Assembly (NCBI RefSeq): GCF_020217425.1
Contig: NZ_CP084090.1
Coordinates: 2,852,001-2,916,000 of the forward strand
DNA: 64,000 bases
From: Halomicrobium urmianum
GTDB lineage: Archaea; Halobacteriota; Halobacteria; Halobacteriales; Haloarculaceae
Direction of reading: 5' to 3'
Both the position numbers and the translations under genes were made by a program. This document shows, one piece after another, positions 1 to 64,000 of the stretch. Each line of letters opens with the position of its first letter. The stretch's first letter is position 1. A model generated the notes under the pieces. The model did no database searches. It saw only the letters and a program-made list of their open reading frames with translations, and was not told the DNA's origin.

Positions 1-434
1 ATGCCGAAGGCCAGCGCGCCGAAGGCGCCGTGGGTCGACGTGTGGCTGTCGCCGCAGACGATGGTCTTGCCGGGCTGGGTCAGCCCCTGCTCCGGCCCGA
101 CGACGTGGACGATGCCCTGATCGCCGGTGGTCGGGTCGAGGAAGTTGATGCCCGCGTCGCGGACGTTCTCCTCGAGCTCCGACATCATGTTCTCGGCCGC
201 GTCGTCGCCGTAGGGCCGGGACTGGTCGGCCGTCGGGACGATGTGATCGACCGTGGCCAGCGTCAGGTCGGGCCGGGCGACCTCCAGGTCGCGCTCCTGG
301 AGCATCCCGAACGCCTGCGGGCTCGTGACCTCGTGGATGAGGTGGAGCCCGACGAACAGCTGATCCTGTCCGTTGGGCAGCGTCGTCACCTTGTGTCGGT
401 CCCAGACCTTGTCGTACAGCGTGTTCTCGCTCAT
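1..434 (-). CDS. leuC: 3-isopropylmalate dehydratase large subunit (5' part only)
   Basis: First ~144 residues of the LeuC/aconitase-family subunit, which interconverts 2- and 3-isopropylmalate in leucine synthesis together with LeuD. The visible part starts [14 protein letters not shown] and contains the family motif [14 protein letters not shown] at residues ~127-140. The later cysteines that bind the 4Fe-4S cluster lie outside the window. The start codon (432-434) is only 3 nt after the ilvC stop, so it is co-transcribed with ilvBNC. The gene runs off the window edge and is not truncated by nature. Family assignment is secure; completeness cannot be judged. Confidence 0.95.
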
Positions 435-437
435 TCG

Positions 438-1487
438 TCAGTCATCCGCGTTTACGCGCTCCTGCTCGTCCGCTGATTCGGACTCGGACTCCTCCCACGC
501 GAACAGCTCGCGCAGGCGGGCGCCGACGTCCTCGATCTCGTGGTCCTTCTCGGCGGCCCGGAGCTGGGTGTAGCTCGGACGGCCGGCCTGGTTCTCGGCG
601 ATCCACTCGCGGGCGAACTCTCCGTTCTGGACCCGCTCGAGGGTCTCCTCCATGTTCTCCCGGACGTGGTCGTCGAGGATCTCGTCGCCCTCCGTGAGGC
701 CGCCGTACTCGGCGGTGTCAGACACGGAGTCCCACATGCCGCCGAGGCCGCCCTCGTACATCAGGTCGACGATGAGCTTCAGTTCGTTGAGGCACTCGAA
801 GTAGGCCATCTCCGGGCTGTAGCCCGCGTCGACCAGCGTCTCGTAGCCGTGCTTGACGAGGCTGGTGACGCCGCCACAGAGGACGGCCTGCTCGCCGAAG
901 AGGTCCGTCTCGACCTCCTCCTTGAAGCTCGTCTCGATGACGCCGGCGCGGGTGCAACCGATGCCCTTCGCGTACGCCAGCGCCTCCTCCTTGGCACCGC
1001 CGGAGACGTCCTGGTAGACGGCGATCAGGCCGGGCGTGCCCTGGTCGCGCTCGTAGTTACGGCGCACGAGGTGGCCGGGGGACTTCGGCGCGACCATGGT
1101 CACGTCGACGTACTCCGGCGGCTCGATCTGGTTGTAGTGGATGTTGAACCCGTGGGCGAACTGCACCGTGTCGCCCTCGTCGAGTTCGGGCTCGATGGCC
1201 TCGAAGACGGCCGGCTGGACCGTGTCCGGAACCAGGATGGATACGACGTCGGCCTGCGCCGCGGCGTCGTCGGGCGTCGCGACCTCCAGGCCCGCCTCCT
1301 CGGCCTCGGCGCGCGAGGAGGAGTCCTCGCGCAGGCCCACGACCACGTCCACCCCGCTCTCGTGCAGGTTGAGTGCGTGCGCGTGGCCCTGACTGCCGTA
1401 TCCCAGCACCGCGACGGTCTTGCCGTCCAGGTGCGATCCGTCCGCGTCCTCGTCGTAGTATACCTCGGTAGTGAATTTCTCAGTCAT
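438..1487 (-). CDS. ilvC: Ketol-acid reductoisomerase
   Basis: 349 aa, the short class I length. It performs the NADPH- and Mg-dependent isomerisation/reduction of acetolactate or acetohydroxybutyrate, the second common step of Val/Ile (and Leu precursor) synthesis. The Rossmann motif GYGSQGH is at residues 29-35, followed by the acidic/Glu-rich metal domain. I chose the ATG at 1485-1487 ([14 protein letters not shown]); an upstream in-frame ATG at 1517 adds ten residues unlike the family. The start overlaps the 3' end of ilvN by 8 nt, which implies translational coupling in an ilvB-ilvN-ilvC-leuC operon. Confidence 0.97.
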
Positions 1488-2079
1488 CGTCTTGCAGTGT
1501 GTCGGCACCTCTTTCAAGTGCTACGGTTCCGCCTCGGGCGACCTCCTGGACGTCGAACTGCCGGAAGGCGTCGATGGCGGCGTCGATCTTCTGCTGGCTG
1601 CCGGTCACCTCGACGGTGATCGAGTCGGTGCTGACGTCGACCGCGGTGCCGTCGTACATCTCCGCGACGGCGTTGACGTCGTCGGGCTTCTCGCCGTCGA
1701 CCTTGATCAGCGCCAGCTCCCGGTTGGTCGACGCCGGCTCCAGCTCGCGGACCGAGATGGTCGGCACGAGCTTCTCCAGTTGCTTCTTGGCCTGGTCGAT
1801 GCCGGGCTCGGGCTCTTCGATGACGATGGTCATCCGCGCGACGTCGTCGTCCATCGTCGCGCCGACGGTCAGGCTCTCGATGTTGAACTGCCGCCGGCTG
1901 AAGAGCCCGGACACCTCGGCGAGCACGCCGGGCTCGTGTTTCACCAGCGCCGCCAGCACCGCCTGCCGCGGCTCGTGGGTGGCCTCTGCCTCCGGATCGA
2001 CGCGAATACCTTGCTCGTTACGCCGGCCCTCCGGACGCATCCGCTCGTTCGGGGCCGGTCCAGGCATGCCTCCGGTCAT
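1480..2079 (-). CDS. ilvN: Acetolactate synthase small (regulatory) subunit
   Basis: 199 aa regulatory partner of IlvB. An ACT domain lies at residues ~38-115 ([19 protein letters not shown] and the following strand/helix repeat), which in this family binds valine for feedback inhibition. The C-terminal ACT-like half contains ELALIKV and the final domain. The first ~35 residues are a charged extension common in haloarchaea, and the exact start could lie at an internal Met. The gene sits between ilvB (1 nt gap) and ilvC (8 nt overlap), so the three form one transcription unit. Confidence 0.95.
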
Positions 2080-2080
2080 A

Positions 2081-3853
2081 TCAGATCATCTCCAGGTGGT
2101 CCTCGTTCAGCGCGAACAGTCCGTTGTCGCCGCCGCTGGGCACCATCGGGAAGACGTTCTCCTCGGGGTCGATGATGGCGTCGACGACCGACGGGCCGTC
2201 GTACTCGCGGGCGGCCTCGATCGTCTCCTCGACGTCGTCGTAGTCCTCCAGACGGAAGCCCCGCGCCCCGAAGGCCTCCGCGAGCTTGTCGAACTCGGGG
2301 ACCCACGGGTACTCCGAGGCCATCCGCCGGCCCTCAAAGAAGCCGTCCTGCCACTGGCGGACCATCCCGACCGCCTCGTTGTTCAGGACGACGTAGGTGA
2401 TGTCCAGGTTCTCACGCACCGCGACGGACAGCTCCTGGACGGTCATCAGGAACGAGCCGTCGCCGTCGAAGCAGACGACCTCCTGATCGGGCGCGGCTAT
2501 CTTGGCGCCGATCGCCGAGGGCACGCCGTAGCCCATCGTCCCCAGCCCGTGGCTGGAGACCCAGGTGCGGGGCTCAGTGAACGTCCAGAACTGGGAGGCC
2601 CACATCTGGTGTTGTCCGACGCCGGTCGTGACGATGGCGTCGTCGTCCGCCTGCTCCGAGAACCGCTCGACCACGTACTGGGGCTTGAGCGGCTCGTCGT
2701 CCGGCGTGTCGTACGCCATCGGGTACTCCTCTTTCCAGGTCCGGCACTGCTCGCGCCACTCGTCGGCGTCCGGCTCGGCCGGCATGGCGTCGTACAGCTG
2801 CCGGAGGACGGCCTTCGCGTCCCCGATCAGCGGATAGTCCGCGTGGATGTTCTTGCTGATCTCCGCGGGGTCGACGTCGACGTGGATGACGTCCGCGTCG
2901 GGCGCGAAGGAGTCGACGCCGCCGGTCAGGCGGTCGTCGAAGCGCGTCCCGATGGCCAGCATGCAGTCGGTGTTCGTGATGGCCATGTTGGCGTAGCCGG
3001 TGCCGTGCATGCCGGCCCACTCCAGGGACAGCTCGTGGTCCTCCGGGAAGGAACCGATCCCGGGCATCGTCGTGACGACCGGAATCTCGTACTCCTTCGC
3101 GAAGTCCCGCAGTTCGTCCGACGCCTCGGCTTTGATCACGCCGCCCCCGGAGAGGATCAGCGGGCGGTCGGCCTCGGCCAGCACGTCGGCGGCTTCCTGG
3201 ACGTTCGCGTCGTCGGCCTCCTCCGCCGGGTGGTAGGTGTCCGGCGCTTTCGGCTCGCCGGGCTCGACGTCGGTCTCGCCCTGGGTGACGTCTTTCGGGA
3301 GGTCGACCAGCGTCGGCCCCTGGCGGCCCTCGTCGGCCAGGGCGAACGCCTCACCGACGTCGTCGCCGACGGTGTCGGCGTCGCCGGCGAAGTAGCTGTG
3401 TTTGGTGACGGGCTGGGTGATGCCCACCGTGTCCGTCTCCTGGAAGGCGTCGTTGCCGACGAGGTCCGTCGCCACCTGCCCGGTCAGCGCGATGACCGGA
3501 TCGGAGTCCATGTTGGCGTCGGCCAGGCCCGTCACGAGGTTCGTCGCGCCGGGGCCCGAAGTGGCGAAGCAGACGCCGGGCTCGCCGGAGACGATGCCGT
3601 AGGCGTCCGCCGCGTGGGATGCCCCCTGTTCGTGGGCCATCGTCACGTGGTCGATCTCGGAGTCGTACAGCGCGTCGTAGACGGGCATGATCGCCCCGCC
3701 CTGGACGCCGAAGACGTACTCGGCTCCGGCGTTCTCCAGGGCGCGGACGACGGACTGCGCGCCCGTCGTAACGGGTGCCTGCTCCGCGGCGCTGTCCGCG
3801 TCCTCGGCGGCCTCGTCTGCCTCCTCCGAGGGAACTGACGCTCGTTCGCTCAT
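2081..3853 (-). CDS. ilvB: Acetolactate synthase large (catalytic) subunit
   Basis: 590 aa ThDP-dependent enzyme that condenses pyruvate with pyruvate or 2-oxobutyrate, the first common step to Val/Leu/Ile. The ThDP-activating glutamate is in MAHEQGASHAADAYG (E75), and the GDG...NN cofactor motif is at ~462-490 (FDGDGSF ... VVLNNEAVGM). The first ~28 residues are an acidic, alanine-rich haloarchaeal extension. The start ATG at 3851-3853 overlaps the stop of a 19-codon leader ORF as ATGA, supporting this start. Expression is probably controlled at the palindrome upstream (3968-3989). Confidence 0.97.
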   Translation of the reverse strand: MSERASVPSEEADEAAEDADSAAEQAPVTTGAQSVVRALENAGAEYVFGVQGGAIMPVYDALYDSEIDHVTMAHEQGASHAADAYGIVSGEPGVCFATSGPGATNLVTGLADANMDSDPVIALTGQVATDLVGNDAFQETDTVGITQPVTKHSYFAGDADTVGDDVGEAFALADEGRQGPTLVDLPKDVTQGETDVEPGEPKAPDTYHPAEEADDANVQEAADVLAEADRPLILSGGGVIKAEASDELRDFAKEYEIPVVTTMPGIGSFPEDHELSLEWAGMHGTGYANMAITNTDCMLAIGTRFDDRLTGGVDSFAPDADVIHVDVDPAEISKNIHADYPLIGDAKAVLRQLYDAMPAEPDADEWREQCRTWKEEYPMAYDTPDDEPLKPQYVVERFSEQADDDAIVTTGVGQHQMWASQFWTFTEPRTWVSSHGLGTMGYGVPSAIGAKIAAPDQEVVCFDGDGSFLMTVQELSVAVRENLDITYVVLNNEAVGMVRQWQDGFFEGRRMASEYPWVPEFDKLAEAFGARGFRLEDYDDVEETIEAAREYDGPSVVDAIIDPEENVFPMVPSGGDNGLFALNEDHLEMI

Positions 3854-3909
3854 GCCGTCTCACCTCGCTGGCGATACTGCGGTCGTGCCGTCTGTGTATA
3901 CTGGTGCAT
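3850..3909 (-). CDS. Candidate 19-residue leader peptide of the ilv operon
   Basis: A short frame MHQYTQTARPQYRQRGETA that ends with a TGA overlapping the ilvB ATG (ATGA). Its ATG lies ~70 nt downstream of the TATA-like box at 3976-3981, so it would fall inside the ilvB mRNA. The peptide is Gln/Arg/Tyr/Thr-rich and has no Leu, Ile or Val, which argues against classical attenuation by the end products. It may serve translational coupling. I cannot show that it is translated. Confidence 0.4.
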   Translation of the reverse strand: MHQYTQTARPQYRQRGETA

Positions 3910-3967
3910 GGTTGGTGTCCTGTGATGGTCGAAGTCCGATCCGACGGTCGCTGGAGTGACGGGTGCT

Positions 3968-3989
3968 GTAGGGGCTATACCGCCCCTAC
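3968..3989 (-). promoter_or_regulatory. Palindrome over a TATA-like box upstream of ilvB
   Basis: A perfect 8-bp inverted repeat, GTAGGGGC - TATACC - GCCCCTAC, whose 6-nt centre reads GGTATA on the minus strand. It lies ~60 bp before the leader ORF and 115 bp before ilvB. The arrangement fits an operator that would block TBP/TFB access when a repressor binds. The rest of the 4250-3910 gap holds no gene that I can support. Confidence 0.5.
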
Positions 3990-4250
3990 AATACGTACGA
4001 GAAGGGCGAGTGCGCGGCTGCCGACGGGACGAACCCGGGTAGCAGCGCGCGCCGTCATCACGTCGAGACTCTGACTCGCACCGATAATAAGGTTTCCGTG
4101 AGACGGTCTGCCGAACTGACGCGAGAGAGCTGCGACGACTCTCTCCACGCACACCTGCGCCCGCGTCGCCGGAGGCGCCGCTCGCGGTGCCTGCGACCGC
4201 ACGCGATACGCGCGGCTTCCGGACCGTGCGAACCGGACGTGGGAGCACGG

Positions 4251-5475
<1,225 letters not shown>

Positions 5476-5500
5476 AGTCACCCGAATGACTGGTTCCCTC

Positions 5501-5509
5501 GTAGTTAAA
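5501..5509 (-). promoter_or_regulatory. TATA box of leuA
   Basis: Minus-strand TTTAACTAC, 26-34 nt upstream of the leuA ATG at 5473-5475, the normal distance for a leaderless haloarchaeal transcript. It supports that ATG as the intended start. Confidence 0.5.
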
Positions 5510-5663
5510 GGTGTCTATCGGTGCGGCGCCGTGACAGCTGTTGGCAGTGCGAGCTGCAGACGCCGGTCGTCGCCCGGTCGGGAGAACGCCAGGGGAGGAC
5601 GTCACGGGCCGCTGAATGCAGTCGAAGCGAGGATTTTTCTCGGTCGACAGTGAGTACCCGCGT

Positions 5664-5963
5664 ATGTCCGACTTCGAGGGGTTGGATCTGCAGGCGGTGG
5701 AGGACAGGATCGACGAGGGCGACGGCGTCTGCGACCGGATCGTGCTGGGCGTGCTCGACGGATCGACACAGCCCGAGGAGTGGCTCGAAGCGATCGCGAC
5801 CGGCGCCACCCTCGTGTTGAACGTCGAGGGCGACCTCAACGAGCTGGCCGCCGGCTTCGCGCGGGACGTCCGCGACGAGGGCGGCGAGCTGATGCACTTC
5901 CGCGGGTTCCTGATCGCGACGCCGCCTGGCGTCGAGATCGACGCCGACAGGCTGGGCGACTGA
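5664..5963 (+). CDS. Conserved haloarchaeal protein, DUF5779-like
   Basis: 99 aa acidic soluble protein. It begins MSDFEGLDLQAVEDRI and contains IVLGVLDGSTQPEEWLEAIATG and LNELAAGFARDVRDEGGEL. The pattern recalls the small haloarchaeal family DUF5779, whose function is unknown to me. The start was placed at the ATG 5664 because the upstream in-frame extension is basic and unlike the rest. It stands alone, convergent with the VOC gene. Confidence 0.7.
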   Translation: MSDFEGLDLQAVEDRIDEGDGVCDRIVLGVLDGSTQPEEWLEAIATGATLVLNVEGDLNELAAGFARDVRDEGGELMHFRGFLIATPPGVEIDADRLGD

Positions 5964-5990
5964 ACGGCCCCGTCCGGACGAAGCCGCCGA

Positions 5991-6707
5991 TCACGCACAG
6001 AGCGTCAGGTAGTGGCCGTCGGGGTCCCGAATCCGGACGCCGTCGTCAGTCTCCCAGACGGCGAGGGCGTCCCCGCGGACCTGATCGGCCAGTTCTGCGG
6101 GCTCGTCGGCCGCGATGCCCCAGTCGACGTGAACGCCGCCGCGCGCGTCGGCCAGGCCGAGGTGGGGTTCCCACAGTTCCAGGTCCACGTCGCCGGCCGT
6201 CAGGCGGACGCGGCGACGCCGGTCGCCGCGGTCGATCACGTCGCACCCCAGCGCCGAGTAGAAGGCCGTCGCCGCGTCGAGGTCCTCGACCTCCAGCACG
6301 ACCTCGAACAGGCTGGTGATGCCGCCCTCGCCGCCCGCGCCGCTCCCGTCGCCGTCAGTCCCGGCGTCGTCCGCCTCGCCGAGTTCGACGCAGTTGCCGT
6401 CGGGGTCGTACAGGTACAGCGAGCGCGCATCGCCGAAGCGGTGTTCCGTCAGGTCGAACGGACCGTCGAGTCGCTCGTACCAGTCGTCGTACGCCGAGGC
6501 GGGGACCGAGAGGGCGTAGTGGACGTGCAAGCCGCCCCGCGGAACCGCACCGGGCGCCCTGAGGCGGAGGCGCGCCTCGCCCGTCGGGTAGACTACCTCG
6601 TCGTCGGACTCGCGCTCGGGTTCCAGCCCGAGGTGGGTCTCGTAGAAGGACCGCGCCCGGTCGAGGTACTTCGCTTCCAGGGTCAGCCAGCGCGGGCGGC
6701 CGAGCAT
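5991..6707 (-). CDS. Tandem VOC-domain protein (glyoxalase/dioxygenase fold)
   Basis: 238 aa with two vicinal-oxygen-chelate domains, residues ~3-112 and ~132-238, joined by a Gly/Asp/Ala-rich linker (~113-130). Each repeat shows the beta-alpha-beta pattern with DPDGNCVELGE in the first and DPDGHYLTLCA in the second. Candidate metal ligands are the His of HVHYAL and the Glu of CVELGE in domain 1, and HVDWGI in domain 2. Two fused VOC modules are typical of extradiol dioxygenase-like and glyoxalase-like proteins. The substrate is unknown. Confidence 0.85.
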   Translation of the reverse strand: MLGRPRWLTLEAKYLDRARSFYETHLGLEPERESDDEVVYPTGEARLRLRAPGAVPRGGLHVHYALSVPASAYDDWYERLDGPFDLTEHRFGDARSLYLYDPDGNCVELGEADDAGTDGDGSGAGGEGGITSLFEVVLEVEDLDAATAFYSALGCDVIDRGDRRRRVRLTAGDVDLELWEPHLGLADARGGVHVDWGIAADEPAELADQVRGDALAVWETDDGVRIRDPDGHYLTLCA

Positions 6708-6837
6708 GGCGGGGGTTCGCCCGGCGGTCGGAAAGGCGTTCGGCCAGCGGGCAGCAAGTCGTTCGCCCGGCGTCGAGCAGCGGGTGAGACGCTGTGCTGG
6801 TATCCGTTTTATGGGACCGTCGGCCGTACGTCGTGAT

Positions 6838-7518
6838 ATGGCTATGAAAGGTTCCGGCCGGGCGAGGAACTGGCAGGAGATCGACCGCTGGGACGGGGGC
6901 GTGGGCTGGATCGCCTACCCGGAGGAGGCGATGCAGCGGGCCAGCCACGCGCTGGCCGTCGACGGCGAGGTGTGGGTCGTGGACCCGGTCGACGCCCCGG
7001 GACTGGACGACCTGCTGGCGGAGTTCGGCGAGGTGGCCGGCGTCGTCGTCCTCCTCGACCGACACACGCGCGACGCGGGCGCTGTCGCCCGGCGCCACGG
7101 GGTCTCCGTTCACGTCCCCCACTGGATGACCGGGGTTCAGGGCGACATCGGCGCGCCCGTCGAGCGGGTCCGCACGGAACTGGGGTCGACGGGCTACGGC
7201 GTCCACAAGATCGTGGACAACCCCGTCTGGCAGGAGGCGGCGCTGTACGGCGAGGACACCGGTACCCTCGTGGTCCCGGAGTCGGTCGGCACGGCCGACT
7301 TCTTCCTGGCCGGTGACGAGCGCCTCGGCGTCCACCCCGCGCTCCGGCTGTTCCCGCCGAAGCGGCTGGGCCGGCTCTCCCCCGAGCGGATCTACGTGGG
7401 CCACGGGACCGGCATCGACGAGGGTGCGACGGAGGCGCTCGACGACGCCCTGAAGCACGCCCGGTCGCGGGCGCCGTCGCTGTACGCCGAGACGGTCCGG
7501 GAGTACCTGCTGTCCTGA
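6838..7518 (+). CDS. MBL-fold-like protein with degenerate metal motif
   Basis: 226 aa. It resembles haloarchaeal metallo-beta-lactamase-superfamily-like proteins: early strands (GEVWVVDPVDAPGLDDLL), then VVVLLDRHTRDAGAVARRHG where HxHxDH would be expected, and a late IYVGHGTGI. Only one His of the HxHxDH motif is kept, so hydrolase activity is doubtful. The start is ATG 6838 (MAMKGSGRARNW); the longer frame upstream is intergenic in composition. It stands ~100 bp before the next gene on the same strand. Confidence 0.6.
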   Translation: MAMKGSGRARNWQEIDRWDGGVGWIAYPEEAMQRASHALAVDGEVWVVDPVDAPGLDDLLAEFGEVAGVVVLLDRHTRDAGAVARRHGVSVHVPHWMTGVQGDIGAPVERVRTELGSTGYGVHKIVDNPVWQEAALYGEDTGTLVVPESVGTADFFLAGDERLGVHPALRLFPPKRLGRLSPERIYVGHGTGIDEGATEALDDALKHARSRAPSLYAETVREYLLS

Positions 7519-7614
7519 GCGCCCGCGGTCGAGCGCTCCGCAGTCGAGCGGTGGCGCCGCACTGCCGGGCGGTACGACGAAGGTCGGCTCCGGCGACGCT
7601 ATTATGCTCCGGCA

Positions 7615-8040
7615 GTGCGAACAGTCGTCGTGGTCTACGCGACGCGCGGCCTCGTCGACACGCTGCTGCGGATGGCCAGTGACGCGGACCCGGAGTCCGT
7701 GACGATCCCGGTGGCCGTCACGCGCGCCGGTGAACTCCCCGACGCCGGCCTTCAGGACGACGTTCCCGTGTTCACGCACTTCTACATGCCCGGGGCGGGG
7801 AACTCGGTCGGGGCCGTCTTCGGGATGGACCTGGGAACGCCGGCCGGCCAGACGCAGGGCCGGTTCGTCTCCCACCCGTCGGGTCACCTCGGCGTCACCG
7901 AGGAGGACGACCTCCACGAGGTGGTGTTCGTCGCGGCCCCGCCGTGGGACGGCGACGCGTTCGCCGCGTTCGATCGACGGGGCCGCGAGCGCGACCTGAC
8001 GGTCCTGGACGTCGAACCGCCGGAAGAAGCCATCGAGTAG
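7615..8040 (+). CDS. Conserved haloarchaeal protein of unknown function
   Basis: 141 aa acidic protein starting from GTG at 7615 (MRTVVVVYATRGLVDTLLRMASD). An ATG at 7604 is out of frame. No transmembrane segment, signal peptide or catalytic motif that I recognise. Conserved-looking parts are VPVFTHFYMPGAGNSVGAVFGMD and DDLHEVVFVAAPPWDGDAF. It follows the MBL-like gene on the same strand by ~97 nt, so co-transcription is possible but not shown. Confidence 0.6.
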   Translation: MRTVVVVYATRGLVDTLLRMASDADPESVTIPVAVTRAGELPDAGLQDDVPVFTHFYMPGAGNSVGAVFGMDLGTPAGQTQGRFVSHPSGHLGVTEEDDLHEVVFVAAPPWDGDAFAAFDRRGRERDLTVLDVEPPEEAIE

Positions 8041-8078
8041 CGAGCGCGCCGGGCCCGGACGATCGACGCGGAGCCGAC

Positions 8079-8288
8079 TTACTCGAGGTAACCCAGGTCG
8101 CGCAGTTGATCGGCGATATCCTGGAACTCCGCCTCGGTCAGTTCGCCCTCCTCCTCGTGCTTGATGACGATCGATCGCAGCAGGAACCGCACGAGGTCGC
8201 TCGTGGACGAGAAGCTCGTCCCCTCGATCGTCTCCTCGACCCGGTCCGCGAGGTCCTTCGGGATGGAAACGGTCGTGTAGTCGGCCAT
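8079..8288 (-). CDS. Ribbon-helix-helix (CopG/Arc-type) DNA-binding protein
   Basis: 69 aa. It has the RHH signature: an N-terminal strand YTTVSIPKDLADRVEETI followed by two helices (SSTSDLVRFLLRSIVIKHEEE). The C-terminal acidic tail ELTEAEFQDIADQLRDLGYLE may mediate oligomerisation or partner contact. Such proteins act as dimeric repressors or antitoxin-like factors, but no toxin partner is adjacent. The target is unknown. Confidence 0.85.
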   Translation of the reverse strand: MADYTTVSIPKDLADRVEETIEGTSFSSTSDLVRFLLRSIVIKHEEEGELTEAEFQDIADQLRDLGYLE

Positions 8289-8348
8289 GGACCCGCTTTG
8301 GAAGCCTCCCGGATAGGCGTTCCGGGCCCGCGAGACGGGACCGTGCCG

Positions 8349-8600
8349 TCAGTCCCGTCCCGGGCGCGTCGGCTCGTCGGCCGTCGTGTCGAACTGGCCC
8401 ATCTGGGCCGCACTTTCGGGGGAGAACGTCAGCGGCGCGCCAGCACCGCGGGCGAGCGCGCTCGCCTCGTCAGCCGCGGGCGCGTGAGCCGCCGTCTGTC
8501 GGCCGTCGGCGGTCGACTGTCGGTCGCTGGTGGTAGACTGTCGTTCGTCGGCGTCGGTCGGTCGCGCGTCAGTGAGCGGTTCGGTGTTCGTCGTAGACAT
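8349..8600 (-). CDS. Small acidic protein, unknown
   Basis: 83 aa (MSTTNTEPLTDARPTDADE...), rich in Thr, Asp, Ala and Glu and low-complexity in its first half (repeated DRQST/DGRQT). The C-terminal half LTFSPESAAQMGQFDTT looks more ordered. It lies ~100 bp downstream of an AT-rich stretch (8690-8715, minus-strand TTTATTATATTC) that could be its TATA box. A basic alternative frame over the same DNA (through 8680) is less haloarchaeal in composition. No recognised family. Confidence 0.5.
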   Translation of the reverse strand: MSTTNTEPLTDARPTDADERQSTTSDRQSTADGRQTAAHAPAADEASALARGAGAPLTFSPESAAQMGQFDTTADEPTRPGRD

Positions 8601-8750
8601 GGTCGTGGCGTCGTCGGTGGCGGTCGTCTGGCTGTGCGTCCCCGTCTGCGCGCGCGTTTCGTCGGTACGTGCATCGCAGCTATTCGGTCGGAATAGAATA
8701 TAATAAAAGTTAATGAAGGCATGTGAACGACCGCCAAGCGTCGGCGCCGC

Positions 8751-9926
8751 TCAGACGACGAGTTCCATCGGGTAGTCGGTGAGGTTCTCGTAGCCGTCCT
8801 CGGTGACGACGACGAGGTCCTCCAGTCGGAGCCCGCCGACATCGGGGTCGTACAGGCCCGGTTCGATGGTGATGACGTGGCCCGGTTCCAGTTCGCCACC
8901 GTTGGGGCCGACCCGCGGCAGTTCGTGGACGTCCAGGCCGACGCCGTGGCCGGTGCTGTGGATGAAGCCCGTCTCGGTCGACTCGTCGGACCGCAGCGTC
9001 GGCAGGCCGGCCGCCTCGTAGACGTCGCAGACGGCGTCGTGGACGTCGGCACCCGTCACGCCGGGCCCGACCGCGTCCAGGGCCGCCCCGTGGGCCTCGG
9101 CGGTGAGATCGTACCACTCGCGGACGGTCTCGGACGGCTCGCCGACGACGAACGTCCGGGTCATGTCACCGTGATACTTCGTCTCCTTGTCCCGCGGGAA
9201 GATGTCGACGACGACTGGATCGCCGGCCGTCAGCGGTCCGCTCCCCCTGTCGTGCGGGTCGGCAGCGTCGCTGCCGCAGGCGACGATGGTGTCGTCCAGT
9301 GCGCACCCCTCCCGAAGGAGCGTCACCTCGATCTCTTCCTTGACGCGCTCGCTGGTGAGGGGTTCGCCGTCGAGTTCGAGCGTCCCGTCCGCGGCGACGT
9401 CGGCGTCGCGAAGCGCCCGCTCGGCCGCGACCATGGCCTTCTCGTTGGCCGCCTGCGCGTCCCGGATCAGTTCCACCTCGTCCTCGGTCTTCGTCGCGCG
9501 GACCTCCGTGACGGCGCTGTCCTCGTCGGGTTCGACGGCGACGCCCCGGGCGCGAACGCCGTCGGCCGTCGCGACGGGGAACCGCGGCGGGACGGCCACG
9601 GAGTCGACGTCGTAGGCGTCGAGGAAGTCCGCGAGGACGTGCCACACCGCCTCGCGCCGGCCGTGTTCCTCGGTCTTCGCCTCGTAGTCATAGTCGACGT
9701 ACCGCTCGACGCTCTCGGCGCGGGCCTCCCGCGTGGCGCGGCCGTACTCCAGGCTGCGCGAGAACAGGAGGTGGACCTCGCCGTCGTAGAGCGTGACGAA
9801 GGGGTCGGGCGCGTCGAACCCCGAGAGGTAGTACTGATCGGCGTCCTCGGAGTCGGCGTCGATCAGGTAGCCGTCGAGGCCCTGTTCGTCGAGGTACGCG
9901 TCGAGGTCCGAGAAGTCCGGGTCCAT
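8751..9926 (-). CDS. pepQ: M24-family Xaa-Pro aminopeptidase/dipeptidase
   Basis: 391 aa: an N-terminal creatinase-like domain (~1-140) and a C-terminal pita-bread metallopeptidase domain. Metal-binding motifs are [21 protein letters not shown] (two Asp), [14 protein letters not shown] (His) and EPGLY plus a late Glu. Such enzymes cleave X-Pro bonds in cytosolic peptide turnover. The start is the ATG at 9924-9926 ([15 protein letters not shown]); the upstream frame lacks family similarity. The gene symbol is by family only; specificity (prolidase or aminopeptidase P) cannot be fixed. Confidence 0.85.
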
Positions 9927-10006
9927 ACCGCGTGGTGAGGACGCCACGGCCTTAGTCCCTGACTTCGCGGCGACCGGCGCTCCGGCCGTTCCGGCGACCG
10001 ACCGTC

Positions 10007-10094
10007 GCTATAGCAGAAATTGAACGCACTGACACACTCGAGGGGCACACGGGGAGCCCCTCGATGGGTAAATAGTTTCAATTTCTACGATAGC
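10007..10094. repeat. Nested inverted repeat at the 3' end of the DoxX-like gene
   Basis: Outer arms 10007-10025 and 10075-10094 are near-perfect inverted copies (GCTATAGCAGAAATTGAAC against GCTATCGTAGAAATTGAAAC). The right arm holds the gene's last codons and stop. Inside is a second hairpin, CGAGGGGC...GCCCCTCG (~10039-10063). It probably acts as a terminator, but the outer arms exceed what termination needs. Confidence 0.7.
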
Positions 10095-10548
10095 TCCGCC
10101 GGGCGATCCGCAGGAAGGCGAACGCGGCGCCCAGCAGCGCGGTGTTCTTCAGGAACTGGATCTGCTCTTGCTGGCGCTCCTGGGGGTCGTCGATCGTCCA
10201 GAAGTCGTGCATCACCGGGGTGACGCTGAGCAGGAAGGAGACGACGGCGGCGAGCGCCAGCGTCGGGAGCCGCCACAGCACGACGCCGACGGCACCGAGC
10301 AACAGCGACGCGCTCATGGCCGGGACTGTCTGCTCGGGCCGGGGCGCGCCTTTCGAACCGGCGTACTGGATCCGGCCTTCGAGATTGCGAAGGTTGTCGA
10401 TCGCCGTGAACGCCAAGACGCTCCCGAACAGGAGGCGGGCTATGAAGAACAGCCGCGAGTCCTCGATCGGCTGCTCCATGGTGACTGTCACTTCCTCGAT
10501 GCCAGAAGAGTCCGGTTCGTGCACGGCGGTTTTCTGGGACGGGCTCAT
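10078..10548 (-). CDS. DoxX-like small membrane protein
   Basis: 156 aa from MSPSQKTAVHEP; a Met at 10479 (MEQPIEDSRLFF) is an alternative start that would remove a hydrophilic leader. About four transmembrane helices follow: FFIARLLFGSVLAFTAID, MSASLLLGAVGVVLW, LALAAVVSFLLSV and ALLGAAFAFLRIA. The order and the loop HDFWTIDDPQERQQEQIQFLKN match the DoxX/DoxD-like family, whose members include quinone-linked and redox-associated membrane proteins. It is divergent from the ABC transporter genes. The specific role is unknown. Confidence 0.8.
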   Translation of the reverse strand: MSPSQKTAVHEPDSSGIEEVTVTMEQPIEDSRLFFIARLLFGSVLAFTAIDNLRNLEGRIQYAGSKGAPRPEQTVPAMSASLLLGAVGVVLWRLPTLALAAVVSFLLSVTPVMHDFWTIDDPQERQQEQIQFLKNTALLGAAFAFLRIARRSYRRN

Positions 10549-10627
10549 ATGGAACCTTAGCAATGTGACACTCTTATCGGTGCCGAGTATGTTTGCGACG
10601 ATACGTGTAATCCGCTGCTAGACGGCC

Positions 10628-10658
10628 GCTATCCAGCTATAACTGGATTATAGATAGC
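10628..10658. promoter_or_regulatory. Imperfect palindrome in the DoxX/ABC divergent region
   Basis: GCTATCCAG - CTATAA - CTGGATT(AT)AGATAGC: a perfect inner repeat ATCCAG/CTGGAT around TATAA, with outer GCTAT/ATAGC arms. It sits between divergent genes, 155 bp before the ABC ATPase ATG. It could be an operator or the TATA region of a divergent promoter. No other gene is seen in 10549-10812. Confidence 0.35.
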
Positions 10659-10812
10659 ACTGTCGGCGGAGCCCGGGCGGCGTTCGCTGGGACGGTCGGC
10701 GAAACCGTTTCTGAGCCCGGCAGTTGCTTGCGCGAACTCGGGCGACAATATTAGTGCGTCGCGGCCCCCACTCGAACCGTGACTCGACAGCCACCCGACG
10801 GGAGGGTCGCAG

Positions 10813-11784
10813 ATGCCTGAGTACGCCATCGCGGCCGACGACCTCAGCGTGACCTACAGCGACGGCACCCGGGCCGTTCGGGGCGTCGACCTGCGGGTCC
10901 CCGAAGGGGAGTTCTTCGGGTTCCTGGGCCCGAACGGGGCGGGGAAGACGACCACGATCAAGGTGCTGTCGACGCTGCTCTCGCCCACGGGCGGCGACGT
11001 GCGCGTCATGGGCCACGACGTCGAGGACGAGGCCGCCGCGGTCCGCCGCTCCATCGGGTACATGGCCCAGGAGACCAGCGTCGACCGCGACCTCACTGCG
11101 CGCGAGAACGTCCGATTCGCCTGCGACGCCTACGGCGTCCCCCGGAGCGAGCGAGCCGGGCGGATCGACGAACTGCTGGAGCTCGTGGACCTGGCCGACG
11201 TGGGGGACAAGCAGGCCAGCGAGTTCTCCGGCGGGATGAAGAAGCGACTGGACGCCGCGACGGCGCTGGTCCACCGGCCACCGCTGGTCTTCCTCGACGA
11301 GCCCACGACGGGCCTGGACCCCGCCGCGAGAAACCGCCTCTGGGAGTACTTCCGCCGGATCAACGACCAGGGGACGACCATCTTCCTCACCACGCAGTAC
11401 CTCGAGGAGGCCGACCAGCTCTGTGAGCGGCTGGCGGTGATCCGCGACGGCGAGATCGTCGTCACCGGCTCGCCCGCCGACCTCAAGCGCGAGGTCGGCG
11501 GCGAAGTGCTGGAACTGGACGTGAGCGCGGACGAGCGCGAGCGGGCCCGCCGCGTCCTCGAAGACGCCGATCCGATCGCTCCAGAGGACGGCGTCGAGGT
11601 GACCGACGACGGCCTCACCGTCACGTCGCGGCGGGCGCGAGAGATCGGGACCGACCTCCTCGTTGCGCTCCGGGACGCCGGGATCACGGTGACCGGATTC
11701 AACGTCCGGTCGCCGACGCTCGACGACGTGTTCCTGGCCGTGACGAACGAGGAGGCCGCCGAGCAGCGGGAGGTGGCCGAATGA
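10813..11784 (+). CDS. ABC transporter ATP-binding protein (DrrA-type)
   Basis: 323 aa cytosolic ATPase. Walker A GPNGAGKTT is at 39-47, Q-loop GYMAQE at ~83, signature FSGGMKKR at ~137, Walker B LVFLDEPTTGLDP at ~157-169, and the switch His region TTQYLEEADQLC. The C-terminal ~90 residues are the extra domain seen in DrrA/multidrug-type ATPases. It powers the ABC-2 permease encoded next. Family members export drugs, lipids or polymers; the substrate here cannot be read from the sequence. Confidence 0.93.
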   Translation: MPEYAIAADDLSVTYSDGTRAVRGVDLRVPEGEFFGFLGPNGAGKTTTIKVLSTLLSPTGGDVRVMGHDVEDEAAAVRRSIGYMAQETSVDRDLTARENVRFACDAYGVPRSERAGRIDELLELVDLADVGDKQASEFSGGMKKRLDAATALVHRPPLVFLDEPTTGLDPAARNRLWEYFRRINDQGTTIFLTTQYLEEADQLCERLAVIRDGEIVVTGSPADLKREVGGEVLELDVSADERERARRVLEDADPIAPEDGVEVTDDGLTVTSRRAREIGTDLLVALRDAGITVTGFNVRSPTLDDVFLAVTNEEAAEQREVAE

Positions 11785-11809
11785 GCGGCAGGCTGCAGGA
11801 GGTGAGTCG

Positions 11810-12655
11810 ATGAGCCGCGACGGCGGCGGCAACAGCTACCTCGCCGACGTATGGACCAACTACCGTCGGTGGACGCTGAAGGCCGTCCGGAACCCCTTCG
11901 TCATCACGGGGTCGCTCCTCCAGCCGATCATCTTCTTCGTGCTGTTCACGCAGGTGTTCGGCGGCATCGCCACGCAGGCGCTGGAGTCCAACGGCGCGGC
12001 GATCAGCTACGAGACGTACCTCGTGCCGGCCATCGCCGTCCAGGTGTCGCTGGCCGCGGCGGCGTCGTCCGGGATCGGCCTCGTCAACGACATCGAGGAG
12101 GGGATGTTCGACAAGGTCCTCGTGACGCCGATGCGCCGCTCCGCGGTCTTCCTCGGGAAGAGCCTCGCGGAGATCACCCGCATCGCCGCCCAGATCGTCA
12201 TCATTCTCGTCCTGGGCGCGCTGCTTGGCGCGCGCTACCAGACGGGCCTCGCCGGCATGCTCGGCATCGTCGCCGTCGGCGTCGTCTTCTCGCTGTGGTT
12301 CACCGCGTTCTCGAACATCGTCGCGCTGGTGACCCGCGACCAGGAGTCGACGATCATCGGCGCGAACATCCTCCAGTTCCCCCTGCTGTTCGTCTCCAGC
12401 GCCTTCCTCCCGCTGGACGCACTGCCCGGCTGGATCCAGGTCGTCGCGCGGTTCAACCCGATCACCTACGGCGTCGACGCCGCGCGGGCGCTGACGCTCG
12501 ACCGAGACGTGCTGACCGTGCTCGACGTCACCGCCTTCGGCGGCATCTGGGACACGCTCGTCCCCGCGCTGGCCGTCCTCCTCGCGCTTGACCTCGTACT
12601 CGGCGGCGCGGCAGTCGTCATGCTCAATCGGGCCGCTGGGACAGCAGTCGAGTGA
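11810..12655 (+). CDS. ABC-2 type permease (DrrB-type)
   Basis: 281 aa with six predicted membrane spans in the ABC-2 pattern: IITGSLLQPIIFFVLFTQVF, then VSLAAAASSGIGLV, AQIVIILVLGALLG, VAVGVVFSLWFTAF, ANILQFPLLFVSSAFLP and the last at ALAVLLALDLVLGGAAVVML. The conserved IEEGMFDKVLVTPMRRS coupling segment is present. It follows the ATPase gene by 25 nt, so the pair makes an exporter in the cell membrane. Confidence 0.92.
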   Translation: MSRDGGGNSYLADVWTNYRRWTLKAVRNPFVITGSLLQPIIFFVLFTQVFGGIATQALESNGAAISYETYLVPAIAVQVSLAAAASSGIGLVNDIEEGMFDKVLVTPMRRSAVFLGKSLAEITRIAAQIVIILVLGALLGARYQTGLAGMLGIVAVGVVFSLWFTAFSNIVALVTRDQESTIIGANILQFPLLFVSSAFLPLDALPGWIQVVARFNPITYGVDAARALTLDRDVLTVLDVTAFGGIWDTLVPALAVLLALDLVLGGAAVVMLNRAAGTAVE

Positions 12656-12678
12656 CGCTGGCCGCCGCCGGGACCGGC

Positions 12679-12734
12679 GTCCGGGCGAACTTCGTGAGGC
12701 CGGGCTCGGGAGACGAGCGAAGCGAGTCTGCCGG
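12679..12734 (+). repeat. 56-bp REP-like element, copy A
   Basis: A single copy of a 56-bp repeat that also occurs twice at 40.9-41.05 kb without any gap in alignment (about 79-84% identity by my count). It holds a constant GAGGCCGGGCT segment and a small palindrome, GACGAGCGAAGCGAGTC. It lies between the ABC permease and aroA, outside genes. Confidence 0.75.
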
Positions 12735-12784
12735 TGTAGAGTGATGCCGGTAGCCTCTTGACGAGCGGCGTCGACGGCCCGGAC

Positions 12785-14074
12785 ATGGACGCAGACGTCT
12801 CTCGCTCCACGGTTCGGGGGACCGCGCAGGCGCCCCCCTCGAAGAGCTACACGCACCGCGCCATCCTGGCGGCCGGCTACGCCGACGGCGCGCTGGTGCA
12901 CGATCCCCTCGTGAGCGCCGATACGAAGGCGACGATGCGCGCCGTCACGAAGTACGGCGGCAGCGTCGGCCTCCGCGACGACGGCGCGACGCTTTCCGTC
13001 GACGGGTTCGACGGCGACCCGGAGACCCCGGCCGACGTGATCGACTGCGCCAACAGCGGCACCACGATGCGACTCGTCACCGCCACGGGCGCGCTGCAGG
13101 ACGGCCTGACGGTGCTGACCGGCGACGACTCCCTGCGCTCCCGGCCGCAGGGACCGCTGCTGGACGCAATCGAGCAACTGGACGGCCGCGCGGAGAGCAC
13201 CCGCGCCAACGGCCAGGCGCCGCTGGTGGTCGGAGGTCCCGTCGAGGGCGGGGCGGTGTCCATCCCGGGCGACGTCTCCTCGCAGTACATCACGGCGCTG
13301 CTGATGGCCGGCGCGGTCACCGACGATGGCGTCGAGGTGGACCTGACGACGGAACTGAAGTCCGCGCCCTACGTCGATATCACGCTGGAGGTGCTGGAGG
13401 ACTTCGGCGTCGAGGCCGAGCGCACCGACGCGGGATTCGCCGTCCCCGGCGGCCAGTCCTACGAGCCCGTCGGCGGCGAGTACCACGTCCCCGGCGACTT
13501 CTCGTCGATCTCCTACCTGCTGGCCGCCGGCGTGCTGGCGGCCGAGGACGAACTGACGATCACCTCGGCGTACCCGAGCGCGCAGGGCGACACCGCCATC
13601 GTCGACGTCGTCGAGCGGATGGGCGGCGACGTCGACTGGGACCGCGAGGACGGCGTCATCACCGCCCGGCGGTCCGACCTCTCCGGCGTCGAGGTCAGCG
13701 TCGCCGACACGCCGGACCTCCTGCCGACCATCGCCGTGCTGGGGGCCGCCGCGGACGGCACGACCCGCATCGTCGACGCCGAACACGTCCGCTACAAGGA
13801 GACCGACCGCGTCAGCGCGATGGCCGAAGAACTGTCGGCGATGGGCGCCAGCGTCGAGGAGGAACAGGACGCACTGATCGTCCACGGCGGTGAGTCGGAG
13901 CTACGCGGTACCGCGGTCGACGGTCGCGCCGACCACCGCATCATCATGTCGCTGGCCGTCGCCGGACTGGTCGCCGACGGGACCACGACCGTCGAAGGCA
14001 TCGAGCACGTCGACGTCTCGTTCCCCGGGTTCTTCGACGTGCTGTACGATCTGGGAGCGACTGTCGACAGGTGA
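12785..14074 (+). CDS. aroA: 3-phosphoshikimate 1-carboxyvinyltransferase (EPSP synthase)
   Basis: 429 aa enzyme of the shikimate pathway that joins PEP to shikimate-3-phosphate. Conserved parts are the N-terminal [23 protein letters not shown], GDxSLRSRP, the [11 protein letters not shown] region and the late [10 protein letters not shown]. The start is ATG 12785 ([21 protein letters not shown]). Its 3' end forms part of a 14-bp inverted repeat and a direct repeat just downstream. aroC lies 3.5 kb away. Confidence 0.96.
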
Positions 14075-14109
14075 GGCGACGGCCGAACCAATTCTACAGT
14101 CGCTCCCAG
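14051..14109. repeat. 14-bp perfect inverted repeat spanning the aroA stop
   Basis: CTGGGAGCGACTGT (14051-14064) is perfectly inverted at 14096-14109. The left arm is aroA coding sequence and the stop (14072-14074) is in the loop. This could form a strong terminator stem. Confidence 0.75.
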
Positions 14110-14152
14110 CCGAGGGCGCCACTGTCGACAGGTGAGGCGATGGCCGAGCCAA
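14060..14152 (+). repeat. Direct repeat of the aroA 3' end
   Basis: The 32 bp from 14060-14091, covering the last aroA codons, its stop and 17 bp beyond, recur at 14121-14152 with two base changes (period 61 bp). Together with the overlapping inverted repeat this shows local duplication of the gene's end. Confidence 0.75.
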
Positions 14153-14203
14153 CCGACGGTAGTCCTGACAGAAGCGACCGAAAACAGTGAAAGCCGCGGC
14201 CGC

Positions 14204-14857
14204 TCAGTAACCGAGCTGCTCGCGGATCAGCACGACGGTCGTCCGGTCGTCCTCGAGCTCCTGGCGGAATATGAGCTGCTTGGCGATGGCGGACTCGACG
14301 CCGTAGGCCTCCTGTGCGCGCTCGTTCTCGAGGGGGTAGGCCACCGATGCGAGGCGGTCGAGCGCGTCCTCGAGCGTCGGCACGACCTTGTTCACGCCGC
14401 TGACGATGACGACGTTGCTGGCGGCAAAGGGATAGGCGCCGATCCGGCTGCCCGAGCGGTCGGCCGCGACGAGTTCGCCGGTCTGTGAGACGGCGTTGAT
14501 GCCGCCGAGGAAGTAGTCGGCGGTCTGTGACTCCCGGCGGGCGGCCTGGCGCTCGGCGTCGTCGTCGATGCTCCAGATCTCGTCCGGGAGGCTCTCCCAC
14601 TCGTGGTCGCCTTCGGACAGGTACTCGACGAAGCCGATCTCCTCGAGGGTGGTCGAGTGGCCGTTCATCACCGAGGCGCCGGCGGGAATCTGCGACTGGA
14701 CCGTCTCCAGCGCCTCCTCGGCCGAGTCCACGACGACGACGTCGAACCCGTTGGCTTCGAGGTGTTCGACCGTCTCCTCGACGGTCTCGTCGTCCGGCAG
14801 TTCGTCGAGATCCGCGTCGATCTCCGCGTCGGCTACGTAGTCGGATTTCTGTGACAT
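14204..14857 (-). CDS. LUD-domain protein (LutC/YkgG-like)
   Basis: 217 aa. A short acidic lead (~1-30) precedes a LUD domain: FDVVVVDSAEEALETVQSQIPAGASVMNGHSTTLEEIGF, ADYFLGGINAVSQTGELVAAD and ASNVVIVSGVNKVVPTLEDALDRL. LUD proteins are subunits of the lactate-utilisation complex, but single LUD genes like this one often stand alone. No lutA/lutB partner is nearby, so the role is uncertain. Confidence 0.85.
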   Translation of the reverse strand: MSQKSDYVADAEIDADLDELPDDETVEETVEHLEANGFDVVVVDSAEEALETVQSQIPAGASVMNGHSTTLEEIGFVEYLSEGDHEWESLPDEIWSIDDDAERQAARRESQTADYFLGGINAVSQTGELVAADRSGSRIGAYPFAASNVVIVSGVNKVVPTLEDALDRLASVAYPLENERAQEAYGVESAIAKQLIFRQELEDDRTTVVLIREQLGY

Positions 14858-15061
14858 GTTGCGATCAGTCTACGCGTATCCGTAACGCCGAGACGGCCTT
14901 AAGCGCTCGCGGACACCGGTGTCAGGTGGTTACACCGGTATCACCGGGTCACCGCGGCAGTTGCGGTGCGGTCGACGGCGGCCGGGCCGGCGTGGCCGTC
15001 GCGTGCGAACGAGTTGCGACCCGCCGCTCCCTTTTTTCAGTCTCGTGACCTATCCCCGACC

Positions 15062-16287
15062 ATGTTCCGCGAGGACGTGCTGCAGGGGCTCCGAGACGAG
15101 TACGAGAAAGACGGCCGCCTCTTCCCGGCCTACGGGAGCTACTGCTTCGCCGGCGTCCCGGGGACGATCCGATCGGTGCTCGACGCTGGCGGAGAGCGGT
15201 CGCTGCCCGGGGACGTGTTCACTGGCGTCGACGCGGACGTCGAGCGAGTCGTCGCCGTGGTCGTGGACGGCTACGGCCTCGATTCGTGGCGACGGGACCG
15301 CGAGTCGGACCCGTTCATCGACCGCCTGACCGAGCGCGGGACCGTGACGCCGCTGACCTCCTGTTACCCCTCGGAGACGGCCGCGGCGATGACGACCTTC
15401 GAGACCGGCGATCTACCTTGCGAGCACGGCCGCGTCGGCTGGAACGTCTACGAGCCCGAGACCGACCGGACGTTCCTGGCGTTCACCGGCGAGGTCGAGA
15501 GCGGCGACGAGGAGGGAGCCGTGGCCGAGGAGGCCTTCGATGGAATCACTACCACTACGAGGACCTGGCCGGGATCGACTGCCACAAGGTCGAGCCGTTC
15601 GACGTGGCGGTCCCGGGCGTCACGGAGCACGTCTACGACGGGCTCGACGGGTTCGGGCAGCGACTGGCCGACGTCACGACGCGGAGCGACGCGCCCGCGT
15701 ACGTCCACGCGTACCTCGACCACGTCGACCGCGTCTCGCACCACGAGGGGACCGAGAGCGACGGGTTCCGGGAGACCGTGGCGACCGTCTGCGACGAGCT
15801 GTCGGCCTTCGTCGACGGGCTGGAGGACGAGGTCGCCCGCGAGACGCTCCTGCTGGTGACGGCCGATCACGGCCACGTGAACACGGACCCGGAGCGGAAC
15901 GTCGACCTCTCGGAGCGCGACGCGCTGGTGGCGGCCCTCCGGCGACACGCGGACGGAACGCCGATCAGGATGTCGGGGAGCCCGCGGAACGTCCACCTGC
16001 ACCTGCGGGACGACGGCGTATCGGAGGCACTGGCGGCGCTGTCGGACCTCGACGTAGCGACGTTCACGCGCGACGAGGCACTGGATCGCGGCCTGTTCGG
16101 CGATAGAGAGTCGAGCGACCGGTTCCGTCGCCGCTGCGGTGACCTCGTCGTCACCCACCGCGACCTCGGGACGTGGTTCGGCGACGCCGAGCCGGACGAG
16201 CTGGACCTGGTGGGAATGCACGGCGGGTTACATCCCGACGAGATGTTGGTACCGTTCGCGGCGGTGCGGGTCGACCGGCTCCGGTGA
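15062..16287 (+). pseudogene. Alkaline-phosphatase-superfamily hydrolase, split by a frameshift
   Basis: Two adjoining frames make one protein of about 408 aa (nucleotide pyrophosphatase/phosphodiesterase type). The first (from ATG 15062) carries VVVDGYGLDSW and the nucleophile region CYPSETAAAMTTFETG, and runs to ~15540. The second resumes in the next frame with NHYHYEDLAG, YVHAYLDHVDRVSHHEG and the metal motif VTADHGHVN. One base is missing near 15541-15545. The active-site residues are otherwise intact on both sides, so this may be a sequencing error or a fresh mutation rather than old decay. Confidence 0.85.
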
Positions 16288-16386
16288 CGTCGTCCACCCG
16301 ACCCGACCAGTTGAATTTAACGTGGTTGTACATACTCTGGCTGACTTTCAACGTCGTTTAGTCTCCTGCCCGGTTCGGTTCCGTCG

Positions 16387-17196
16387 ATGACGAGTCGACG
16401 CGACGGCGGGCGGATCGCCGGGGACGGGGAGTCGGCGGGGGAGGCCGGCTCCGAGTCGCCGTCGCAGTCAGTCGAGTCTGGAGGAATCGAACCCGACGAA
16501 GGGGACGAGCCGGACGGGGTCACGTTCGGCTGGTCCGGCCTGCGCGCCGGGTTCGTGACCTGCGCTCCCGTCGCGCTCGGCGTCGCCGGATACGGTATCG
16601 CCTTCGGCGTCCTGGCGGACCGGGCCGGGCTGAGCCTTGCGGAGGCGACGCTGATGAGCGCCGTCGTGCTGGCGGGGGCCTCCCAGATCATCGCCGTCGA
16701 GCTCTGGGCGGACCCGATCCCGGCCGCGGCCATCGTGCTGGCGGTGTTCGCGGTGAACCTGCGGTACTCGCTGATGGGGGCCGCGCTCCGGCCCTGGTTC
16801 CGGACGCTCTCGCCGGCGAAGGTCTACGGTAGCCTGTTCTTCATGGCCGACGAGAACTGGGCGCTGACGATGCGCGACCTGACGTCCGGGAGCGGGCGCG
16901 GCGCGTTCCTGCTCGGCAGCGGCCTCGCGATGTGGCTCTTCTGGGTCGCGTCGACGGTGGCCGGCGTCGCCGTCGGCGGCGTCGTCGGCGACCCCGCCAG
17001 GCTCGGGCTGGACTACGCGCTCGTCGCGGTGTTCGTCGCGCTGGCGGTCGAACTCTGGGACGGGTCGTCGTCGATCGTCCCGTGGACGGTCGCGCTCGGG
17101 ACGGCGCTGGTCACCGCTCAGCTGCTCTCTGGGCAATGGCACGTCCTCGCGGGCGGCGGCGCGGCCGCGGTCGTCGAGGTGATCCGAAGTGACTAG
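16387..17196 (+). CDS. azlC: AzlC-family branched-chain amino acid exporter, large subunit
   Basis: 269 aa. A polar N-terminal stretch (~1-50) precedes the AzlC domain: GLRAGFVTCAPVALGVAGYGIAFGVLADRAGLS, LAGASQIIAVELWA, and further membrane spans to the C terminus. AzlC and AzlD together export branched-chain amino acids in characterised bacteria. The gene overlaps azlD by 8 nt, so the two are coupled. A link to the ilv/leu genes at the window start is plausible but not shown. Confidence 0.9.
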   Translation: MTSRRDGGRIAGDGESAGEAGSESPSQSVESGGIEPDEGDEPDGVTFGWSGLRAGFVTCAPVALGVAGYGIAFGVLADRAGLSLAEATLMSAVVLAGASQIIAVELWADPIPAAAIVLAVFAVNLRYSLMGAALRPWFRTLSPAKVYGSLFFMADENWALTMRDLTSGSGRGAFLLGSGLAMWLFWVASTVAGVAVGGVVGDPARLGLDYALVAVFVALAVELWDGSSSIVPWTVALGTALVTAQLLSGQWHVLAGGGAAAVVEVIRSD

Positions 17197-17545
17197 CCCG
17201 CCGCCCGCAGCGAACAGCGCGCTGGTCGCCGTGAGTGACCCCCTCGCCCTGCGCCCGTGGGTCGTCCTCGTCGTGGCGGCCACGGCCGTCGTGACCTACC
17301 TCACGAAGGTCGGCGGGATCTGGCTGCTGAGCCGCGTCGAGGTCAGCGACCGTGTCAGGGCCGGGCTGGAGGTGCTCCCGGGCGCGATCGTCGTCGCGGT
17401 GCTGGGCCCGCAACTCGCCGAGGGCGGGCCGCCGGAGTGGGCCGCGGCCGCCGTCGTCGCGCTCGTCGCCCGGCGGACGGGGAACATCCTCCTCTCGCTG
17501 GCCGCCGGGGTGGGCGCCGTCGTTGCGTTCCGGGCACTCCTGTGA
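17189..17545 (+). CDS. azlD: AzlD-family small transport subunit
   Basis: 118 aa with four predicted membrane helices (VVLVVAATAVVTYLTK, VLPGAIVVAVLGPQL, WAAAAVVALVARR, ILLSLAAGVGAVVAF). It starts at GTG 17189 inside the azlC 3' end. The YLTKVGGIWLL segment is typical of AzlD. It is the partner of AzlC in the membrane exporter. Confidence 0.9.
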   Translation: MTSPPPAANSALVAVSDPLALRPWVVLVVAATAVVTYLTKVGGIWLLSRVEVSDRVRAGLEVLPGAIVVAVLGPQLAEGGPPEWAAAAVVALVARRTGNILLSLAAGVGAVVAFRALL

Positions 17546-17605
17546 CGTCCCCTCCGGCTCGCGGTACTGTAACCTTGAAATGGCCCCGTCCCGCACGCGT
17601 AGGTA

Positions 17606-18805
17606 ATGAACGGGAACGAGTTCGGCCGGCTCTTTCGTGTGACGACCTACGGCGAGTCACACGGGGAGGCTATGGGGTGTACCGTCTCCGGCGTCCCGGC
17701 CGGCGTCGAGCTGTCCGAGGAGGACATTCAGGAGGACCTCGACCGCCGGAAGCCCGGCCAGTCGATGATCACGACCTCGCGAGGGGAACCCGACAAGGTG
17801 GCGATCCAGTCGGGACTGCAGGACGGCTACACGACGGGCACGCCCGTCGGGATGGTCATCCAGAACAAGGACGCCCGCTCGGGCAAGTACGAGCCGTTCA
17901 TCACGGCGCCGCGGCCCTCGCACGGCGACTACACCTACTCGGCCAAGTTCGGCACGCGCAACTGGGGCGGCGGCGGGCGCTCCTCGGCGCGTGAGACGGT
18001 CAACTGGGTGGCCGCCGGAGGCATCGCCAAGCAGGTGCTGGAGCAGAGCGAGTACGACGTCCAGATCAAGGCCCACGTCGACCAGATCGGCGACGTGAAA
18101 GCGGGCGAGGTGACCTGGGAGGACATGCTGGAGCACACCGAGGAGAACGAGGTCCGGTGCGCCGACCCCGAGGCGGCCGAGGAGATGCGCGACCTCGCCG
18201 ACGAGTACCAGAAAGCGGGCGACTCCATCGGCGGGGCCATCTACTTCGAGTGCCGCGGCGTCCCCCGCGGCCTCGGCGCACCCCGGTTCGATTCGTTCCC
18301 CGCCCGCCTCGGCCAGATGATGTACTCGATCCCCGCCGTGAACGACTTCGAGTACGGCATCGGCCGCGACGCGCGGACTGCGACAGGAACGGAGTACACC
18401 GAGGACTGGGAGTTCGACGAGAACGGGGACCCCACCCCGGTCGGCAACGACCACGGTGGCATCCAGGGCGGCATCACGACCGGCGATCCCATCTACGGCG
18501 AGGTCACCTGGCACCCGCCCGTCTCCTTCCCCAAGACCCAGAAGACGGTCGACTGGGAGACCGGCGAGGAGAAGGAGATCACGGTCACGGGTCGCCACGA
18601 CCCCGTGCTCCCGCCGCGGGCCGTCCCGGTCGTCGAGGCGCTGCTGTACTGCACCGTGCTGGACTTCATGCTGCTGGGCGGCCGGATCAATCCCGACCGG
18701 CTCGACGACCGACCGGGCGAGTACGACACCGACTACCACCCCTCCAGTCCGCAGAACGATCCCGAGGACGCGGACACCCACGCCAGGACCGTCGACGAAG
18801 ACTGA
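17606..18805 (+). CDS. aroC: Chorismate synthase
   Basis: 399 aa FMN-dependent lyase making chorismate from EPSP. Diagnostic segments are TTYGESHGEAMGCTVSGVPAG near the N terminus, RRKPGQS, the central GGGRSSARETVNWVAAGGIAK, and the late GGIQGGITTGDPI and HDPVLPPRAVPVVEAL. The start is ATG 17606. The C-terminal ~30 residues are an acidic haloarchaeal tail. It is followed by the glycosylase gene after 33 nt, which may be co-transcribed. Confidence 0.97.
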   Translation: MNGNEFGRLFRVTTYGESHGEAMGCTVSGVPAGVELSEEDIQEDLDRRKPGQSMITTSRGEPDKVAIQSGLQDGYTTGTPVGMVIQNKDARSGKYEPFITAPRPSHGDYTYSAKFGTRNWGGGGRSSARETVNWVAAGGIAKQVLEQSEYDVQIKAHVDQIGDVKAGEVTWEDMLEHTEENEVRCADPEAAEEMRDLADEYQKAGDSIGGAIYFECRGVPRGLGAPRFDSFPARLGQMMYSIPAVNDFEYGIGRDARTATGTEYTEDWEFDENGDPTPVGNDHGGIQGGITTGDPIYGEVTWHPPVSFPKTQKTVDWETGEEKEITVTGRHDPVLPPRAVPVVEALLYCTVLDFMLLGGRINPDRLDDRPGEYDTDYHPSSPQNDPEDADTHARTVDED

Positions 18806-18838
18806 TCCGCGTGGAGCTACCTAGCTACGAGAACTGAG

Positions 18839-19465
18839 ATGGACGCCAACCAGGAGACCGTAGCGAACCCCTTCGGCATGGACGAGGAGTGTCAGAACTG
18901 CCCCGCGCTCTGCGAGACGCGGGAGACTATCGCCCACGGCTACGGCGACGTCGGGGCGGACTTTATCGTCCTCGGCGACAGCCCCAGCGAGGGTGCCGAC
19001 GAGACTGGGATCCCCTTCGTCGGGGAGCAAGAGCGCGAACTGCTGGACGTCCTGGCCGCCGTCGACCTCTGCGAGGACCCCGACGCCGCGGAGCCGAAGC
19101 TGAACGGCGTCTTCCTCACCTACGTCACGCGCTGTCGCCACCCGGACCGCGACGCCACCGACGAGGAGGTCGTCAACTGCGAGCCGTACCTCAACAGCGA
19201 GGTGCGGATGATCAACCCCGAACTGCTGCTCCCCGTCGGCCAGCGGCCGCTGGAGGAACTGGCCTTCGAGTACACCACGATGAGCGAGGACGAACTCGAC
19301 GTCCGGGAGCAACACGCCACGACGCTCCGCGGGCGCGGGTTCGAGATTATCCCCGTGATCCCGCCGGCGGAGCAGACCGACGAGGAGCGCGAGGAGCTTC
19401 TGGAACACCTCTCGGAGACGCTGGGGCGCGACTACCGCCAGACGAAGGGTCGGCGCGCCCGGTAA
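18839..19465 (+). CDS. udg: Family 4-type uracil-DNA glycosylase
   Basis: 208 aa base-excision-repair enzyme. Motif 1 reads GDSPSEGADETGIPFVG (family GEAPGxxE-type) at ~43-59. Cysteines C18, C21, C25 and the later pair near 100 and 116 (TRCRHPDR...VVNCEPYL) fit the 4Fe-4S-bearing archaeal family. The LLPVGQRPLEEL segment follows. It would remove uracil from deaminated GC-rich DNA. Some cysteine spacing differs from textbook family 4, so the exact subfamily is open. Confidence 0.85.
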   Translation: MDANQETVANPFGMDEECQNCPALCETRETIAHGYGDVGADFIVLGDSPSEGADETGIPFVGEQERELLDVLAAVDLCEDPDAAEPKLNGVFLTYVTRCRHPDRDATDEEVVNCEPYLNSEVRMINPELLLPVGQRPLEELAFEYTTMSEDELDVREQHATTLRGRGFEIIPVIPPAEQTDEEREELLEHLSETLGRDYRQTKGRRAR

Positions 19466-19501
19466 CGTCTCGTTGTCTCTACCCGTCTCCGCTTCCCCGC
19501 T

Positions 19502-19551
19502 CTCCGCTACCGTCTTCGCTTCCCCACGCTCCGCTACCGTCTTCGCTTCCC
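19502..19551 (+). repeat. 23-bp direct repeat, two copies
   Basis: Two identical 23-mers starting CTCCGCTACCGTCTTCGCTT at 19502-19524 and 19529-19551, separated by 4 bp. They lie in the gap between the glycosylase and the DUF2064-like gene. No function is evident. Confidence 0.7.
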
Positions 19552-19608
19552 GTTTTCGTCGAGGGTCGAACGAAAAGGGCCAAGGCGATGCTGGCCGGAG
19601 GGGAGATC

Positions 19609-20340
19609 ATGACGACAGTGGCCGTTATGGCGCAGCCGCCGGAACCGGGCGTCCTCCCTGAACTGGTGGCCGACGACGTGCTCTCGGAGGCGGAGGCGGC
19701 GGACCTCTACGAGGCGATGCTGGCCGACGTCTGCGAGACGGTCGACGCAAGCGGCGGGGACCTGCTCGTGAACTACCGGCCCGCGGACGGGATCGACGCC
19801 GACGTCGACGACCCCGAGGCGACCGTCCGCGAGGTCGTCGACCCGATCGTCGACGAAGACCCGCGATACGAGGTGCAGGTCGGCTCGACGTTCTCAGCCC
19901 GCGTCGGTAACACGGTCACGCACCTCCTGGAACGGGAGGGGGTCAGAACCGTCGGCGTCCTCCGGCCGTCCGCGGCGCTGTGCGGCCGCCAGCGGATCGA
20001 CAGTGCGGCGATGAAGCTCCGGACCAGCACCGTGGTTCTCGGCCCGTCGACGGGCGGCGGCGTCTACTACGCCGCCTTCGAGGACACGATCGACTTCGAG
20101 GACGCCTTCGCGACGCCGGCGGTCGAGACGCTCGTCCACCGGGCGAACGACGCCGGCCACGACGTGGACTTCGTCCCGCCGATTCCGACGATGGGCACCC
20201 GCGATGACCTGCTGACGGCCGTGCCCCAGCTGCGGGCCCATCGCGAGTCCGGCGGCCGGTGGGTCCCCCGTCGGACCATAGACGTCGTCGACTCGCTGGG
20301 GCTGCGCGTCGAGGACGGACCCACGCTGGTCCGCGAGTGA
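19609..20340 (+). CDS. DUF2064/glycosyltransferase-A-like protein
   Basis: 243 aa. It starts MTTVAVMAQPPEPGVLPELV, in the position of the KxPxPGxVKTRL motif of the DUF2064/TIGR04282 family, followed by LSEAEAADLYEAMLAD. The domain resembles nucleotide-sugar transferases of GT-A fold, but the basic residues of the substrate loop are not kept. ATG 19588 is an alternative in-frame start adding seven residues. A haloarchaeal group of unknown function. Confidence 0.7.
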   Translation: MTTVAVMAQPPEPGVLPELVADDVLSEAEAADLYEAMLADVCETVDASGGDLLVNYRPADGIDADVDDPEATVREVVDPIVDEDPRYEVQVGSTFSARVGNTVTHLLEREGVRTVGVLRPSAALCGRQRIDSAAMKLRTSTVVLGPSTGGGVYYAAFEDTIDFEDAFATPAVETLVHRANDAGHDVDFVPPIPTMGTRDDLLTAVPQLRAHRESGGRWVPRRTIDVVDSLGLRVEDGPTLVRE

Positions 20341-20366
20341 GAAGCGCGCCGCTCCGCGACTGAAGC

Positions 20367-21422
20367 TCAGTCGAGGAACTGCAGGCAGACGGGGCTCGGC
20401 AGGTCCGTCACGTCACCCGTCGCCGAGAGTTCGCCGGTCTCGTCGTCGATCGCGAAGGTGACGACGTCGTCGGTGTCTGCGTTCTCCGCCAGCAGGTGCG
20501 CGCCGTCCGGCGTGATCGCGAAGTTGCGCGGCCACTCGCCCCGCGTGGAGACGCGGTCGACCGGTTCGAGTTCGCCGCTGTCCTCGTCGACCGCGAAGGC
20601 CGCGACGCTGTCGTGGCCCCGGTTGGACCCGTACACGAACTCGCCCGAGGGATGGACGTGCACGTCGGCGGTGATGTTCTCCCCGTCGTAGTCCGCCGGG
20701 AGCGTTGAGACGGCGTCGACGACCGTCAGCGCGCCCGTGTCGGGGTCGCGATCCAGCGTGGTGATCGTGGAGTCCAGTTCGTTGATCAGGTAGGCGTGGC
20801 GCCCGTTCGGATGGAAGTCGAGGTGTCGCGGCCCCGCTCCGTCGGGCAGTTCGACGGAAGGCTGGTCTGCGGGGACGAGGTCGCCGCTCTCCAGATCGAG
20901 TTCGTAGACGTACACGCGGTCCGTCCCGAGGTCGGGTGCGTAGGCGTACTCGTTGTCCGGCCCGGGCTGGATGGAGTGCGGGTGCGGTCCGTTCTGTCGC
21001 TCGGGATGGACGCTCTCGCCCTCGTGTTCGACGACGGCCGTCGGTTCGCCGACGGCCCCGTCGTCCTCGATGGGTAGCATCGCGACGGCACCGCCCGTGT
21101 AGTGAGCCGCGAGGAGGTACTGTCCGGTCGCGTCGGCGGTGCAATGACAGGGATCGGCGCCGCCGCCCGTGACGATCTGATTCAGGCTCGTCAGGTCGCC
21201 GTCCTCGCCGATCTCCATGGCGGTCACGGCGCCCTCGTCGACCTCGTTGACCGCGTACAGGTAGTCCCTGTTCGGGTGCAACGCCAGGAAAGAGGGGTTC
21301 TCCCCGGCGTCAGTCGCGCCCAGTCGCTCGATCCGGCCCTCGGCGTCCACTCGAACGGTGTAGACGCCCTCGCTGTCGCCGTCCGTGTACGTACCCACGA
21401 ACGCGATTCGGTCGTCAGTCAT
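20367..21422 (-). CDS. Lactonase-family beta-propeller (6-phosphogluconolactonase-like)
   Basis: 351 aa seven-bladed propeller of the YbhE/3-carboxymuconate cyclase family. Repeats such as AEGRIERLGATDAGENPSFLALHPNRDYLYAVNE and HLDFHPNGRHAYLINELDSTITT mark successive blades. The segment NGPHPHSIQPGPDNEYAYAPDLG carries the conserved HxH near the active site. It may hydrolyse a sugar lactone. No signal peptide is seen, so it is cytosolic. The pathway is not indicated by neighbours. Confidence 0.88.
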   Translation of the reverse strand: MTDDRIAFVGTYTDGDSEGVYTVRVDAEGRIERLGATDAGENPSFLALHPNRDYLYAVNEVDEGAVTAMEIGEDGDLTSLNQIVTGGGADPCHCTADATGQYLLAAHYTGGAVAMLPIEDDGAVGEPTAVVEHEGESVHPERQNGPHPHSIQPGPDNEYAYAPDLGTDRVYVYELDLESGDLVPADQPSVELPDGAGPRHLDFHPNGRHAYLINELDSTITTLDRDPDTGALTVVDAVSTLPADYDGENITADVHVHPSGEFVYGSNRGHDSVAAFAVDEDSGELEPVDRVSTRGEWPRNFAITPDGAHLLAENADTDDVVTFAIDDETGELSATGDVTDLPSPVCLQFLD

Positions 21423-21521
21423 CCCCCGGACCTGCGACGCCCCGACCCTTCTCTCTTTGGGGGCGACGACCGCTACCGACAGTTCTTAGGCCCAGCCCGG
21501 CGAATCCCCTGACTGCCCCGC

Positions 21522-21605
21522 GGTGGGGTGGCAGAGCGGCCCATTGCGCCTGCCTTGAGAGCAGGTGTCCGAGAGGACTCCTGGGTTCAAATCCCAGCCC
21601 CACCG
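21522..21605 (+). tRNA. tRNA-Ser (anticodon UGA)
   Basis: 84 nt class II cloverleaf. The acceptor GGTGGGG pairs with CCCCACC, the anticodon loop is CTTGAGA (TGA), the long variable arm is GTCCGAGAGGAC and the T-arm is CTGGGTTCAAATCCCAG. G is the discriminator and CCA is not encoded. It is followed after 28 nt by an inverted-repeat element that copies its 3' end. Confidence 0.97.
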
Positions 21606-21633
21606 TTTCTGAGGGAACGGACGTGACCGAAGA

Positions 21634-21735
21634 GCGGTGGCTGCCGGGTTTGAGCCCTACCAGACGCAGCCCGGGAAACGAGCGCAGCGAGCGACCCGGA
21701 ACGTCTGGGTCCGGTTCAAATCCAGCAGCCACCGC
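21634..21735. repeat. tRNA-Ser-linked 102-bp inverted element
   Basis: Arms 21634-21666 and 21702-21735 pair imperfectly, with 11 perfect terminal bases (GCGGTGGCTGC / GCAGCCACCGC). The left arm resembles the reverse complement, and the right arm a direct copy, of the upstream tRNA's T-arm and acceptor. The core contains AGACGCAGCCCG and CGAGCGCAGCGAGCG. It starts 28 nt after the tRNA end, exactly as at the tRNA-Thr locus. Confidence 0.8.
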
Positions 21736-21860
21736 ATTTGCTCCGAGCGATCACGCGAGGAGCAACGGGCGTCGTTCGGGGTCCGGGAAGCGGATGGGAC
21801 GCCGGAATCGTAGTCGGAACGTAGTCGGGGCGTTTCTGTCGGATCGTCGAGCAACACGAA

Positions 21861-21870
21861 GACTTTATAC
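21861..21870 (+). promoter_or_regulatory. TATA box of the secreted-protein gene
   Basis: GACTTTATAC, 30-39 nt before the ATG at 21900, giving a leaderless or near-leaderless transcript. Confidence 0.55.
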
Positions 21871-21899
21871 CGTGAGTGAGACGCGACAACCGAGCAAAG

Positions 21900-23231
21900 A
21901 TGGGGTCGAACGACACTGATCGGCGTGGCCGCGTCGCCCTGAGCGCGGTCCTCGCTTGTGCACTGGTCCTCGCTGCGATCGCGCCTGTGACTGCGGCGCC
22001 ACGCATATTCGTTGACGAAGCAGATCTCGAGTCCGATCGAGCGATCGTCGGCGAGCGAGTAAACGTTACGCTTCAGATGGTCAACCGCGGTGACGCGGGC
22101 GCACTATCGGTCGACATCACGGCCAACGATTCGGTCGTCGCGGAGAGGCGCGTCGCTATGGACGCCGATTCCGAGCGCACGATCACGACGAACTTCACCG
22201 TAGACCAGCCGGGGACCTACAAAATCCGCGCCAACGACGAAGGAGCCGGGTGGCTGGTTGTGGGGAACTCGGTCGTCGAGACGACGGCAGAGCGTGCGGA
22301 CGGGCGCACCTCGCGAGTTCGGGTCGTCGGAGCGTCGCCGGGGTCGAGCGTGACGGCGGACTTCCCGGAGAGCGACGGCGACCTGGCGATGTCGTCGCTG
22401 ACGATGACCACGGACCGGTCGTCGTTCGATCGCAGGGTAGCGACGTACGCACCGCCGGAGAACGCGTCGTTCCCCGTCCCAGACGGACCCACGTCGACGG
22501 TGTTCGGCGCGCTCACCGTCGAGCCGGTCAACGACGTCGCTGACGACACCCTCCGCGTCAACGTCGACCGATCGCGGCTGAGCACCCGCGACGTGGCCGC
22601 GTCGGACGTGCAGGCGTACAGCTACGACGACGGTACGTACCGGACGGTCCCGACCGGCGTCGTGGAGACGACGAACGCACACGTGACCTACGAGGTTCAG
22701 GCCAACGGCTCCGCGTTCGTGCTCGGCGTCCTCCAGCCGGAGATGGAAGTCCGCGAGCGGGCCGTGAACGTCACCGAGACCGACGACGGCTGGCGGTTCG
22801 CGCTGGACGCCACGGTCGAGAACGTCGGCCCCGTCGGGGGCGAGTACGCGGCTGCGATGGCGGTCGACGGCGAGTCGGTCGACGACGGGAGCGTGGAGAT
22901 CGACGCGGGCGAGACCAGGACGCTCCACTTCGAGCACGTGGTCACCGAGAGTGGTACGTACGACGTTGCGCTCGACGGAGAGGTCGTGCAGACGGTGGCC
23001 GTCAGCGGCGACGGGTCGGACAGCGGGACCGACGGTGGGACTGACACCGCAGGGAGCGACGGCGGATCGCCGACCGCGACGGACGGCGGCGGGGCCGAGG
23101 ACGGATCGTCCGGCGGCCTGGACGTCGACCTCTCGGTGCCCAGCGTCGACGACCTCGGCGTCAGGAACGTGGTGATCGGTGCGAGCGTGGCCGTCCTCGC
23201 GGGCGGCGTGGCGCTCATTCGGCGGCTCTGA
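21900..23231 (+). CDS. Secreted, membrane-anchored surface protein
   Basis: 443 aa. A Sec signal peptide (~1-33: basic GRVALSAVLACALVLAAIAPVTAAP) is followed by Ig-like/CARDB-type beta domains, about residues 35-120 and 270-365 (VNVTLQMVNRGDAG and DATVENVGPVGGEYAAAM). A Gly/Ser/Asp/Thr-rich linker (~370-410) and a C-terminal transmembrane helix with RRL end complete it. Several N-x-S/T sites suggest N-glycosylation. The layout is that of haloarchaeal cell-surface proteins held by a C-terminal anchor. Its binding partner is unknown. Confidence 0.85.
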   Translation: MGSNDTDRRGRVALSAVLACALVLAAIAPVTAAPRIFVDEADLESDRAIVGERVNVTLQMVNRGDAGALSVDITANDSVVAERRVAMDADSERTITTNFTVDQPGTYKIRANDEGAGWLVVGNSVVETTAERADGRTSRVRVVGASPGSSVTADFPESDGDLAMSSLTMTTDRSSFDRRVATYAPPENASFPVPDGPTSTVFGALTVEPVNDVADDTLRVNVDRSRLSTRDVAASDVQAYSYDDGTYRTVPTGVVETTNAHVTYEVQANGSAFVLGVLQPEMEVRERAVNVTETDDGWRFALDATVENVGPVGGEYAAAMAVDGESVDDGSVEIDAGETRTLHFEHVVTESGTYDVALDGEVVQTVAVSGDGSDSGTDGGTDTAGSDGGSPTATDGGGAEDGSSGGLDVDLSVPSVDDLGVRNVVIGASVAVLAGGVALIRRL

Positions 23232-23380
23232 ACGGCGACGACGGCACTCGGTCACCGTCGAGCACTGCCGGCCATTCCCGGTGGTCCTCGGCCGTCCCTC
23301 GTCGCGTCCGCTCGTGATCGAGTCGTCGTCGCCGAGGCGTGACCGGGAGACTTTTGCCGAGGTCCGCCCAGCAACCCCGT

Positions 23381-23680
23381 ATGGACTGGCCGTTCGATCC
23401 CGACGGTGAGAAAGGCAGCGAGGGGCGTCGCAAGTACGGGCACGCCATCCTGGCGAAGAAGATCGACGAGGAGGAGGACTTCCCTCTCTCCGCGGACGAG
23501 TACGTCGACCAGTACGGCGACCACCCCGTCCGGATCGACTACGAGACCGTCGTGAGCGTCGAGGAGATCTTCGAGCACGTCGACCAGGCGGAGTTCGAGG
23601 ACTTCCCGGACTTCCACGGCACGGTCGGCGAGGCGCTCCGTGGGGCCGATTACTGGCCCTACCGCCTGGAACACGCCTGA
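23381..23680 (+). CDS. Conserved small haloarchaeal protein (DUF5785-like)
   Basis: 99 aa acidic soluble protein beginning MDWPFDPDGEKGSEGRRKYGHAILAKKIDEEEDFP and ending with EALRGADYWPYRLEHA. The pattern matches the haloarchaeal family DUF5785 as I remember it; no function is known to me. The start is ATG 23381, because the upstream in-frame part reads like intergenic DNA. Confidence 0.75.
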   Translation: MDWPFDPDGEKGSEGRRKYGHAILAKKIDEEEDFPLSADEYVDQYGDHPVRIDYETVVSVEEIFEHVDQAEFEDFPDFHGTVGEALRGADYWPYRLEHA

Positions 23681-23874
23681 GAGCGCGGCGGTGTGTTCCG
23701 ACGGGGCATCGGCGGTCGCGTGTAGCGTCTGGTTCAGGCGGTCGCGCGTGATCCCCGGTGCGGGGTCGCCGTTCGACCCCTTTCGGCGGTCGTTGGTCGA
23801 CTTCGTTCGGCGGTCGCCGGTCGACGTTCAGCCTCGGGAATACATACTTCTGACTCCGAGTGGTATTGTCTCGC

Positions 23875-24207
23875 ATGGCCACCCACGATCCGCTGGATGG
23901 CGAGGCGCTCCCGGAGGAGGTCGTCGACGACTTGCTCGCCGACGGACGACGCCGACGTATCGTCGACGTACTGTCCGAGGCCGACGGACCGGTGGTGATC
24001 GACGACCTCGCGACGGAGCTGTGGGCCCGGGAGACTGATACGGACCCGGAGGACGTCACCGACAACGAGCGGCGCCGCGTTCGCAACGACGTCTTCCAGC
24101 ATCACCTCCCGAAACTGACCGCGACGGAGGTCGTCGCGTACGACTCCATGATCGGGACCCTCGAACTCGACGACGCCAGTCCGGTGCTCGAGCGGCTCCG
24201 GGAGTGA
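23875..24207 (+). CDS. DUF7344-type winged-helix protein
   Basis: 110 aa. The order EEVVDDLLADGRRRRIVDVLSEADGPVVIDDLATEL, then NERRRVRNDVFQHHLPKL and VVAYDSMIGTLEL, is the small haloarchaeal winged-helix module now called DUF7344. It probably binds DNA as a one-domain transcription regulator. The target is unknown. It stands alone, with a repeat-rich 230-bp gap after it. Confidence 0.8.
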   Translation: MATHDPLDGEALPEEVVDDLLADGRRRRIVDVLSEADGPVVIDDLATELWARETDTDPEDVTDNERRRVRNDVFQHHLPKLTATEVVAYDSMIGTLELDDASPVLERLRE

Positions 24208-24222
24208 GGTGTATCGTCCCGT

Positions 24223-24280
24223 TCACTAGCGCTCCCTGTTCACTGGTACTCCCCGATCACTGGCGCTCCCTGTTCACTGG
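24223..24280 (+). repeat. Short tandem repeats in a gene-free gap
   Basis: The 24-mer TCACT(A/G)GCGCTCCCTGTTCACTGG occurs at 24223-24246 and 24257-24280. The 10 bp between them are a degraded third unit, so the tract is a ~17-bp unit repeated about three and a half times. The rest of 24208-24437 holds only a TATA-like CTTTTAGAG before the CBS gene. Confidence 0.65.
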
Positions 24281-24437
24281 CGAGCAGAAATTGATCCTTA
24301 CTGACGGATAGAATCCACCTGGTTCGACCGCCCGGACCGGGAGCGGTTACTCAGATATCCGCCCGCTAGTCTTCGCCCCGGCCGAGTAAAAGCGTGGTGC
24401 AGGTAGCTTTTAGAGCACACGTGAGCTATTCGACACC

Positions 24438-25043
24438 ATGAATACGGACGTCACCGTCAGCGAGGTGATGGATCGGGAGTTTGTCGGCGTCACCGAGTCG
24501 GACGGCGTCCTCGAGACGGCCGAGTTGCTCCTCCAGGAGGAGGTCGAGGTGGCCGTGGTCCTCCGGGGGCAGGACCCGGTCGGAGTGTTCGCCGACCGGG
24601 ACGCGCTCGCTCTGCTGGTCGCGGATGAGGGCCCCGACCGCCTGGCGGACGCGACCGTCGGCGAAGCGATGACCGAGGAGATTCCCTCGATCGAGGGCAG
24701 TGCCAGCCTGGCGGCCGCCCGCGACCGGATGACCGCCCGTGATACCCGCTGGCTGATCGTCACAGACGGCGCGGAGCCGACGGGCGTGCTCACCGAGCAC
24801 GACCTCCTGACGAGTTCGACGCTCCAGCGGGAGACGGGCACCAGCGAGGTGGAGAGCGTCGAGGCCTCCGCCAGACGAGTCGAAGCAGGACGGGAGGCCG
24901 ACGCCGGAGCGAGCGCAACGGAGGGGGCCGGCGGACAGAGCGGCTTCGAGGACCAGAGCATCTGCGAGAAGTGCGGGTCGCTCACGCACGACCTGTCCTC
25001 GTTCAACGGGCAGTTGCTGTGCGCCGACTGCCGGGACATCTGA
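24438..25043 (+). CDS. CBS-pair protein with C-terminal zinc ribbon
   Basis: 201 aa. Two CBS motifs lie at residues ~7-62 and ~72-128 (VGVTESDGVLETAELL..., IPSIEGSASLAAARDRMTARDTRWLIV). A disordered linker follows, then a zinc-ribbon-like end with CEKCGSL and CADC. CBS pairs sense adenine nucleotides or SAM. The zinc ribbon suggests nucleic-acid or protein contact. Its stop overlaps the start of the GNAT gene (TGATG), so both are co-translated. Confidence 0.85.
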   Translation: MNTDVTVSEVMDREFVGVTESDGVLETAELLLQEEVEVAVVLRGQDPVGVFADRDALALLVADEGPDRLADATVGEAMTEEIPSIEGSASLAAARDRMTARDTRWLIVTDGAEPTGVLTEHDLLTSSTLQRETGTSEVESVEASARRVEAGREADAGASATEGAGGQSGFEDQSICEKCGSLTHDLSSFNGQLLCADCRDI

Positions 25044-25510
25044 TGGAAGTCGTCCTCGCCGACGTCGACGCGGCCGACGCCGTCGTCGACCTCTGGACAG
25101 CGCTGGCTGCCGATCAGCTGGCTCACGGCTCGCACATCCTCCCCGGCGAGAACCGAGCGACTATCCGCGAGTCCGTCGACCGCCGCCTGGTCGCCGACGA
25201 ACTCCTCGTCGCCCGCCGCGACGGCGCCACGGTCGGGTTCGTCATGTTCACCGTCGAGTGCGGTCGGTTCGAGCAGGACGCCGACCGCGGCATCGTCGAG
25301 AACATCTACGTGACCCCGGCTCATCGAGGTTGCGGAGTCGGAAGCGAGCTACTGGCGGCCGCCGAGCGGACGCTCGAAGAACGGGGCGTCGACGCCGTCG
25401 CGCTGGACGTCATGGCCGACAACGAGTCCGCCCGGCGGTTCTACCGCCGCCACGGGTACGAACCCCATCGCGTCCAGATGGAGAAGGCGACGGAAAGCGA
25501 CACGCTCTAA
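25043..25510 (+). CDS. GNAT-family N-acetyltransferase
   Basis: 155 aa single GNAT domain. The acetyl-CoA pyrophosphate loop is VTPAHRGCGVGSELLAAAERTLEERGV, followed by LDVMADNESARRFYRRHGYEPH. The start is ATG 25043, overlapping the CBS stop by one base. The acceptor substrate is not known; the tight linkage suggests that the CBS protein might regulate it. Confidence 0.88.
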   Translation: MEVVLADVDAADAVVDLWTALAADQLAHGSHILPGENRATIRESVDRRLVADELLVARRDGATVGFVMFTVECGRFEQDADRGIVENIYVTPAHRGCGVGSELLAAAERTLEERGVDAVALDVMADNESARRFYRRHGYEPHRVQMEKATESDTL

Positions 25511-25536
25511 ACACTCCCCGCGCTACGTGAGAGTGC

Positions 25537-25610
25537 GCCAGGGGAGCTTGGGTGGTCCAAGCACTCGACTTGTAATCGAGAGTTCGTGGGTTCAAATCCC
25601 ACCCCTGGCT
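25537..25610 (+). tRNA. tRNA-Thr (anticodon UGU)
   Basis: 74 nt cloverleaf. The acceptor GCCAGGG pairs with CCCTGGC, the anticodon stem/loop is CTCGA-CTTGTAA-TCGAG (TGT) and the T-arm is GTGGGTTCAAATCCCAC, with discriminator T. CCA is not encoded and there is no intron. Confidence 0.97.
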
Positions 25611-25638
25611 CTTCTCGCCGAGTGAAACGAGACGTGAG

Positions 25639-25739
25639 AGCCATCTGGGATTTGAGCCCTGGGAGTCGCAGCCCGCGCAGCCGAGCGGAGCGAGGCGAGC
25701 AGGGATGTCTCGATATGGTTCAACTCCCACCCCCGGGTT
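25639..25739. repeat. tRNA-Thr-linked 101-bp inverted element
   Basis: Starts 28 nt after the tRNA end. The left arm (AGCCATCTGGGATTTGAGCC) is close to the reverse complement of the tRNA 3' end. The right arm (GGTTCAACTCCCACCCCC) is close to a direct copy. The core has AGTCGCAGCCCG and CGAGCGGAGCGAGG, matching the element behind tRNA-Ser. Confidence 0.75.
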
Positions 25740-25830
25740 CGACTGTTCTCTCTTGGATGGCTGCGACACTCGTCCCGTGCTTCGTGTCGTCGGTCGAGAG
25801 ACGACTGGTCGCGGGAAGAGAGAGAGAGAG

Positions 25831-25850
25831 ACACCACTGTTGCAAGTGAA
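25831..25850 (-). repeat. Origin recognition box 1
   Basis: Minus-strand TTCACTTGCAACAGTGGTGT, identical to the box at 27982-28001 but inverted. It directly follows a (GA)n tract (~25817-25830). Confidence 0.8.
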
Positions 25851-25920
25851 GCGTGAAAGAGGCGTGGGCTCCGATCGGCGAGCCCGTCCGTCGACTACGC
25901 CGACAGTCGTCGTGGTTCCT

Positions 25921-25974
25921 AGTGGTATTTAATTACATCTAGCTCCATCCATTGGTATCTAATGGAGAGGGGGA
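25921..25974. other. AT-rich candidate DNA-unwinding element
   Basis: A clearly AT-richer stretch in a very GC-rich region. It contains two near-identical 10-mers 30 bp apart, GGTATTTAAT (25924-25933) and GGTATCTAAT (25954-25963). It lies between box 1 and the boxes before orc1, the place expected for initial strand opening. Confidence 0.5.
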
Positions 25975-26055
25975 GTACAGACTTTCTCCAGTACCGAAGG
26001 CAACCACTGATTAACGGAAGGGACCATCGAAGAACGCTGTCACACATATCACTGG

Positions 26056-26123
26056 TTTAGATGAAACAGTGGTGTGTTGCTTCTCTAGAGTGCCTGCCAG
26101 ACGTTCACGTGAAACGGTGGTGT
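26056..26123 (+). repeat. Origin recognition boxes 2 and 3
   Basis: 26056-26075 reads TTTAGATGAAACAGTGGTGT and 26104-26123 reads TTCACGTGAAACGGTGGTGT, same orientation, 48 bp apart. A weaker partial box follows at 26147-26160 (TTCACGTGCAACAG). They lie 80-150 bp before the orc1 start. Confidence 0.8.
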
Positions 26124-26171
26124 GTCAGACTGGTGTCGTCAGGGCATTCACGTGCAACAGATGAAAAGGTG

Positions 26172-26178
26172 GTTTTAT
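26172..26178 (+). promoter_or_regulatory. TATA-like box of orc1/cdc6
   Basis: GTTTTAT, 25-31 nt before the ATG at 26203. The partial ORB just upstream suggests autoregulation by Orc binding. Confidence 0.45.
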
Positions 26179-26202
26179 GGTGGGGAGTACTCTGGGTATT
26201 GT

Positions 26203-27429
26203 ATGCCTCGATTCGAGCGGAAGCGAAACGTCTTCCGCAACAAGGACGCGCTGGGTGAGTCGTATCGGCCGGAGCGGATCGAGGAGCGTGACGAGGAGAT
26301 CGAGGCCTACATGGACGCCCTCCAGCCGGTGGTCGACGGGTGGGAACCGAACAACATCTTCCTCTACGGCAACACCGGCGTCGGGAAGACCGCCGTCACC
26401 GACTACCTACTCGACGTGCTCAAGGACGACGTCGAGCAGTACGACGACGTCGACCTCTCGGTGATCCGTCTCAACTGCAAGACGCTCAACTCCTCGTATC
26501 AGGTCGCCGTCGAGATGGTCAACACGCTCCGACCGGAGGGAGCCGAGATCAGCTCGACGGGCTACCCACAGCAGACCGTCTTCAAGAAGCTTTACGAGGA
26601 ACTGGAGGTGCTGGGTGGGACCGTCTTGATCGTCCTCGACGAGATCGATTCGATCGGCGACCGCGACGAACTGCTCTACGAACTGCCTCGCGCACAGTCC
26701 AACGACTACCTCGAGGAGACGCGCGTCGGTCTCATCGGCATCAGCAACGACTTCAAGTTCCGGGAACAGCTCGATCCCCGCGTTCAGGACACGCTCTGCG
26801 AGCGGGAACTGCAGTTTCCTCCGTACGACGCTCAGGAGCTGACCAACATCCTCGAATCCCGCGCCGCGGTGGCGATCAGCGACGACGGGTACGAGAGCGG
26901 CGTCCTCAACTTCTGCGCGGCGCTGGCCGCCCGGGACAGCGGAAGCGCGCGCCAGGCGCTGGACCTCCTTCGACTGGCCGGCGAGGTCGCCGAGAACGCC
27001 GACGCGGACAGGATCCGCGAGGACCACGTCGAGCGGGCCCGCTCGAAGCTCGAACAGGAACGCGTCGAGGAGGGGATGCGGGAGCTGACCGTCCACGGCC
27101 GCCTCGCCCTGCTGGCGGTCATCTCGAAGGCCGCCAAGGGCGAGACTCCCTGCCGGACGAAGAAGCTCTATCACGAGTACGAGTCGCTATGTAGCTCCTC
27201 CGGAACGGACGCGCTCGCACAGCGGTCGGTTCACAACCACCTCTCGGACCTCCGGATGCTCGGCATCCTCTCCGCCGAGGAGAACCGCAGCGGCTCGCGC
27301 GGGAACTACTACAGCTACGAGCTCGACGTTCCCTTCACCAGCGCCGTCGAAGCGATGGGCGACGCGCTGCACCTCGACGAGGAGATAGAAGTCATCCGGG
27401 AAATCGCCAGACGTAACGACGTCGCGTGA
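26203..27429 (+). CDS. orc: Orc1/Cdc6 replication initiator
   Basis: 408 aa AAA+ ATPase that binds origin boxes and loads the MCM helicase. Walker A GNTGVGKT is at 56-63, Walker B VLIVLDEID at 141-149, and sensor 1 GLIGISND at ~177-183. The C-terminal winged helix begins near residue 300 (VHGRLALLAVISKA...). The start is ATG 26203 (MPRFERKRNVFRNKDAL), which has a TATA box at the right distance. An upstream in-frame ATG at 26161 would make the first codons overlap a box. Boxes lie on both sides of the gene. Confidence 0.95.
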   Translation: MPRFERKRNVFRNKDALGESYRPERIEERDEEIEAYMDALQPVVDGWEPNNIFLYGNTGVGKTAVTDYLLDVLKDDVEQYDDVDLSVIRLNCKTLNSSYQVAVEMVNTLRPEGAEISSTGYPQQTVFKKLYEELEVLGGTVLIVLDEIDSIGDRDELLYELPRAQSNDYLEETRVGLIGISNDFKFREQLDPRVQDTLCERELQFPPYDAQELTNILESRAAVAISDDGYESGVLNFCAALAARDSGSARQALDLLRLAGEVAENADADRIREDHVERARSKLEQERVEEGMRELTVHGRLALLAVISKAAKGETPCRTKKLYHEYESLCSSSGTDALAQRSVHNHLSDLRMLGILSAEENRSGSRGNYYSYELDVPFTSAVEAMGDALHLDEEIEVIREIARRNDVA

Positions 27430-27468
27430 GCGACGCGAGCGGTTTAGCGCTATTACCCGAGAGCTCAC

Positions 27469-27603
27469 ACACCACTGGTACAAGTGAAACGCGAGATTCG
27501 AATTTGATCTAACCGATCACGCGAAACGGTGGTGTCCTTCGCGTGAGGTGGCGGTTTCGTTCACGTGCGAAACGCGGGTGTCGTTCACGTGAATCGGTGG
27601 GGT
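27469..27603. repeat. Origin recognition boxes 4-7
   Basis: 27469-27488 (minus, TTCACTTGTACCAGTGGTGT), 27516-27535 (plus, ATCACGCGAAACGGTGGTGT), 27560-27581 (plus, two bases longer, TTCACGTGCGAAACGCGGG then TGT) and 27584-27603 (plus, TTCACGTGAATCGGTGGGGT). A weaker half-box lies at 27537-27556. The first points against the other three. They start 40 bp after the orc1 stop. Confidence 0.8.
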
Positions 27604-27770
27604 CTGAATCGCAACAGGCCGAGATTATCTCCCTTCCCTCTAAAAAGGAGAAACTAATCCGGTCACTGATCGTCGCGCCAGAGCGACAGCGTCGATCCGC
27701 TCGTCCGACACTGTTCCAGAATCGATCCATCTCCGCGACGGAACTGATTCGGGTAACTGTCGCTGGGACC

Positions 27771-27790
27771 TTCACTCGCAACAGTGGTGT
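27771..27790 (+). repeat. Origin recognition box 8
   Basis: TTCACTCGCAACAGTGGTGT, 340 bp beyond the orc1 stop and 168 bp from the previous box. Confidence 0.75.
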
Positions 27791-27981
27791 GTGGGACTCG
27801 GATATGAGCCGGAAGACTGCCGTGAGCAGAGTCCCATTAAGTATGCTAGAGACAGTGTCGTTCCGGACGCGAGCCGAACTCAGACCGGTGCAGTTCTGCT
27901 CCAGTCCGTTCGATCACGCCCCATCGTATCCCGTATCGTCCCGGCCCGCACCCATCCCCCTTCCCCCTCCCGTTGCCCCGC

Positions 27982-28001
27982 TTCACTTGCAACAGTGGTG
28001 T
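27982..28001 (+). repeat. Origin recognition box 9
   Basis: TTCACTTGCAACAGTGGTGT, a perfect match to box 1. It is only 50 bp before the ATG of the next gene, so it overlaps that gene's promoter region. Confidence 0.8.
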
Positions 28002-28051
28002 CTCTCGGTTCCGGCGGTACCTTCTTGCCCCGACCGATCCGTGAGTCTGAC

Positions 28052-28291
28052 ATGGGCGAGACTGTCGAGATGTACGACGGGACCGAAGTGGAAGTCGAGC
28101 ACGTGGACGCGCTGGCCGAGGGCGGCGCACGATTCGACGTCGAGGCGGCGGACGGTCGCAAGTGGCGCATCGACGTCGACCGCCACGGCGACTTCGACAT
28201 CGTGACGACCTGGCGCGACGGTCAACTGGCCGACGTCGACGTGCCGGAGTGGATGGGCGACCTGGTCACGCGCCTGCGCGGGTCCGCGTAG
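28052..28291 (+). CDS. Small conserved haloarchaeal protein
   Basis: 79 aa, MGETVEMYDGTEVEVEHVDALAEGGARFDVEAADGRKWRIDVDRHGDFDIVTTWRDG, acidic and soluble, likely all-beta. No family that I can name. The start at ATG 28052 removes a frame that would otherwise run through an origin box. Its promoter must lie within the origin region, so its expression may respond to Orc binding. Confidence 0.65.
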   Translation: MGETVEMYDGTEVEVEHVDALAEGGARFDVEAADGRKWRIDVDRHGDFDIVTTWRDGQLADVDVPEWMGDLVTRLRGSA

Positions 28292-28360
28292 ATCGAACAG
28301 CGTGCGTCGATCGACCCGTTCACCTTCTACCCACGCAGCGGCCGGGCCCGAACGGGTCCT

Positions 28361-28368
28361 TTTATATC
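28361..28368 (+). promoter_or_regulatory. TATA box of msrB
   Basis: TTTATATC, 21-28 nt before the msrB ATG; a leaderless promoter arrangement. Confidence 0.6.
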
Positions 28369-28388
28369 CGCAGTCCGTAGGCCTCTCT

Positions 28389-28799
28389 ATGAGCGAGACC
28401 GGACCCGAGGAGCTACCGGAGAACGACGCGGAGTGGCGTGAGATCCTGACCGACGAGGAGTACCGGGTCCTCCGGGAGCAGGGAACGGAGCCGAAGTTCA
28501 GCAGCGACCTGATCGACGTGAAGGAGGCGGGGACCTTCCACTGCGCCGCCTGCGAGACGTCCCTGTTCGACAGCGACGACAAGTTCGAGTCGGGCACGGG
28601 CTGGCCCAGCTTCTGGGACGTCTACGAGGAGGGCAACGTCGAGACGCGACTGGACACCAGCCACGGCATGGAGCGGACGGAGGTCGTCTGTGCCAACTGC
28701 GGCGGCCACCTCGGCCACGTGTTCGACGACGGTCCCGACCCGACCGGGAAGCGCTACTGTATCAACGGCGCCGCCCTCGACTTCGAACCCGACGAATAG
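28389..28799 (+). CDS. msrB: Peptide-methionine (R)-S-oxide reductase
   Basis: 136 aa MsrB, which repairs R-methionine sulfoxide in proteins. The zinc-binding pairs CAAC (~54-57) and CANC (~100-103) and the catalytic RYCINGAALDFEP near the C terminus are present, as are GTGWPSFWD and GGHLGHVFDDGP. The start at ATG 28389 is supported by the TATA box. It is a single-gene unit. Confidence 0.96.
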   Translation: MSETGPEELPENDAEWREILTDEEYRVLREQGTEPKFSSDLIDVKEAGTFHCAACETSLFDSDDKFESGTGWPSFWDVYEEGNVETRLDTSHGMERTEVVCANCGGHLGHVFDDGPDPTGKRYCINGAALDFEPDE

Positions 28800-28852
28800 C
28801 GGCGATCGGCCGGAACGCTTTTCCCGGAGTTGCAGGCTCCTTTGAGTCACGC

Positions 28853-29680
28853 GTGACCGACGAGGATTCCGACGAAAGCGACGGGCGGACAGCAACGGTA
28901 GGCGGCGAAGGCACGACGGCTGAGACTGGCGACGGTGCGTCGGCTGAGACTGGCGACGGCGCGACGTCCGAACCGGCCGACATCGACGTGACAGACGACG
29001 CGGACAGGTCGGCCGAACCCGTCGGCGACGGGGGATTCGCCGAGTCGACCGATGGACCGACCGCCGAGGCGGACGACGCGCCGCTACTGAAGCCCTCGCT
29101 GCGGCAGTTCCCGTGGCTCCGGGCCGCCGGTGCCGCGGTCGCGACGATCGCGGTCGAGTACGTCGTCGTGGCGCTCGCGTTCGTCGCCGGACCGTCGTCG
29201 ATGGACTCGTCGGCCTTCGATTCGCTGGCCGGCGAACTCCTGCAGTACGCGTTCGTGCTGTACAACGCACACCACGTCCCGATAATCACCACGGCCACGA
29301 ACGCGGCCGTCGCCGGGTCCCGGATGACGAACGCGCTGTACGGTGCCGAGGGCGGTTCCATCCCGCCGGCGGCATTCTTCGCGCTCCCGATCGTCGCGCT
29401 GCTGGTCTCCGGCGCGGTCTTCGAACTCCGACGCCGGGGCGGACGGGCATCAAGCACGCTCGAGGAGAGCGCGCTCGTCGGGACCGGGATCGCCGCTGGC
29501 TACGCCGTCGTCGGAACCGGCGCGAGCCTCGTGTTGGTGCGCCGTATTACCTTCGAGGGCGGCAACGCATCGTCCGGGCCGGCGATCCTGTGGGCGCTGG
29601 TCGCCACCGTCTGCTTCCCGCTCGTCTTTGCGACGATCGGGGCCGCAGTGGCCGCCGTCTACGACGAGCGGTCGGCGTAA
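28853..29680 (+). CDS. Membrane protein with disordered acidic N terminus, unknown
   Basis: 275 aa from GTG 28853. Residues ~1-80 are an acidic, Gly/Thr/Asp-rich disordered region with internal near-repeats (TAETGDGASAETGDGATSE). Then come about four transmembrane helices: GAAVATIAVEYVVVALAFVAG, IPPAAFFALPIVALLVSGAVF, GTGIAAGYAVVGTGASLVLV and AILWALVATVCFPLVFATIGAAVA. No catalytic motif. Its 3' end overlaps the convergent glutaredoxin gene by 22 bp. Confidence 0.7.
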   Translation: MTDEDSDESDGRTATVGGEGTTAETGDGASAETGDGATSEPADIDVTDDADRSAEPVGDGGFAESTDGPTAEADDAPLLKPSLRQFPWLRAAGAAVATIAVEYVVVALAFVAGPSSMDSSAFDSLAGELLQYAFVLYNAHHVPIITTATNAAVAGSRMTNALYGAEGGSIPPAAFFALPIVALLVSGAVFELRRRGGRASSTLEESALVGTGIAAGYAVVGTGASLVLVRRITFEGGNASSGPAILWALVATVCFPLVFATIGAAVAAVYDERSA

Positions 29681-29910
29681 CTTACGTTCAGGAACTCGAG
29701 GATGCGGTCGGACTCGGCCATCGTCACGCCGCGGTCCTCGTCGACGACGACGGGAACGGCCCGCTGGCCCGAGACGCGCTTGACCTCGTTGCGCTGGGAG
29801 TGGAGCGCGTCGACCCAGACGCTGTCGTAGTCGACGCCGAGTTCGTCGAGACGGTCGGCCACCTTCTCGCAGTACGGACACCCGTCGAGCCGGTAAAGCG
29901 TGACGCTCAT
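29659..29910 (-). CDS. Glutaredoxin-like protein
   Basis: 83 aa thioredoxin-fold protein with the active site CPYC at residues 11-14 (LYRLDGCPYCEKVADRLDELG), cis-Pro RAVPVVVDED and the ending AESDRILEFLNVSY. This is the small haloarchaeal glutaredoxin/GST-N-terminal type. It would catalyse thiol-disulfide exchange, probably with gamma-glutamylcysteine chemistry used by haloarchaea rather than glutathione (from general knowledge). Confidence 0.88.
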   Translation of the reverse strand: MSVTLYRLDGCPYCEKVADRLDELGVDYDSVWVDALHSQRNEVKRVSGQRAVPVVVDEDRGVTMAESDRILEFLNVSYADRSS

Positions 29911-30055
29911 GTCCGCAGCCTCGATCGGAAGCGAAAAACCGCTTTCGGCGCCGCGGGCGGCACCGCACAGTCCGCGTCGCCGCGACGTCGGCGGGCGATC
30001 GATGCCCGACGAGTGCGGTGTGCGTCGAGAAACTGGTACGAGAACGGCGAGACGG

Positions 30056-30520
30056 CTACTCGTACAGCCAGGTCTCGTCGATGCGCTCCCAGTCGACGAG
30101 TTCGTCCTCGTCGAAGAAGAGCTCGATCTCGCGCTCGTTGGCGCCCTCGTCCTCGTGGTCGGAGCCGTGGATGACGTTGCGACCCAGGTCGAGTCCGAAG
30201 TCGCCCCGGATGGTACCGGGGGCGGACTCGGCGGGGTCGGTCTCGCCCATCATCTTCCGGACCTGGCGCGTCGCGTCCTGACCCTCCCAGACCATCGCCA
30301 TGACCGGACCCGAGGTGATGAAGTCGACGAGGTCGTCGAAGAACGGCTTGTCCTCGTGCTCGCCGTAGTGGTCCTCGGCGAGGTCGCGGTCGATCTGCTC
30401 GAACTTCGCGCCGACGAGCTTCAGGCCGCGCTCCTCCAGTCGACCGATGATCTCGCCGATCAGGCCGCGCTGGACGCCGTCGGGCTTGACCATCACGAAG
30501 GTGCGCTCGGCGTCGCTCAT
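30056..30520 (-). CDS. ndk: Nucleoside-diphosphate kinase
   Basis: 154 aa, usual length. It transfers the terminal phosphate between NTPs and NDPs through the phospho-histidine in NVIHGSD (H at ~119). The start [25 protein letters not shown] is typical. The start codon overlaps the rpl24e stop as ATGA; it is the last gene of the rpl7ae-rps28e-rpl24e-ndk unit, a conserved haloarchaeal order. Confidence 0.97.
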
Positions 30521-30888
30521 GCCTCGGCCTCCTCCTCGTCTTCCTCGGCGTCCTGCCCGTCAGCCGACTCGTCCTCGACGGCCTCGGACTCTTCCGCTTC
30601 CTCGTCGGCGTCGACGGAGTCGGACCCCTCGGCGACGTCCGAGTCGCTCTCCGTCTCGACGTCCTCGTCGGATTCGGACTCAGTGGTCTCCTGGTCGGCG
30701 GCGGCCGTCTCCTCAGCGCCGCCGGCCTCGGTCCACTCGAGGTTGCGGGCCTCGCGGCCCAGGTCGGCGTTGTTCTCGCACTTCGAGGAGCAGAAGTGCA
30801 CTGTCGATCCGTCCGTGCGGACGAACATCGTGCCCGTGCCGGGCTCGATGTCGTCGCCGCAGTAGTCACACTCTCTCGTGCGGGGCAT
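30517..30888 (-). CDS. rpl24e: Ribosomal protein eL24 (L24e) with long acidic tail
   Basis: 123 aa. Residues 1-55 are a normal L24e zinc ribbon with C7, C10, C33 and C37 ([14 protein letters not shown] ... [22 protein letters not shown]). Residues ~58-123 are almost only E, D, S, A and T. Haloarchaeal L24e that I remember (Haloarcula type) is about 65-70 aa, so this tail is roughly 55 residues longer. The tail stays in frame up to the ndk overlap and has normal codon use. Confidence 0.93.
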
Positions 30889-30891
30889 TGG

Positions 30892-31119
30892 TTACTGGCC
30901 TCCGATCTGGTCGGCCTCGCGAGCGGTCTCGCGCAGCTGGAGCACGTCGCCCTCGCGGACCGGACCCAGGACGTTCCGGGTGATGATGCGGCCCTGGTTG
31001 GAGCCCTCCCGGATGCGGCACTTGACCTGCATGGCCTCTCCGTGCATCCCGGTGCGGCCCACGACCTCGATGACCTCCGCAGGCGTGGAGCCTCCGTCTT
31101 CGGATTCCTCAGCGCTCAT
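30892..31119 (-). CDS. rps28e: Ribosomal protein eS28 (S28e)
   Basis: 75 aa small-subunit protein. The core [51 protein letters not shown] is fully typical. Short acidic N-terminal extension. It sits 3 nt before rpl24e and 11 nt after rpl7ae. Confidence 0.97.
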
Positions 31120-31130
31120 CCGTCACCACC

Positions 31131-31493
31131 TCACCGGAGTTCCTCGACCTTGCTGGCGACGTCCTCGACGTCGTCGGACGCCTCGCCGGCGTCGACGATG
31201 GCCGCGGCGGCGCTGCCGACCTCGAGGCCGGCGGCGTGGCCGACGTCGTCCTGGGACTCGGCGAAGACGTAGGGAACGTCCTTCTCGTCGGCCAGCTCGG
31301 GGATGTGCATCACGATCTCCTCGGGCTGGACGTCTTCGGCGACGACGACGAGCTCGGCGCTGCCGCGCTCGATCGTCTTGGTCGTCTCGTTGGTACCTTT
31401 CTTGACTGTGCCCGTGTCTCGTGCGACCTCGAGCGCCTCGAGGGCGTCCTCGGCGAGGTCGGCAGGGACGTCGTAGTCTACGTATACTGGCAT
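31131..31493 (-). CDS. rpl7ae: Ribosomal protein eL8 (L7Ae), kink-turn binder
   Basis: 120 aa. L7Ae is a large-subunit protein and, in archaea, also a core protein of box C/D and H/ACA RNPs and RNase P, where it binds kink-turns. The RNA-binding motif [29 protein letters not shown] is at ~32-60. It is the first gene of its unit and has a ~90-nt leader containing a kink-turn-like hairpin and a very strong Shine-Dalgarno sequence, suggesting autoregulation. Confidence 0.97.
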
Positions 31494-31498
31494 TAGTG

Positions 31499-31508
31499 AT
31501 CACCTCCT
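31499..31508 (-). promoter_or_regulatory. Extended Shine-Dalgarno of rpl7ae
   Basis: Minus-strand AGGAGGTGAT, fully complementary to the conserved 16S 3' tail, ending 5 nt before the ATG. Such a long match is uncommon in a haloarchaeon with mostly leaderless genes. Confidence 0.75.
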
Positions 31509-31514
31509 GCGCAC

Positions 31515-31569
31515 GGGCTCGCGCTCCCCCGCCGTGTAATCCTGAGAAGGCTGGGAGCATCATCAACCC
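31515..31569 (-). promoter_or_regulatory. Kink-turn-like hairpin in the rpl7ae leader
   Basis: In the mRNA, GCUCCC pairs with GGGAGC and, below it, GGGU pairs with GCCC. The internal loop between has UGAUGA on one strand and CGA on the other, allowing tandem G.A pairs next to a 3-4 nt bulge. One extra C keeps it from a perfect consensus. It lies 21 nt before the start codon, next to the Shine-Dalgarno. The gene product binds kink-turns. Confidence 0.45.
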
Positions 31570-31602
31570 GACGCAGGGTGTACTCCTGCGTTGCAGACGG
31601 CT

Positions 31603-31611
31603 GCTTAAAAA
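31603..31611 (-). promoter_or_regulatory. TATA box of the rpl7ae operon
   Basis: Minus-strand TTTTTAAGC, ~115 nt before the ATG, predicting a leader of about 85-90 nt. A 7-bp inverted repeat (ACGCAGG/CCTGCGT, 31571-31591) lies over the expected transcription start. Confidence 0.55.
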
Positions 31612-31673
31612 CGCTTCCAAACGGTCGACAGCGTGTCACGCCGGCCCACGCGCTCCCGGACGTCGGCGGGACG

Positions 31674-31693
31674 GTCCCGCGTCGTCGCGGGAC
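31674..31693. other. Perfect tetraloop hairpin between rpl7ae and tmcA
   Basis: GTCCCGCG-TCGT-CGCGGGAC, an 8-bp perfect stem between two divergent genes, ~80 bp before tmcA. It may be in the tmcA leader. Nothing else is seen in 31612-31772. Confidence 0.45.
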
Positions 31694-31772
31694 GATGGCG
31701 GGGCGGCTGGCCCGTCGACGCGCTCCCTCCCCGACCGTCACGCACATACGGCGGGCCCGGCCACTCTGAACC

Positions 31773-34043
31773 ATGGAGCGACTGGTGGCCGACCTGCGTG
31801 CGGAGGCCCGCTTCGCCGACCAGCGGCGGGTCCTCGTCCTGGCTGGCGCGCCCGACGCGACGCGCGCGGCCGCCGACACCGCACTCGACGCCGCCGACGT
31901 GCCGCGCGACGAGACCACCTCCGTCGGTCCGGAACCCTTCCTAGCCGGGTGCGAGCACCTCGAACCGGTTCACGCCGGCAATCTTCTCGGCCGCACGCGC
32001 GAGGCCATCGTCCTCGACTGCCAGGACGACTTCCGGCCGAACGCGCTGGGGCGGTGCGTCGGCGCCGTCGACGGCGGTGGCCTGCTCGTCCTGTTGACCC
32101 CGCCGCTCGACGCGTGGCCGGACAGACGCGACGCCTTCGACGCTTCGCTGGCAGTGCCGCCGTTCGAAGTGAGCGACGTCGCCGGGAACTTCAGGCGGCG
32201 ACTCGTCGAGACGATTCGCGCCCACCCCGGAATCGCCGTCGTCGACGTCGACTCCGACACCGTCGAGAAGCGAGGGCTCACCGACCCCGCGCCGCGGTTG
32301 CCGGTGACGCCGCCCGCAGCCCCCGCGGACACCGCGTTTCCCGCGGCCGCCTACGAGGCCTGCCTGACCGACGACCAGGTCGACGCCGTCGCCGCCTTCG
32401 AATCCCTCCTCGGCGGCGGCACCCTGGTCGTCGAGGCCGACCGGGGTCGGGGCAAGTCCAGTGCGGCCGGACTGGCGGCGGCCTCGCTCGCCCTCGCTGG
32501 TCGGGACGTGCTCGTGACCGCGCCCCAGTACCGGAGCGCACGCGAGGTGTTCGCCCGCGCGGCGGAACTGCTGACCGACCTCGACGCGCTCGACGGCCTG
32601 GACCACCCGGACGCGCCGCAGGAACTACGCACGGCCGAGGGGCGCGTCCGGTACGCGGACGCGACCTCGTCCAGCATCCTTGACGGCGACCCCGACGCGG
32701 TGATCGTCGACGAGGCCGCGGCGCTGCCCGTCCGCGTGCTGGAACGGTTCCTCGACGCGCCGGCCGTCGCGTTCACGACGACGGTCCACGGCTACGAGGG
32801 CGCTGGCCGGGGGTTCTCGGTGCGCTTCCGGGACCGCCTCGCCGAGAGCGGCCACGAAGTCGTCGAGCACACGATGACCGCGCCCATCCGCTACGCCGCC
32901 GGCGACCCGGTCGAGTCGTGGGCCTTCCGTGCGCTCCTGCTGGACGCGCGGCCCGCCGTCGACCCGCTCGTGGCCGACGCGACGCCGGAGAGCGCGACCT
33001 ACGAGCGCCTCGACGCGGACGCCCTCCTCGCGGACGAACACCTGCTCCGGGAGGCGTTCGGCCTGCTCGTGCTGGCCCACTACCGCACCGAGCCGAACGA
33101 CCTGGCGCGCCTGCTCGACGCGCCGAACGTGACGGTGCGGGCGCTGACTTACGGCGGCCGCGTCGTCTCCGTGGCGCTGCTGGCCCGCGAGGGCGACCTC
33201 CCCGCGGACCTGCGCGCGGACATGTACGAGGGCGGCCGCGTGAGGGGCAACATGATCCCGGACGTCCTGACGACACAGCTCCGGGACGAGGAGGCGGGCG
33301 TCCCGGTCGGCCAGCGCGTCCTCCGCATCGCTACTCACCCCGCCGCCCGCTCGCGCGGGCTCGGGTCGCGACTCCTCGATGAAGTCGAGGCCGAGTTCGC
33401 GGACGATGTCGACTGGCTCGGCGTCGGCTACGGCGCCACCCCCGAGCTCGTCGACTTCTGGGCCGAGAACGGCTACGCTACGGTCCACCTCTCGACGACG
33501 CGCAACGACGCCAGCGGCGAGTACTCGGCGGTGATGCTCCGGCCCACGTCGGCGGCCGGCCGCGACCTGGCCGACCGCCACGCCGAGTGGTTCGTGGACC
33601 GCGTTGCAGCCGTCCTCTCGGACCCGCTGGACGACCTCGACCCCGACGTCGCCCGGGCCGCGCTGGCCACCGCTGACGCGACGCCGGCGCTGGACCTCTC
33701 CGAATTCGAGTGGCGGCTCCTCGCGGGCGTCCCCGGCGGCGCCGCCACCTTCGACACCGCGCCGGGTCCCTTTCGCGCGCTCGCGATTCGGCACCTGATC
33801 GGTACAGCGGTCGACCTCGACGTGGACGCCGACCTCGATCCCGACGCTAACGGCCCTCTCGACGCCGAGCGCCTGCTCGTCCGCAAGGTCCTGCAGGCCC
33901 GGCCCTGGGACGACGTCGCCGACGAACTGGGCTTCGTCTCCACCGCGGAGTGCATGCGCGCGCTCGGGCGAGTGGTCGAAAAACTGGTACGCGCGTACGG
34001 CGATAGTACGGCACGTGAGGAACTCGATCGCCACGACGCCTGA
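31773..34043 (+). CDS. tmcA: tRNA(Met) cytidine acetyltransferase TmcA
   Basis: 756 aa, family length. It makes N4-acetylcytidine in RNA using acetyl-CoA and ATP. Order: N-terminal DUF1726 domain, RecA-like helicase domain with Walker A ADRGRGKSS (~222-230) and Walker B VIVDEAAALPV (~310), a GNAT domain with RIATHPAARSRGLGSRLLDEV (~512-535), and a C-terminal tRNA-binding domain. The start MERLVADLRAEARFADQRRVLVL fits. The 3' end overlaps the DUF456 gene by 29 bp. Confidence 0.95.
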   Translation: MERLVADLRAEARFADQRRVLVLAGAPDATRAAADTALDAADVPRDETTSVGPEPFLAGCEHLEPVHAGNLLGRTREAIVLDCQDDFRPNALGRCVGAVDGGGLLVLLTPPLDAWPDRRDAFDASLAVPPFEVSDVAGNFRRRLVETIRAHPGIAVVDVDSDTVEKRGLTDPAPRLPVTPPAAPADTAFPAAAYEACLTDDQVDAVAAFESLLGGGTLVVEADRGRGKSSAAGLAAASLALAGRDVLVTAPQYRSAREVFARAAELLTDLDALDGLDHPDAPQELRTAEGRVRYADATSSSILDGDPDAVIVDEAAALPVRVLERFLDAPAVAFTTTVHGYEGAGRGFSVRFRDRLAESGHEVVEHTMTAPIRYAAGDPVESWAFRALLLDARPAVDPLVADATPESATYERLDADALLADEHLLREAFGLLVLAHYRTEPNDLARLLDAPNVTVRALTYGGRVVSVALLAREGDLPADLRADMYEGGRVRGNMIPDVLTTQLRDEEAGVPVGQRVLRIATHPAARSRGLGSRLLDEVEAEFADDVDWLGVGYGATPELVDFWAENGYATVHLSTTRNDASGEYSAVMLRPTSAAGRDLADRHAEWFVDRVAAVLSDPLDDLDPDVARAALATADATPALDLSEFEWRLLAGVPGGAATFDTAPGPFRALAIRHLIGTAVDLDVDADLDPDANGPLDAERLLVRKVLQARPWDDVADELGFVSTAECMRALGRVVEKLVRAYGDSTAREELDRHDA

Positions 34044-34638
34044 TCCGCTCGTCGCGTCCGCGCTCCCGGATCCGCTCGTCGCGTCCGCGCCTCCGGACTC
34101 GCTCGCCGCTGTCCCCGCGCTGGACACGTTCGCCGCACAGCTCTCGGTCCCGGGCCTCGACGCGCTCGCCCTCGTCGCCGGGTTCGCGCTGCTCGTCGCC
34201 GGCGTCGCCGGGAGCGTCGTCCCCTCTGCACCCGGCGCCCCGCTGTCGACCGCCGGCGTGCTCGTCTACTGGTGGGGCACGGACTATTCGGAGCCCGGTC
34301 TCGGCCTCCTCGTCGGGCTCGTTCTGGTCGGCCTGCTCACCTGGGTCGTCGACTTCGCCGGCGGGGCGATCTCGGCCCGGATCGGCGGCGCGGCCACGTC
34401 GACGGCCGTCGTCGCGGGGCTGGTCGGGCTGGTCATGCTCGTCGTCTCCGGGCCGCTGGGGACGCTGCTGGGCGTCGTCGCGACGGTCTTCCTGCTGGAG
34501 TTCCGCCGCCAGCAGGACGCCCGCGCCGGCGCGAAGGCCGCGCTCGTGACGACGGTCGGGATGCTCGGCTCCGTCGTCGCACAGGCGTTGCTGACCGGGT
34601 CGATGCTCGTCGTCGTGCTGATCGTGGCGCTGACCTGA
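34015..34638 (+). CDS. DUF456 family membrane protein
   Basis: 207 aa, starting at GTG 34015 inside the tmcA 3' end. The N terminus carries three 9-residue repeats (PDPLVASAL, PDPLVASAP, PDSLAAVPA). Then come about four to five hydrophobic helices: LALVAGFALLVAGVAGSVV, LVGLVLVGLLTWVVDFAGG, TAVVAGLVGLVMLVVSG and GTLLGVVATVFLLEF, with the soluble motif RRQQDARAGAKAAL typical of DUF456. The function is unknown. Confidence 0.82.
   Translation: MRNSIATTPDPLVASALPDPLVASAPPDSLAAVPALDTFAAQLSVPGLDALALVAGFALLVAGVAGSVVPSAPGAPLSTAGVLVYWWGTDYSEPGLGLLVGLVLVGLLTWVVDFAGGAISARIGGAATSTAVVAGLVGLVMLVVSGPLGTLLGVVATVFLLEFRRQQDARAGAKAALVTTVGMLGSVVAQALLTGSMLVVVLIVALT
34042..34090 (+). repeat. Tandem 27-bp repeats encoding the DUF456 N terminus
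   Basis: GATCCGCTCGTCGCGTCCGC starts at 34042 and again at 34069, period 27 bp; a degraded third unit follows from ~34096. These encode the 9-aa repeats. Confidence 0.7.
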
Positions 34639-34664
34639 TTACCGCCGGCCGCCTTCCGCCACAC

Positions 34665-34826
34665 ATGGACTGTGCCGAGGACGACTGCGAGGAGGAGGCG
34701 GCGGTGGAACTCCACGTCCCCTGGGACGAGAACCGACGCGTCTGCACCGCACACGCGCGGGTCTGGGCGCAGAAGGACGGCGTGGTCCCGGACCCGCTGC
34801 CCGGGCACGAGGACGAGTGGCCCTGA
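34665..34826 (+). CDS. 53-residue Cys/His-containing small protein
   Basis: MDCAEDDCEEEAAVELHVP followed by WDENRRVCTAHARVWAQKDG. The pattern C-x4-C ... H ... C-x2-H could bind one zinc ion. Very acidic. Small proteins with this Cys pattern are common in haloarchaea. The start is ATG 34665, 26 nt after the DUF456 stop, so probably one operon. The function is unknown. Confidence 0.65.
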   Translation: MDCAEDDCEEEAAVELHVPWDENRRVCTAHARVWAQKDGVVPDPLPGHEDEWP

Positions 34827-34859
34827 GGCGGGCACTTTCCGCCGCTGGGTGCCGCCGCT

Positions 34860-35591
34860 TCAGATCTCCTTCGCCATCATCACCTCGTCGATGTACTGCC
34901 CGCCGAGCTTGTAGTGGTCCTCGCGGACGGCCTCGGTCTCCCAGTCGTGGGCCTCGAGGAACTCGATGGCGTCCGCGTTGGTCGAGGGAACGGAGTTGTA
35001 TATCTTCTCGAACCCTTGGCTGTCGGCCCACTCGATGCCCCGCTCCAGCAGGCGGCTGCCGATCCCCACACCGCGGTACTGTTCGAGGACGCCGAGCGTC
35101 AGCTCGGCGGTATGCGACAGCTTGTCGAGCTCGGGGTGGCGCAGGTGGACCCAGCCGACCACGTCGTCGCCGACGGTGGCGACGAAGAAGATGCGCGACT
35201 CCAGGTCGTTGTGCCGGAGGAGCACGCCCTCGCTGTCGACGACGTCGGCGATGGTCTCGGCGTCGACGTAGGTCTTCTCGCCGACTGCCTCCCGGATGGC
35301 GCCGACGAGGCCGGTCAGGTCCTCCTGGCGGGCCTGTCTGATCGTGAACTCGACGTCCGCGGCGTGAAACTCCTCCGCCTCGGCCTCGTCGTAGGCGATG
35401 CGGACTATCCCGTCTCGCTCCTCGAGGACGTCGTCGCGCTTCAGGATGGCCATGTGGTGGCCGAACGCGCGCTCCTCCATTCCCAGCGCGGTCCGGATCT
35501 CCGACGGCCGGACGGCGCCGTGTCGCTCCACGTAGTCGTAGATGTCGCTGCGGTCCCGGTTCTCGAACGACGGCGGCTGTGCGAGTTCCAT
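34860..35591 (-). CDS. GNAT acetyltransferase with N-terminal winged helix
   Basis: 243 aa fusion. Residues ~8-65 are a winged-helix domain (DIYDYVERHGAVRPSEIRTALGMEERAFGHHMAILKRDDVLEE). Residues ~80-240 are a GNAT domain with acetyl-CoA loop LGVLEQYRGVGIGSRLLERGIEWA and NSVPSTNADAIEFLEAHDW. The start is ATG 35589-35591 (MELAQPPSF); a TATA-like AAGTATAG lies ~25 bp before. The fusion suggests a DNA-binding or regulated acetyltransferase. Confidence 0.87.
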   Translation of the reverse strand: MELAQPPSFENRDRSDIYDYVERHGAVRPSEIRTALGMEERAFGHHMAILKRDDVLEERDGIVRIAYDEAEAEEFHAADVEFTIRQARQEDLTGLVGAIREAVGEKTYVDAETIADVVDSEGVLLRHNDLESRIFFVATVGDDVVGWVHLRHPELDKLSHTAELTLGVLEQYRGVGIGSRLLERGIEWADSQGFEKIYNSVPSTNADAIEFLEAHDWETEAVREDHYKLGGQYIDEVMMAKEI

Positions 35592-35694
35592 GGGGTTAGT
35601 TACCACACATCTATACTTAATGGTTTGTCACGAATGGGGCCGCTTGCTGGCCAGATTCCACGACGGAAGATCAGCCGCGCCCTGGAACCGCGGG

Positions 35695-36072
35695 TCAGCC
35701 CCGACGCTCGGGAACGCCGGTGAGAATCTGCGCGGCGTCGCGGACGTTGTGGGTGTCCACGAGGAGCTCGGCGGCCTCGCGGAGCTGGTACTCCCCTTCG
35801 ACCTCCACGCCGTAGCAGGCGGCGTACATCGCCAGCCAGTCGTCGGCGGCGCCCTCCAGCCGGTCGTAGGTCTCCGGCGGGAAGTACTCCATCCGGCCGC
35901 CCGTGCGGAACTCGACGAACGCCGAGACCGTCGGCCCGAACCCGTCGCGCAGCAGGTCCATCGCGCGCTCCTCGTCGGGCGGATCGGCGGGCGGATCGAA
36001 CGACTCCCGCGCACTGTGCGCCCGCTGTGCGAGTGCGTCGATCCGGTCCAGGACGTCGGGGTCCGCCTGCAT
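35695..36072 (-). CDS. Small conserved protein next to the ETF genes
   Basis: 125 aa, soluble, MQADPDVLDRIDALAQRAHSARESF then RAMDLLRDGFGPTVSAFVEFRTGGRMEYFPPETYDRLEGAADDWLAMYAACYGV. No family that I can name. Its ATG lies 2 nt after the fixC stop, so it is the last gene of the ferredoxin-etfB-etfA-fixC unit and may have an accessory role there. Confidence 0.75.
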   Translation of the reverse strand: MQADPDVLDRIDALAQRAHSARESFDPPADPPDEERAMDLLRDGFGPTVSAFVEFRTGGRMEYFPPETYDRLEGAADDWLAMYAACYGVEVEGEYQLREAAELLVDTHNVRDAAQILTGVPERRG

Positions 36073-36074
36073 CG

Positions 36075-37775
36075 CTACCCCTCCCTGAACTCGACGCCCT
36101 TGCCGCCGTCCGGGTGCTCCCAGTTCGTGTCGGCGACGACCGCGCAGGTGCCGCATTCGACGCAGGGCTGTGTGTCCAGGCTGACGACGTGCTCCTCGTC
36201 GCCGTTGGTCTGGATCCGCTCGTCGCGGTAGCAGCCCCCGCCGAAGTCCTCTGCGCTGACCGGACAGGCCGTCACGGCCGTTCCGGAGGCCGCGTAGGAG
36301 TTGTCGATCAGTTCGATGTGCGGGTCGCCGACGTCGTAGGTCAGGTCGCCGATGCGGTCGTCCAGCTCCGGCGGCTCGACCTCGTTGCGGTCGGTCACGC
36401 GCTCGCCGAGTTCCTCGGCGATGACGGCCGGCAGCGTCACGTACGGCGTCCGGGTGTCCGGGATCATCGAGACGAGCCGCGGCGAGGAGTACAGGCGTTC
36501 GAGGACGCCCTCGCCGAGCGCGCGCACAGCGTAGCGGCCCAGCGAGGAATCGGTCAGCCGGTCGGTCCAGCCGGACAGCGGCTCGACTTCGCCGAGCGAA
36601 CCCAGGTTCCGGTAGGCGCTCGGCCGGAGCTTCCCCATCACGCCCTCGCTGTGGAGCTTCTCCTCGTACAGCGCTCCGGCCCGCTCGGGACGACCGCGCG
36701 AGCGAGCGTCGACGAAGGCCTCGGCGGCCAGCGCGCCCGCGGTGACGGCGTGGTTCATCCCCTTGATGATCGGCCCCTGGGCCTGCATCTGGCCGGCGGC
36801 GTCGCCGACCAGCAGCAGGCGACCGTCGTGAGGCGACTCCAGCGCGACCTTCTTCGAGTCCGGGACGAGCTTCGCAGAGTACTCCCGCTCGCGGTAGTCG
36901 TCGCCGAGCCACTGCGCCAGCAGGGGATGAGTCAGCAGGTTGTCCAGCAGTTCGTGGGGTTCGGCCCGTTCAGCGGCGATGGAGTCGAGGTGGAACACAG
37001 TCCCGACGGACAGCGAGTCCCGGTTCGTATAGAGGAACCCGCCGCCGCGGACACCGTCGAAGAGGTCGCCCGAGAACAGGTGGGCGACGCCCTCGTCGTC
37101 GCCGATGCCGAACCGCTCGTTGACCGCTCCGGGTTCCATGTCCACTACGGCCTTGACGCCCTGATACCACTCCTCGGGCTCCTCCCAGTCCATCAGGCCG
37201 GCGTCGCGGGCCAGTTCGGAGTTGACGCCGTCGGCCGCGACGATCAGGTCGGCCGTGATGGGATCGAGTTCCGCCGTCTCGACGCCGACGATCTCACCGC
37301 CGTCCCGGAGGAGCCCCGTCACCCGCACCTCCGTCAGCAGGCCGCCGCCGGTCTCCCGGGTCATCTCGTGGACCCGCTCGGCGAGCCAGGAGTCCATCTT
37401 CCGCCGCAGTACCGAGTCCGCCCACTCCGTGTCGTGGTGGTGTAGCTCGGAGATGTCGAAGGTGGCGACCTGATCGCCGGCGACGTTGTGGATGTAGTTC
37501 TCCGTCGTCGGCCGCTCTGTGGCAGCCTCGCGGAACCCGGGGAACAGGCCGTCGATGGTGTACGGCGCGGACTCCTCGGCGTAGATCAGGCCCCCGGAGA
37601 CGTTCTTCGACCCGGCGTCGACGCCCCGCTCCAGGACCAGCGTCTCGACGCCGTTGCTCGCCAGCGTCGCCGCCGCCGCGGCGCCGCCGGGACCACAGCC
37701 GACGACGACGGCCTCGTAGTGCTCGTAGTCGTCGGTCGCGCCGTACTCCCCGACGGCCCCGCTGTCGTCAGTCAT
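36075..37775 (-). CDS. fixC: ETF-quinone oxidoreductase (FixC fused to FixX)
   Basis: 566 aa membrane-associated flavoprotein passing electrons from ETF to the quinone pool. The N-terminal FAD motif is VVVGCGPGGAAAAATLASNG (~21-40), then the GG-type loop and LLVGDAAGQMQAQGPIIKGMNHA. The C-terminal ~80 residues form the FixX-like iron-sulfur part (TACPVSAEDFGGGCYRDER and CVECGTCAVV). Its start overlaps the etfA 3' end by 8 bp. Confidence 0.93.
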   Translation of the reverse strand: MTDDSGAVGEYGATDDYEHYEAVVVGCGPGGAAAAATLASNGVETLVLERGVDAGSKNVSGGLIYAEESAPYTIDGLFPGFREAATERPTTENYIHNVAGDQVATFDISELHHHDTEWADSVLRRKMDSWLAERVHEMTRETGGGLLTEVRVTGLLRDGGEIVGVETAELDPITADLIVAADGVNSELARDAGLMDWEEPEEWYQGVKAVVDMEPGAVNERFGIGDDEGVAHLFSGDLFDGVRGGGFLYTNRDSLSVGTVFHLDSIAAERAEPHELLDNLLTHPLLAQWLGDDYREREYSAKLVPDSKKVALESPHDGRLLLVGDAAGQMQAQGPIIKGMNHAVTAGALAAEAFVDARSRGRPERAGALYEEKLHSEGVMGKLRPSAYRNLGSLGEVEPLSGWTDRLTDSSLGRYAVRALGEGVLERLYSSPRLVSMIPDTRTPYVTLPAVIAEELGERVTDRNEVEPPELDDRIGDLTYDVGDPHIELIDNSYAASGTAVTACPVSAEDFGGGCYRDERIQTNGDEEHVVSLDTQPCVECGTCAVVADTNWEHPDGGKGVEFREG

Positions 37776-39426
37776 CGTCGCTCACCTCCTGCAGGGCCGC
37801 GGCGAACTCGCCGCGTTCGAGCGCCTCGGTCAGCCGCGGCAGCACCTCGAACAGGTCGCCCTCGACGAAGTAGTCCGAGAAGCCCCGGATGTCCGCGTCG
37901 GGGTCCGTGTTGATCGCGACGATCGTGTCCGACTCGTCCATACCGACCTTGTGCTGGATGGCCCCGGAGATGCCCGCGGCGACGTAGACGTCCGGTTCCA
38001 CCACCTGCCCGGACTCGCCGATCTGTCGGTCCTCGCCGACGTACTGCTCGACGTGGCCCTCGAAGCTGTAGGAGGACGTGATGACGCCCCGCGAGAGCCC
38101 GAGGGCGGCGTCCTCGAAGGTGTCGACCATGTCCAGCCCGAGTTCGATGCCCTCCGTCGGGGCGTCGCCGATGCCCCGGCCGAGCGCGACGACGACGTCG
38201 TGGCCGGTCAGGTCGACGCCCTCGTCCAGCTGGTCGTACTCCGTGACGTCCACCTGGAACCACTCGTCGGGGAGGTCCATGTCGTGCTCGACGACCTCGC
38301 CCTGCCGCTCGGGGTCGGCCTCGGGGATCTCGAAGCTCCCCGGGATGACCGAGGCCCCCTGCGGGTGGAAGTCCCGGAAGGGCTTGTCGATGCAGAGGAT
38401 GGTCGAGTACTCGAAGCCCGAGAAGTCCGGCCGCTTCATGTGCAGGACGCGGTCGAACTCCTCGCTGTCGCCGGGCGTGCCGGTCTTGGCGGGGTTCGAG
38501 ATCATCGCGTTCTCGATGTACAGTCCGGAGCAGTCCGAGGCGAGTCCGGAGTCGAGTTCGCCCTGCACGAGCGCCGAGAGGTCCCGGCCGTTGTTCGTGG
38601 CGGGGAAGACGGTGTAGCGGGGCTCGTGGTAGTCCCGCCACTCGAAGTCGCCGTCCCGGCACATGTGGCAGAAGATCTCGGTGTAGGGCTTGTGCCGGAA
38701 GCGCTCCAGGCGCTCGTCCTCGTGGTAGACCACGCGATCCGCGCCGTAGGAGACGATCTCGTCCGTCAGGTCGGACACCTCGTCGCCGATCACGACGGCG
38801 ATCACCTCCTCGGGGTTGCCGTCCTCGTCCCCGCCGTACTCCCGATCGTACTCGTCCATCAACTGCCGGGCCTTCCCGAGCATCTCGCGGGAGACGTCGA
38901 TCAACTCGCCCTGCTGGGTCTCGCAGTAGACCCACATGTCGTGGTAGGTCTCGCCGGACGTCCCCTCGACCCACTGCTTCTCGTTGGTGGGGTGGTCGAG
39001 GTCCGGGTGTTTCTCCTCGGGCGGCACGTACTCCAGTTCCTCGGCCTCTTCGCCCGCCTCGTCCTCACTGCCCTGAATGGCCTCGATGCGGCTTTCGATC
39101 CGCTCCTTCGCGGTCTTGCGGTCCTCGCCCTCCCGCTCCCGCTCCAGGAGATCCTCCAGTACGTCGACGTCATCGAGGCCCCGAACGAGGTTGGCGACGT
39201 CGGCGACGGTCAGCTCCGAGAGGTCGACCTCGTCCGGATCAGCGTCCTCCTCGTCCTCCGCGGTGAGTTTCTCCAGTCGGTCCTCGAGCAGCGTCTTCAC
39301 GGGCGCGCGGTCCTCGCCCTCCTCCTCGAGGGCGAGCATCTCCTCGATCTCCCCGGGGTCGTCGACGTCTTTGATCTTCGGGCCCAGTTCGGCGATGTCG
39401 TGTTCCGTGGGGTCGATGTCTGGCAC
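37768..39426 (-). CDS. etfA: Electron transfer flavoprotein alpha subunit with long N-terminal extension
   Basis: 552 aa. Residues ~1-150 are an acidic, helical, repeat-like region (LALEEEGEDRAPVKTLLEDRLEKL and LLEREREGEDRKTAKERIESRIEAI are related units). The ETF alpha body follows, ending with the FAD domain: VVALGRGIG, SYSFEGHVEQYVGEDRQIGESGQVV and AAGISGAIQHKVGM. Typical ETF alpha is ~310-330 aa, so the extension is large, though extended forms occur in haloarchaea. It works with etfB. Confidence 0.93.
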   Translation of the reverse strand: MPDIDPTEHDIAELGPKIKDVDDPGEIEEMLALEEEGEDRAPVKTLLEDRLEKLTAEDEEDADPDEVDLSELTVADVANLVRGLDDVDVLEDLLEREREGEDRKTAKERIESRIEAIQGSEDEAGEEAEELEYVPPEEKHPDLDHPTNEKQWVEGTSGETYHDMWVYCETQQGELIDVSREMLGKARQLMDEYDREYGGDEDGNPEEVIAVVIGDEVSDLTDEIVSYGADRVVYHEDERLERFRHKPYTEIFCHMCRDGDFEWRDYHEPRYTVFPATNNGRDLSALVQGELDSGLASDCSGLYIENAMISNPAKTGTPGDSEEFDRVLHMKRPDFSGFEYSTILCIDKPFRDFHPQGASVIPGSFEIPEADPERQGEVVEHDMDLPDEWFQVDVTEYDQLDEGVDLTGHDVVVALGRGIGDAPTEGIELGLDMVDTFEDAALGLSRGVITSSYSFEGHVEQYVGEDRQIGESGQVVEPDVYVAAGISGAIQHKVGMDESDTIVAINTDPDADIRGFSDYFVEGDLFEVLPRLTEALERGEFAAALQEVSDDD

Positions 39427-39428
39427 AG

Positions 39429-40283
39429 TCAGTCACCTGCCGCGTAGGGGGCGAGTTCGTCGAACACCTGTTCCATTCCGGACTCGTCGTCGGAGTCGAC
39501 CACCGTCGCCTCGCGCTCGGAGGGCGCTCGGGGAATCGGGTCCACGCCGGCGACGATGGTGGGTGAGCCGTCGAGGCCGATGTAGTCCGGGTCGAGGTTG
39601 AGGTCCGCGTGGTCCCACACCGTGAGGTGGTCCTCGAACCCCTCGGCCCGCTCCTGGGTCTCCTCTCGGAGGTCCTTCCAGGCCAGCCTGTGGGCGGCCT
39701 TCCGGTAGGTGGGCTCGAACTCCGGGTCGGCGACGACGAACGCGGGGAGGTCCGTCTCGACGGTCTCGATCTCCTCGACGTCGCCCTCGACGAGGCGCTT
39801 GGCCCGCAGCCGTCCGGCCTCCTCGTCGACGTCCAGCGCGACGACGTGGGTCACCAGCGGCATATCGAGGCACCAGGCCGTCTGCGGGCCGGTGTGGCCG
39901 GTCTCCCCGTCGGCCGTCTTGAAGCCGGCGAACACCAGGTCCGGTTCCTCCGCCAGGTTCTGGATGCCGGTGGCGACCGTCATGGCCGTCGCCCAGGTGT
40001 CGGCCGCACCCATCTCGCGGTCGGAGAGGAGATAGAGGTCGTCCGCGTAGACGTCCGCCATGCCCTCCTGCAGGACCTCCTGGTAGCCGGGCGGTCCCAT
40101 GCTCATCAGCGACACCGTGCCGCCGTTCCTGACCTTCGTCTGGAGGGCCGCACGGAGCGCGTGCTTGTCGTTCGGGTTCATCACCGTCGGCGTCTTCCCG
40201 CGCTCGAGGTGGCCGTCCTCGTCGAAGGACACCTGCCCCTCGCGGAAGTCCGGGACGCCTTTCGTCAGTACGACTGTGCGCAT
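39429..40283 (-). CDS. etfB: Electron transfer flavoprotein beta subunit
   Basis: 284 aa AMP-binding ETF subunit. Family segments are MRTVVLTKGVPDF, MNPNDKHALRAALQTK, FAGFKTADGETGHTGPQTAWCLDMPLVTHV and ADPEFEPTYRKAAHRLAWKDL. The start is ATG 40281-40283; the longer frame upstream reads as non-coding. It is 2 nt before etfA. Together they form the soluble electron carrier feeding FixC. Confidence 0.94.
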   Translation of the reverse strand: MRTVVLTKGVPDFREGQVSFDEDGHLERGKTPTVMNPNDKHALRAALQTKVRNGGTVSLMSMGPPGYQEVLQEGMADVYADDLYLLSDREMGAADTWATAMTVATGIQNLAEEPDLVFAGFKTADGETGHTGPQTAWCLDMPLVTHVVALDVDEEAGRLRAKRLVEGDVEEIETVETDLPAFVVADPEFEPTYRKAAHRLAWKDLREETQERAEGFEDHLTVWDHADLNLDPDYIGLDGSPTIVAGVDPIPRAPSEREATVVDSDDESGMEQVFDELAPYAAGD

Positions 40284-40477
40284 TGGTGTCACTACCCTCG
40301 TGGCTGTATGCCACTCCACCGAACATTAATAGTCTTTTGTACTTATTACTCTCCAACAGTTCGGGGAGGGCAGTGGATCGGCTACCCAGGAGGGCGAAAA
40401 CCGGGGACAGCCGCGGCTGCTCGTCGTCGAATCACTGCGGCGATACGTTCGCGGGAGCCTCGGCCCGGAGGCGACGG

Positions 40478-40816
40478 CTAGATTCGGCCGGCGCGGCTCG
40501 GATCGACGTCGATGGCGTCGACCGGACAGACGTCCACGCAGAGCATGCAGTCGATGCACTGGTCCTCGTGGGCCGGATCGGCCTTGATCTCGCTCTCCGG
40601 GTGACCGGGCGTGTCGACCCACTCGAAGACGTCCACGGGGCAGTCCTCCAGGCAGGCCCCGTCCGCGAGGCAGATGTCGAAGTCCACGGCGACGTGGGTT
40701 CCGTGGATGCCTTGCTTCTCCTCGATGGGATCCTCGCCGTCTGACGTCCACACGCGGTGGCCCTCGTGGCGGTCTACCTCCTCGTAGGTCTCCTCGAACT
40801 CGGGATCTATGGCCAT
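40478..40816 (-). CDS. Seven-iron type ferredoxin (zinc-ferredoxin-like)
   Basis: 112 aa. Two cluster motifs: CLADGACLEDCP (C-x5-C-x3-CP, fits 3Fe-4S or modified) and CIDCMLCVDVCP (C-x2-C-x2-C-x3-CP, 4Fe-4S). The N-terminal extension with EVDRHEGHRVW could hold zinc, as in archaeal zinc-ferredoxins. It lies ~195 bp before etfB on the same strand and may be its redox partner. Confidence 0.88.
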   Translation of the reverse strand: MAIDPEFEETYEEVDRHEGHRVWTSDGEDPIEEKQGIHGTHVAVDFDICLADGACLEDCPVDVFEWVDTPGHPESEIKADPAHEDQCIDCMLCVDVCPVDAIDVDPSRAGRI

Positions 40817-40913
40817 TGGTATCTTATCTCACTTATCGCTATTACTTAAGTTTTTGACCGTCGGGCGCTCCGTCGATCGGAACTCGGCCGGCGAGACTGA
40901 AGTGTCCGTCGCT

Positions 40914-40969
40914 GTCCAGCTGAACTGCGAGAGGCCGGGCTCGGAGGACGAACGGAGTGAGTCCTCCGG
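40914..40969 (+). repeat. 56-bp REP-like element, copy B
   Basis: Aligns without gaps to copy A (12679-12734) at about 79% identity. It contains a GACGAACGGAGTGAGTC palindrome flanked by GGAG/CTCC. It is the left half of a head-to-head pair with copy C, separated by a 26-bp spacer. Confidence 0.75.
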
Positions 40970-40995
40970 CGTGCGGCGGCAGATGCTGCCGCCAG

Positions 40996-41051
40996 CCGGT
41001 AGACTCGCTTCGCTCGTCTCTCAAGCCCGGCCTCGCTGCGTTCGGCTGGAC
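40996..41051 (-). repeat. 56-bp REP-like element, copy C
   Basis: Inverted partner of copy B, about 84% identical to copy A. With B it forms a ~138-bp structure whose outer arms pair and whose inside has three small hairpins, the central one GGCGGCAGATGCTGCCGCC (~40975-40993). Nothing else is seen in 40817-41069. Confidence 0.75.
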
Positions 41052-41069
41052 GGCGTTCGACTGCGAGGG

Positions 41070-41450
41070 TTACAGCGGACCGCCGCCCTGGCGGCCCTCC
41101 TCTTCGACGTCGCTCAGTTCGCGCTCGTCGTTGTACTCCCGCCCGCCGGGACTGCCGGCCTCGCCGGTCACCTCGTTGTACACCGCTTCCCGTACCTCCT
41201 GTGGCGACTCGAACTCCTCGTCGACGAGCCGGTCGAACACCGAGCCCAGCGACTCGGTCTCGTTCGGGAGGTCGATCGACTGGTCGCCGTACTCGACGGC
41301 CAGTTCCTCGCCCCGGACGGGGTACTTCATGTCGTCGAACATACTGGCGTCGCCGAGCATGTCCTCGACCGTCTCCGTCCGCTCGTGGCGACGCTCGTTG
41401 GCGCTCTCCTGGACGCGCTCCGGGTCGGGGTCGTAGGAGTCGTCGGGCAT
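41070..41450 (-). CDS. DUF5789-like acidic protein
   Basis: 126 aa soluble, acidic. Conserved-looking core: DDMKYPVRGEELAVEYGDQSIDLPNETESLGSVFDRL then EEFESPQEVREAVYNEVTGEAGSPGGREYNDERE, which recalls the haloarchaeal family DUF5789 (function unknown). The start is ATG 41448-41450 (MPDDSYDPDPERVQESANERRHE). Its 3' end abuts the REP-like pair. Confidence 0.75.
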   Translation of the reverse strand: MPDDSYDPDPERVQESANERRHERTETVEDMLGDASMFDDMKYPVRGEELAVEYGDQSIDLPNETESLGSVFDRLVDEEFESPQEVREAVYNEVTGEAGSPGGREYNDERELSDVEEEGRQGGGPL

Positions 41451-41587
41451 CACCGTGGCTAGTCGGACGAGCCGTATAGACCTGTCTCCGGGACAACAAC
41501 TCGGCGACGACCCGGCGGGAAGCCGGATCGCGGTCGAACCCTCGTGGCACGCAATCGCGGACCAGCAGCGCGGCCCTCCGGTGGCAG

Positions 41588-42382
41588 TCAGAGATGCTCG
41601 TCCAGAAAGTCCGCGGTCCGCTCCAGCGTCCGCTCGTAGGTGGCAGCGTGGTGCGGGAACAGGTGGTCCGCGCCGTCGCCGGAGAGCAGTTCCAGTTCGG
41701 CCTCGGTGACCGCCGACAGCGCCGCGTGGAAGCGCTCGGACTGGTCCGGGTCGACGGCCTCGTCGTCGGCCCCGTGGACGAGCAGCGACGGCGGCGTCGT
41801 CACGTCCTCCTGTCCCAGCGGCGACGCGAGGTCGAATCGCTCCGGGTCCTCCGCCGGCGTCCCGCGGACGTACTCCCGGTTCGCAGCGGGGTCGTCCCAC
41901 GCGGCCACGTCGTAGATGCCGGCGTAGCCCACGAGCGCGTCGACGGCCGAGGAGGCGCCCGGGTACCGCTCCGGCTCGAAGGCCGGTTCGTCGGCCGTGA
42001 CGGCCGCCAGCGCGGCGAGGTTCCCGCCGGCCGAGTGGCCGACGACGGCGATCCGGTCGGGGTCGACGCCGTAGTCCGGCCCCTCGCTGCGGAGCCACTC
42101 GACGGCGGCCTTCACGTCGACGAGCGCCGCCGGGAACGACGCCTCCGGTCCGAGCCGATACTGCGACTCGACGGCGACGTATCCCTCGTCGGCGAAATCG
42201 AGCGCCTGGCGGGCGAACTGCCCCTTGTCGCCGGAGACGAAGCCGCCCCCGTGGACGAACAGGACGGCCGGATTCGGGCCGCTCTCCGGCGGCTCGTAGG
42301 CGTCGAGGTGGAGCGTCCGCTCGTCGGTCTCCCGGAACGGCAGGTCGCGGTGGACGGAGATGCGCGGGGCTTCTCTGCTCAT
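41588..42382 (-). CDS. Alpha/beta hydrolase (HSL-type esterase)
   Basis: 264 aa esterase/lipase-like hydrolase. The oxyanion-hole motif is HGGGFVSGDKG, the nucleophile is GHSAGGN, and the acid/His are HGADDEAVDPDQSERF and the late DHLFPHH. The start is ATG 42380-42382 (MSREAPRISVHRDLPF). Divergent from the Tat-exported gene next door. The substrate is unknown, likely short-chain esters. Confidence 0.9.
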   Translation of the reverse strand: MSREAPRISVHRDLPFRETDERTLHLDAYEPPESGPNPAVLFVHGGGFVSGDKGQFARQALDFADEGYVAVESQYRLGPEASFPAALVDVKAAVEWLRSEGPDYGVDPDRIAVVGHSAGGNLAALAAVTADEPAFEPERYPGASSAVDALVGYAGIYDVAAWDDPAANREYVRGTPAEDPERFDLASPLGQEDVTTPPSLLVHGADDEAVDPDQSERFHAALSAVTEAELELLSGDGADHLFPHHAATYERTLERTADFLDEHL

Positions 42383-42497
42383 GCCCGGGGCTCCGACCGG
42401 GACGGTCAAGTAGCCGGCGGAGACGGCGTCGCCGCGGCCCCGACGAGTGACACGTTGGAAAATAACAATGAAGCGTTCGGGCCGCGAAGGTGCTCGT

Positions 42498-43679
42498 ATG
42501 GACCGCCGCAGTTTCCTCGCCACCGCCGGCGTCGCAGCGGTCGGTGCCGGAGCCGGGACCGGCCCCCTCCAGCGGGGGTTCCGAACGATCGGCGTCCCGC
42601 GGGACGCGGACTCGATCCAGGCGGGCGTCGACGCGGCGTCGCCGGGTGATCTGGTCCTCGTCGACGCCGGCACCTACGACGAGAATGTGGTCGCCTCGAC
42701 GCCGGGGATCACGCTGCGCGGCGTGGACCGCAACGCGGTCGTCCTCGACGGCGGCTTCAACCCAGGCAACGGCGTCGACGTGGTGGCCGACGGCGTCGCC
42801 GTCGAGAACCTCACCGTCCGGCGCTACCAGGGGACGGGCGTCTACTGGCGCGACGTCGCGGGCTTCCGCGGCAGCTACCTCACCGCGTACAACAACGGCT
42901 ACTACGGCATCTACGCGAGCAAGTCCCGCGACGGCCGGTTCGAGTACAGCTACGCGTCCGGCCATCCCGACGCCGGCTTCTACCTCGGGCGGAACCGGCC
43001 CTACGACGCCGTCGTCGCGAACGTTGTCGCCGAGCACAACGCCATCGGGTACTCGGGCACCAGCACGGGCGGGAACCTGACGGTCAGGGACTCGATCTTC
43101 CGGCACAACCGGGCCGGGATCCTCCCGAACACGCTGGACACCACTGATCCGCCGCAGCGCGCCTCCCGCTTCGTCGGCAACGTCGTCTCGGAAAACGACG
43201 ACGAAGGCGCCCCCTCGCTGCGCTACGTCGCTCCCACGTTCGGAATGGGCGTCGTCCTCTGGGGCGCCAGCGACAACCTGGTCGCGGACAACCAGGTCGA
43301 CGGCCATCCGAACTTCGGAATCGCCGCCGACCACAACGTCGTCGCCCCGTCGGGGAACGAGGTCCGGAACAACGTGGTCAGGGGCTCCGGCGAGGCCGAT
43401 CTGGCGCTGGGGGCGCCCGCCGGCGACGGCAATCAGTTCGCGGGCAATCAGTTCGCCACCAGCGCTCCCACGGACCTGCAGGCGGACGCGAGCGGCGGCT
43501 CCCGGCGCGTCGCGGCCGTCTTCGAGCGCCAGGCGGTGGCTCAGGGCGACGAGACGCCGGGCGGCGACTGGCGCGACCAGCCCGAACCGGATCCGCAACC
43601 GACGATGCGGGACCCCGAGGCGGCGCCGCGGGCCGCCGACGGGGCGACCTCGTGGGGCGGAGACGCGGGGAAAAGATGA
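42498..43679 (+). CDS. Tat-exported right-handed beta-helix protein (NosD-like)
   Basis: 393 aa. A Tat-type signal starts the protein (MDRRSFLATAGVAAVGAGAG). A parallel beta-helix follows: SIQAGVDAASPGDLVLVDAGTYDENVVASTPGITLRGVDRNAVVLDGG, NGVDVVADGVAVENLTVRR, then further NGYYGIYASKSRDGRFEYSYASGH-type rungs. Such folds occur in polysaccharide lyases and NosD-like periplasmic proteins. The active site is not evident. The C-terminal ~60 residues are disordered. Confidence 0.85.
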   Translation: MDRRSFLATAGVAAVGAGAGTGPLQRGFRTIGVPRDADSIQAGVDAASPGDLVLVDAGTYDENVVASTPGITLRGVDRNAVVLDGGFNPGNGVDVVADGVAVENLTVRRYQGTGVYWRDVAGFRGSYLTAYNNGYYGIYASKSRDGRFEYSYASGHPDAGFYLGRNRPYDAVVANVVAEHNAIGYSGTSTGGNLTVRDSIFRHNRAGILPNTLDTTDPPQRASRFVGNVVSENDDEGAPSLRYVAPTFGMGVVLWGASDNLVADNQVDGHPNFGIAADHNVVAPSGNEVRNNVVRGSGEADLALGAPAGDGNQFAGNQFATSAPTDLQADASGGSRRVAAVFERQAVAQGDETPGGDWRDQPEPDPQPTMRDPEAAPRAADGATSWGGDAGKR

Positions 43680-43694
43680 GCATCGGCCGGCAGC

Positions 43695-45425
43695 TCAGGG
43701 GTGCGTGAAGTACGCCACGACGCCGACGTCTTCGACCTCGTCCAGCCGCGCGAACCCGACCCGCTCGAACTGGAGCAGGTCGTCCGTCTCGTAGTCGGCG
43801 ACGCCGGGCTCGGCGACGCCCTCGACGTCGCCCTCCATCGTCCGCAGGCGGAGGTGTGGACCGTCGGCGGGCGCCCAGTGGACCACGTCGACGTCGCCCT
43901 CGCGGACCACGTCGATGTCGTCGCCGGTGTACTCGAAGGCGTCGCGGGTGTGACGGACGCAACCGTACCCCTTCAGCCAGACGCGCTCGCCGTGCTCCGG
44001 CAGGTCGTCGCCCTCGACGGCGACTACCCCCTCGACGGGGATCTCGCGGACGCCGCGGTCCTCGTGGTCGGGATGGACCGGCGGCTCGGCGACGTCGGGC
44101 CCGCCGACGACCTGGCGCTCGACGAGGCCGCCGACGTCGGGGTCGTCCCGGACGAAGAAGGCGCGGTCGGTCTCGTCGTCGATCAGCTCGCGGTTGTTCG
44201 CGTAGATGGAGGACATCGCGAGGTCGACGTTCGACGTCGAGGTGCCCAGCTCGACCATGGCGTCGGTGACGGCTTCGCCGCGGATGCCCCGCTTCTCGAG
44301 GCTGGCGACGGTGGGCGCGCGCGGGTCGTCCCAGCCGTCGAGGTCGCCCGCCTCGATGAGCTCCTTGATGCTGGAGGTGGACATCGGCACGTCGTAGGCG
44401 TCGACCTGGACGTGACCCCAGTGGATCACCTCGGGGTACTCCCAGCCGAAGTAGTCGTAGACGAACTGCTGGCGCTTCGCCGAGTCCTGCAGGTCGATGC
44501 CGCGGATGATGTGGCTGACGTCGAGCAGGTAGTCGTCGACGCCCGACTGGAAGTCGAGCATCGGCCAGCAGCGGTACTCGCTGGCTTCCTCGCGCGGATG
44601 CGGGGTATCGACCATCCGGAAGGCCACCCAGTCGCGCAGCGCGGGGTTCTTGTGCTCGATGTCGGTCTTGATCCGCAGGACCATTTCGCCGCTGTCGTAC
44701 TCGCCCGCCACCATGTCCGCGAACTCCTCGCGGACGGTCTCCGAATCCTTGTCCCGGTGCGGGCAGGGCTCGGCGCCGTTCTTCAGTTCCGAGAACTCCT
44801 CGCCGGGACAGGAGCAGGTGTACGCGCCGCCGAGATCGATCAGCTCGCGGGCGTGCTCGTAGTAGGTCTCGACGCGGTCGCTGGCCTTCTCGACCTCTGC
44901 CGGCTCGAAGCCGAGGTAGTCGATGGCGTCGAGGATCTGGTCGTACGCCGCGAGGTCGGGCCGCTTGGTCTCGGGGTCGGTGTCGTCGAACCGGCAGACG
45001 AACTCGCCGTCGTACTCCTCGGCGTAGGTGCCGACCACCGCCGCCATCCGGGCGTGGCCGACGTGCCACGGGCCGTTGGGATTCGGGGCCACCCGCAGGC
45101 GGATCTGGTCGTACTCGTCGGCGTTCGGGAGGTCCGGCAGCGGGCCCTCGTCCTCTTCGTCCTCGCTCTCGATCTCCTCGAGCTCCTCGGGGGCCAGCTC
45201 GGCCAGTCGCTCCCGGCGCTCCTCGGCACCCATATCGTTGACGTCCTGGATCACCGGTGAGATGACGCCCGGCACCTCGTCGCCGTGCTCGCGAAGCTCC
45301 GGGTTCTCGCCCATCAGCGGGCCCATGATGGCCCCGACCTGCGCCTCGCTACCGTGCTTGACCGCGTTGATCAGGGCCGCGATCTCGGCGGCCTCGCGGG
45401 CCTGCTCGCGTAACTCCTCGTCCAT
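43695..45425 (-). CDS. gltX: Glutamyl-tRNA synthetase (archaeal type)
   Basis: 576 aa class I synthetase. The HIGH motif is GPWHVGHAR (~107-115) and the KMSKS-loop equivalent is VPMSTSS. Archaeal GluRS is usually non-discriminating and charges both tRNA-Glu and tRNA-Gln, with a later amidotransferase step. The start MDEELREQAREAAEIAALINAVKHG is typical. It is separated from idsA by a repeat-rich 250-bp gap. Confidence 0.96.
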   Translation of the reverse strand: MDEELREQAREAAEIAALINAVKHGSEAQVGAIMGPLMGENPELREHGDEVPGVISPVIQDVNDMGAEERRERLAELAPEELEEIESEDEEDEGPLPDLPNADEYDQIRLRVAPNPNGPWHVGHARMAAVVGTYAEEYDGEFVCRFDDTDPETKRPDLAAYDQILDAIDYLGFEPAEVEKASDRVETYYEHARELIDLGGAYTCSCPGEEFSELKNGAEPCPHRDKDSETVREEFADMVAGEYDSGEMVLRIKTDIEHKNPALRDWVAFRMVDTPHPREEASEYRCWPMLDFQSGVDDYLLDVSHIIRGIDLQDSAKRQQFVYDYFGWEYPEVIHWGHVQVDAYDVPMSTSSIKELIEAGDLDGWDDPRAPTVASLEKRGIRGEAVTDAMVELGTSTSNVDLAMSSIYANNRELIDDETDRAFFVRDDPDVGGLVERQVVGGPDVAEPPVHPDHEDRGVREIPVEGVVAVEGDDLPEHGERVWLKGYGCVRHTRDAFEYTGDDIDVVREGDVDVVHWAPADGPHLRLRTMEGDVEGVAEPGVADYETDDLLQFERVGFARLDEVEDVGVVAYFTHP

Positions 45426-45549
45426 TACCGTAGGCTGCGACCGGACGCCTCAAAACGGCGTCGGGTTTCGGGCGGTCGCGGTTTGCGCGCCCGACACCGG
45501 GCTCGCGTGTCGTTCGCTCTGCTCACTCCCGCTCGCTACAACGAGGTCG

Positions 45550-45626
45550 CTCGCTATCTCACGGGTCGCTCCTGCTCGCCGTAACGAGGCCTCCCTCCGG
45601 TCGGCCTCGCTATCTCACGGGTCGCT
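45550..45626 (+). repeat. 56-bp-period direct repeat in the gltX-idsA gap
   Basis: The 21-mer beginning CTCGCTATCTCACGGGTCGC occurs at 45550-45570 and 45606-45626; flanking AACGAGG and GCTC-CCGT segments also recur. It lies in 45426-45676, which holds no gene. Confidence 0.7.
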
Positions 45627-45647
45627 TCGCTCCCCGTTCGATTTGTC

Positions 45648-45676
45648 CGAGGTTTCTCGCTACGCTCGAAACCTCG
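45648..45676 (-). terminator. Hairpin directly after the idsA stop
   Basis: CGAGGTTTC (45648-45656) and GAAACCTCG (45668-45676) form a perfect 9-bp stem with an 11-nt loop, touching the idsA stop codon. Confidence 0.6.
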
Positions 45677-46714
45677 CTAGTACTCCCGCTCGACGAGGTA
45701 GTCCGCGATGCCCTCCAGCAGGTCGCGGGCCTCGTTGTCGGGGAGGATCTGGAGGTTCTCCTTGCCGCTGGCGATCAGCTCGTGGGCGGTCTCGCGGGCG
45801 TAGTCGATGCTGCCAGCCTCTTCGAGCCGCTCGACGGCCGCGTCGATCTCGGCCTCGGTGACCGCCTCGACGGAGTCGGTGTCGACCAGCGAGTCGACGT
45901 CGACGCCCTGCTCGCGGGCGTGCAGCGTGATCAGCGTCTGCTTGTCCTCGACGAGGTCGGAGCCGCGCTGCTTGCCCAGCTTCTCGGACGGCGTGGTCAG
46001 GTCCAGCAGGTCGTCCTGGATCTGGAACGCGCGGCCGACGTCGAGCCCGTAGCCGTAGAGGGCGTCGGTCTCCTCGTCGGCGCCCAGAAGCTCCGCCGGG
46101 ATGGCGGCGGAGGCGGCGTACAGCACCGCCGTCTTCAGCTCGACCATCTCGAGGTACTCGTCGGGCGTGACCGCGTCGCGGGACTCGAAGTCGATGTCGA
46201 ACGCCTGGCCCTCGCAGATCTTCGTGCACGTCGAGGCCAGTTTGGACACCGCGCGGACCGACCGATCGGGCTCGGCGCCGGTCTCCAGCATGCTCTCGAA
46301 GGCCTTCGAGTACAGCGTGTCGCCGGCGAGGATCGCGGTCTCGAGGTCGTACTCGCGGTGGACCGCCGGCACGCCCCGCCGGAGGTCGTCGTCGTCCATG
46401 ATGTCGTCGTGGATCAGCGTGAACGACTGGATCATCTCGACGGACGCGGCGGCGGCCATCAGGTCGATCTCGCCGCCGTCCAGCGTCGGGAACGCGCGGT
46501 AGTCGACCGACAGCGGCTCGACGTCCGCGAGCGCCTCGGCGGCCAGCAGGACCATCGTCGGGCGGAGTCGCTTGCCGCCCGCGTCCAGCAGGTACCGCGA
46601 GGCCTCATACAGCCGCTCGGGCTCGACGACCGGAAGCTCGTCCGGGATCGCGTCGTTGACCCGTTCTCGTCGCGCGAGGATCGCCTCCTCGACGCGCTGT
46701 CCTCTCTGGACCAT
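45677..46714 (-). CDS. idsA: Polyprenyl (geranylgeranyl/farnesyl) diphosphate synthase
   Basis: 345 aa trans-prenyltransferase making the C15-C20 chains of archaeal lipids. The first Asp-rich motif is DDIMDDDDLRRG, the second DDLLD, and the GGKRLRP segment near residue 46 binds diphosphate. It starts 1 nt after the RNase J stop, so the two are co-transcribed. It works downstream of mvk, ipk and idi2, all in this window. Confidence 0.95.
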   Translation of the reverse strand: MVQRGQRVEEAILARRERVNDAIPDELPVVEPERLYEASRYLLDAGGKRLRPTMVLLAAEALADVEPLSVDYRAFPTLDGGEIDLMAAAASVEMIQSFTLIHDDIMDDDDLRRGVPAVHREYDLETAILAGDTLYSKAFESMLETGAEPDRSVRAVSKLASTCTKICEGQAFDIDFESRDAVTPDEYLEMVELKTAVLYAASAAIPAELLGADEETDALYGYGLDVGRAFQIQDDLLDLTTPSEKLGKQRGSDLVEDKQTLITLHAREQGVDVDSLVDTDSVEAVTEAEIDAAVERLEEAGSIDYARETAHELIASGKENLQILPDNEARDLLEGIADYLVEREY

Positions 46715-46715
46715 C

Positions 46716-48062
46716 CTACTCGGTCAGCTGGATCATGTTCCCGTTACGCGTGACGTGCAGGTCCCGGCCCAGCTTGTACCCCTCGTTCTCGGCGAGGTCC
46801 ACGTACGAGGAGTAGCCCTTCATGTCCTGGTGGGCGGGGATGACGTTCCGCGGCTGGAGCGCCTGCAGCATCTCGTAGTGGCCCTCCTGGTTGAGGTGGC
46901 CGGAGACGTGGATGTCGTCGTAGATGCGGGCGCCCTGCATGCCCAGCAGCTTCTCGGACTGGTAGCGCTGGCCCTCGTTGGTCGGCTCCGGGATGACCCG
47001 GGCCGAGAAGACGACCTTGTCGCCCTCGTCCAGCTCGTAGGGCGTCTCGCCGCGGCCCATCCGGGTGAGCATCGCACGGGGCTCGCCCTGGTGGCCCGTG
47101 ACGATCGGCAGGAAGTTCTCCTTGCCGTCGTTCATGATCCGCTTGAACGTCCGGTCGACGGACTTGCGGTGGCCGTACATGCCCAGGTCCTCGGGGAACT
47201 CGACGAAGTCCAGGCGCTCGGCCGTCCCGGAGTACTTCTCCATGGAGCGGCCCAGCAGGACCGGCTGGCGACCGATGTCGTCGGCGAACTCAACGAGGCT
47301 CTTCACGCGGGCGATGTGGCTGGAGAACGTCGTGGCGACGATGCCGCCGTCGTAGTCCTCCATGCTGTACATGACGTCCTTCAGGTGCCGACGAGCGACC
47401 GACTCGGATGGCGTGCGGCCCTTCTTGTTGGCGTTGGTGCAGTCCTCGATGTAGCAGAGGACGCCCTCGTCCTCGCGACCGATCTCGCGGAACCGCTCCA
47501 TGTCGATGGGGTCGCCCAGGACCGGCGTGTGGTCCATCCGCTTGTCCAGCCCGTAGACGACCGCGCCCTCCGGCGTGTGGAGGACGGGGTTGATCGCGTC
47601 GATGATGGAGTGAGTGACGTTGACGAACTCCAGTTCGTTGCGCTCGCCGATCGACATCGTGCCGCCGGCCTCCATCTTCACGAGGTCGTTCTGGACCCCG
47701 AACTTCTCCTCGCCCTTGATCTGCTGTTTGACCAGTTCGATCGTGAACGGCGTCGCAACGATGGGCGCGTCGTAGCGGTGGGCCAGCTTGGAGATGGCGC
47801 CGATGTGGTCGAGGTGGCCGTGCGTCGGCACGATGGCCTTCACGTCGCCCTCGAGGTCGGACATGACGCGGTCGTCCGGGATCGCGCCCATGTCGATCAG
47901 ATCGAGGGAGTGCATCCGCTCGGTCTCGACGTTGTCGTGAATCAGTACCTTCGAGAGGTTCAGCCCCATGTCGAAGATGACGACGTCCTCGCCCGCACGC
48001 ACCGCCGTCATCTGTCGGCCGACCTCCTCGTAACCGCCGATTGTCGCGATTTCGACTTCCAT
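46716..48062 (-). CDS. rnj: Ribonuclease J
   Basis: 448 aa MBL/beta-CASP RNase. The metal site [10 protein letters not shown] is at ~87-96, [13 protein letters not shown] is in the beta-CASP part, and the late motifs [14 protein letters not shown] and NVIPAHQD are present. Archaeal RNase J acts as a 5'-3' exoribonuclease in mRNA decay. The start [22 protein letters not shown] is typical. The mevalonate-cluster position (ipk...rnj-idsA) is conserved in archaea. Confidence 0.96.
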
Positions 48063-48332
48063 AGTTGTCTCTCCGAGGGAAGCCGTCCGCGTGCGGGGTG
48101 TGCCGTCCGGCTACGACAGAGGTCAGGTCGCTCGCGCGACTGGTCCGTGCTCCGCAGGCCGGCCGGGCGGTGCCCGTAGCCCCGGAGCGGTGGTGGGGGA
48201 CGCCGATCGTCCCTGACGGATGTCCGTCGTCCGCCGGCCGTCCCCGCGCCGGACGGCCGTACGCTCGGTTACGTCGGGCTACGGTACGCCGGCCTAAAAA
48301 CTGTGTGGGTTCCCGTCAGATCCCGAGAGTCG

Positions 48333-49865
48333 TCAACCCAGGTAGTCGTCGAGCGGGTCGTCGTCGGTCTCGGGCTCGAAGGAGTCGACGCCCTCGTCGG
48401 CGAGCGTCCCCTCGTCGGGTTCGTCTTCTGCCCGTTCGCCGTCGCCGAAGCCGTTCCCGGTCTCGTCGGCGTCGAATCGGCCCTCGTCACCGGCGGCGTC
48501 GCCGCCGACGGTCGGATCGTCGTCGGCTGCGGGCCCGTCGGCGAGCTCGCGGTCGGCAACTCCGCGGCCGGTACCAGCCGGATCAGCTCCGGCCGACTCC
48601 CCGGCGTCCGGGCCGTCGGTCGCGGGCGATCCCTCGCCCGGATCGATGACGGTCTCTCGGTCTACGGCCGGCCCGTCGGCGTCGAAGCGGTCCCGTTCCG
48701 GGCCGCGGTCGCTTCCGGGCGTCGCGCTCGCGCCGTCACCGGCGTCGACTCGCCCGGTCTGATCGGCTCCTTCCCCCGACGAGGCGAACGGATCGTCACC
48801 GGCGGGCTCGTCAGCCGCGACGCCGTCCGCCTGCTCGCGGAGCTGGTCCCAGGTCCGGCCCTCATCGGGGCTGGCCCGGGGATCGGCCCCCTCGCCCGGC
48901 AGGTCGTCCGCTTCCTCGCGTCCGTTGCCTGGCGCCTCGTCGCTCAGGCCGTCGCCTCGCTCGCCGGCTGTCGCACCGCCGGCCGGGCTCTCGGTCTCAT
49001 CGGCGGCCTCCGCCGCCTCGGACTGCTCGAACTCGGAGGGATCCGGCGGGGTCCACTCCGGCGGCTCGCCGTCGGCGGGCTCGGTCGCCCTCGTATCGGC
49101 GGGCTCCCGGGGCGCGTCGCCCGCGTCTACCGGTTCACCGCCCCCGGAGTCGGGTTGTACGTCGCCCGCGGCGTTCCCCTGCTCACCGGGTCGATCCGCC
49201 TGCGTCTGGTCGGCTGCGCCGGCCGCGCTGGCCGCATCGGCCGCGTCGCCGACCCCGGGCGCTCCGTCAGCCGCGCTCGGCGACGCCTCGGCAGGCCCCT
49301 CGCGGGGAGCCGGTTCCGGGTCGGGATCAGGCGTCGTATTCGGCTCGGAAGCGGCCGAGTTAGCGCCGGACGGGGGCGACTCCGCGTCGCCCTCGTCGGC
49401 GGCGGACCGCGCGGCGGCCGACGTCGCTGCGCCCGTCGGTTCCTCGTCCGCCCCGTCGGCCTCCGCGTCGTTCGATTCTCCCTCCTCGGTTCGTTCGTCG
49501 CCCCCGGATACGCCGGCCCCGCCGGACGTCGCGTCCGTCTCCGGTTCGTCGTCAGCCACGGTGCTCGCGGCGTCTCCCGCCGACTGCGCGGCCCCGGTAG
49601 CAGCGGCGTCGACGACTAACTTGTAGAACAGTCCGAACACGCCGGTCAGCGCCACCAGCACGCCGGCGACGACGAGGAGGGCGCCGACGGCCACGTAGGG
49701 GTTCGACAGGGCGGCCAGCGAGGGACTCGCCAGCGAGGCGCCGCTGCTCGCGGCGACGTACGCGCCGGCCGCCGCGGGGACGCCACCGAAGGCCACCGCT
49801 CCGGAGAGATAGCCCACGAACTTCGCGCCGTACTTGTACGCGTCGGCCAGCCCAACGGCTTGCAT
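48333..49865 (-). CDS. Membrane-anchored protein with very long acidic disordered tail
   Basis: 510 aa. The N-terminal ~95 residues have two to three hydrophobic segments (YLSGAVAFGGVPAAAGAYVAA and VAVGALLVVAGVLVALTGVFGLFYKLVVDAA). The remaining ~410 residues are low-complexity, made of D, E, A, G, P, S and T. I chose the ATG at 49865 (MQAVGLADAYKYGAKFVGYL). The N terminus looks like a haloarchaeal small membrane protein. The tail would be cytosolic or extracellular depending on topology. It sits between ipk and rnj. Confidence 0.7.
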   Translation of the reverse strand: MQAVGLADAYKYGAKFVGYLSGAVAFGGVPAAAGAYVAASSGASLASPSLAALSNPYVAVGALLVVAGVLVALTGVFGLFYKLVVDAAATGAAQSAGDAASTVADDEPETDATSGGAGVSGGDERTEEGESNDAEADGADEEPTGAATSAAARSAADEGDAESPPSGANSAASEPNTTPDPDPEPAPREGPAEASPSAADGAPGVGDAADAASAAGAADQTQADRPGEQGNAAGDVQPDSGGGEPVDAGDAPREPADTRATEPADGEPPEWTPPDPSEFEQSEAAEAADETESPAGGATAGERGDGLSDEAPGNGREEADDLPGEGADPRASPDEGRTWDQLREQADGVAADEPAGDDPFASSGEGADQTGRVDAGDGASATPGSDRGPERDRFDADGPAVDRETVIDPGEGSPATDGPDAGESAGADPAGTGRGVADRELADGPAADDDPTVGGDAAGDEGRFDADETGNGFGDGERAEDEPDEGTLADEGVDSFEPETDDDPLDDYLG

Positions 49866-49974
49866 GCCAGAGACATAACCAAAGGCGACCAAATAGGTTT
49901 CCCACAACTGGCTCGGAAGCGGCAACTAATCGGCGGCTCCACTTCCCGGATCGATAGTCGGCAGACCGACCGCG

Positions 49975-50718
49975 TTACCGCCCATCGACGGTCGTTCCAG
50001 GCGCCTCGCCGGCCAGGAAGCCGGCCAGCGCGTCGGGCCCGAAGATCTGCGCGGGCGCGTCGAGCGCGAGCAGCGACCGGACCTTGCCGGCCATCCCGCC
50101 GGAGACGTCCGTCGCGTCGCTGTCGCCGAGCACGTCGGCGACCTCGTCTATCGAACCGATCCTGTCGATCACCGCATCCTCGCCGTCGAGGACCCCGGGC
50201 ACGGTCGAGCAGAGGCCGACCCGGTCCGCGTCGACCGCCGGCGCCACTTCCACCACGAGTTCGTCCCCCGAGACGACAGTCACGCCCTCGCCCTCGTGGG
50301 CGACGACGTCGCCGTGGAGCACGGGCGCGAACCCCTCGCCCAGGAGCCGGCGGATCTGGTCGGTGGGCAGGGAGAGGTCGCCGTCGGCGTTTCGCGACCC
50401 GGCCGAGAGCGGTCGGACGGGCAGCGCCGGGACCCCCGCCGACTGGAGCGCGTCGACGACCTCGCGGCTGAGGCGGGTCATCGCGTCGTGGATGGCCAGC
50501 GCGTCCGCGGCGTCGCGGGTCCCCCGCTCCGTCGTCACGCCGTGCTCGTCCGCGTAGTGGTGGCCGAAGCTCCCGCCGCCGTGGACGACCACGAGGTCCG
50601 CGTCGGCCTCGCCCAGCGCGGCCGCCGCCGCGTCGAGCGCGTCGCGGTCGACCGTCTCGGACTCGGACTTGTCCGTGATCACGCTCCCCCCGAGCTTGAC
50701 GACGACCGTCCCGGTCAT
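49975..50718 (-). CDS. ipk: Isopentenyl phosphate kinase
   Basis: 247 aa amino-acid-kinase-fold enzyme that phosphorylates isopentenyl phosphate to IPP in the archaeal alternative mevalonate pathway. VVKLGGSVITDKS at the N terminus, VVHGGGSFGHHYAD with the catalytic His, and VSGGMAGKVRSLLAL are seen. The start overlaps the mvk stop as ATGA. Confidence 0.95.
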   Translation of the reverse strand: MTGTVVVKLGGSVITDKSESETVDRDALDAAAAALGEADADLVVVHGGGSFGHHYADEHGVTTERGTRDAADALAIHDAMTRLSREVVDALQSAGVPALPVRPLSAGSRNADGDLSLPTDQIRRLLGEGFAPVLHGDVVAHEGEGVTVVSGDELVVEVAPAVDADRVGLCSTVPGVLDGEDAVIDRIGSIDEVADVLGDSDATDVSGGMAGKVRSLLALDAPAQIFGPDALAGFLAGEAPGTTVDGR

Positions 50719-51692
50719 TCGACGCGGACCCCCTCGCAGGCGAGCTCGGCGCGGAAGGCCTCCTCGCAGTCAGGCGTGTAGTCCAGCGCCGTCAGCGGCG
50801 CGTCGGAGGGGTCGAGCGCGACGATGCAGCCCCCGCCGCCCGCGCCCGTCAGCTTGGCGCCGTGGGCCCCGGCCTCCCGAGCGGCCCACACCATCGCGTC
50901 CAGCGAGCGCGCGGAGACGCCCAGCGCCGACAGCAGGCCGTGGTTGACGTCCATGAGCTGGCCCAGTCGCTCCAAGTCGCCGTCGACGAGCGCCGACTCG
51001 CCCTCGCGGACCAGGTCGCCGATGGCGGAGACGGTGTCGGCGGCGAAGCCGTACTCCTCGCGCAGGTCCCGCACCCCGGCGACGAGTTCGCCGGTGTCGC
51101 CCGCACCGCCGTCGTAGCCGATCAGGAAGGGGAGGTCGTCGACGCCGTCGATGGTCCGGCAGTCGTCGCCCTCGACGCGGACGGCGCCGCCCATCGCCGA
51201 ACAGAACGTGTCCGCCCGCGAGGCCTGGCCGTCCTGGACCTCGTGCTCGACGCGGTAGGCGCGCTCGGCGATCTCCTCGGGCGCGAGCTCCGCGCCCAGT
51301 TCCCGCGCGGCCGCCTCGATGGCAGCCACCGTGACGGCCGCCGACGAGCCCAGGCCTGCGCCCAGCGGGATGGCGCTCTCGATGCTGACCTCGAAGCCGA
51401 CGTCCTCGACGCCGGCGGCGTCTCTCGCCTGCGCGACGGCCTCGCTGACGTAGCCCATCCCCGCCTCGACCATCGACTCGGGGGCGTCGACGTCGGGGTG
51501 GTCGCCGTTCCCGAACTCGACCGTGAACCCGTCGAGCGTGAGGTCCTCCGCGTGGACGCGCAGCCCCTCCGTACGCTTCTCGACGGTGACCTCCGCCCGC
51601 CGCTCGACGGCGCAGGGGACCGCCGGTTCGCCGTACACGACCGCGTGCTCCCCGAACAGGTACACTTTCCCCGGGGCGCTGGCTGTGACCAT
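50715..51692 (-). CDS. mvk: Mevalonate kinase
   Basis: 325 aa GHMP kinase: ATP + mevalonate to 5-phosphomevalonate. Motif 1 is ASAPGKVYLFGEHAVVYG, motif 2 PLGAGLGSSAAVTVA (~106-120), motif 3 GAKLTGAGGGGC. The start is ATG 51690-51692; a longer open frame upstream runs antisense through the P450 gene and is rejected. First gene of the mvk-ipk pair. Confidence 0.96.
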   Translation of the reverse strand: MVTASAPGKVYLFGEHAVVYGEPAVPCAVERRAEVTVEKRTEGLRVHAEDLTLDGFTVEFGNGDHPDVDAPESMVEAGMGYVSEAVAQARDAAGVEDVGFEVSIESAIPLGAGLGSSAAVTVAAIEAAARELGAELAPEEIAERAYRVEHEVQDGQASRADTFCSAMGGAVRVEGDDCRTIDGVDDLPFLIGYDGGAGDTGELVAGVRDLREEYGFAADTVSAIGDLVREGESALVDGDLERLGQLMDVNHGLLSALGVSARSLDAMVWAAREAGAHGAKLTGAGGGGCIVALDPSDAPLTALDYTPDCEEAFRAELACEGVRVE

Positions 51693-51769
51693 ACCCGCCC
51701 CTCTGTAGCCGTCCCTAAGGGGCTTTTCGGAGCGCCCGCGCCTGGCGCTTCGCCGCCCCCGCCGACGCC

Positions 51770-53107
51770 CTAGCGCTCCAGCACCCGCATCCGCATCTCC
51801 TGCTCCGGATGGGCCGTCAGCGACGGGTTCAGCTCTAGCGGCGTCTCGCCCAGGAACTCGAGGCGGTAGTCGCTCGCCGCCGTCGCCAGGATCAACTGGG
51901 CCTCCAGCATGGCGAGGTGCTTGCCGATGCAGTGGCGCGGGCCGCCGCCGAACGGGAAGTAGGCGAACCGGTGGCGCCCCTCGCTGCGCTTCGGTGACCA
52001 CCGCTCCGGGTCGAAGGTCTCGGGGTCGTCCCACAGCCGGTCGGAGCGGTGGACCGCCCACTGCGGGAGCATGATGGCCGTTCCCGCCGGTACCTCGTAC
52101 CCCGCGAGTTCGACGTCCGTCGTCGGCTCCCTGAAGATCGTGTACACGGGCGGGAACAGCCGCATCGCCTCCTGGATCACCCACTCCAGGTACTCGAGGT
52201 CGCGGACGTGCTCCATCCCGGGCCGTTCGTCCCCGACGACGTCGTCGACCTCCTCGTGGAGGCGCCGCTCGACCTCGGGGTGCTCCGAGAGCAGGAACCA
52301 CGAGTACGTCAGCGTCAGCGCCGTCGTGTCGTGGCCGGCCAGCAGCATGGTCATCATCTCGTCGCGCACCTGGTCGGGCGATTGCTCGCCGCGGCCCCGC
52401 GCGCGCATCAGTATCGACAGGAAGTCCGTCGGTCCCTCCTCCCCGGACCCGAACGTCCCCCGCCGCCGTTCGATCACCTCGTCGAGCACGTCGTCCAGCG
52501 CGCCGACGGCGGCCGCGAACTCCCGGTCGCCGGGCATCGGCACCCACTGCGGCGCGGCGAACCGGACGGGATCGGGCTCGAACCGGGCGCCCAGGGGGAC
52601 CAGCTGCTCCTGAACCGCTGACACCCGCTCGTCGGGTAGCTCGACGCCCATCATCAGATCGAGGATGACGTCCAGCGTCACGTGGGTCATCGACCGCTCG
52701 ACGTCGACCGCGTCGCCCGCCGTCCAGTCGGCCAGCAGCGCCTCGGCGTGGCCGGTGATCCGGTCGGCCATCCCGGACAGCCGGGACATCGTGAACGCCG
52801 GGTTCGCCAGGTCCCGCTGGCTCTCCCATGTCTCGCCCTCGCTCAGCAGGAGCCCCTCGCCGAGCAGATCGCCCAGGGCGTCGCCCTGGAAGTCGGGTTT
52901 GCGGAAGCGGTCGGCCTCGGCGACCAGTATCCGCTCGATCACGTCCGGATCGGCGACCATTACGGTGTCCATCGGTCCCATGTCGAACCGGGCCACGTCG
53001 CCGTAGGCCGCCTCCAGCGCGGAGAGGAATCTGAACGGGTCGCGGGCGTACGTCCGACTGCTCCCGAACAGGGGTTCGCCGTTCGGACCGGGTGGGGTCT
53101 CTGCCAT
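51770..53107 (-). CDS. Cytochrome P450 (CYP174-like)
   Basis: 445 aa soluble P450. The I-helix is LLAGHDTTALTLTYSW, the K-helix is EAMRLFPP, and the heme-binding loop is FPFGGGPRHCIGKHLA with the Cys ligand. No membrane anchor. The start is ATG 53105-53107 (MAETPPGPNGEPLFG). It recalls CYP174 of Haloarcula relatives. The substrate is unknown; the place next to mvk makes an isoprenoid substrate possible. Redox partners could be the ferredoxins. Confidence 0.93.
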   Translation of the reverse strand: MAETPPGPNGEPLFGSSRTYARDPFRFLSALEAAYGDVARFDMGPMDTVMVADPDVIERILVAEADRFRKPDFQGDALGDLLGEGLLLSEGETWESQRDLANPAFTMSRLSGMADRITGHAEALLADWTAGDAVDVERSMTHVTLDVILDLMMGVELPDERVSAVQEQLVPLGARFEPDPVRFAAPQWVPMPGDREFAAAVGALDDVLDEVIERRRGTFGSGEEGPTDFLSILMRARGRGEQSPDQVRDEMMTMLLAGHDTTALTLTYSWFLLSEHPEVERRLHEEVDDVVGDERPGMEHVRDLEYLEWVIQEAMRLFPPVYTIFREPTTDVELAGYEVPAGTAIMLPQWAVHRSDRLWDDPETFDPERWSPKRSEGRHRFAYFPFGGGPRHCIGKHLAMLEAQLILATAASDYRLEFLGETPLELNPSLTAHPEQEMRMRVLER

Positions 53108-53154
53108 CGAACCTGTTAGGCGACTGCCGCATTTGAATGGCGTGCCAACACCCG

Positions 53155-53535
53155 TCAGAGATGCGAGGCCGGATCCAGGTCGATCCCGGTGTGGCGTCGG
53201 ATCGCAGCGCCCGCCAGCCCGCCGACCGCGCTCAGCCCCACCGTGTAGCAGGCGAACAGCGCGAACGCGATCGCGAGGAAGAGGTCGTACGCGGGCGCTC
53301 CCGGCGTGATTCCGAAGCCGAGCCGCCCAGCGATCCACAGCGCCGGCGCGAACAGCGCCAGCAGCGGCACGCCGGCGACGACGCCCGAGAGCCCGCCCAC
53401 TGTGAACGAGTGCACGTACCCGCCGCCGTCGCGATAGGCCGCGCTCGCGCCCCCGGCCAGCGGCGAGAACGGCAGAACAGAGAGGGCGAGCGTCACGGTA
53501 GCCCCTGCGGCGGCGTCGACGAGCAGTCGGAGCAT
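53155..53535 (-). CDS. Small membrane protein, DUF5518-like
   Basis: 126 aa with about four hydrophobic helices: [72 protein letters not shown]. The Gly-rich glycine-zipper-like pattern resembles the next gene and the haloarchaeal family DUF5518. The start is ATG 53533-53535, 4 nt after the neighbour, so co-transcribed. The function is unknown. Confidence 0.7.
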   Translation of the reverse strand: MLRLLVDAAAGATVTLALSVLPFSPLAGGASAAYRDGGGYVHSFTVGGLSGVVAGVPLLALFAPALWIAGRLGFGITPGAPAYDLFLAIAFALFACYTVGLSAVGGLAGAAIRRHTGIDLDPASHL

Positions 53536-53539
53536 CGCC

Positions 53540-53929
53540 TCAGAGGTCGGCGTCGTACTTCAGGTAGTTGCCGACCCAGCCGCCCAGCGCGCCGAGCGCA
53601 GCGGTCGTCAGGGTCGCGATTACCAGTGCGAAAGCGACGAACACGACCCCGAACGCACCGACGGCCAGGAAGGCGCTCGGATCCACGACGAAGCCGAACC
53701 CGATCACTCCCAGCGCGGTCAGTACGAGTGCGCCGAAGAGGGTTCCCGGGATCAGCGACAGCAGTCCCGCGAGCGCCCCGACGCGGACCCCGTCCGAGCG
53801 TGCCCCGCCGTCGAGGTAGCCGGCGACGGCGCCACCGATCAGCGGACCGATCGGTCCGACGACCGCCCCGGCGATGGCTGCCGCTAGCGCGCCGACGACG
53901 GCGTTCGCGAGCGTGTCTCCTTCGGCCAT
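53540..53929 (-). CDS. Small membrane protein, DUF5518-like
   Basis: 129 aa, three to four helices rich in Gly and Ala (AVVGALAAAIAGAVVGPIGPLIGGAVAGYLDGG, VGALAGLLSLIPGTLFGALVLTALGVIG, LVIATLTTAALGALGGWVGNYL). The GPLIGGAVAGYLDGG...VGALAGLLSLIPG order is that of DUF5518. Paralogue-like to the downstream gene. The function is unknown. Confidence 0.8.
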   Translation of the reverse strand: MAEGDTLANAVVGALAAAIAGAVVGPIGPLIGGAVAGYLDGGARSDGVRVGALAGLLSLIPGTLFGALVLTALGVIGFGFVVDPSAFLAVGAFGVVFVAFALVIATLTTAALGALGGWVGNYLKYDADL

Positions 53930-54013
53930 GCGCGCCGCTTCTCGGTCGGCGAGGATAAACCTACCCGAGAACGGCCGTGTCGAGAATCGGATCCGAAACG
54001 AAAGGCGTCCGGT

Positions 54014-54796
54014 TCAGATGTCGCTCTCGAAGTCCTCGAGCGCGTAGACGGTGTCGGCGCCGCGGCGGTCGAGGGTCTCGTTGGCGAGCAGCCAGTAGAC
54101 GACCGAGAGGGCCTTGCGACCCTTGTTGTTCGTGGGCACCACGAGGTCCACGTTGGACGTGGTGTTGTTGGAGTCGCACATCGCGATGACCGGGATGCCG
54201 ACGGTGATGGCCTCCTTGACGGCCTGGGCGTCGCCGATGGGGTCGGTCACCACGACGACGTCGGGCTCGATGTACCCGTCGTAGTCGGGGTTGGTCAGCG
54301 TGCCGGGGATGAAGCGGCCGGTGCGGGCGCGGGCGCCCACGGCGTCGGCGAACTTCTCGGCCGGGAACCGACCGTACTGGCGCGAGGAGGCGACCAGGAT
54401 CTGCTCGGGGTTGTAGTTCTCCAGGAAGTCCGCGGCCGTGCGGATCCGCTGGTCGGTCATCGACACGTCCAGCACGTACAGACCGTCGGTCCGGACGCGG
54501 TGGATGAACCGCTCCATGTCCTTGGTCTTCTGCTGGGTGCCGATGTGGACCCCGGCGCCGAGGTACTCCTCGACGGGGATGAGGAGGTCGGCCTCGTCGT
54601 CGGGCATGACGTCCTCGTCCAGCTGCGGTGTCTCGTCCTCGGCCTCGGCCTCCTCGGCCTCGGCGTCGGCGGGCGCTTCCTCAGTGTCGGTAGCCTCGTC
54701 GGCGCCCGTCTCGGCGTCGACGTCCTCGGCCGCCTCGGCCTCGGTGTCGACGTCGGACTCGGACGCGTCGAGACCTTCGTTCTCGTTGCCGCTCAT
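54014..54796 (-). CDS. rps2: Ribosomal protein uS2
   Basis: 260 aa small-subunit protein. The first ~65 residues are an acidic, disordered extension, common in haloarchaeal S2. The body starts [41 protein letters not shown], with later [25 protein letters not shown] and [29 protein letters not shown]. It overlaps the eno stop by 4 bp. Confidence 0.97.
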
Positions 54797-55998
54797 ACTG
54801 CGTTGTCCTCGATTCGGATGAGTTCGTTCAGCTTGGCTGTGCGTTCGCCGCCGACCGCGCCCGTCTTGATGAACGGGGCGTCGGTCGCGACGGCGAGGTG
54901 GGCGATGGTGGCGTCCTCCGTCTCGCCGCTGCGGTGGGAGACGACCGACGCGTAGCCGTTGTCGCGCGCCAGTTCGATGGCGTCGACGGCGTCGGTCAGA
55001 GTCCCGATCTGGTTCGGCTTGATCAGGATGGAGTTGGCCGCGCCCGCGTTGATGCCGGCCTGCAAGCGCTCGACGTTCGTCACGAAGAGGTCGTCGCCGC
55101 AGATCAGCGTCTGGTCGCCGACCTCGTCGGTGAGGTCGGCGAAGGCCTCGTAGTCGTCCTCGTCGAGGGGGTCCTCGACGTAGACGAGGTCGTACTCCGC
55201 GACCTTCTCGGCGATGTAGTCGATCTGCTCCTCGGCGGAGCGGACCCGCTCGCCGTAGACGTAGCCGTCCTCGTCCTCGTCGTAGAGCTCGGCGCCGGCC
55301 ACGTCGAGGCCGAACTGGATGGCGAAGCCGAACTCGTCGGCGACGCGCTCGACGGCCTCGTCCATGATCTCGAAGGCCTCGTCGTCGTCGATCGACGGGG
55401 CCCAGGCGCCCTCGTCGCCCTTGCCGGAGGGGAGGTCACGGTCCTGCAGGATGTCGTGGACCTCCTGGTGGACGGCGGCGTTGGCGAAGACGGCCTCCTC
55501 GACGCTGGGCGCGCCGACGGGGGCCGCGAGGAACTCCTGTATGTGCGTGGCGTCCGCGGCGTGCTCGCCGCCGCCGATGATGTTCCCCAGCGGCGTCGGG
55601 AACTCGTTGCCCCGGAAGGTGCCGCCGAGGTGCTGGTACAGCGGCGCGCCGAGCACGTCGGCACCGGCCTTCGCGGCGGCCATGGAGACGGCGACCGCGC
55701 TGTTGGCGCCGATGCCCGAGAAGTCGTCCGTGCCGTCGGCGGCGTGCAGCGCCTGGTCGACGTCGCGCTGGTTGCCGGCGTGGACCTCGCCGACGAGCCG
55801 CGGGATCGCGTCCTCGCGGGCGTTGGCGATGGCTTCCCCTGCGGGCAGTTCGATCGCCTCGTACTCGCCGGTGCTGGCCCCGCTGGGCGCCTTGCCGCGG
55901 CCGAACCCGCCCGATTCTGTCAGGACGTCGGCCTCGACGGTGGCGTTGCCGCGGGAGTCGAGCACTCTGCGCAGCCGGACGTCTGTGATGAGCGTCAC
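54793..55998 (-). CDS. eno: Enolase
   Basis: 401 aa, 2-phosphoglycerate to PEP. The start is GTG (55996-55998), overlapping the rpoK stop. Motifs: [29 protein letters not shown], the catalytic region [29 protein letters not shown] and [18 protein letters not shown]. Standard place between rpoK and rps2 in the archaeal cluster. Confidence 0.97.
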
Positions 55999-56171
55999 TG
56001 GTGGTCACCTCGGCGGACGGTGAAGGGGAGAACCCCGGAGTCGTACTCCTCGGCCGCGATGAGGATGGGCTGGGTCTGCTCCGTGTCGATCAGCACCGGT
56101 GCGCCGTGGGCCACCTGCAGCGCTCGCGCCCCCAGGATCCGCGCCTTCTCGTAGCGGTTCTCCTGCGCCAT
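55995..56171 (-). CDS. rpoK: RNA polymerase subunit K (omega/Rpb6 homologue)
   Basis: 58 aa, [19 protein letters not shown] then [20 protein letters not shown] and ending FTVRRGDHQ. RpoK stabilises the polymerase at the beta'-subunit. Its start overlaps the rpoN stop (an in-frame ATG at 56174 is one codon earlier) and its stop overlaps the eno GTG, so translation is tightly coupled across three genes. Confidence 0.95.
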
Positions 56172-56371
56172 CATTGATAGGGTGCCACGATGTCGACGAG
56201 GTCCTTGTGCGAGACGAGCATCCGGCGACAGCAGTGCCGCTCGACGCCCAGCTCGTCGAGGACCTTCTCCGGGTCCTCGGGATCGTCGGTCTCGCGCGTG
56301 CGAGCCTTGAACTCCTCCCAGTGCTCACCGACCACGTTGCCGCAGGTGAAACACCGGACCGGTACCATCAT
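56171..56371 (-). CDS. rpoN: RNA polymerase subunit N (Rpb10 homologue)
   Basis: 66 aa, start [21 protein letters not shown] with the zinc motif CFTCG and the partner pair HCCRRMLV. An essential assembly subunit of archaeal RNA polymerase. It overlaps rpoK. Confidence 0.97.
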
Positions 56372-56377
56372 GCTAGA

Positions 56378-56776
56378 TCACCTGTAGGACTTCTGGTAGC
56401 GGGCCCGAGCGCCGGGGCCGCCCCACTTCTTGGACTCGGACTGGCGGACGTCGTTGACCAGCAGCGAGCGGTCGAACTCCATGTACGCGTCGCGGAGTTC
56501 GGCGTCGTTGGTGTGGTCGACCAGGCCGCGGGCGATGGCGGTGCGGGCCGCGTCGGCCTGGCCCATGACGCCGCCGCCCTCGACGGTGACCTCGACGTCG
56601 ACCTGCTCGCGCAGCTCGTCGTCGGCGATGCGGAACGGCTCCAGCATCTTGAGCTGCGCCAGCTCCGGATCGACCAGCTCGACGGGCTGGGAGTCGACGC
56701 GCACGCGGCCCTCGCCGTCGCGGATCGTCGCGCGGGCGATGGCCGTCTTCTTCTTGCCTGAGGTGTTCGTTACCAT
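56378..56776 (-). CDS. rps9: Ribosomal protein uS9
   Basis: 132 aa. [27 protein letters not shown] at the N terminus and [17 protein letters not shown] at the C terminus, whose basic tail reaches the P-site tRNA. It overlaps rpl13 by 7 bp. Confidence 0.97.
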
Positions 56777-57207
56777 GTGACGTTCGCTCCGATTGATTCG
56801 CTGACGTCTCCGAGGGAGACGAACTTGATGTTCGACAGGCGGTCCAGCGACGTGTCCTCGAGCACCTCGCCCTCCTCGTTGAGCGGATTGCCGACGTAGA
56901 CGCGGACGTTCGAGAGCGCCTCGCGCCCGCGGGGCTTCTTGTGCGGGAGCATGCCGCGGACGGACCGCTTCATGATGCCGTCGGGTCGCCGCGGGTAGTT
57001 CGGCCCCTGATCGGAGCCGACGTCCCGCCGCTTCTGGAACTTCTCGACGATCTGGTTCTCCCGACCGGTGATGACCGCGCGCTCGGCGTTGATCACGGCC
57101 ACGCGCTCGCCGTCGAGCGCGCGCTCCGCGACCTGCGATGCGACGCGGCCGAGGATGCAGTCGCGGGCGTCGACGACGACGTCCGCCTCGAACTCTGCTG
57201 CGTTCAT
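56770..57207 (-). CDS. rpl13: Ribosomal protein uL13
   Basis: 145 aa. [38 protein letters not shown], then [34 protein letters not shown]. Overlaps rpl18e by 4 bp (ATGA). Confidence 0.97.
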
Positions 57208-57554
57208 CGGATCACCCGTACGTCGGACCCTTCGGGGTTGTTGTCGATTACCTGTTCGAGCGATACGGCGTCTCCGACCTGGTCGATCTTCTTCTCGGCG
57301 GTGCCGGAGAAGTCGACGGCTGCGACGGTGACGTCCTTCTGCAGGACGCCGGAACCGAGCACCTTGCCCGGCACGACGACGGTTTCATCCTCCCGGGCGT
57401 ACCGTTCGATCTGGCCCAGGTTGACTTCCGCGTGCGTGCGCCGGGGCTTTTCGAGCCGCTCGGCGATGTCGCCCCAGACGTCGCCACCCGAGTTGCGGGC
57501 GGCGGACTTCAGGTCGGCGATGAGACTACTGAGTCTCGGATTTGTCTTGCTCAT
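57204..57554 (-). CDS. rpl18e: Ribosomal protein eL18 (L18e)
   Basis: 116 aa. [51 protein letters not shown], then [32 protein letters not shown]. It follows tRNA-Leu by 21 nt on the same strand, so tRNA and mRNA probably come from one transcript. Confidence 0.97.
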
Positions 57555-57575
57555 AACCTACCTCCTGTGAGAAAA

Positions 57576-57660
57576 TGCAGGGAGCAGGATTTGAACCTGC
57601 GGACCCCTACGGGACAGCGCCCTGAACGCTGCGCCGTTGGCCTGACTTGGCTATCCCTGC
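57576..57660 (-). tRNA. tRNA-Leu (anticodon CAG)
   Basis: 85 nt class II cloverleaf. The acceptor GCAGGGA pairs with TCCCTGC, the anticodon stem/loop is CAGCG-TTCAGGG-CGCTG (CAG), there is a long variable arm, and the T-arm is GCAGGTTCAAATCCTGC. The discriminator is A; CCA is not encoded. It sits between rpoD and rpl18e, and has no inverted element behind it. Confidence 0.96.
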
Positions 57661-57764
57661 TCGCATTATGTCGTATTTGTTGGCCCCTAAAACCGCTTTC
57701 GATCCTCGCGCTGTCAGGGACGAGGGTTGCGGTCATCGGAGTCGCGGTTGGGGCTGGGGTCATC

Positions 57765-58556
57765 TTACAGTTGGACTGCGTCGCGCAGTTCGTCCGCGCG
57801 GTCGCGAATCGTCTCGACCGCGCGGAGGGTCAGTTCTTCGACGGTGAAGGAGCCGTCCGTCTCGACGTGGAACACGAACGCGTTCTCGACGTCGGTGACT
57901 GCCAGCTCCTTCTCGGGGTAGCGGTTCGTGAGGTCGTTGTCGAACTCGTCAGTCAACACGAGGTCGCCGTTCTCGGCGTCCGGGTCGACCTCGGGGTCGA
58001 CGTGTTCGGCCGCCTGCTCCTCGATGACGCCCCGCAGGATCTGCGGCTCGTCGTCGCCGAATTCGCCCGCGTCCCCGACGACCTCCACCGTCTGGAGGTG
58101 CCGGTAGCCGACGGCCACGCCGCCCTGGTGTTTGGCGTGTTCGCGGCCGCGGTCGAGGACGGCGTCGGCCTCGACCTCGAGGCGCTGGCCGTCCTTCAGG
58201 TCGATGATCGGGACGTTGTCGTCGGCCGGCTCGACGAGCGGGTCGTTGCTGACGATGTCGCCCGAGTAGGCGGTCTCGGGACCTTCGACGTCGAGCGAGA
58301 GGGTCACCTCGTCGCCGACCTCGAAGTCGTCCAGATCCGTCGTCAGCGGGACGAGTCCGAGGCGCAGGCCGATCTGCTCGTCGAACATCACGCTCGAGTT
58401 CTCGATGACGCGGACGGTGTCGACGCTGAAGGTCGGCACGTCCGCGATCATCGCCCGGCGGATGCCGTTGGCGAACGCGGGGGTGATCCCGCGAACGAGG
58501 AACCGGGCGGCCCGGTCCGAGCGTTCGACGAACTCAACCTCGTAGTCACCTGGCAT
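57765..58556 (-). CDS. rpoD: RNA polymerase subunit D (alpha/Rpb3 homologue)
   Basis: 263 aa assembly-platform subunit. [53 protein letters not shown] is the conserved alpha-type motif. The middle domain, which holds Fe-S cysteines in some archaea, contains no cysteine here, so no cluster is expected. The C terminus completes the dimerisation domain with subunit L. Confidence 0.96.
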
Positions 58557-58559
58557 GGG

Positions 58560-58949
58560 TTAGAAGCCCGCGTTCTTGGGGCCGCGAGTGCCGTCGTGGG
58601 GGATCGGCGTGACGTCCTCGATGCGGCCGATCTCGAGGCCGGCGCGAGCCAGCGCGCGGATCGTCGCCTGCGCGCCCGGCCCGGGGGACTTCTGCTGGTT
58701 CCCGCCGGGGCCGCGGACGCGGACGTGGACGCCCTCGACGCCTGCCTCCTGGGCCTTCTCGGCGACGACCTCGGCCATCTGCATCGCGGCGTACGGCGAG
58801 GCCTCGTCGCGGTTCTGCTTGACGACCGTCCCGCCGGAGCTCTTCGCGAGCGTCTCCGCGCCGGTCTGGTCGGTGATCGTGATGATCGTGTTGTTGAACG
58901 ATGCGTGCACGTGGGCGATGCCCCACACTCCGTCCTCTGATTCGCTCAT
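58560..58949 (-). CDS. rps11: Ribosomal protein uS11
   Basis: 129 aa. [75 protein letters not shown]. Starts within the rps4 stop (ATGA). Confidence 0.97.
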
Positions 58950-59467
58950 TCTTGTGCCTCCGCGCGTTCGGGATGGAGTTCGTCAGCGATCGGACTGTTC
59001 GGATCGAAGCCGACGGCGTCCTCCTCGGCCACTTCGACCTTCCGCGAGGGGACGGAGACCCGCGCGTCGTCCACGACGATGTGGCCGTGGTTGACGAACT
59101 GGCGGGCCTGCTCGGGCGTGTTCGCGTAGCCCTTGCGGTAGACGACCGTCTGGAGACGGCGCTCCAGGACGTCGGTCACGTCCAGGGACAGCACGTCGTC
59201 CAGCGAGTCGTTCTCGTTGAGGATGCCATAGCGCTTGAGCCGAGCGAGGAACTCCTCGGCCTCGTCGGCGGCGCCCTCGCCCTCGGCGCGGCCGAGGAGC
59301 TGTCGGGCCTCGCGGCGGTAGCCACGAAGCTCGGACTGAGCGCGCCAGAGCTCCTGCTTGTTCTTGAGCCCGTAGCGGCCGATGAGGTTGGACTCGTCGG
59401 CGATGCGCTCACCCTGGTAGGGGTGGTTCGGCGTCTCGAAGAACTTCGTGTTGGATCCAAGCGCCAT
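58946..59467 (-). CDS. rps4: Ribosomal protein uS4
   Basis: 173 aa. [51 protein letters not shown], followed by the S4 RNA-binding domain ([39 protein letters not shown]). It overlaps rps13 by one base (59467). Acidic C-terminal tail. Confidence 0.97.
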
Positions 59468-60000
59468 TATTCTTCACCACCTTCCTCGCCGGCGGCCTCC
59501 TCGGCCTGCTCCTCCTTGATGGCCTCGACGTTGACACCGATGGTGCCCTCCGTCCGGCCGGTGGACTTCGTGCGCTGGCCGCGGACCTTCTGCCCGCGCT
59601 TGTGGCGCACGCCCTTGTAGGAGTCGATCATCTTCATGCGGTTGATGTCCTGACGACGGGTCAGTTCGAGATCGTTGCCGATCTCGTGGGTCGTCTCACC
59701 GCTGAAGAAGTCGTTCTGGTGGTTGGCGAGCCAGTCCGGGACCTCGTCGGCGAAGCCCTCGACGACACCGACGACCTCGTCGATCTCGTCGTCCTCAAGG
59801 CGACCGAAGGTCGCGCGGCGGTCGACGCCGGCCTTGTCGGAGATGATCCGGGCGGCCCGCTGGCCGATCCCGTTCAGTTCCATCAGGGCTCGCTCGACGG
59901 ACTTCGTCCCGTCGAGGTCGGTCTGTCCGATGCGGACGAAATACCGGAGGTCCTCGTCGTCCTCCGGCGCGTCCGCGTTCTCGGGTTCTTCTGCACTCAT
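59467..60000 (-). CDS. rps13: Ribosomal protein uS13
   Basis: 177 aa. Acidic lead, then [40 protein letters not shown] (helix-two-turn-helix), [34 protein letters not shown], and an acidic tail. First protein gene of the cluster, 23 nt after tRNA-Ser. Confidence 0.97.
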
Positions 60001-60023
60001 GTGTAGTTGATCGGTGTGGTGAG

Positions 60024-60107
60024 CGTCGTGGCGGGGATTCGAACCCCGGAGGCTTGCGCCACAGAGTTAGCAACCCTGCGCCTTGGGCCAGGCTTGGCTA
60101 CCACGAC
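60024..60107 (-). tRNA. tRNA-Ser (anticodon GCU)
   Basis: 84 nt class II tRNA. The acceptor GTCGTGG pairs with CCACGAC, the anticodon stem/loop is CAGGG-TTGCTAA-CTCTG (GCT), there is a long variable arm, the T-arm is CGGGGTTCGAATCCCCG and the discriminator is G. It leads the ribosomal/RNA polymerase unit. Confidence 0.95.
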
Positions 60108-60289
60108 ACGCTGTCAGACACTCGCGCCCTCGCAAGCCCACGAGGACTCGGGGCACCGCGCCCCTGCACGAGTCTACTCAATACTCCTGTAGCAGTGTAT
60201 TTAAACGCAACGAAACTGCCCCCGTACGGCAGCAGGTCTCAGGGACCGGCCGGGAAACCGTCTTCCCCGTCGCGGCCTACTGTTCCGGT

Positions 60290-60571
60290 ATGTCCGAGAC
60301 AGTCGACCCGCACGACAGGCCGACGCTGCGCCGGCACCTCGATCGGTTCGGCCGCGACGTGGTCGAGCGCGAGGACGGGACGCTCGTCGCCCGATTCCGG
60401 GGATCGACCGAGTTCGCCGTCGATCCGACGGGGCGCGTCGAGGCCGGGATGCCCCTTCACCAGTTCGACGGGGCCGCAGATGGTCTGGTGTTCGACCACG
60501 AGGCCGGCACCGTCACCGTCGTCGCCGGCGAGGGCACCGAGCCTTTAGAGTACACCTTTCGGGCGCCCTGA
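60290..60571 (+). CDS. Small conserved haloarchaeal protein
   Basis: 93 aa, soluble: MSETVDPHDRPTLRRHLDRFGRDVVEREDGTLVARFRGSTEFAVDPTGRVEAGMPLHQFDG, ending EPLEYTFRAP. Likely beta-rich. No family that I can name. The start ATG 60290 was chosen because the longer frame upstream runs back into the tRNA. Confidence 0.65.
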   Translation: MSETVDPHDRPTLRRHLDRFGRDVVEREDGTLVARFRGSTEFAVDPTGRVEAGMPLHQFDGAADGLVFDHEAGTVTVVAGEGTEPLEYTFRAP

Positions 60572-60691
60572 CGGCTTCGGTCCCGACGCGGGAACGGTCA
60601 AGGCGTTCCCGGGGCCGACGATGCCCCCGGGGGTCGGAACGGATACTTCTTTGTGCAGTGGATACGGCACGAGGGACGAGGAGACTGGGAG

Positions 60692-61759
60692 ATGTCAGAC
60701 ACGTCAGGACGGAAAGACGACCACATTCGAATCGTGAACGAGGAGGACGTCGAGGTCAGCGGGACGGGGTTCGCCGACGTCTCGCTGATCCACGAGGCGC
60801 TCCCGGAGATCGATCGCGAGGCCGTCGACGCGAGCGTCGACTTCCTCGGCGCGGAGCTCGACGCCCCGATCGTCATCGAGAGCATGACCGGCGGCCACCC
60901 GAACACGACGGAGCTCAACCGCGCGCTCGCGGCGGCGGCCCAGGAGACGGGCGTCGCTATGGGCGTCGGGAGCCAGCGCGCCGGCCTGGAGGACGACGGC
61001 GCTCTGGAGTCGTACGCCGTCGTTCGGGAGGCCGCGCCCGACGCCTTCCTCTACGGGAACATCGGCGCCGCCCAGCTGTCGGAGTACGGCGTCGCGGGCG
61101 TCGAGCGCGCGGTGGAGATGATCGACGCCGACGCGATGGCGATCCACCTGAACTTCCTGCAGGAGGCCGTCCAGCCCGAGGGAGACGTGGACGCCCGCGA
61201 GTGCCTCGAATGGATCGAACGGGTGGCCGACGACCTGAGCGTGCCGGTCGTCGTCAAGGAGACCGGCAACGGGTTCTCCCGGTCGACCGCCGAGCGTCTC
61301 GCGGCTGCCGGGGTCGACGCCGTCGACGTCGCCGGGAAGGGCGGGACGACGTGGTCCGGCGTGGAGGCCTACCGCGCTCGTGCGGTCGACGCGCGCCGGG
61401 AGGAACGGCTCGGAGAGCTGTTTCGCGAGTGGGGCATCCCGACCGCCGTCAGCACAGCGGCCGCGAGCCAGGTCCACGACTGCGTGGTCGCCAGCGGCGG
61501 CGTCCGTTCGGGACTGGACGTCGCGAAGGCCATCGCGCTGGGCGCCCGGGCCGCCGGCCTCGCCAAGCCGTTCCTGAAGCCGGCCGGACGGGGCCCCGAC
61601 GCGGTCGTCCGCGTGATAGAGGACCTGATAGCCGAACTGGAGACCGCGATGTTCGTCACCGGTTCCGCGGACGTCGATGTACTGCGAACGGCCGACGTCG
61701 CTGTAACCGGGCGAACTCGGGAGTACATGGACCAGCGCGGCGTCGCGCCGGGTGAGTGA
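60692..61759 (+). CDS. fni: Type 2 isopentenyl-diphosphate delta-isomerase
   Basis: 355 aa FMN-dependent enzyme interconverting IPP and [23 protein letters not shown] at the N terminus, [49 protein letters not shown], and the flavin site [19 protein letters not shown]. The start is ATG 60692 ([10 protein letters not shown]). It completes the mvk-ipk-idi-idsA isoprenoid set of this window. Confidence 0.96.
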
Positions 61760-61839
61760 GGGCACCGTCCGAGTACGTCGTCGTTCCCGGCAGCAGCACG
61801 TCACAACCCTTATCGACAGTCCCCCGCCTACGACGTGGC

Positions 61840-62916
61840 ATGGACGAAGCCGACGTTCGCGAGCGCCTGCGAGGGGTCGAGGACCCGGATCTCGGGGACG
61901 ACATCGTCACGCTCGGGCTGATCAACGACATCGAAATCTCTGACGAGTCGATCCACATCGACCTCGCCCTGGGCGCCCCCTACTCGCCCAACGAGACGGC
62001 CATCGCCGCGCGCGTGCGAGAAGCACTGGACGACGTGGACGGGGAGATCGAACTCACCGCGAACGTCGACCGCGGCGTCGATCCCGTCGAGGACCCGCTG
62101 CCGGGCGTCAAGAACGTCATCGCAGTCGCCTCGGGCAAGGGCGGCGTCGGCAAGAGCACGCTCTCGGTCAACCTCGCAGCGGGGCTGGCCGACCGCGGCG
62201 CCAGCGTCGGCCTGTTCGACGCCGACGTGTACGGTCCGAACGTGCCGCGGATGGTCGACGCCGACGAGCAGCCGCAGGCCACCGAGGACGAGGAGCTCAT
62301 CCCGCCCGAGGCGTTCGGCGTCAAGCTGATGAGCATGGACTTCCTCGTCGGCGAGGACGATCCCGTCATCTGGCGCGGCCCGATGGTCGACAACGTGCTC
62401 ACGCAGCTGTGGAACGACGTCGTCTGGGGCAACCTCGACTACATGATCGTCGACCTGCCGCCGGGGACCGGCGACACTCAGCTGACCATGCTCCAGAACA
62501 TCCCCGTCAGCGGCGCCGTCGTCGTCACGACGCCACAGGAGGTCGCGCTCGACGACGCGCGCAAGGGCCTGCGCATGTTCGGCCGCCACGAGACGCCCGT
62601 GCTGGGCATCGTCGAGAACATGTCCACGTTCGTCTGCCCCGACTGCGGCGGCGAGCACGACATCTTCGGCAGCGGCGGCGGCCGCGACTTCTCCGAGGAG
62701 ACGGATCTCCCCTTCCTCGGCGAGATCCCGCTCGATCCGGCTATCCGCGAGGGCGGAGACGACGGCAAGCCGCTCGTGCTGGAGGAGGACAGCGAGACCG
62801 GCGACGCCTTCCGCGAGTTCGTCCGTCGGACGGCCATCAACCAGGGCATCGTCCACCGCAAGCGCCACGTCGACCGCCAGCGAGAGCGCGACGCGACGGA
62901 GGAAGTCGAGCGGTAG
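61840..62916 (+). CDS. apbC: Mrp/NBP35-family ATPase with N-terminal MIP18 domain
   Basis: 358 aa iron-sulfur cluster carrier. A MIP18/DUF59 domain is at ~1-75 (VEDPDLGDDIVTLGLINDIEI). The P-loop ATPase has deviant Walker A VASGKGGVGKST (~100-111), FDADVYGPNVPRM, DLPPGTGDTQLTM and CPDCGG near 268-273 for cluster binding. The start is ATG 61840. The symbol is by family. Confidence 0.94.
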   Translation: MDEADVRERLRGVEDPDLGDDIVTLGLINDIEISDESIHIDLALGAPYSPNETAIAARVREALDDVDGEIELTANVDRGVDPVEDPLPGVKNVIAVASGKGGVGKSTLSVNLAAGLADRGASVGLFDADVYGPNVPRMVDADEQPQATEDEELIPPEAFGVKLMSMDFLVGEDDPVIWRGPMVDNVLTQLWNDVVWGNLDYMIVDLPPGTGDTQLTMLQNIPVSGAVVVTTPQEVALDDARKGLRMFGRHETPVLGIVENMSTFVCPDCGGEHDIFGSGGGRDFSEETDLPFLGEIPLDPAIREGGDDGKPLVLEEDSETGDAFREFVRRTAINQGIVHRKRHVDRQRERDATEEVER

Positions 62917-62983
62917 CGAGCGCGGCGACACTGCCGCCAGCGCCGCCGCTATCCGGTTCGAGTCGCGAGACAGAATTAGACCG

Positions 62984-63175
62984 TCAGGCTTCGACCTGCG
63001 CGCCCTGCTTGCTCGTGACGTAGCCGGCGATCCGGTTGCGGACGCCCTTCGACTCGACGTTGGTCAGCTCGCCGACGACGTCCTTGTTGTGCTCGAAGTC
63101 GTCGCCGAAGGCGTCGGGGTATCGCTCCATCAGCAGCTTCGCGGTCTTCTTGACGTAGGCGGGCTTGATTGCCAT
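62984..63175 (-). CDS. rps17e: Ribosomal protein eS17 (S17e)
   Basis: 63 aa: [58 protein letters not shown], the full archaeal length. Single-gene unit, convergent with the Mrp gene. Confidence 0.97.
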
Positions 63176-63377
63176 GTCCGCTCTTTCCCGTGTCGCGCCC
63201 TAAAAGGATTCGACTCGCTCCGGCGCTGCGAACCCTTATCTGACGAGACGGGACCAGCCCCGGGCGTGCCCTGAGAGTCACCCCGCGGCGTCCGCGGTAG
63301 CGCGACGCAGCGCCGCGGGATCGGACCGCGTCGCCTGTAAGCCCTCTCGCAGCGGCAACCACCTTCCCAAAGCGAGG

Positions 63378-63998
63378 TCACCACTCGGCGTCGACCTGCC
63401 GGCGGACCACGTCGAACGCCGCTCGCTCTCGCTCGCCGCCGCACCGCTCGACCACGTCCTCGAAGTAGGCCAGTCGCTCCAGCAGCCTGTCGGTGTCGTA
63501 GGCGTCGACGTCCAGCCGCGAGGCCGCGACGGTCGCCTCGACGACGGCGTAAAATCCGCGGTTGATAGCGGGGACAGCCTCCCGTTCGACGCCCGACTCG
63601 CGCGGCACCAGTTCCCACTCCACCCACTGCGTGTCGCCGTCGGTGCCGCTGTCGACCTCGCTCGCGTCGACCCGGACCCACGCGTCGGCCTCCTCGAGGA
63701 CGGGGTCGTCTGTCTCACGAACCGTCATCGCGGCCTCGGCGAAGGTCACGGGGTCGCGCGTGAACTGGACGTAGCCCCCGCCCTCCTCCCGGAAGTTCCG
63801 CCAGGTTCGGGTCCGGCCCCACGTTCGGGCCGTCGCCGCGCTGCCGCCTGTCGCCGGGTCGCCGTCGCGCCCCGGGTCGCCGTCTCCCTTCGGCGCGTGG
63901 ACGCCCAGCGCCGCGACGTTCCACCGGTCGTTCGGGCCCAGCGTCGTCACGACCGTCTCGGTGACCCCGTCGAGGTCGACCGGCCACTCCGCCGTCAT
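63378..63998 (-). CDS. DUF447 family protein
   Basis: 206 aa. PVDLDGVTETVVTTLGPNDRWNVAALGVHAPKG near the N terminus, YVQFTRDPVTFAEAAMTV in the middle, and YAVVEATVAASRLDVDAYDTDRLLERLAYFEDVVERCGGERERAAFDVVRRQ near the end. The family (split-barrel, flavin-reductase-like) is archaeal; members are thought to bind FMN. The start ATG 63996-63998 is inside the window; nothing upstream is seen. Confidence 0.85.
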   Translation of the reverse strand: MTAEWPVDLDGVTETVVTTLGPNDRWNVAALGVHAPKGDGDPGRDGDPATGGSAATARTWGRTRTWRNFREEGGGYVQFTRDPVTFAEAAMTVRETDDPVLEEADAWVRVDASEVDSGTDGDTQWVEWELVPRESGVEREAVPAINRGFYAVVEATVAASRLDVDAYDTDRLLERLAYFEDVVERCGGERERAAFDVVRRQVDAEW

Positions 63999-64000
63999 AC

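Follow-up and report, generated by a model that had tools for sequence, protein, structure and literature searches.

The SMR-A repeats of Haloquadratum walsbyi are small mobile repeats of about 110 bp, gene-free and, as far as the available part of their description goes, with no known mobilising enzyme (PMC3119063). The same part assigns terminal inverted repeats to SMRs, no target duplication, and PATEs/IS605 palindromes as targets (PMC3119063). Much larger systems are the tRNA-targeted integrative elements with tyrosine integrases, of which the source, in its available part, lists SSV, SNJ2, pT26-2 and others (PMC8371274). Casposons, in the portion of text at hand, are gene-bearing elements with terminal inverted repeats that encode Cas1 and PolB (PMC4046053).

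Here we describe the tRNA-tail units of salt-loving archaea. The window, a 64,000-nucleotide stretch of Halomicrobium urmianum (contig NZ_CP084090.1, positions 2,852,001 to 2,916,000), holds one pair out of this family, behind a tRNA-Ser and a tRNA-Thr gene. In the source genome and three congeners we counted 100 units (99 distinct DNA pieces, one unit behind a tandem tRNA-Glu pair being entered twice) behind 72 of the 189 tRNA matches, the threshold being a copy of the host 3' end of at least 16/20. Between 12 and 21 out of 44-51 loci per genome bear units. A unit consists, in order, of a leader hairpin, a left arm, a conserved core and a direct copy of the host 3' end. The stretch between tRNA and left arm is variable across units and appears by eye to be a separate hairpin. 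The left arm is complementary to host tRNA nt 54-64 (inverted T-loop and upper T-stem), the core hairpin reads AGWCGCAG...GGAMCGTCT, and the right arm is a near-exact direct copy of host nt 52/53-73, exact over 20/20 positions in 62 of the counted units. The two arms have a common inner boundary, which lies at nt 52/53, the base of the T-loop. In some units core and arms fold together into a hairpin; by eye, the whole insert from leader to core lacks matching ends and no terminal inverted repeats surround the whole unit. The RNAalifold consensus of the core misaligned the tip.

Like SMR-A, the units are short, gene-free and haloarchaeal with a strong target preference, which for SMR-A is for palindromes; unlike SMRs, as covered by the available text, they lie at tRNA ends with a direct target copy, and their arms track the target sequence (PMC3119063). 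They are non-coding and 87-238 bp long (median 128), in line with the roughly 110 bp of SMRs, but a copy of nt 52/53-73 stands behind each counted unit where SMRs duplicate no target. With the integrative elements they have in common the tRNA 3' end as attachment site, an intact tRNA and the use of the T-stem loop; they differ from them, within the part of the source available, in being far smaller and without an integrase, in combining a hairpin core that is conserved with an inverted arm specific to the host, and in occupying many isotypes in one genome (PMC8371274). The tRNA-end direct repeat and the intact tRNA are both seen (62/100 exact over 20 nt; one clean pair), but 87-238 bp cannot encode a site-specific recombinase of the unit's own. 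Some casposons likewise lie at tRNA 3' ends with a duplicated target, according to the available text (PMC4046053). By length and sequence the units have no cas1, no polB and, as judged by eye, no terminal inverted repeats around the whole unit. The attC sites of integrons are hairpins with an outer box carrying AAC/GTT and an inner stem, in a tandem array at one anchoring site. The hairpin layout of the units, with its AAC/GTT-bearing outer box and inner stem, and their tandem array at one anchor resemble attC sites and cassettes in layout only; unlike integrons, the units are without IntI, show no cassette genes, use a tRNA as anchor and have isotype-specific arms. Holzle et al. in 2012 reportedly dealt with tRNA-like elements of Haloferax volcanii; going by that title, both are haloarchaeal tRNA-resembling sequences outside tRNA genes, but the units hold only the tRNA 3' end. 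tRNA genes are classic landing sites of mobile DNA, and we found no description of tRNA-tail units, or of any host-tracking family of tiny hairpins at such sites, in open-access PubMed Central text. They look like a type of small DNA, mobile or recombining, that has apparently not been described before.

In the window, tRNA-Ser(UGA) lies at 21522..21605 and tRNA-Thr(UGU) at 25537..25610, both on the plus strand like all features given below (ARAGORN, Rfam RF00005), with the 3' ends reported in the initial annotation. The elements start 28 nt past both tRNAs, at 21634 and 25639, as it had also stated; this gap (21606..21633, directly 3' of tRNA-Ser, and 25611..25638) occupies by eye the leader position of other units and is present at both window loci, but it is not a constant spacer, the stretch varying in other units. 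The Ser unit has a left arm at 21634..21656, with its anti-T-loop part at 21646-21656 (GGGTTTGAGCC), a core hairpin at 21657..21712 (AGACGCAGCCCG ... CGAGCGCAGCGAG ... GGAACGTCT) and a right arm at 21713..21734 that is a diverged copy of tRNA-Ser nt 52-73 (17/22). The Thr unit has a left arm at 25646..25658 (TGGGATTTGAGCC) that is the complement of its host's T-loop and 3' T-stem strand, a core at 25659..25716 (AGTCGCAGCCCG ... CGAGCGGAGCGAG) and a right arm at 25717..25738 that copies tRNA-Thr nt 52-73 (19/22). The inverted left arm, the direct right arm and the core motifs common to both elements, all claimed earlier, are thus seen in the sequence. The other two tRNAs of the window (Leu-CAG and Ser-GCT, the pair that the initial annotation assigns to the ribosomal cluster) lack a copy, as it had also noted, and likewise lack one in the congeners.

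The Ser and Thr elements are two decayed examples of the family. The Ser element falls below the 16/20 threshold and outside the 100 counted units; the Thr element is counted. The search model R1, which served only to find units, was built on 15 sequences that include both elements, so that its matches on them (G000:C1:2873645-2873734 for Ser, G000:C1:2877647-2877738 for Thr), as on all its training sequences, are by construction. Compared with shuffled sequences, the Ser element has an exceptional fold (z -7.8), whereas that of the Thr element has no advantage (z -0.3); fold quality was dropped as a defining property of the units because the Thr element does not out-fold its shuffles. A cmscan of window positions 21500-26000 against Rfam (E<=1) gave five matches, all on the tRNAs, and no family matched the units better than expected by chance. 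On tRNA-Thr, a tymovirus tRNA-like match (25543-25642, E 0.41) extends 32 nt into the Thr leader.

The units are strongly associated with tRNA genes. A copy of the host end (at least 16/20) lies up to 900 nt downstream at 77 of 189 tRNA loci (400 nt only for 20 of the 189), compared to 6/169 upstream, 4/189 on the opposite strand and 4/189 when the 3' end of another isotype is searched. Five of the 77 loci were left out when units were counted because they hold tandem tRNAs or repeats of another kind. Of 94 model matches in the three congeners, 80 stand less than 1 kb downstream of a same-strand listed tRNA; in three genomes of other genera the proportion is 52 of 67. Thirty high-scoring loci were fetched from relatives, 6 of them from the source genome and the three congeners, and 28 stand behind a tRNA with copies of 17-20/20. 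Across the class the model has matches in 140 of 145 genomes, tRNA linkage having been examined in part of them.

The two arms follow the sequence of the tRNA behind which they stand. Position by position, identity between the copy and its own tRNA is 0.81-1.00 across the final 22 nt and drops to 0.34 beyond them; with tRNAs of other isotypes as reference, most variable positions give 0.27-0.55. Left-arm complementarity to the host stops inside nt 52, and its specificity is located at nt 57, 59 and 62-64. Shuffling hosts within genomes for 71 first units gave a mean summed left-arm match of 633.7 (sd 7.9) compared to 718 observed, and none of the 10,000 permutations was as high. Where orthologous tRNAs differ, the left arm agrees with its own tRNA in 38 cases, the ortholog in 4 and neither in 10; for the copy these counts are 50, 2 and 0. 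In G005, the Lys-UUU tRNA has an altered T-loop base, and the left as well as the right arm shows the matching change in four counted units that differ from one another in cores and leaders. The permutations and the differing orthologs strongly support the earlier proposal of a match between arms and host tRNA, through acquisition from that tRNA or co-evolution with it. That proposal was to fail if similar structures were missing behind other tRNAs or if arms matched no better than shuffled pairs; such structures are found behind other tRNAs, and the arm match beats shuffled pairs (0/10,000). At positions where the copy has changed, the left arm follows the tRNA 40 times, the copy 6 times and neither 4 times, shifted T-loops inflating the 40. 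These counts do not support a fast self-correction of the hairpin in which the left arm tracks the mutated copy, and hairpin folding is not tightly maintained because the left arm mostly ignores changes in the copy.

Units occur in tandem arrays of 1 to 5, one with an ABAB duplication. Comparing nine loci between congeners, we found one clean empty/filled pair, tRNA-Asn, with one unit in G001 and a clean absence in G002. Since G000, G001 and G005 all have a unit, loss is the better reading of the empty site. Two 'empty' loci of G001 (Gly-GCC and Leu-CAA) retain part of the leader, and an Arg-TCG pair, clean at first look, is a unit displaced by a larger stretch, with 58 kb between tRNA-Arg(TCG) and its unit. 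Similarly, 44 kb separate tRNA-Ala(GGC) from its displaced unit, with a tyrosine integrase gene at the end of the stretch. The direct repeats of these large stretches are about 13 nt and their ends are unlike unit cores by eye. A tRNA-3'-targeted mobile element or its remnant, as originally suggested, is the best-supported class: precise loss, duplication and displacement are seen, but no unit was observed to move to a further tRNA, and no comparison polarised a gain at a tRNA that had been empty before.

Cores align better to the same isotype across genomes (mean score 4.83) than to other isotypes within the genome (1.08), and leaders are likewise closer to the same isotype elsewhere. Because cores and leaders group by isotype, recent jumping between tRNAs is rare within the genus. 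In thirteen pairs of units whose host tRNAs differ at the 3' end, the cores are 88% or more alike but the arms are host-specific, some of these pairs belonging to near-identical tRNAs of one amino acid; recent isotype-to-isotype jumping, as read from such cores, is weakened by the isotype lineages and the wide core conservation. In G013 a unit core sits inside a tRNA-Asp sequence at the T-loop base, which could be a deletion instead of an insertion; an intron is a further candidate reading of this tRNA-Asp.

We hypothesize, with a probability of about one in two, that the tRNA-tail unit is a non-coding, non-autonomous insertion or recombination unit specialised on the tRNA T-loop, with both arms derived from the target and arrays that resize by recombination. 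The core would be the insertion or recombination module, with its crossover or insertion point at the start of the T-loop, and the two outer arms would take their sequence from the host tRNA whenever a unit becomes established, or does so again, leaving the tRNA gene whole. Arrays would grow and shrink through recombination between direct copies, and the enzyme would act in trans; this analysis connected no recombinase or transposase with the units. A more specific version, which we put forward tentatively, is that only the core hairpin moves and the arms are copied from the host, one inverted and one direct, at a single T-loop breakpoint. Such an element would refit itself to every tRNA with the gene intact, an unusual self-adapting insertion mechanism, and the spare tRNA ends would be alternative landing sites for viruses and islands. 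The partial tRNA ends seen in genomes of haloarchaea may likewise go back to the units. The mechanism can be tested thanks to the sharp breakpoint at nt 52/53 and the natural variation in unit number among congeners.

Alternatively, the units may be attC-like cassettes, which we regard as unlikely. The hairpin would be a folded single-strand recombination site, with left and right arm as outer box, an inner stem and a variable tip, and the tRNA T-arm would receive it with a crossover at G53/T54. A tyrosine recombinase would insert and excise units conservatively, the left arm following the tRNA because the hairpin must fold. The single inner boundary of both arms is consistent with this, the isotype-bound lineages fit a conservative exchange that needs the right tRNA end on each unit, tyrosine recombinases are known to use the T-stem loops of tRNA genes as sites, according to the available part of the source (PMC8371274), and such an integrase gene ends the 44-kb stretch inserted at the tRNA-Ala end. 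Yet a dedicated integrase was not found, changes in the copy are mostly unmatched by the left arm (6 against 40 and 4, partly a shifted-T-loop artefact), and the 13 pairs combine near-identical cores with host-specific arms. That the left arm tracks the tRNA and not the mutated copy fits a trailer acting at the RNA level, in which the unit is co-transcribed with the tRNA and acts through its anti-T-loop arm or hairpin on tRNA folding, 3' processing or termination, and in which selection keeps the arms matched. This would mean that archaeal tRNA precursors carry an RNA layer so far unrecognised, and both the position on the tRNA strand (80/94; 52/67; opposite-strand copies at only 4/189 loci) and the conservation of the core across the class argue for it. 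We nevertheless consider it rather improbable: the conserved trailer with a processing role, an early alternative, loses ground because orthologous tRNAs within one genus often lack a unit (12-21 loci of 44-51 per genome). Moreover arrays range in size between 1 and 5, it is not obvious what role in RNA would need a DNA copy exact up to the discriminator end, the Thr window element folds no better than shuffles, the core is found away from tRNAs, and the Rfam scan gave nothing beyond chance.

Large stretches do occupy these tRNA ends (44 kb at tRNA-Ala(GGC), 58 kb at tRNA-Arg(TCG)), and the units might be end scars of larger proviruses or islands, later deleted. The short direct repeats of those stretches and their ends unlike unit cores make such an origin improbable, and random scars would not yield one conserved core in 140 of 145 genomes. 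Finally, Cas1/casposase-like or other staggered-cut enzymes could have left the copy as a target-site duplication of about 22 bp. The copy does lie beyond the insert, where a duplicated target would be expected, and casposon duplications of 1-27 nt and five casposons at tRNA 3' ends are on record in the available text (PMC4046053). Alone, however, target duplication leaves the host-specific inverted left arm unexplained, the inserts are by eye without terminal inverted repeats, and casposon target sites overlap only 4-7 tRNA nucleotides in that text (PMC4046053); we hold this explanation very improbable.

The core is also present outside tRNAs, chiefly in Halorubrum, where most named matches are not tRNA-linked. 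Fifteen of the 67 matches in other genera are not behind a listed same-strand tRNA, 3 of them lying 59-163 nt from an opposite-strand tRNA. The 14 far matches in the congeners were rejected as evidence of non-tRNA sites in the genus, 6 of them following tRNAs missed by the family search: 2 stand behind an intron-bearing tRNA-Trp (by eye), 3 behind tRNA-Gln and 1 behind tRNA-Pro. Three are orphans behind a partial tRNA end (Ala, Arg, Val), 1 is the same Ala orphan read on the opposite strand, 1 lies on a tRNA-rich G005 contig with no tRNA detected directly upstream, and the remaining 3 are L150, L186 and L224. As to a viral vehicle, 0 of 8 viral pattern loci match the model and no phage match to the sequence of one unit was found. 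Running the model on 80 of 120 genome pattern stretches plus the 8 viral ones gave 31 matches out of 88, and bacterial pattern matches look like chance because all 31 carry haloarchaeal record titles. One plasmid match was seen, in Natrinema thermotolerans, with no annotated feature beneath it.

Behind both free-standing tRNA genes of the window, Ser(UGA) and Thr(UGU), the initial annotation had described a short element with arms copied from the end of the adjacent tRNA, and the sequence bears this structure out. The window (G000:C1:2852001-2916000) belongs to a chromosome that its sequence relatives mark as haloarchaeal. Of the 50 tRNA matches of this genome (G000), many have a unit of similar build downstream. 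Each unit begins directly 3' of the tRNA with a leader, by eye usually a hairpin, followed by a left arm reverse-complementary to the T-loop and upper T-stem of the host, by a core with a variable tip and the conserved sequence AGWCGCAG ... GGAMCGTCT, and by a direct copy of the host tRNA 3' end. When folded against shuffled sequences, the window Ser element forms a strong hairpin (z -7.8) and the window Thr element folds no better than the shuffles (z -0.3).

Units were counted by script in four congeneric genomes, G000 and the congeners G001, G002 and G005, where the last 20 nt of a tRNA are copied with at least 16 matches and the unit measures 50-300 nt. Once four true tRNAs standing in tandem, two short repeats and a single far match had been removed, 100 units remained at 72 of 189 tRNA matches (20/50 in G000, 12/44 in G001, 19/44 in G002 and 21/51 in G005). 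These represent 99 distinct DNA pieces, as a tandem tRNA-Glu pair in G000 makes one unit enter the count twice; another two pairs share their sequence, yet are genuine tandem copies. The window Thr unit is included, while the Ser unit is too diverged for the count. A copy within 900 nt downstream was found at 77 of the 189 loci, 5 of which were afterwards set aside, being tandem tRNAs or repeats of other kinds. For comparison, the controls gave 6/169 upstream, 4/189 on the opposite strand and 4/189 for the end of another isotype.

The claim that the left arm follows its own tRNA also held against a shuffling of tRNAs among units within genomes: the observed left-arm match of 71 first units was reached in none of 10,000 permutations. 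Where orthologous tRNAs differ at nt 56-64, the copy carries its own tRNA's base in 50 cases, the ortholog's in 2 and neither in 0, and the left arm in 38, 4 and 10 cases respectively, counting units and not independent events. This comparison covers units with an anchorable left arm and tRNA pairs with up to 6 differences over their last 22 nt, the tRNAs of one tRNA-rich contig of G005 being excluded. The clearest case is Lys-UUU of G005, where four counted units that differ in leaders and cores reproduce a changed T-loop base of the tRNA in both of their arms; a fifth unit is masked by N.

Identity between the copy and its own tRNA is 0.81-1.00 in the final 22 nt and falls to 0.34 one base further, compared to 0.27-0.55 for other isotypes at most variable positions. 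In 89 of the 100 units the left arm was anchored through a generic complement of the T-loop, so the loop score is high by construction; host specificity is found at nt 57, 59 and 62-64, drops to background from nt 65 outward, and complementarity to the host is lost inside nt 52. Because the limits of copy and left arm coincide, both arms have one common inner boundary at the T-loop base. A paired hairpin would produce such a boundary too.

Across the four genomes, orthologous tRNAs carry 0 to 5 units. Alignment of G001 with G002 covered nine loci. At Asn-GUU the single unit of G001 is cleanly missing in G002, and since G000 and G005 have the unit too, this is best read as a precise loss. Imprecise loss also happens, as Gly-GCC and Leu-CAA in G001 retain part of the leader. 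The Arg-TCG pair, clean at first look, is in fact a displacement of the unit, and the other pairs have no clean alignment or differ by several units. In G005, the Glu-UUC array shows an ABAB-type duplication with a fifth unit behind it. Mean alignment scores are higher for the same isotype across genomes than for different isotypes within a genome, both for cores (4.83 versus 1.08) and leaders (3.71 versus 0.17), and junctions behave likewise. Because cores, leaders and junctions group by isotype over genome, units mostly stay at their tRNA.

The units missing at Ala-GGC and Arg-TCG in G001 were recovered on the same strand, at distances of 44 and 58 kb downstream, following a 13-nt tRNA-end remnant (C2:513501-559000, L356-L358, and C2:150001-209000, L353-L355). 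The 44-kb stretch closes, next to the remnant, with a gene for a tyrosine integrase (PF00589, E 1.2e-11). For the 58-kb stretch, no integrase was found among the ORFs inspected at its two ends; phage-tail-like and AAA-ATPase-like ORFs were seen in it by eye. G002 has a 1.6-kb insert between copies of the tRNA-Arg end (C1:1227501-1247500, L359, offset about 600-2200); it carries a Fic/DOC gene but no visible recombinase gene. By eye, its ends resemble those of the 58-kb stretch. Because this insert lies behind the unit's copy rather than behind the tRNA, unit copies may be alternative landing sites for larger elements.

A search model (R1) built on 15 unit sequences, including both window elements, and used only to find units has matches in 22 of 25 relatives and in 140 of 145 genomes sampled from the class (E<=1e-4), with tRNA linkage checked for part of them. 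Linked matches amount to 80 of 94 in the three congeners and 52 of 67 in three genomes of other genera, where 18/43, 14/55 and 8/46 tRNAs have a match. Among 30 high-scoring loci, 6 of them from the four congeneric genomes, 28 lie behind a tRNA with copies of 17-20 of 20. Both exceptions are in a further relative, G013, where left arm and core adjoin or interrupt tRNA-Asp sequence. At one (L103, C43, about 7571-7700) they lie inside the tRNA at the T-loop base, the tRNA being complete to the T-stem and resuming after the core at GGTTC; at the other (L081, C22) the same left arm is preceded by no more than some 10 nt of the 5' part of the tRNA. No second tRNA-Asp turned up in this 81% complete assembly when a 25-nt anticodon-arm pattern was searched with as many as 3 mismatches allowed. 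The interruption at L103 may reflect primary insertion where the breakpoint is predicted, or else a deletion or an error of assembly.

The exact core pattern occurs in at least 120 stretches of named genomes. R1 matched 31 of 88 pattern loci (80 of these stretches plus 8 viral); the 31 are all in records titled as haloarchaea, with a tRNA detected upstream for only 7 of their 39 matches. A different repeated sequence stands no more than 260 nt from the core in 22 of these 31 loci (21 Halorubrum, 1 Haloarculaceae), and the core there often has its own leader and an apparent local duplication, a reading that also drew on loci beyond the 31. The Halorubrum host repeat, GGGGAGGCGTGAGGTGCGG...GGGACTCAAAGGGGCAG (for example L241, L248, L256, L286 and L298), exists in core-free versions as well. 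Since the core is also found in this other repeat, tRNA is the main but not the sole core context in the genus of the window.

With their anatomy, boundaries, host tracking and turnover observed, the units are most likely non-coding, non-autonomous insertion or recombination modules that specialise in the T-loop of tRNA genes and take their arms from the target. Such modules would originate by insertion, both arms would be templated from the host tRNA, and an enzyme would presumably act in trans. Alternatively, attC-like conservative recombination may account for the units, which we consider unlikely, and a function as RNA trailer is marginally less likely again. That the units are scars of islands is improbable. 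Target duplication of the casposon type appears the least probable of all. In Thermococcaceae, integration is known to leave partial tRNA ends (sections of PMC9897764), and casposons may occupy tRNA ends (excerpts of PMC4046053). Tyrosine-integrase elements use the same tRNA regions as the units, as described in parts of PMC8371274. The small mobile repeats of Haloquadratum are like the units in size and absence of genes but, unlike them, have no target duplication in the sections of PMC3119063 concerned. We found no description of these modules in open-access full text, portions of PMC7714728 included.

Several minor observations accompany these results. By eye, the motif GAGCGNAGCGAG is repeated in leaders and cores genome-wide. 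Eleven tRNA matches lie within 3.4 kb of G005 (C2:76238-79789, L217), with two unit-like model matches among and after them; this cluster perhaps belongs to a virus or plasmid. A dense cluster in another genome, G012, has more than 10 tRNA matches in 2.6 kb and one model match behind (C1:2635124-2637763). ARAGORN calls a tRNA-Arg(CCG) at window positions 48457-48549 on the minus strand, which is absent from the Rfam matches and is probably a false call. In G000, a short element bounded by long inverted sequences (TATAGTAGAAATTGAA...TTTCAATTCCTACTATA) lies about +215 to +300 downstream of tRNA-Ala(GGC) (C1:407234-407305, minus strand), and a near copy is found upstream of tRNA-Thr(GGT) at C1:1485047.

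Follow-up and report, generated by a model that had tools for sequence, protein, structure and literature searches.

The window, meaning the entire 64-kb stretch of DNA that was analyzed, carries three complete copies of a short hairpin repeat, all of which lie between genes. One copy is located in a spacer (12656-12784) between a stop codon at 12653-12655 and the ATG of an aroA-like gene at 12785. The other two copies form an inverted pair, with 26 bp between them, in a spacer (40817-41069) that is bordered on one side by the start of a ferredoxin gene at 40816 (minus strand) and on the other by the end of a reverse-strand ORF at 41070. The relevant features are the following:

12679-12734, plus strand: complete 56-bp two-hairpin unit (hairpin A 12679-12705, hairpin B 12706-12734), preceded by GGC; R1 match of 74.5 bits
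40914-40969, plus strand: complete unit of the inverted pair (hairpin A 40914-40940, hairpin B 40941-40969); R1 match of 69.3 bits
40970-40995, no strand assigned: spacer of the pair, itself a short hairpin (GGCGGCAG at 40975-40982 and CTGCCGCC at 40986-40993), read from the sequence
40996-41051, minus strand: complete unit of the inverted pair (hairpin A 41051-41025, hairpin B 41024-40996); R1 match of 64.8 bits
45583-45680, minus strand: probable degenerate relative, in which a weak unit match is followed by tandem-GA hairpins whose stems differ

An initial annotation had placed three 56-bp copies at these coordinates and on these strands, aligned without gaps and located between genes, and each of these points was borne out, with the neighboring gene boundaries read at both loci. 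The R1 matches of the three copies have E values of at most 4e-12 each, and the segment at 45583-45642 was scored at 27.7 bits (E 4e-4). Both hairpins of the copy at 40914-40969 are present in the RNA fold, and the spacer hairpin at 40970-40995 is paired in the fold of the whole 41-kb region. The cloverleaf that had been proposed for the pair did not survive this analysis, because the pair, at minimum energy, folds as ssDNA into one extended, imperfect hairpin (-66.5 kcal/mol, z -9.0). Structurally, the basic unit is one 56-mer with its two hairpins and not the pair.

Structure and covariation of the unit

Each unit consists of two abutting, unlike hairpins of 27 and 29 nt, and its ends read GTCC...CGGC. 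Hairpin A (27 nt) follows the pattern GTCCNNNC-GA-RC-NNN-GY-GA-GNNNGGGC, and hairpin B (29 nt) follows TCGNNNGAC-GA-RC-NNN-GY-GA-GTCNNNCGG. In each loop, facing GA dinucleotides create a tandem G·A/A·G mismatch above the stem, which is followed by two base pairs and a triloop. Such tandem G·A/A·G arrangements form stable sheared pairs. The opposite strand would carry CT/TC mismatches instead, and thus one strand can be named as the structured strand. The GA positions rank among the most conserved columns of the alignment, and the middle pairs of the stems vary and compensate.

This compensation is extensive. In a first alignment, which had been selected partly by structure, 95.1% of cells were paired and 13 pairs had changed on both sides (0 of 500 shuffles), with 121 both-side-change cells compared to 38 +/- 6.5 in the shuffles. 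Slid controls gave 20-41% pairing. A further 34 units from a second species, represented by the genome G006, none of which had been used to build the model, yielded 95.2% paired cells, 14 pairs, and 132 both-side-change cells, versus 82%, 13, and 57 for the highest shuffles, with some lean toward structure remaining since these units were located with the model. Also, tandem-GA hairpins that have five or more outer pairs occur 87 times in 230 kb of repeat-bearing loci, compared to 4 times in shuffled sequence.

Several departures from the standard unit were encountered. Variant units of 51 bp have a B hairpin that lacks the GA motif, and others of 48 bp have shortened hairpins. At one locus (L015; C1:2935600, minus strand), the loop of hairpin B is inverted relative to its own stem, which suggests loop flipping at palindromes. 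Separately, about 105 nt are nearly identical at five loci on G000 C1 (870508, 1729148, 1830263, 2032242, and 2766551; L037, L039, L041, L050, and L044), where a branched multi-hairpin structure stands in place of hairpin A. Four of these five loci have further common flanks (CCAGAAAGCCCTCGG ... CCGAGGGCTTTCTGG). When six repeat-bearing loci were compared to the curated covariance models of Rfam, just one match was obtained, and it was sub-threshold. Assignment to a known RNA family was rejected on this basis.

Copy number, insertion sites, and copies within genes

A covariance model search of the whole genome uncovered 111 copies in 90 clusters, and a BLAST-type search gave 40 scored matches. 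A 26-base core pattern had 40 matches in the genome versus 0 for its reversed control, so the three window copies represent a family well above chance level. Models were used to search the genome, and about 0.4 Mb around the matches was read. The main contig (3.36 Mb, the chromosome) holds 107 of the 111 copies, and the other 0.9 Mb holds 4 (p 3e-7). There is no overall strand bias on the chromosome (52 plus versus 55 minus). Although the pair at 41 kb is indeed oriented head to head as had been described, inverted pairing is not the rule for the family, given that 19 adjacent pairs are on the same strand and only 2 are inverted. Twelve tandem junctions fall at exactly 57 bp, a period made up of the 56-nt unit and one additional base (C or T), and arrays can reach 6 units. 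Neighboring units are common to several loci in 35% of cases, versus 7% for random units. Several units may travel together, with shared ancestry of arrays being an alternative source of this pattern. Two stretches between close clusters were read for an autonomous element flanked by units and none was found, as one holds a hisF-like ORF and the other an ordinary-looking coding ORF. Identical 55-nt copies with identical immediate flanks reside on two replicons (G000 C1:2826869 and C2:235146), and these are probably part of a larger duplicated element.

Evidence for mobility comes from empty sites, which were sought within the genus as flanks joined without the insert. The copy at 12679-12734 is missing from the orthologous spacer of G005 and G006. 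A histidine kinase gene at 1337687 carries two units (114 bp) between CACGGC and GGCGACATC, and this site is uninterrupted in three paralogs from the same genome and in two G006 genes. Similarly, 57 bp present in the hydantoinase B gene and in the gene at 2223024 are absent from congeners. The CrtI-like gene contains a 48-bp variant that is missing in G001-G004, and unrelated inserts occupy that position in G005 and G006.

The strongest evidence is provided by a different palindrome with TAGTGGTGGTTGTAA ends and 78 bp between them, which is present in dozens of copies in G005 and G006 and was not found in the other five congeners. This palindrome is intergenic, in many cases begins with TGATAG and ends with CTATCA, and is possibly a bidirectional 3' end element. 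It is empty at L186-L195 and is filled elsewhere with one unit (L196, L197, and L202), three (L204), four (L200), or five (L201). The other arm is filled in the opposite orientation at L198, L199, and L203. Units enter at CCGGC^GTTCG, a sequence that is slightly degenerate in L199 and L200, and their orientation follows the arm, with the added length equal to n x 57 barring single-base differences. Across 71 clusters of the window's own genome, the target consensus is CGGC / G (92%), with a CGGC-like left flank and a G after the final C or T of the unit. Insertion takes place between (C)GGC on the 5' side and G on the 3' side, with fixed orientation and by the addition of whole units (57 bp, or the 51- and 48-bp variants). 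No target duplication is seen beyond the unit's own CGGC end. Because this end recreates the target, head-to-tail arrays with a 57-bp period result. 

The comparisons of empty and filled sites are between species with roughly 70-85% DNA identity rather than between near-identical strains. Loss instead of gain is possible at any single site, but the filled and empty 78-bp repeats make general loss unlikely. Overall, the unit is a real, structured, and targeted mobile repeat of haloarchaea.

Most copies lie between genes, in agreement with the intergenic location first reported, yet about 16 of the 90 clusters are inside genes. For 15 of these, a codon-usage scan based on a codon model trained only on this window detected coding signal in matching frames on the two sides, uninterrupted by a stop codon. 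The sixteenth, in the kinase gene at 1337687, failed the automatic rule for the right flank and was added on the basis of its frame and the empty paralogs. All 19 in-gene units have lengths divisible by three, compared to 63 of 92 elsewhere. In-frame copies occur in both orientations and add about 16-38 mostly hydrophilic residues. Among the products of the host genes are a PEBP, an amine-oxidase-family (CrtI-like) protein, an FAD-binding protein, a CobW GTPase, a beta-CASP nuclease, a hydantoinase B, and, at C1:2584084, an isocitrate/isopropylmalate dehydrogenase family protein, and alignment reveals the peptide as extra sequence relative to solved homologs. Location inside genes had been named at the outset as grounds for refutation and does apply to these clusters, but such in-frame, stop-free insertions alter the REP-like interpretation without overturning it.

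All 11 sense copies encode GVxxSEAxxGSxDERSExxG-like peptides in an acidic sense frame and a single codon phase (nine phases were computed and two were read from the peptides). A strong reading-frame bias, at (1/3)^11, was considered and rejected. GGCG is already in that phase 65% of the time in coding DNA, and the chance of 11 of 11 is 0.009. No clear in-frame copies were found among 22 G006 clusters or among 32 scorable exact-consensus loci, and these copies may be a feature of diverged units or of this genome.

Distribution and possible mechanisms of spread

The unit is present in 52 of 59 Halobacteriales genomes, including its own, and two congeners have 91-101 matches each. Among 197 genomes sampled across the phylum, 31 had a match, all of them Halobacteriales, and genomes outside this order yielded 0 matches. 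A search of 84,980 species with the exact IUPAC pattern recovered 33 stretches, all but one of which are haloarchaeal (Natronomonas, Halosimplex, Halorhabdus, Halorientalis, Halapricum, Haloarchaeobius, HArc-gm2, and uncultured Halobacteriales). The sole exception (L144) is at positions 2862-2917 of a 5.5-kb contig from a Salinivenus MAG, and may reflect either erroneous binning of the contig or a transfer into a halophilic bacterium. Spread by viruses was also considered, and was rejected because the exact pattern had 0 matches among IMG/VR viral contigs.

The best explanation, to which a probability of about 0.66 is assigned, is that the repeat is a non-coding, non-autonomous 57-bp haloarchaeal element that targets CGGC^G and has a structured ssDNA strand that is copied to new sites. 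The fixed orientation, the retained 5' target, and the lack of duplication give the process a resemblance to single-strand transposition, although a host process is also possible. The structured strand would act as single-stranded DNA, probably during replication, and the hairpin strand would be copied into a new CGGC^G site. Copying might be performed by a single-strand enzyme other than a RAYT or any detectable Y1 protein, or it might occur through host template switching on short CGGC homology. In the latter case, a nascent strand ending in CGGC would switch to an array and back, which would yield whole units with identical boundaries. The conserved GA loops would probably serve as the recognition feature. 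Copies would be mainly selfish, with a possible secondary role as hairpins at the 3' ends of transcripts.

A more specific formulation, offered only tentatively, does away with a transposase altogether. Template switching during replication, from one CGGC^G site to another, would carry one to several whole units of a hairpin array each time into intergenic DNA, other repeats, and, in frame, conserved genes throughout the haloarchaea.

Known enzymes were evaluated as well. The units might be moved in trans by ordinary IS200/IS605 TnpA (Y1) proteins, as proposed for PATEs. These enzymes likewise leave a short target unduplicated and insert on its 3' side, and they match the repeat in insertion logic, with fixed orientation, a preserved 5' target, and hairpins on one strand. 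Furthermore, Y1 genes exist in this genome. However, none of its five Y1 loci carries tandem-GA hairpins. Among 17 near-complete genomes without a Y1 match, copy numbers range from 0 to 44, with 19 or more in five of them; a Y1 match is entirely lacking in several genomes that carry 19-48 copies. Copy number and Y1 number are not correlated (Spearman 0.17, p 0.27), and G043 and G044 have Y1 genes but no units. IS200/IS605 was rejected as the carrier on the grounds of the missing common hairpins and the missing correlation with Y1 count, and movement by its TnpA is rather unlikely.

The units are short, palindromic, abundant, and mostly intergenic, which fits the initial proposal of a REP/BIME system with a dedicated RAYT. 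The portion of this proposal that stands is the existence of a REP-like, mostly intergenic family in a haloarchaeon. The RAYT portion fails, since the RAYT model NF047646 gave a match above its cut-off in none of 195 Halobacteriales genomes, compared to 1 of 14 control genomes. In addition, the two Y1 proteins of this genome that were scanned are ordinary IS200 TnpA, the unit has two hairpins and no GTAG tag, and its pairs are predominantly head to tail instead of inverted. A RAYT-driven system is largely refuted and can be considered highly improbable.

Alternatively, the repeats could be functional RNA or DNA structures, such as 3' end hairpins, terminators, or protein-binding sites, that are maintained by selection and have little mobility. 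The deep covariation and near-invariant GA loops fit this possibility, as do a mild excess between convergent genes (17 of 69 versus 4 of 45, p 0.047), the proximity of copies to upstream gene ends, and a related class followed by a T run, for example right after a stop codon at 3134167. This explanation is nevertheless unlikely, given that orthologous sites differ in whether they hold units, copies run in frame through genes in either orientation, other repeats serve as insertion sites, arrays can reach 6 units, and the units favor neither strand strongly with respect to codirectional genes (23 versus 14). Related tandem-GA double hairpins followed by CTTTTT occur on G000 C1 at 713444, 2337665, 3134167, 295900, 2779858, and 1718402, and these are candidate haloarchaeal transcription terminators. 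Hairpin-dependent single-strand copying into CGGC^G is favored for the 57-bp repeat.

Comparison with known elements

The closest parallel comes from Haloquadratum walsbyi, whose SMR-A and SMR-B elements are about 80-110 bp long, have terminal inverted repeats, lack a transposase, and are mobilized in an enigmatic manner (PMC3119063). Like these SMRs, the repeat is short, creates no target duplication, and inserts into palindromes of other repeats (PMC3119063). Unlike SMRs, which were compared by description only, its 57-bp unit has two unlike hairpins and no terminal inverted repeat, and it forms head-to-tail arrays and in-frame copies. SMRs are the most similar described elements. PATEs and IS200/IS605 elements also have near-terminal hairpins, a short target, and no duplication (PMC3119063), but the repeat has no hairpins in common with the Y1 loci of this genome and its abundance is independent of Y1 genes.

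REPs likewise are short hairpin repeats of high copy number that are mostly intergenic and sometimes in genes, according to the available portion of a REP survey (PMC3733652). That portion describes CGTC-tagged REPs without a dedicated transposase and names only bacterial phyla. The repeat differs from the REPs described there by its two GA-loop hairpins per unit, its direct tandem arrays in place of inverted dimers, and its archaeal host. Its consensus is without GTAG, and CGTC arises only across the junction (a flanking C followed by GTC, with GTC located inside stem A). Rickettsia palindromic elements (RPEs), which are about 150 bp in length, recurrently insert in frame into unrelated protein genes (PMC10969869). 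The in-frame insertions in unrelated ORFs, with every length divisible by three, are comparable, although the units are smaller (48-57 bp) and most copies are intergenic.

No description of the 57-bp repeat was found in the open-access PMC literature, and an earlier one in subscription papers, which were outside the scope of the search, is possible. If the preferred interpretation is correct, it would account for unusual hydrophilic insertions in enzymes of haloarchaea, which could mislead annotation and structural work. Also, the spread of REP-like repeats without a RAYT and the absorption by proteins of recurrent in-frame selfish insertions would be opened to direct tests. The 57-bp repeat is a new haloarchaeal element of the REP/RPE/SMR kind, and it would constitute a haloarchaea-wide counterpart of REP and RPE elements that has a defined target, both empty and filled copies in one genome, and no known transposase.
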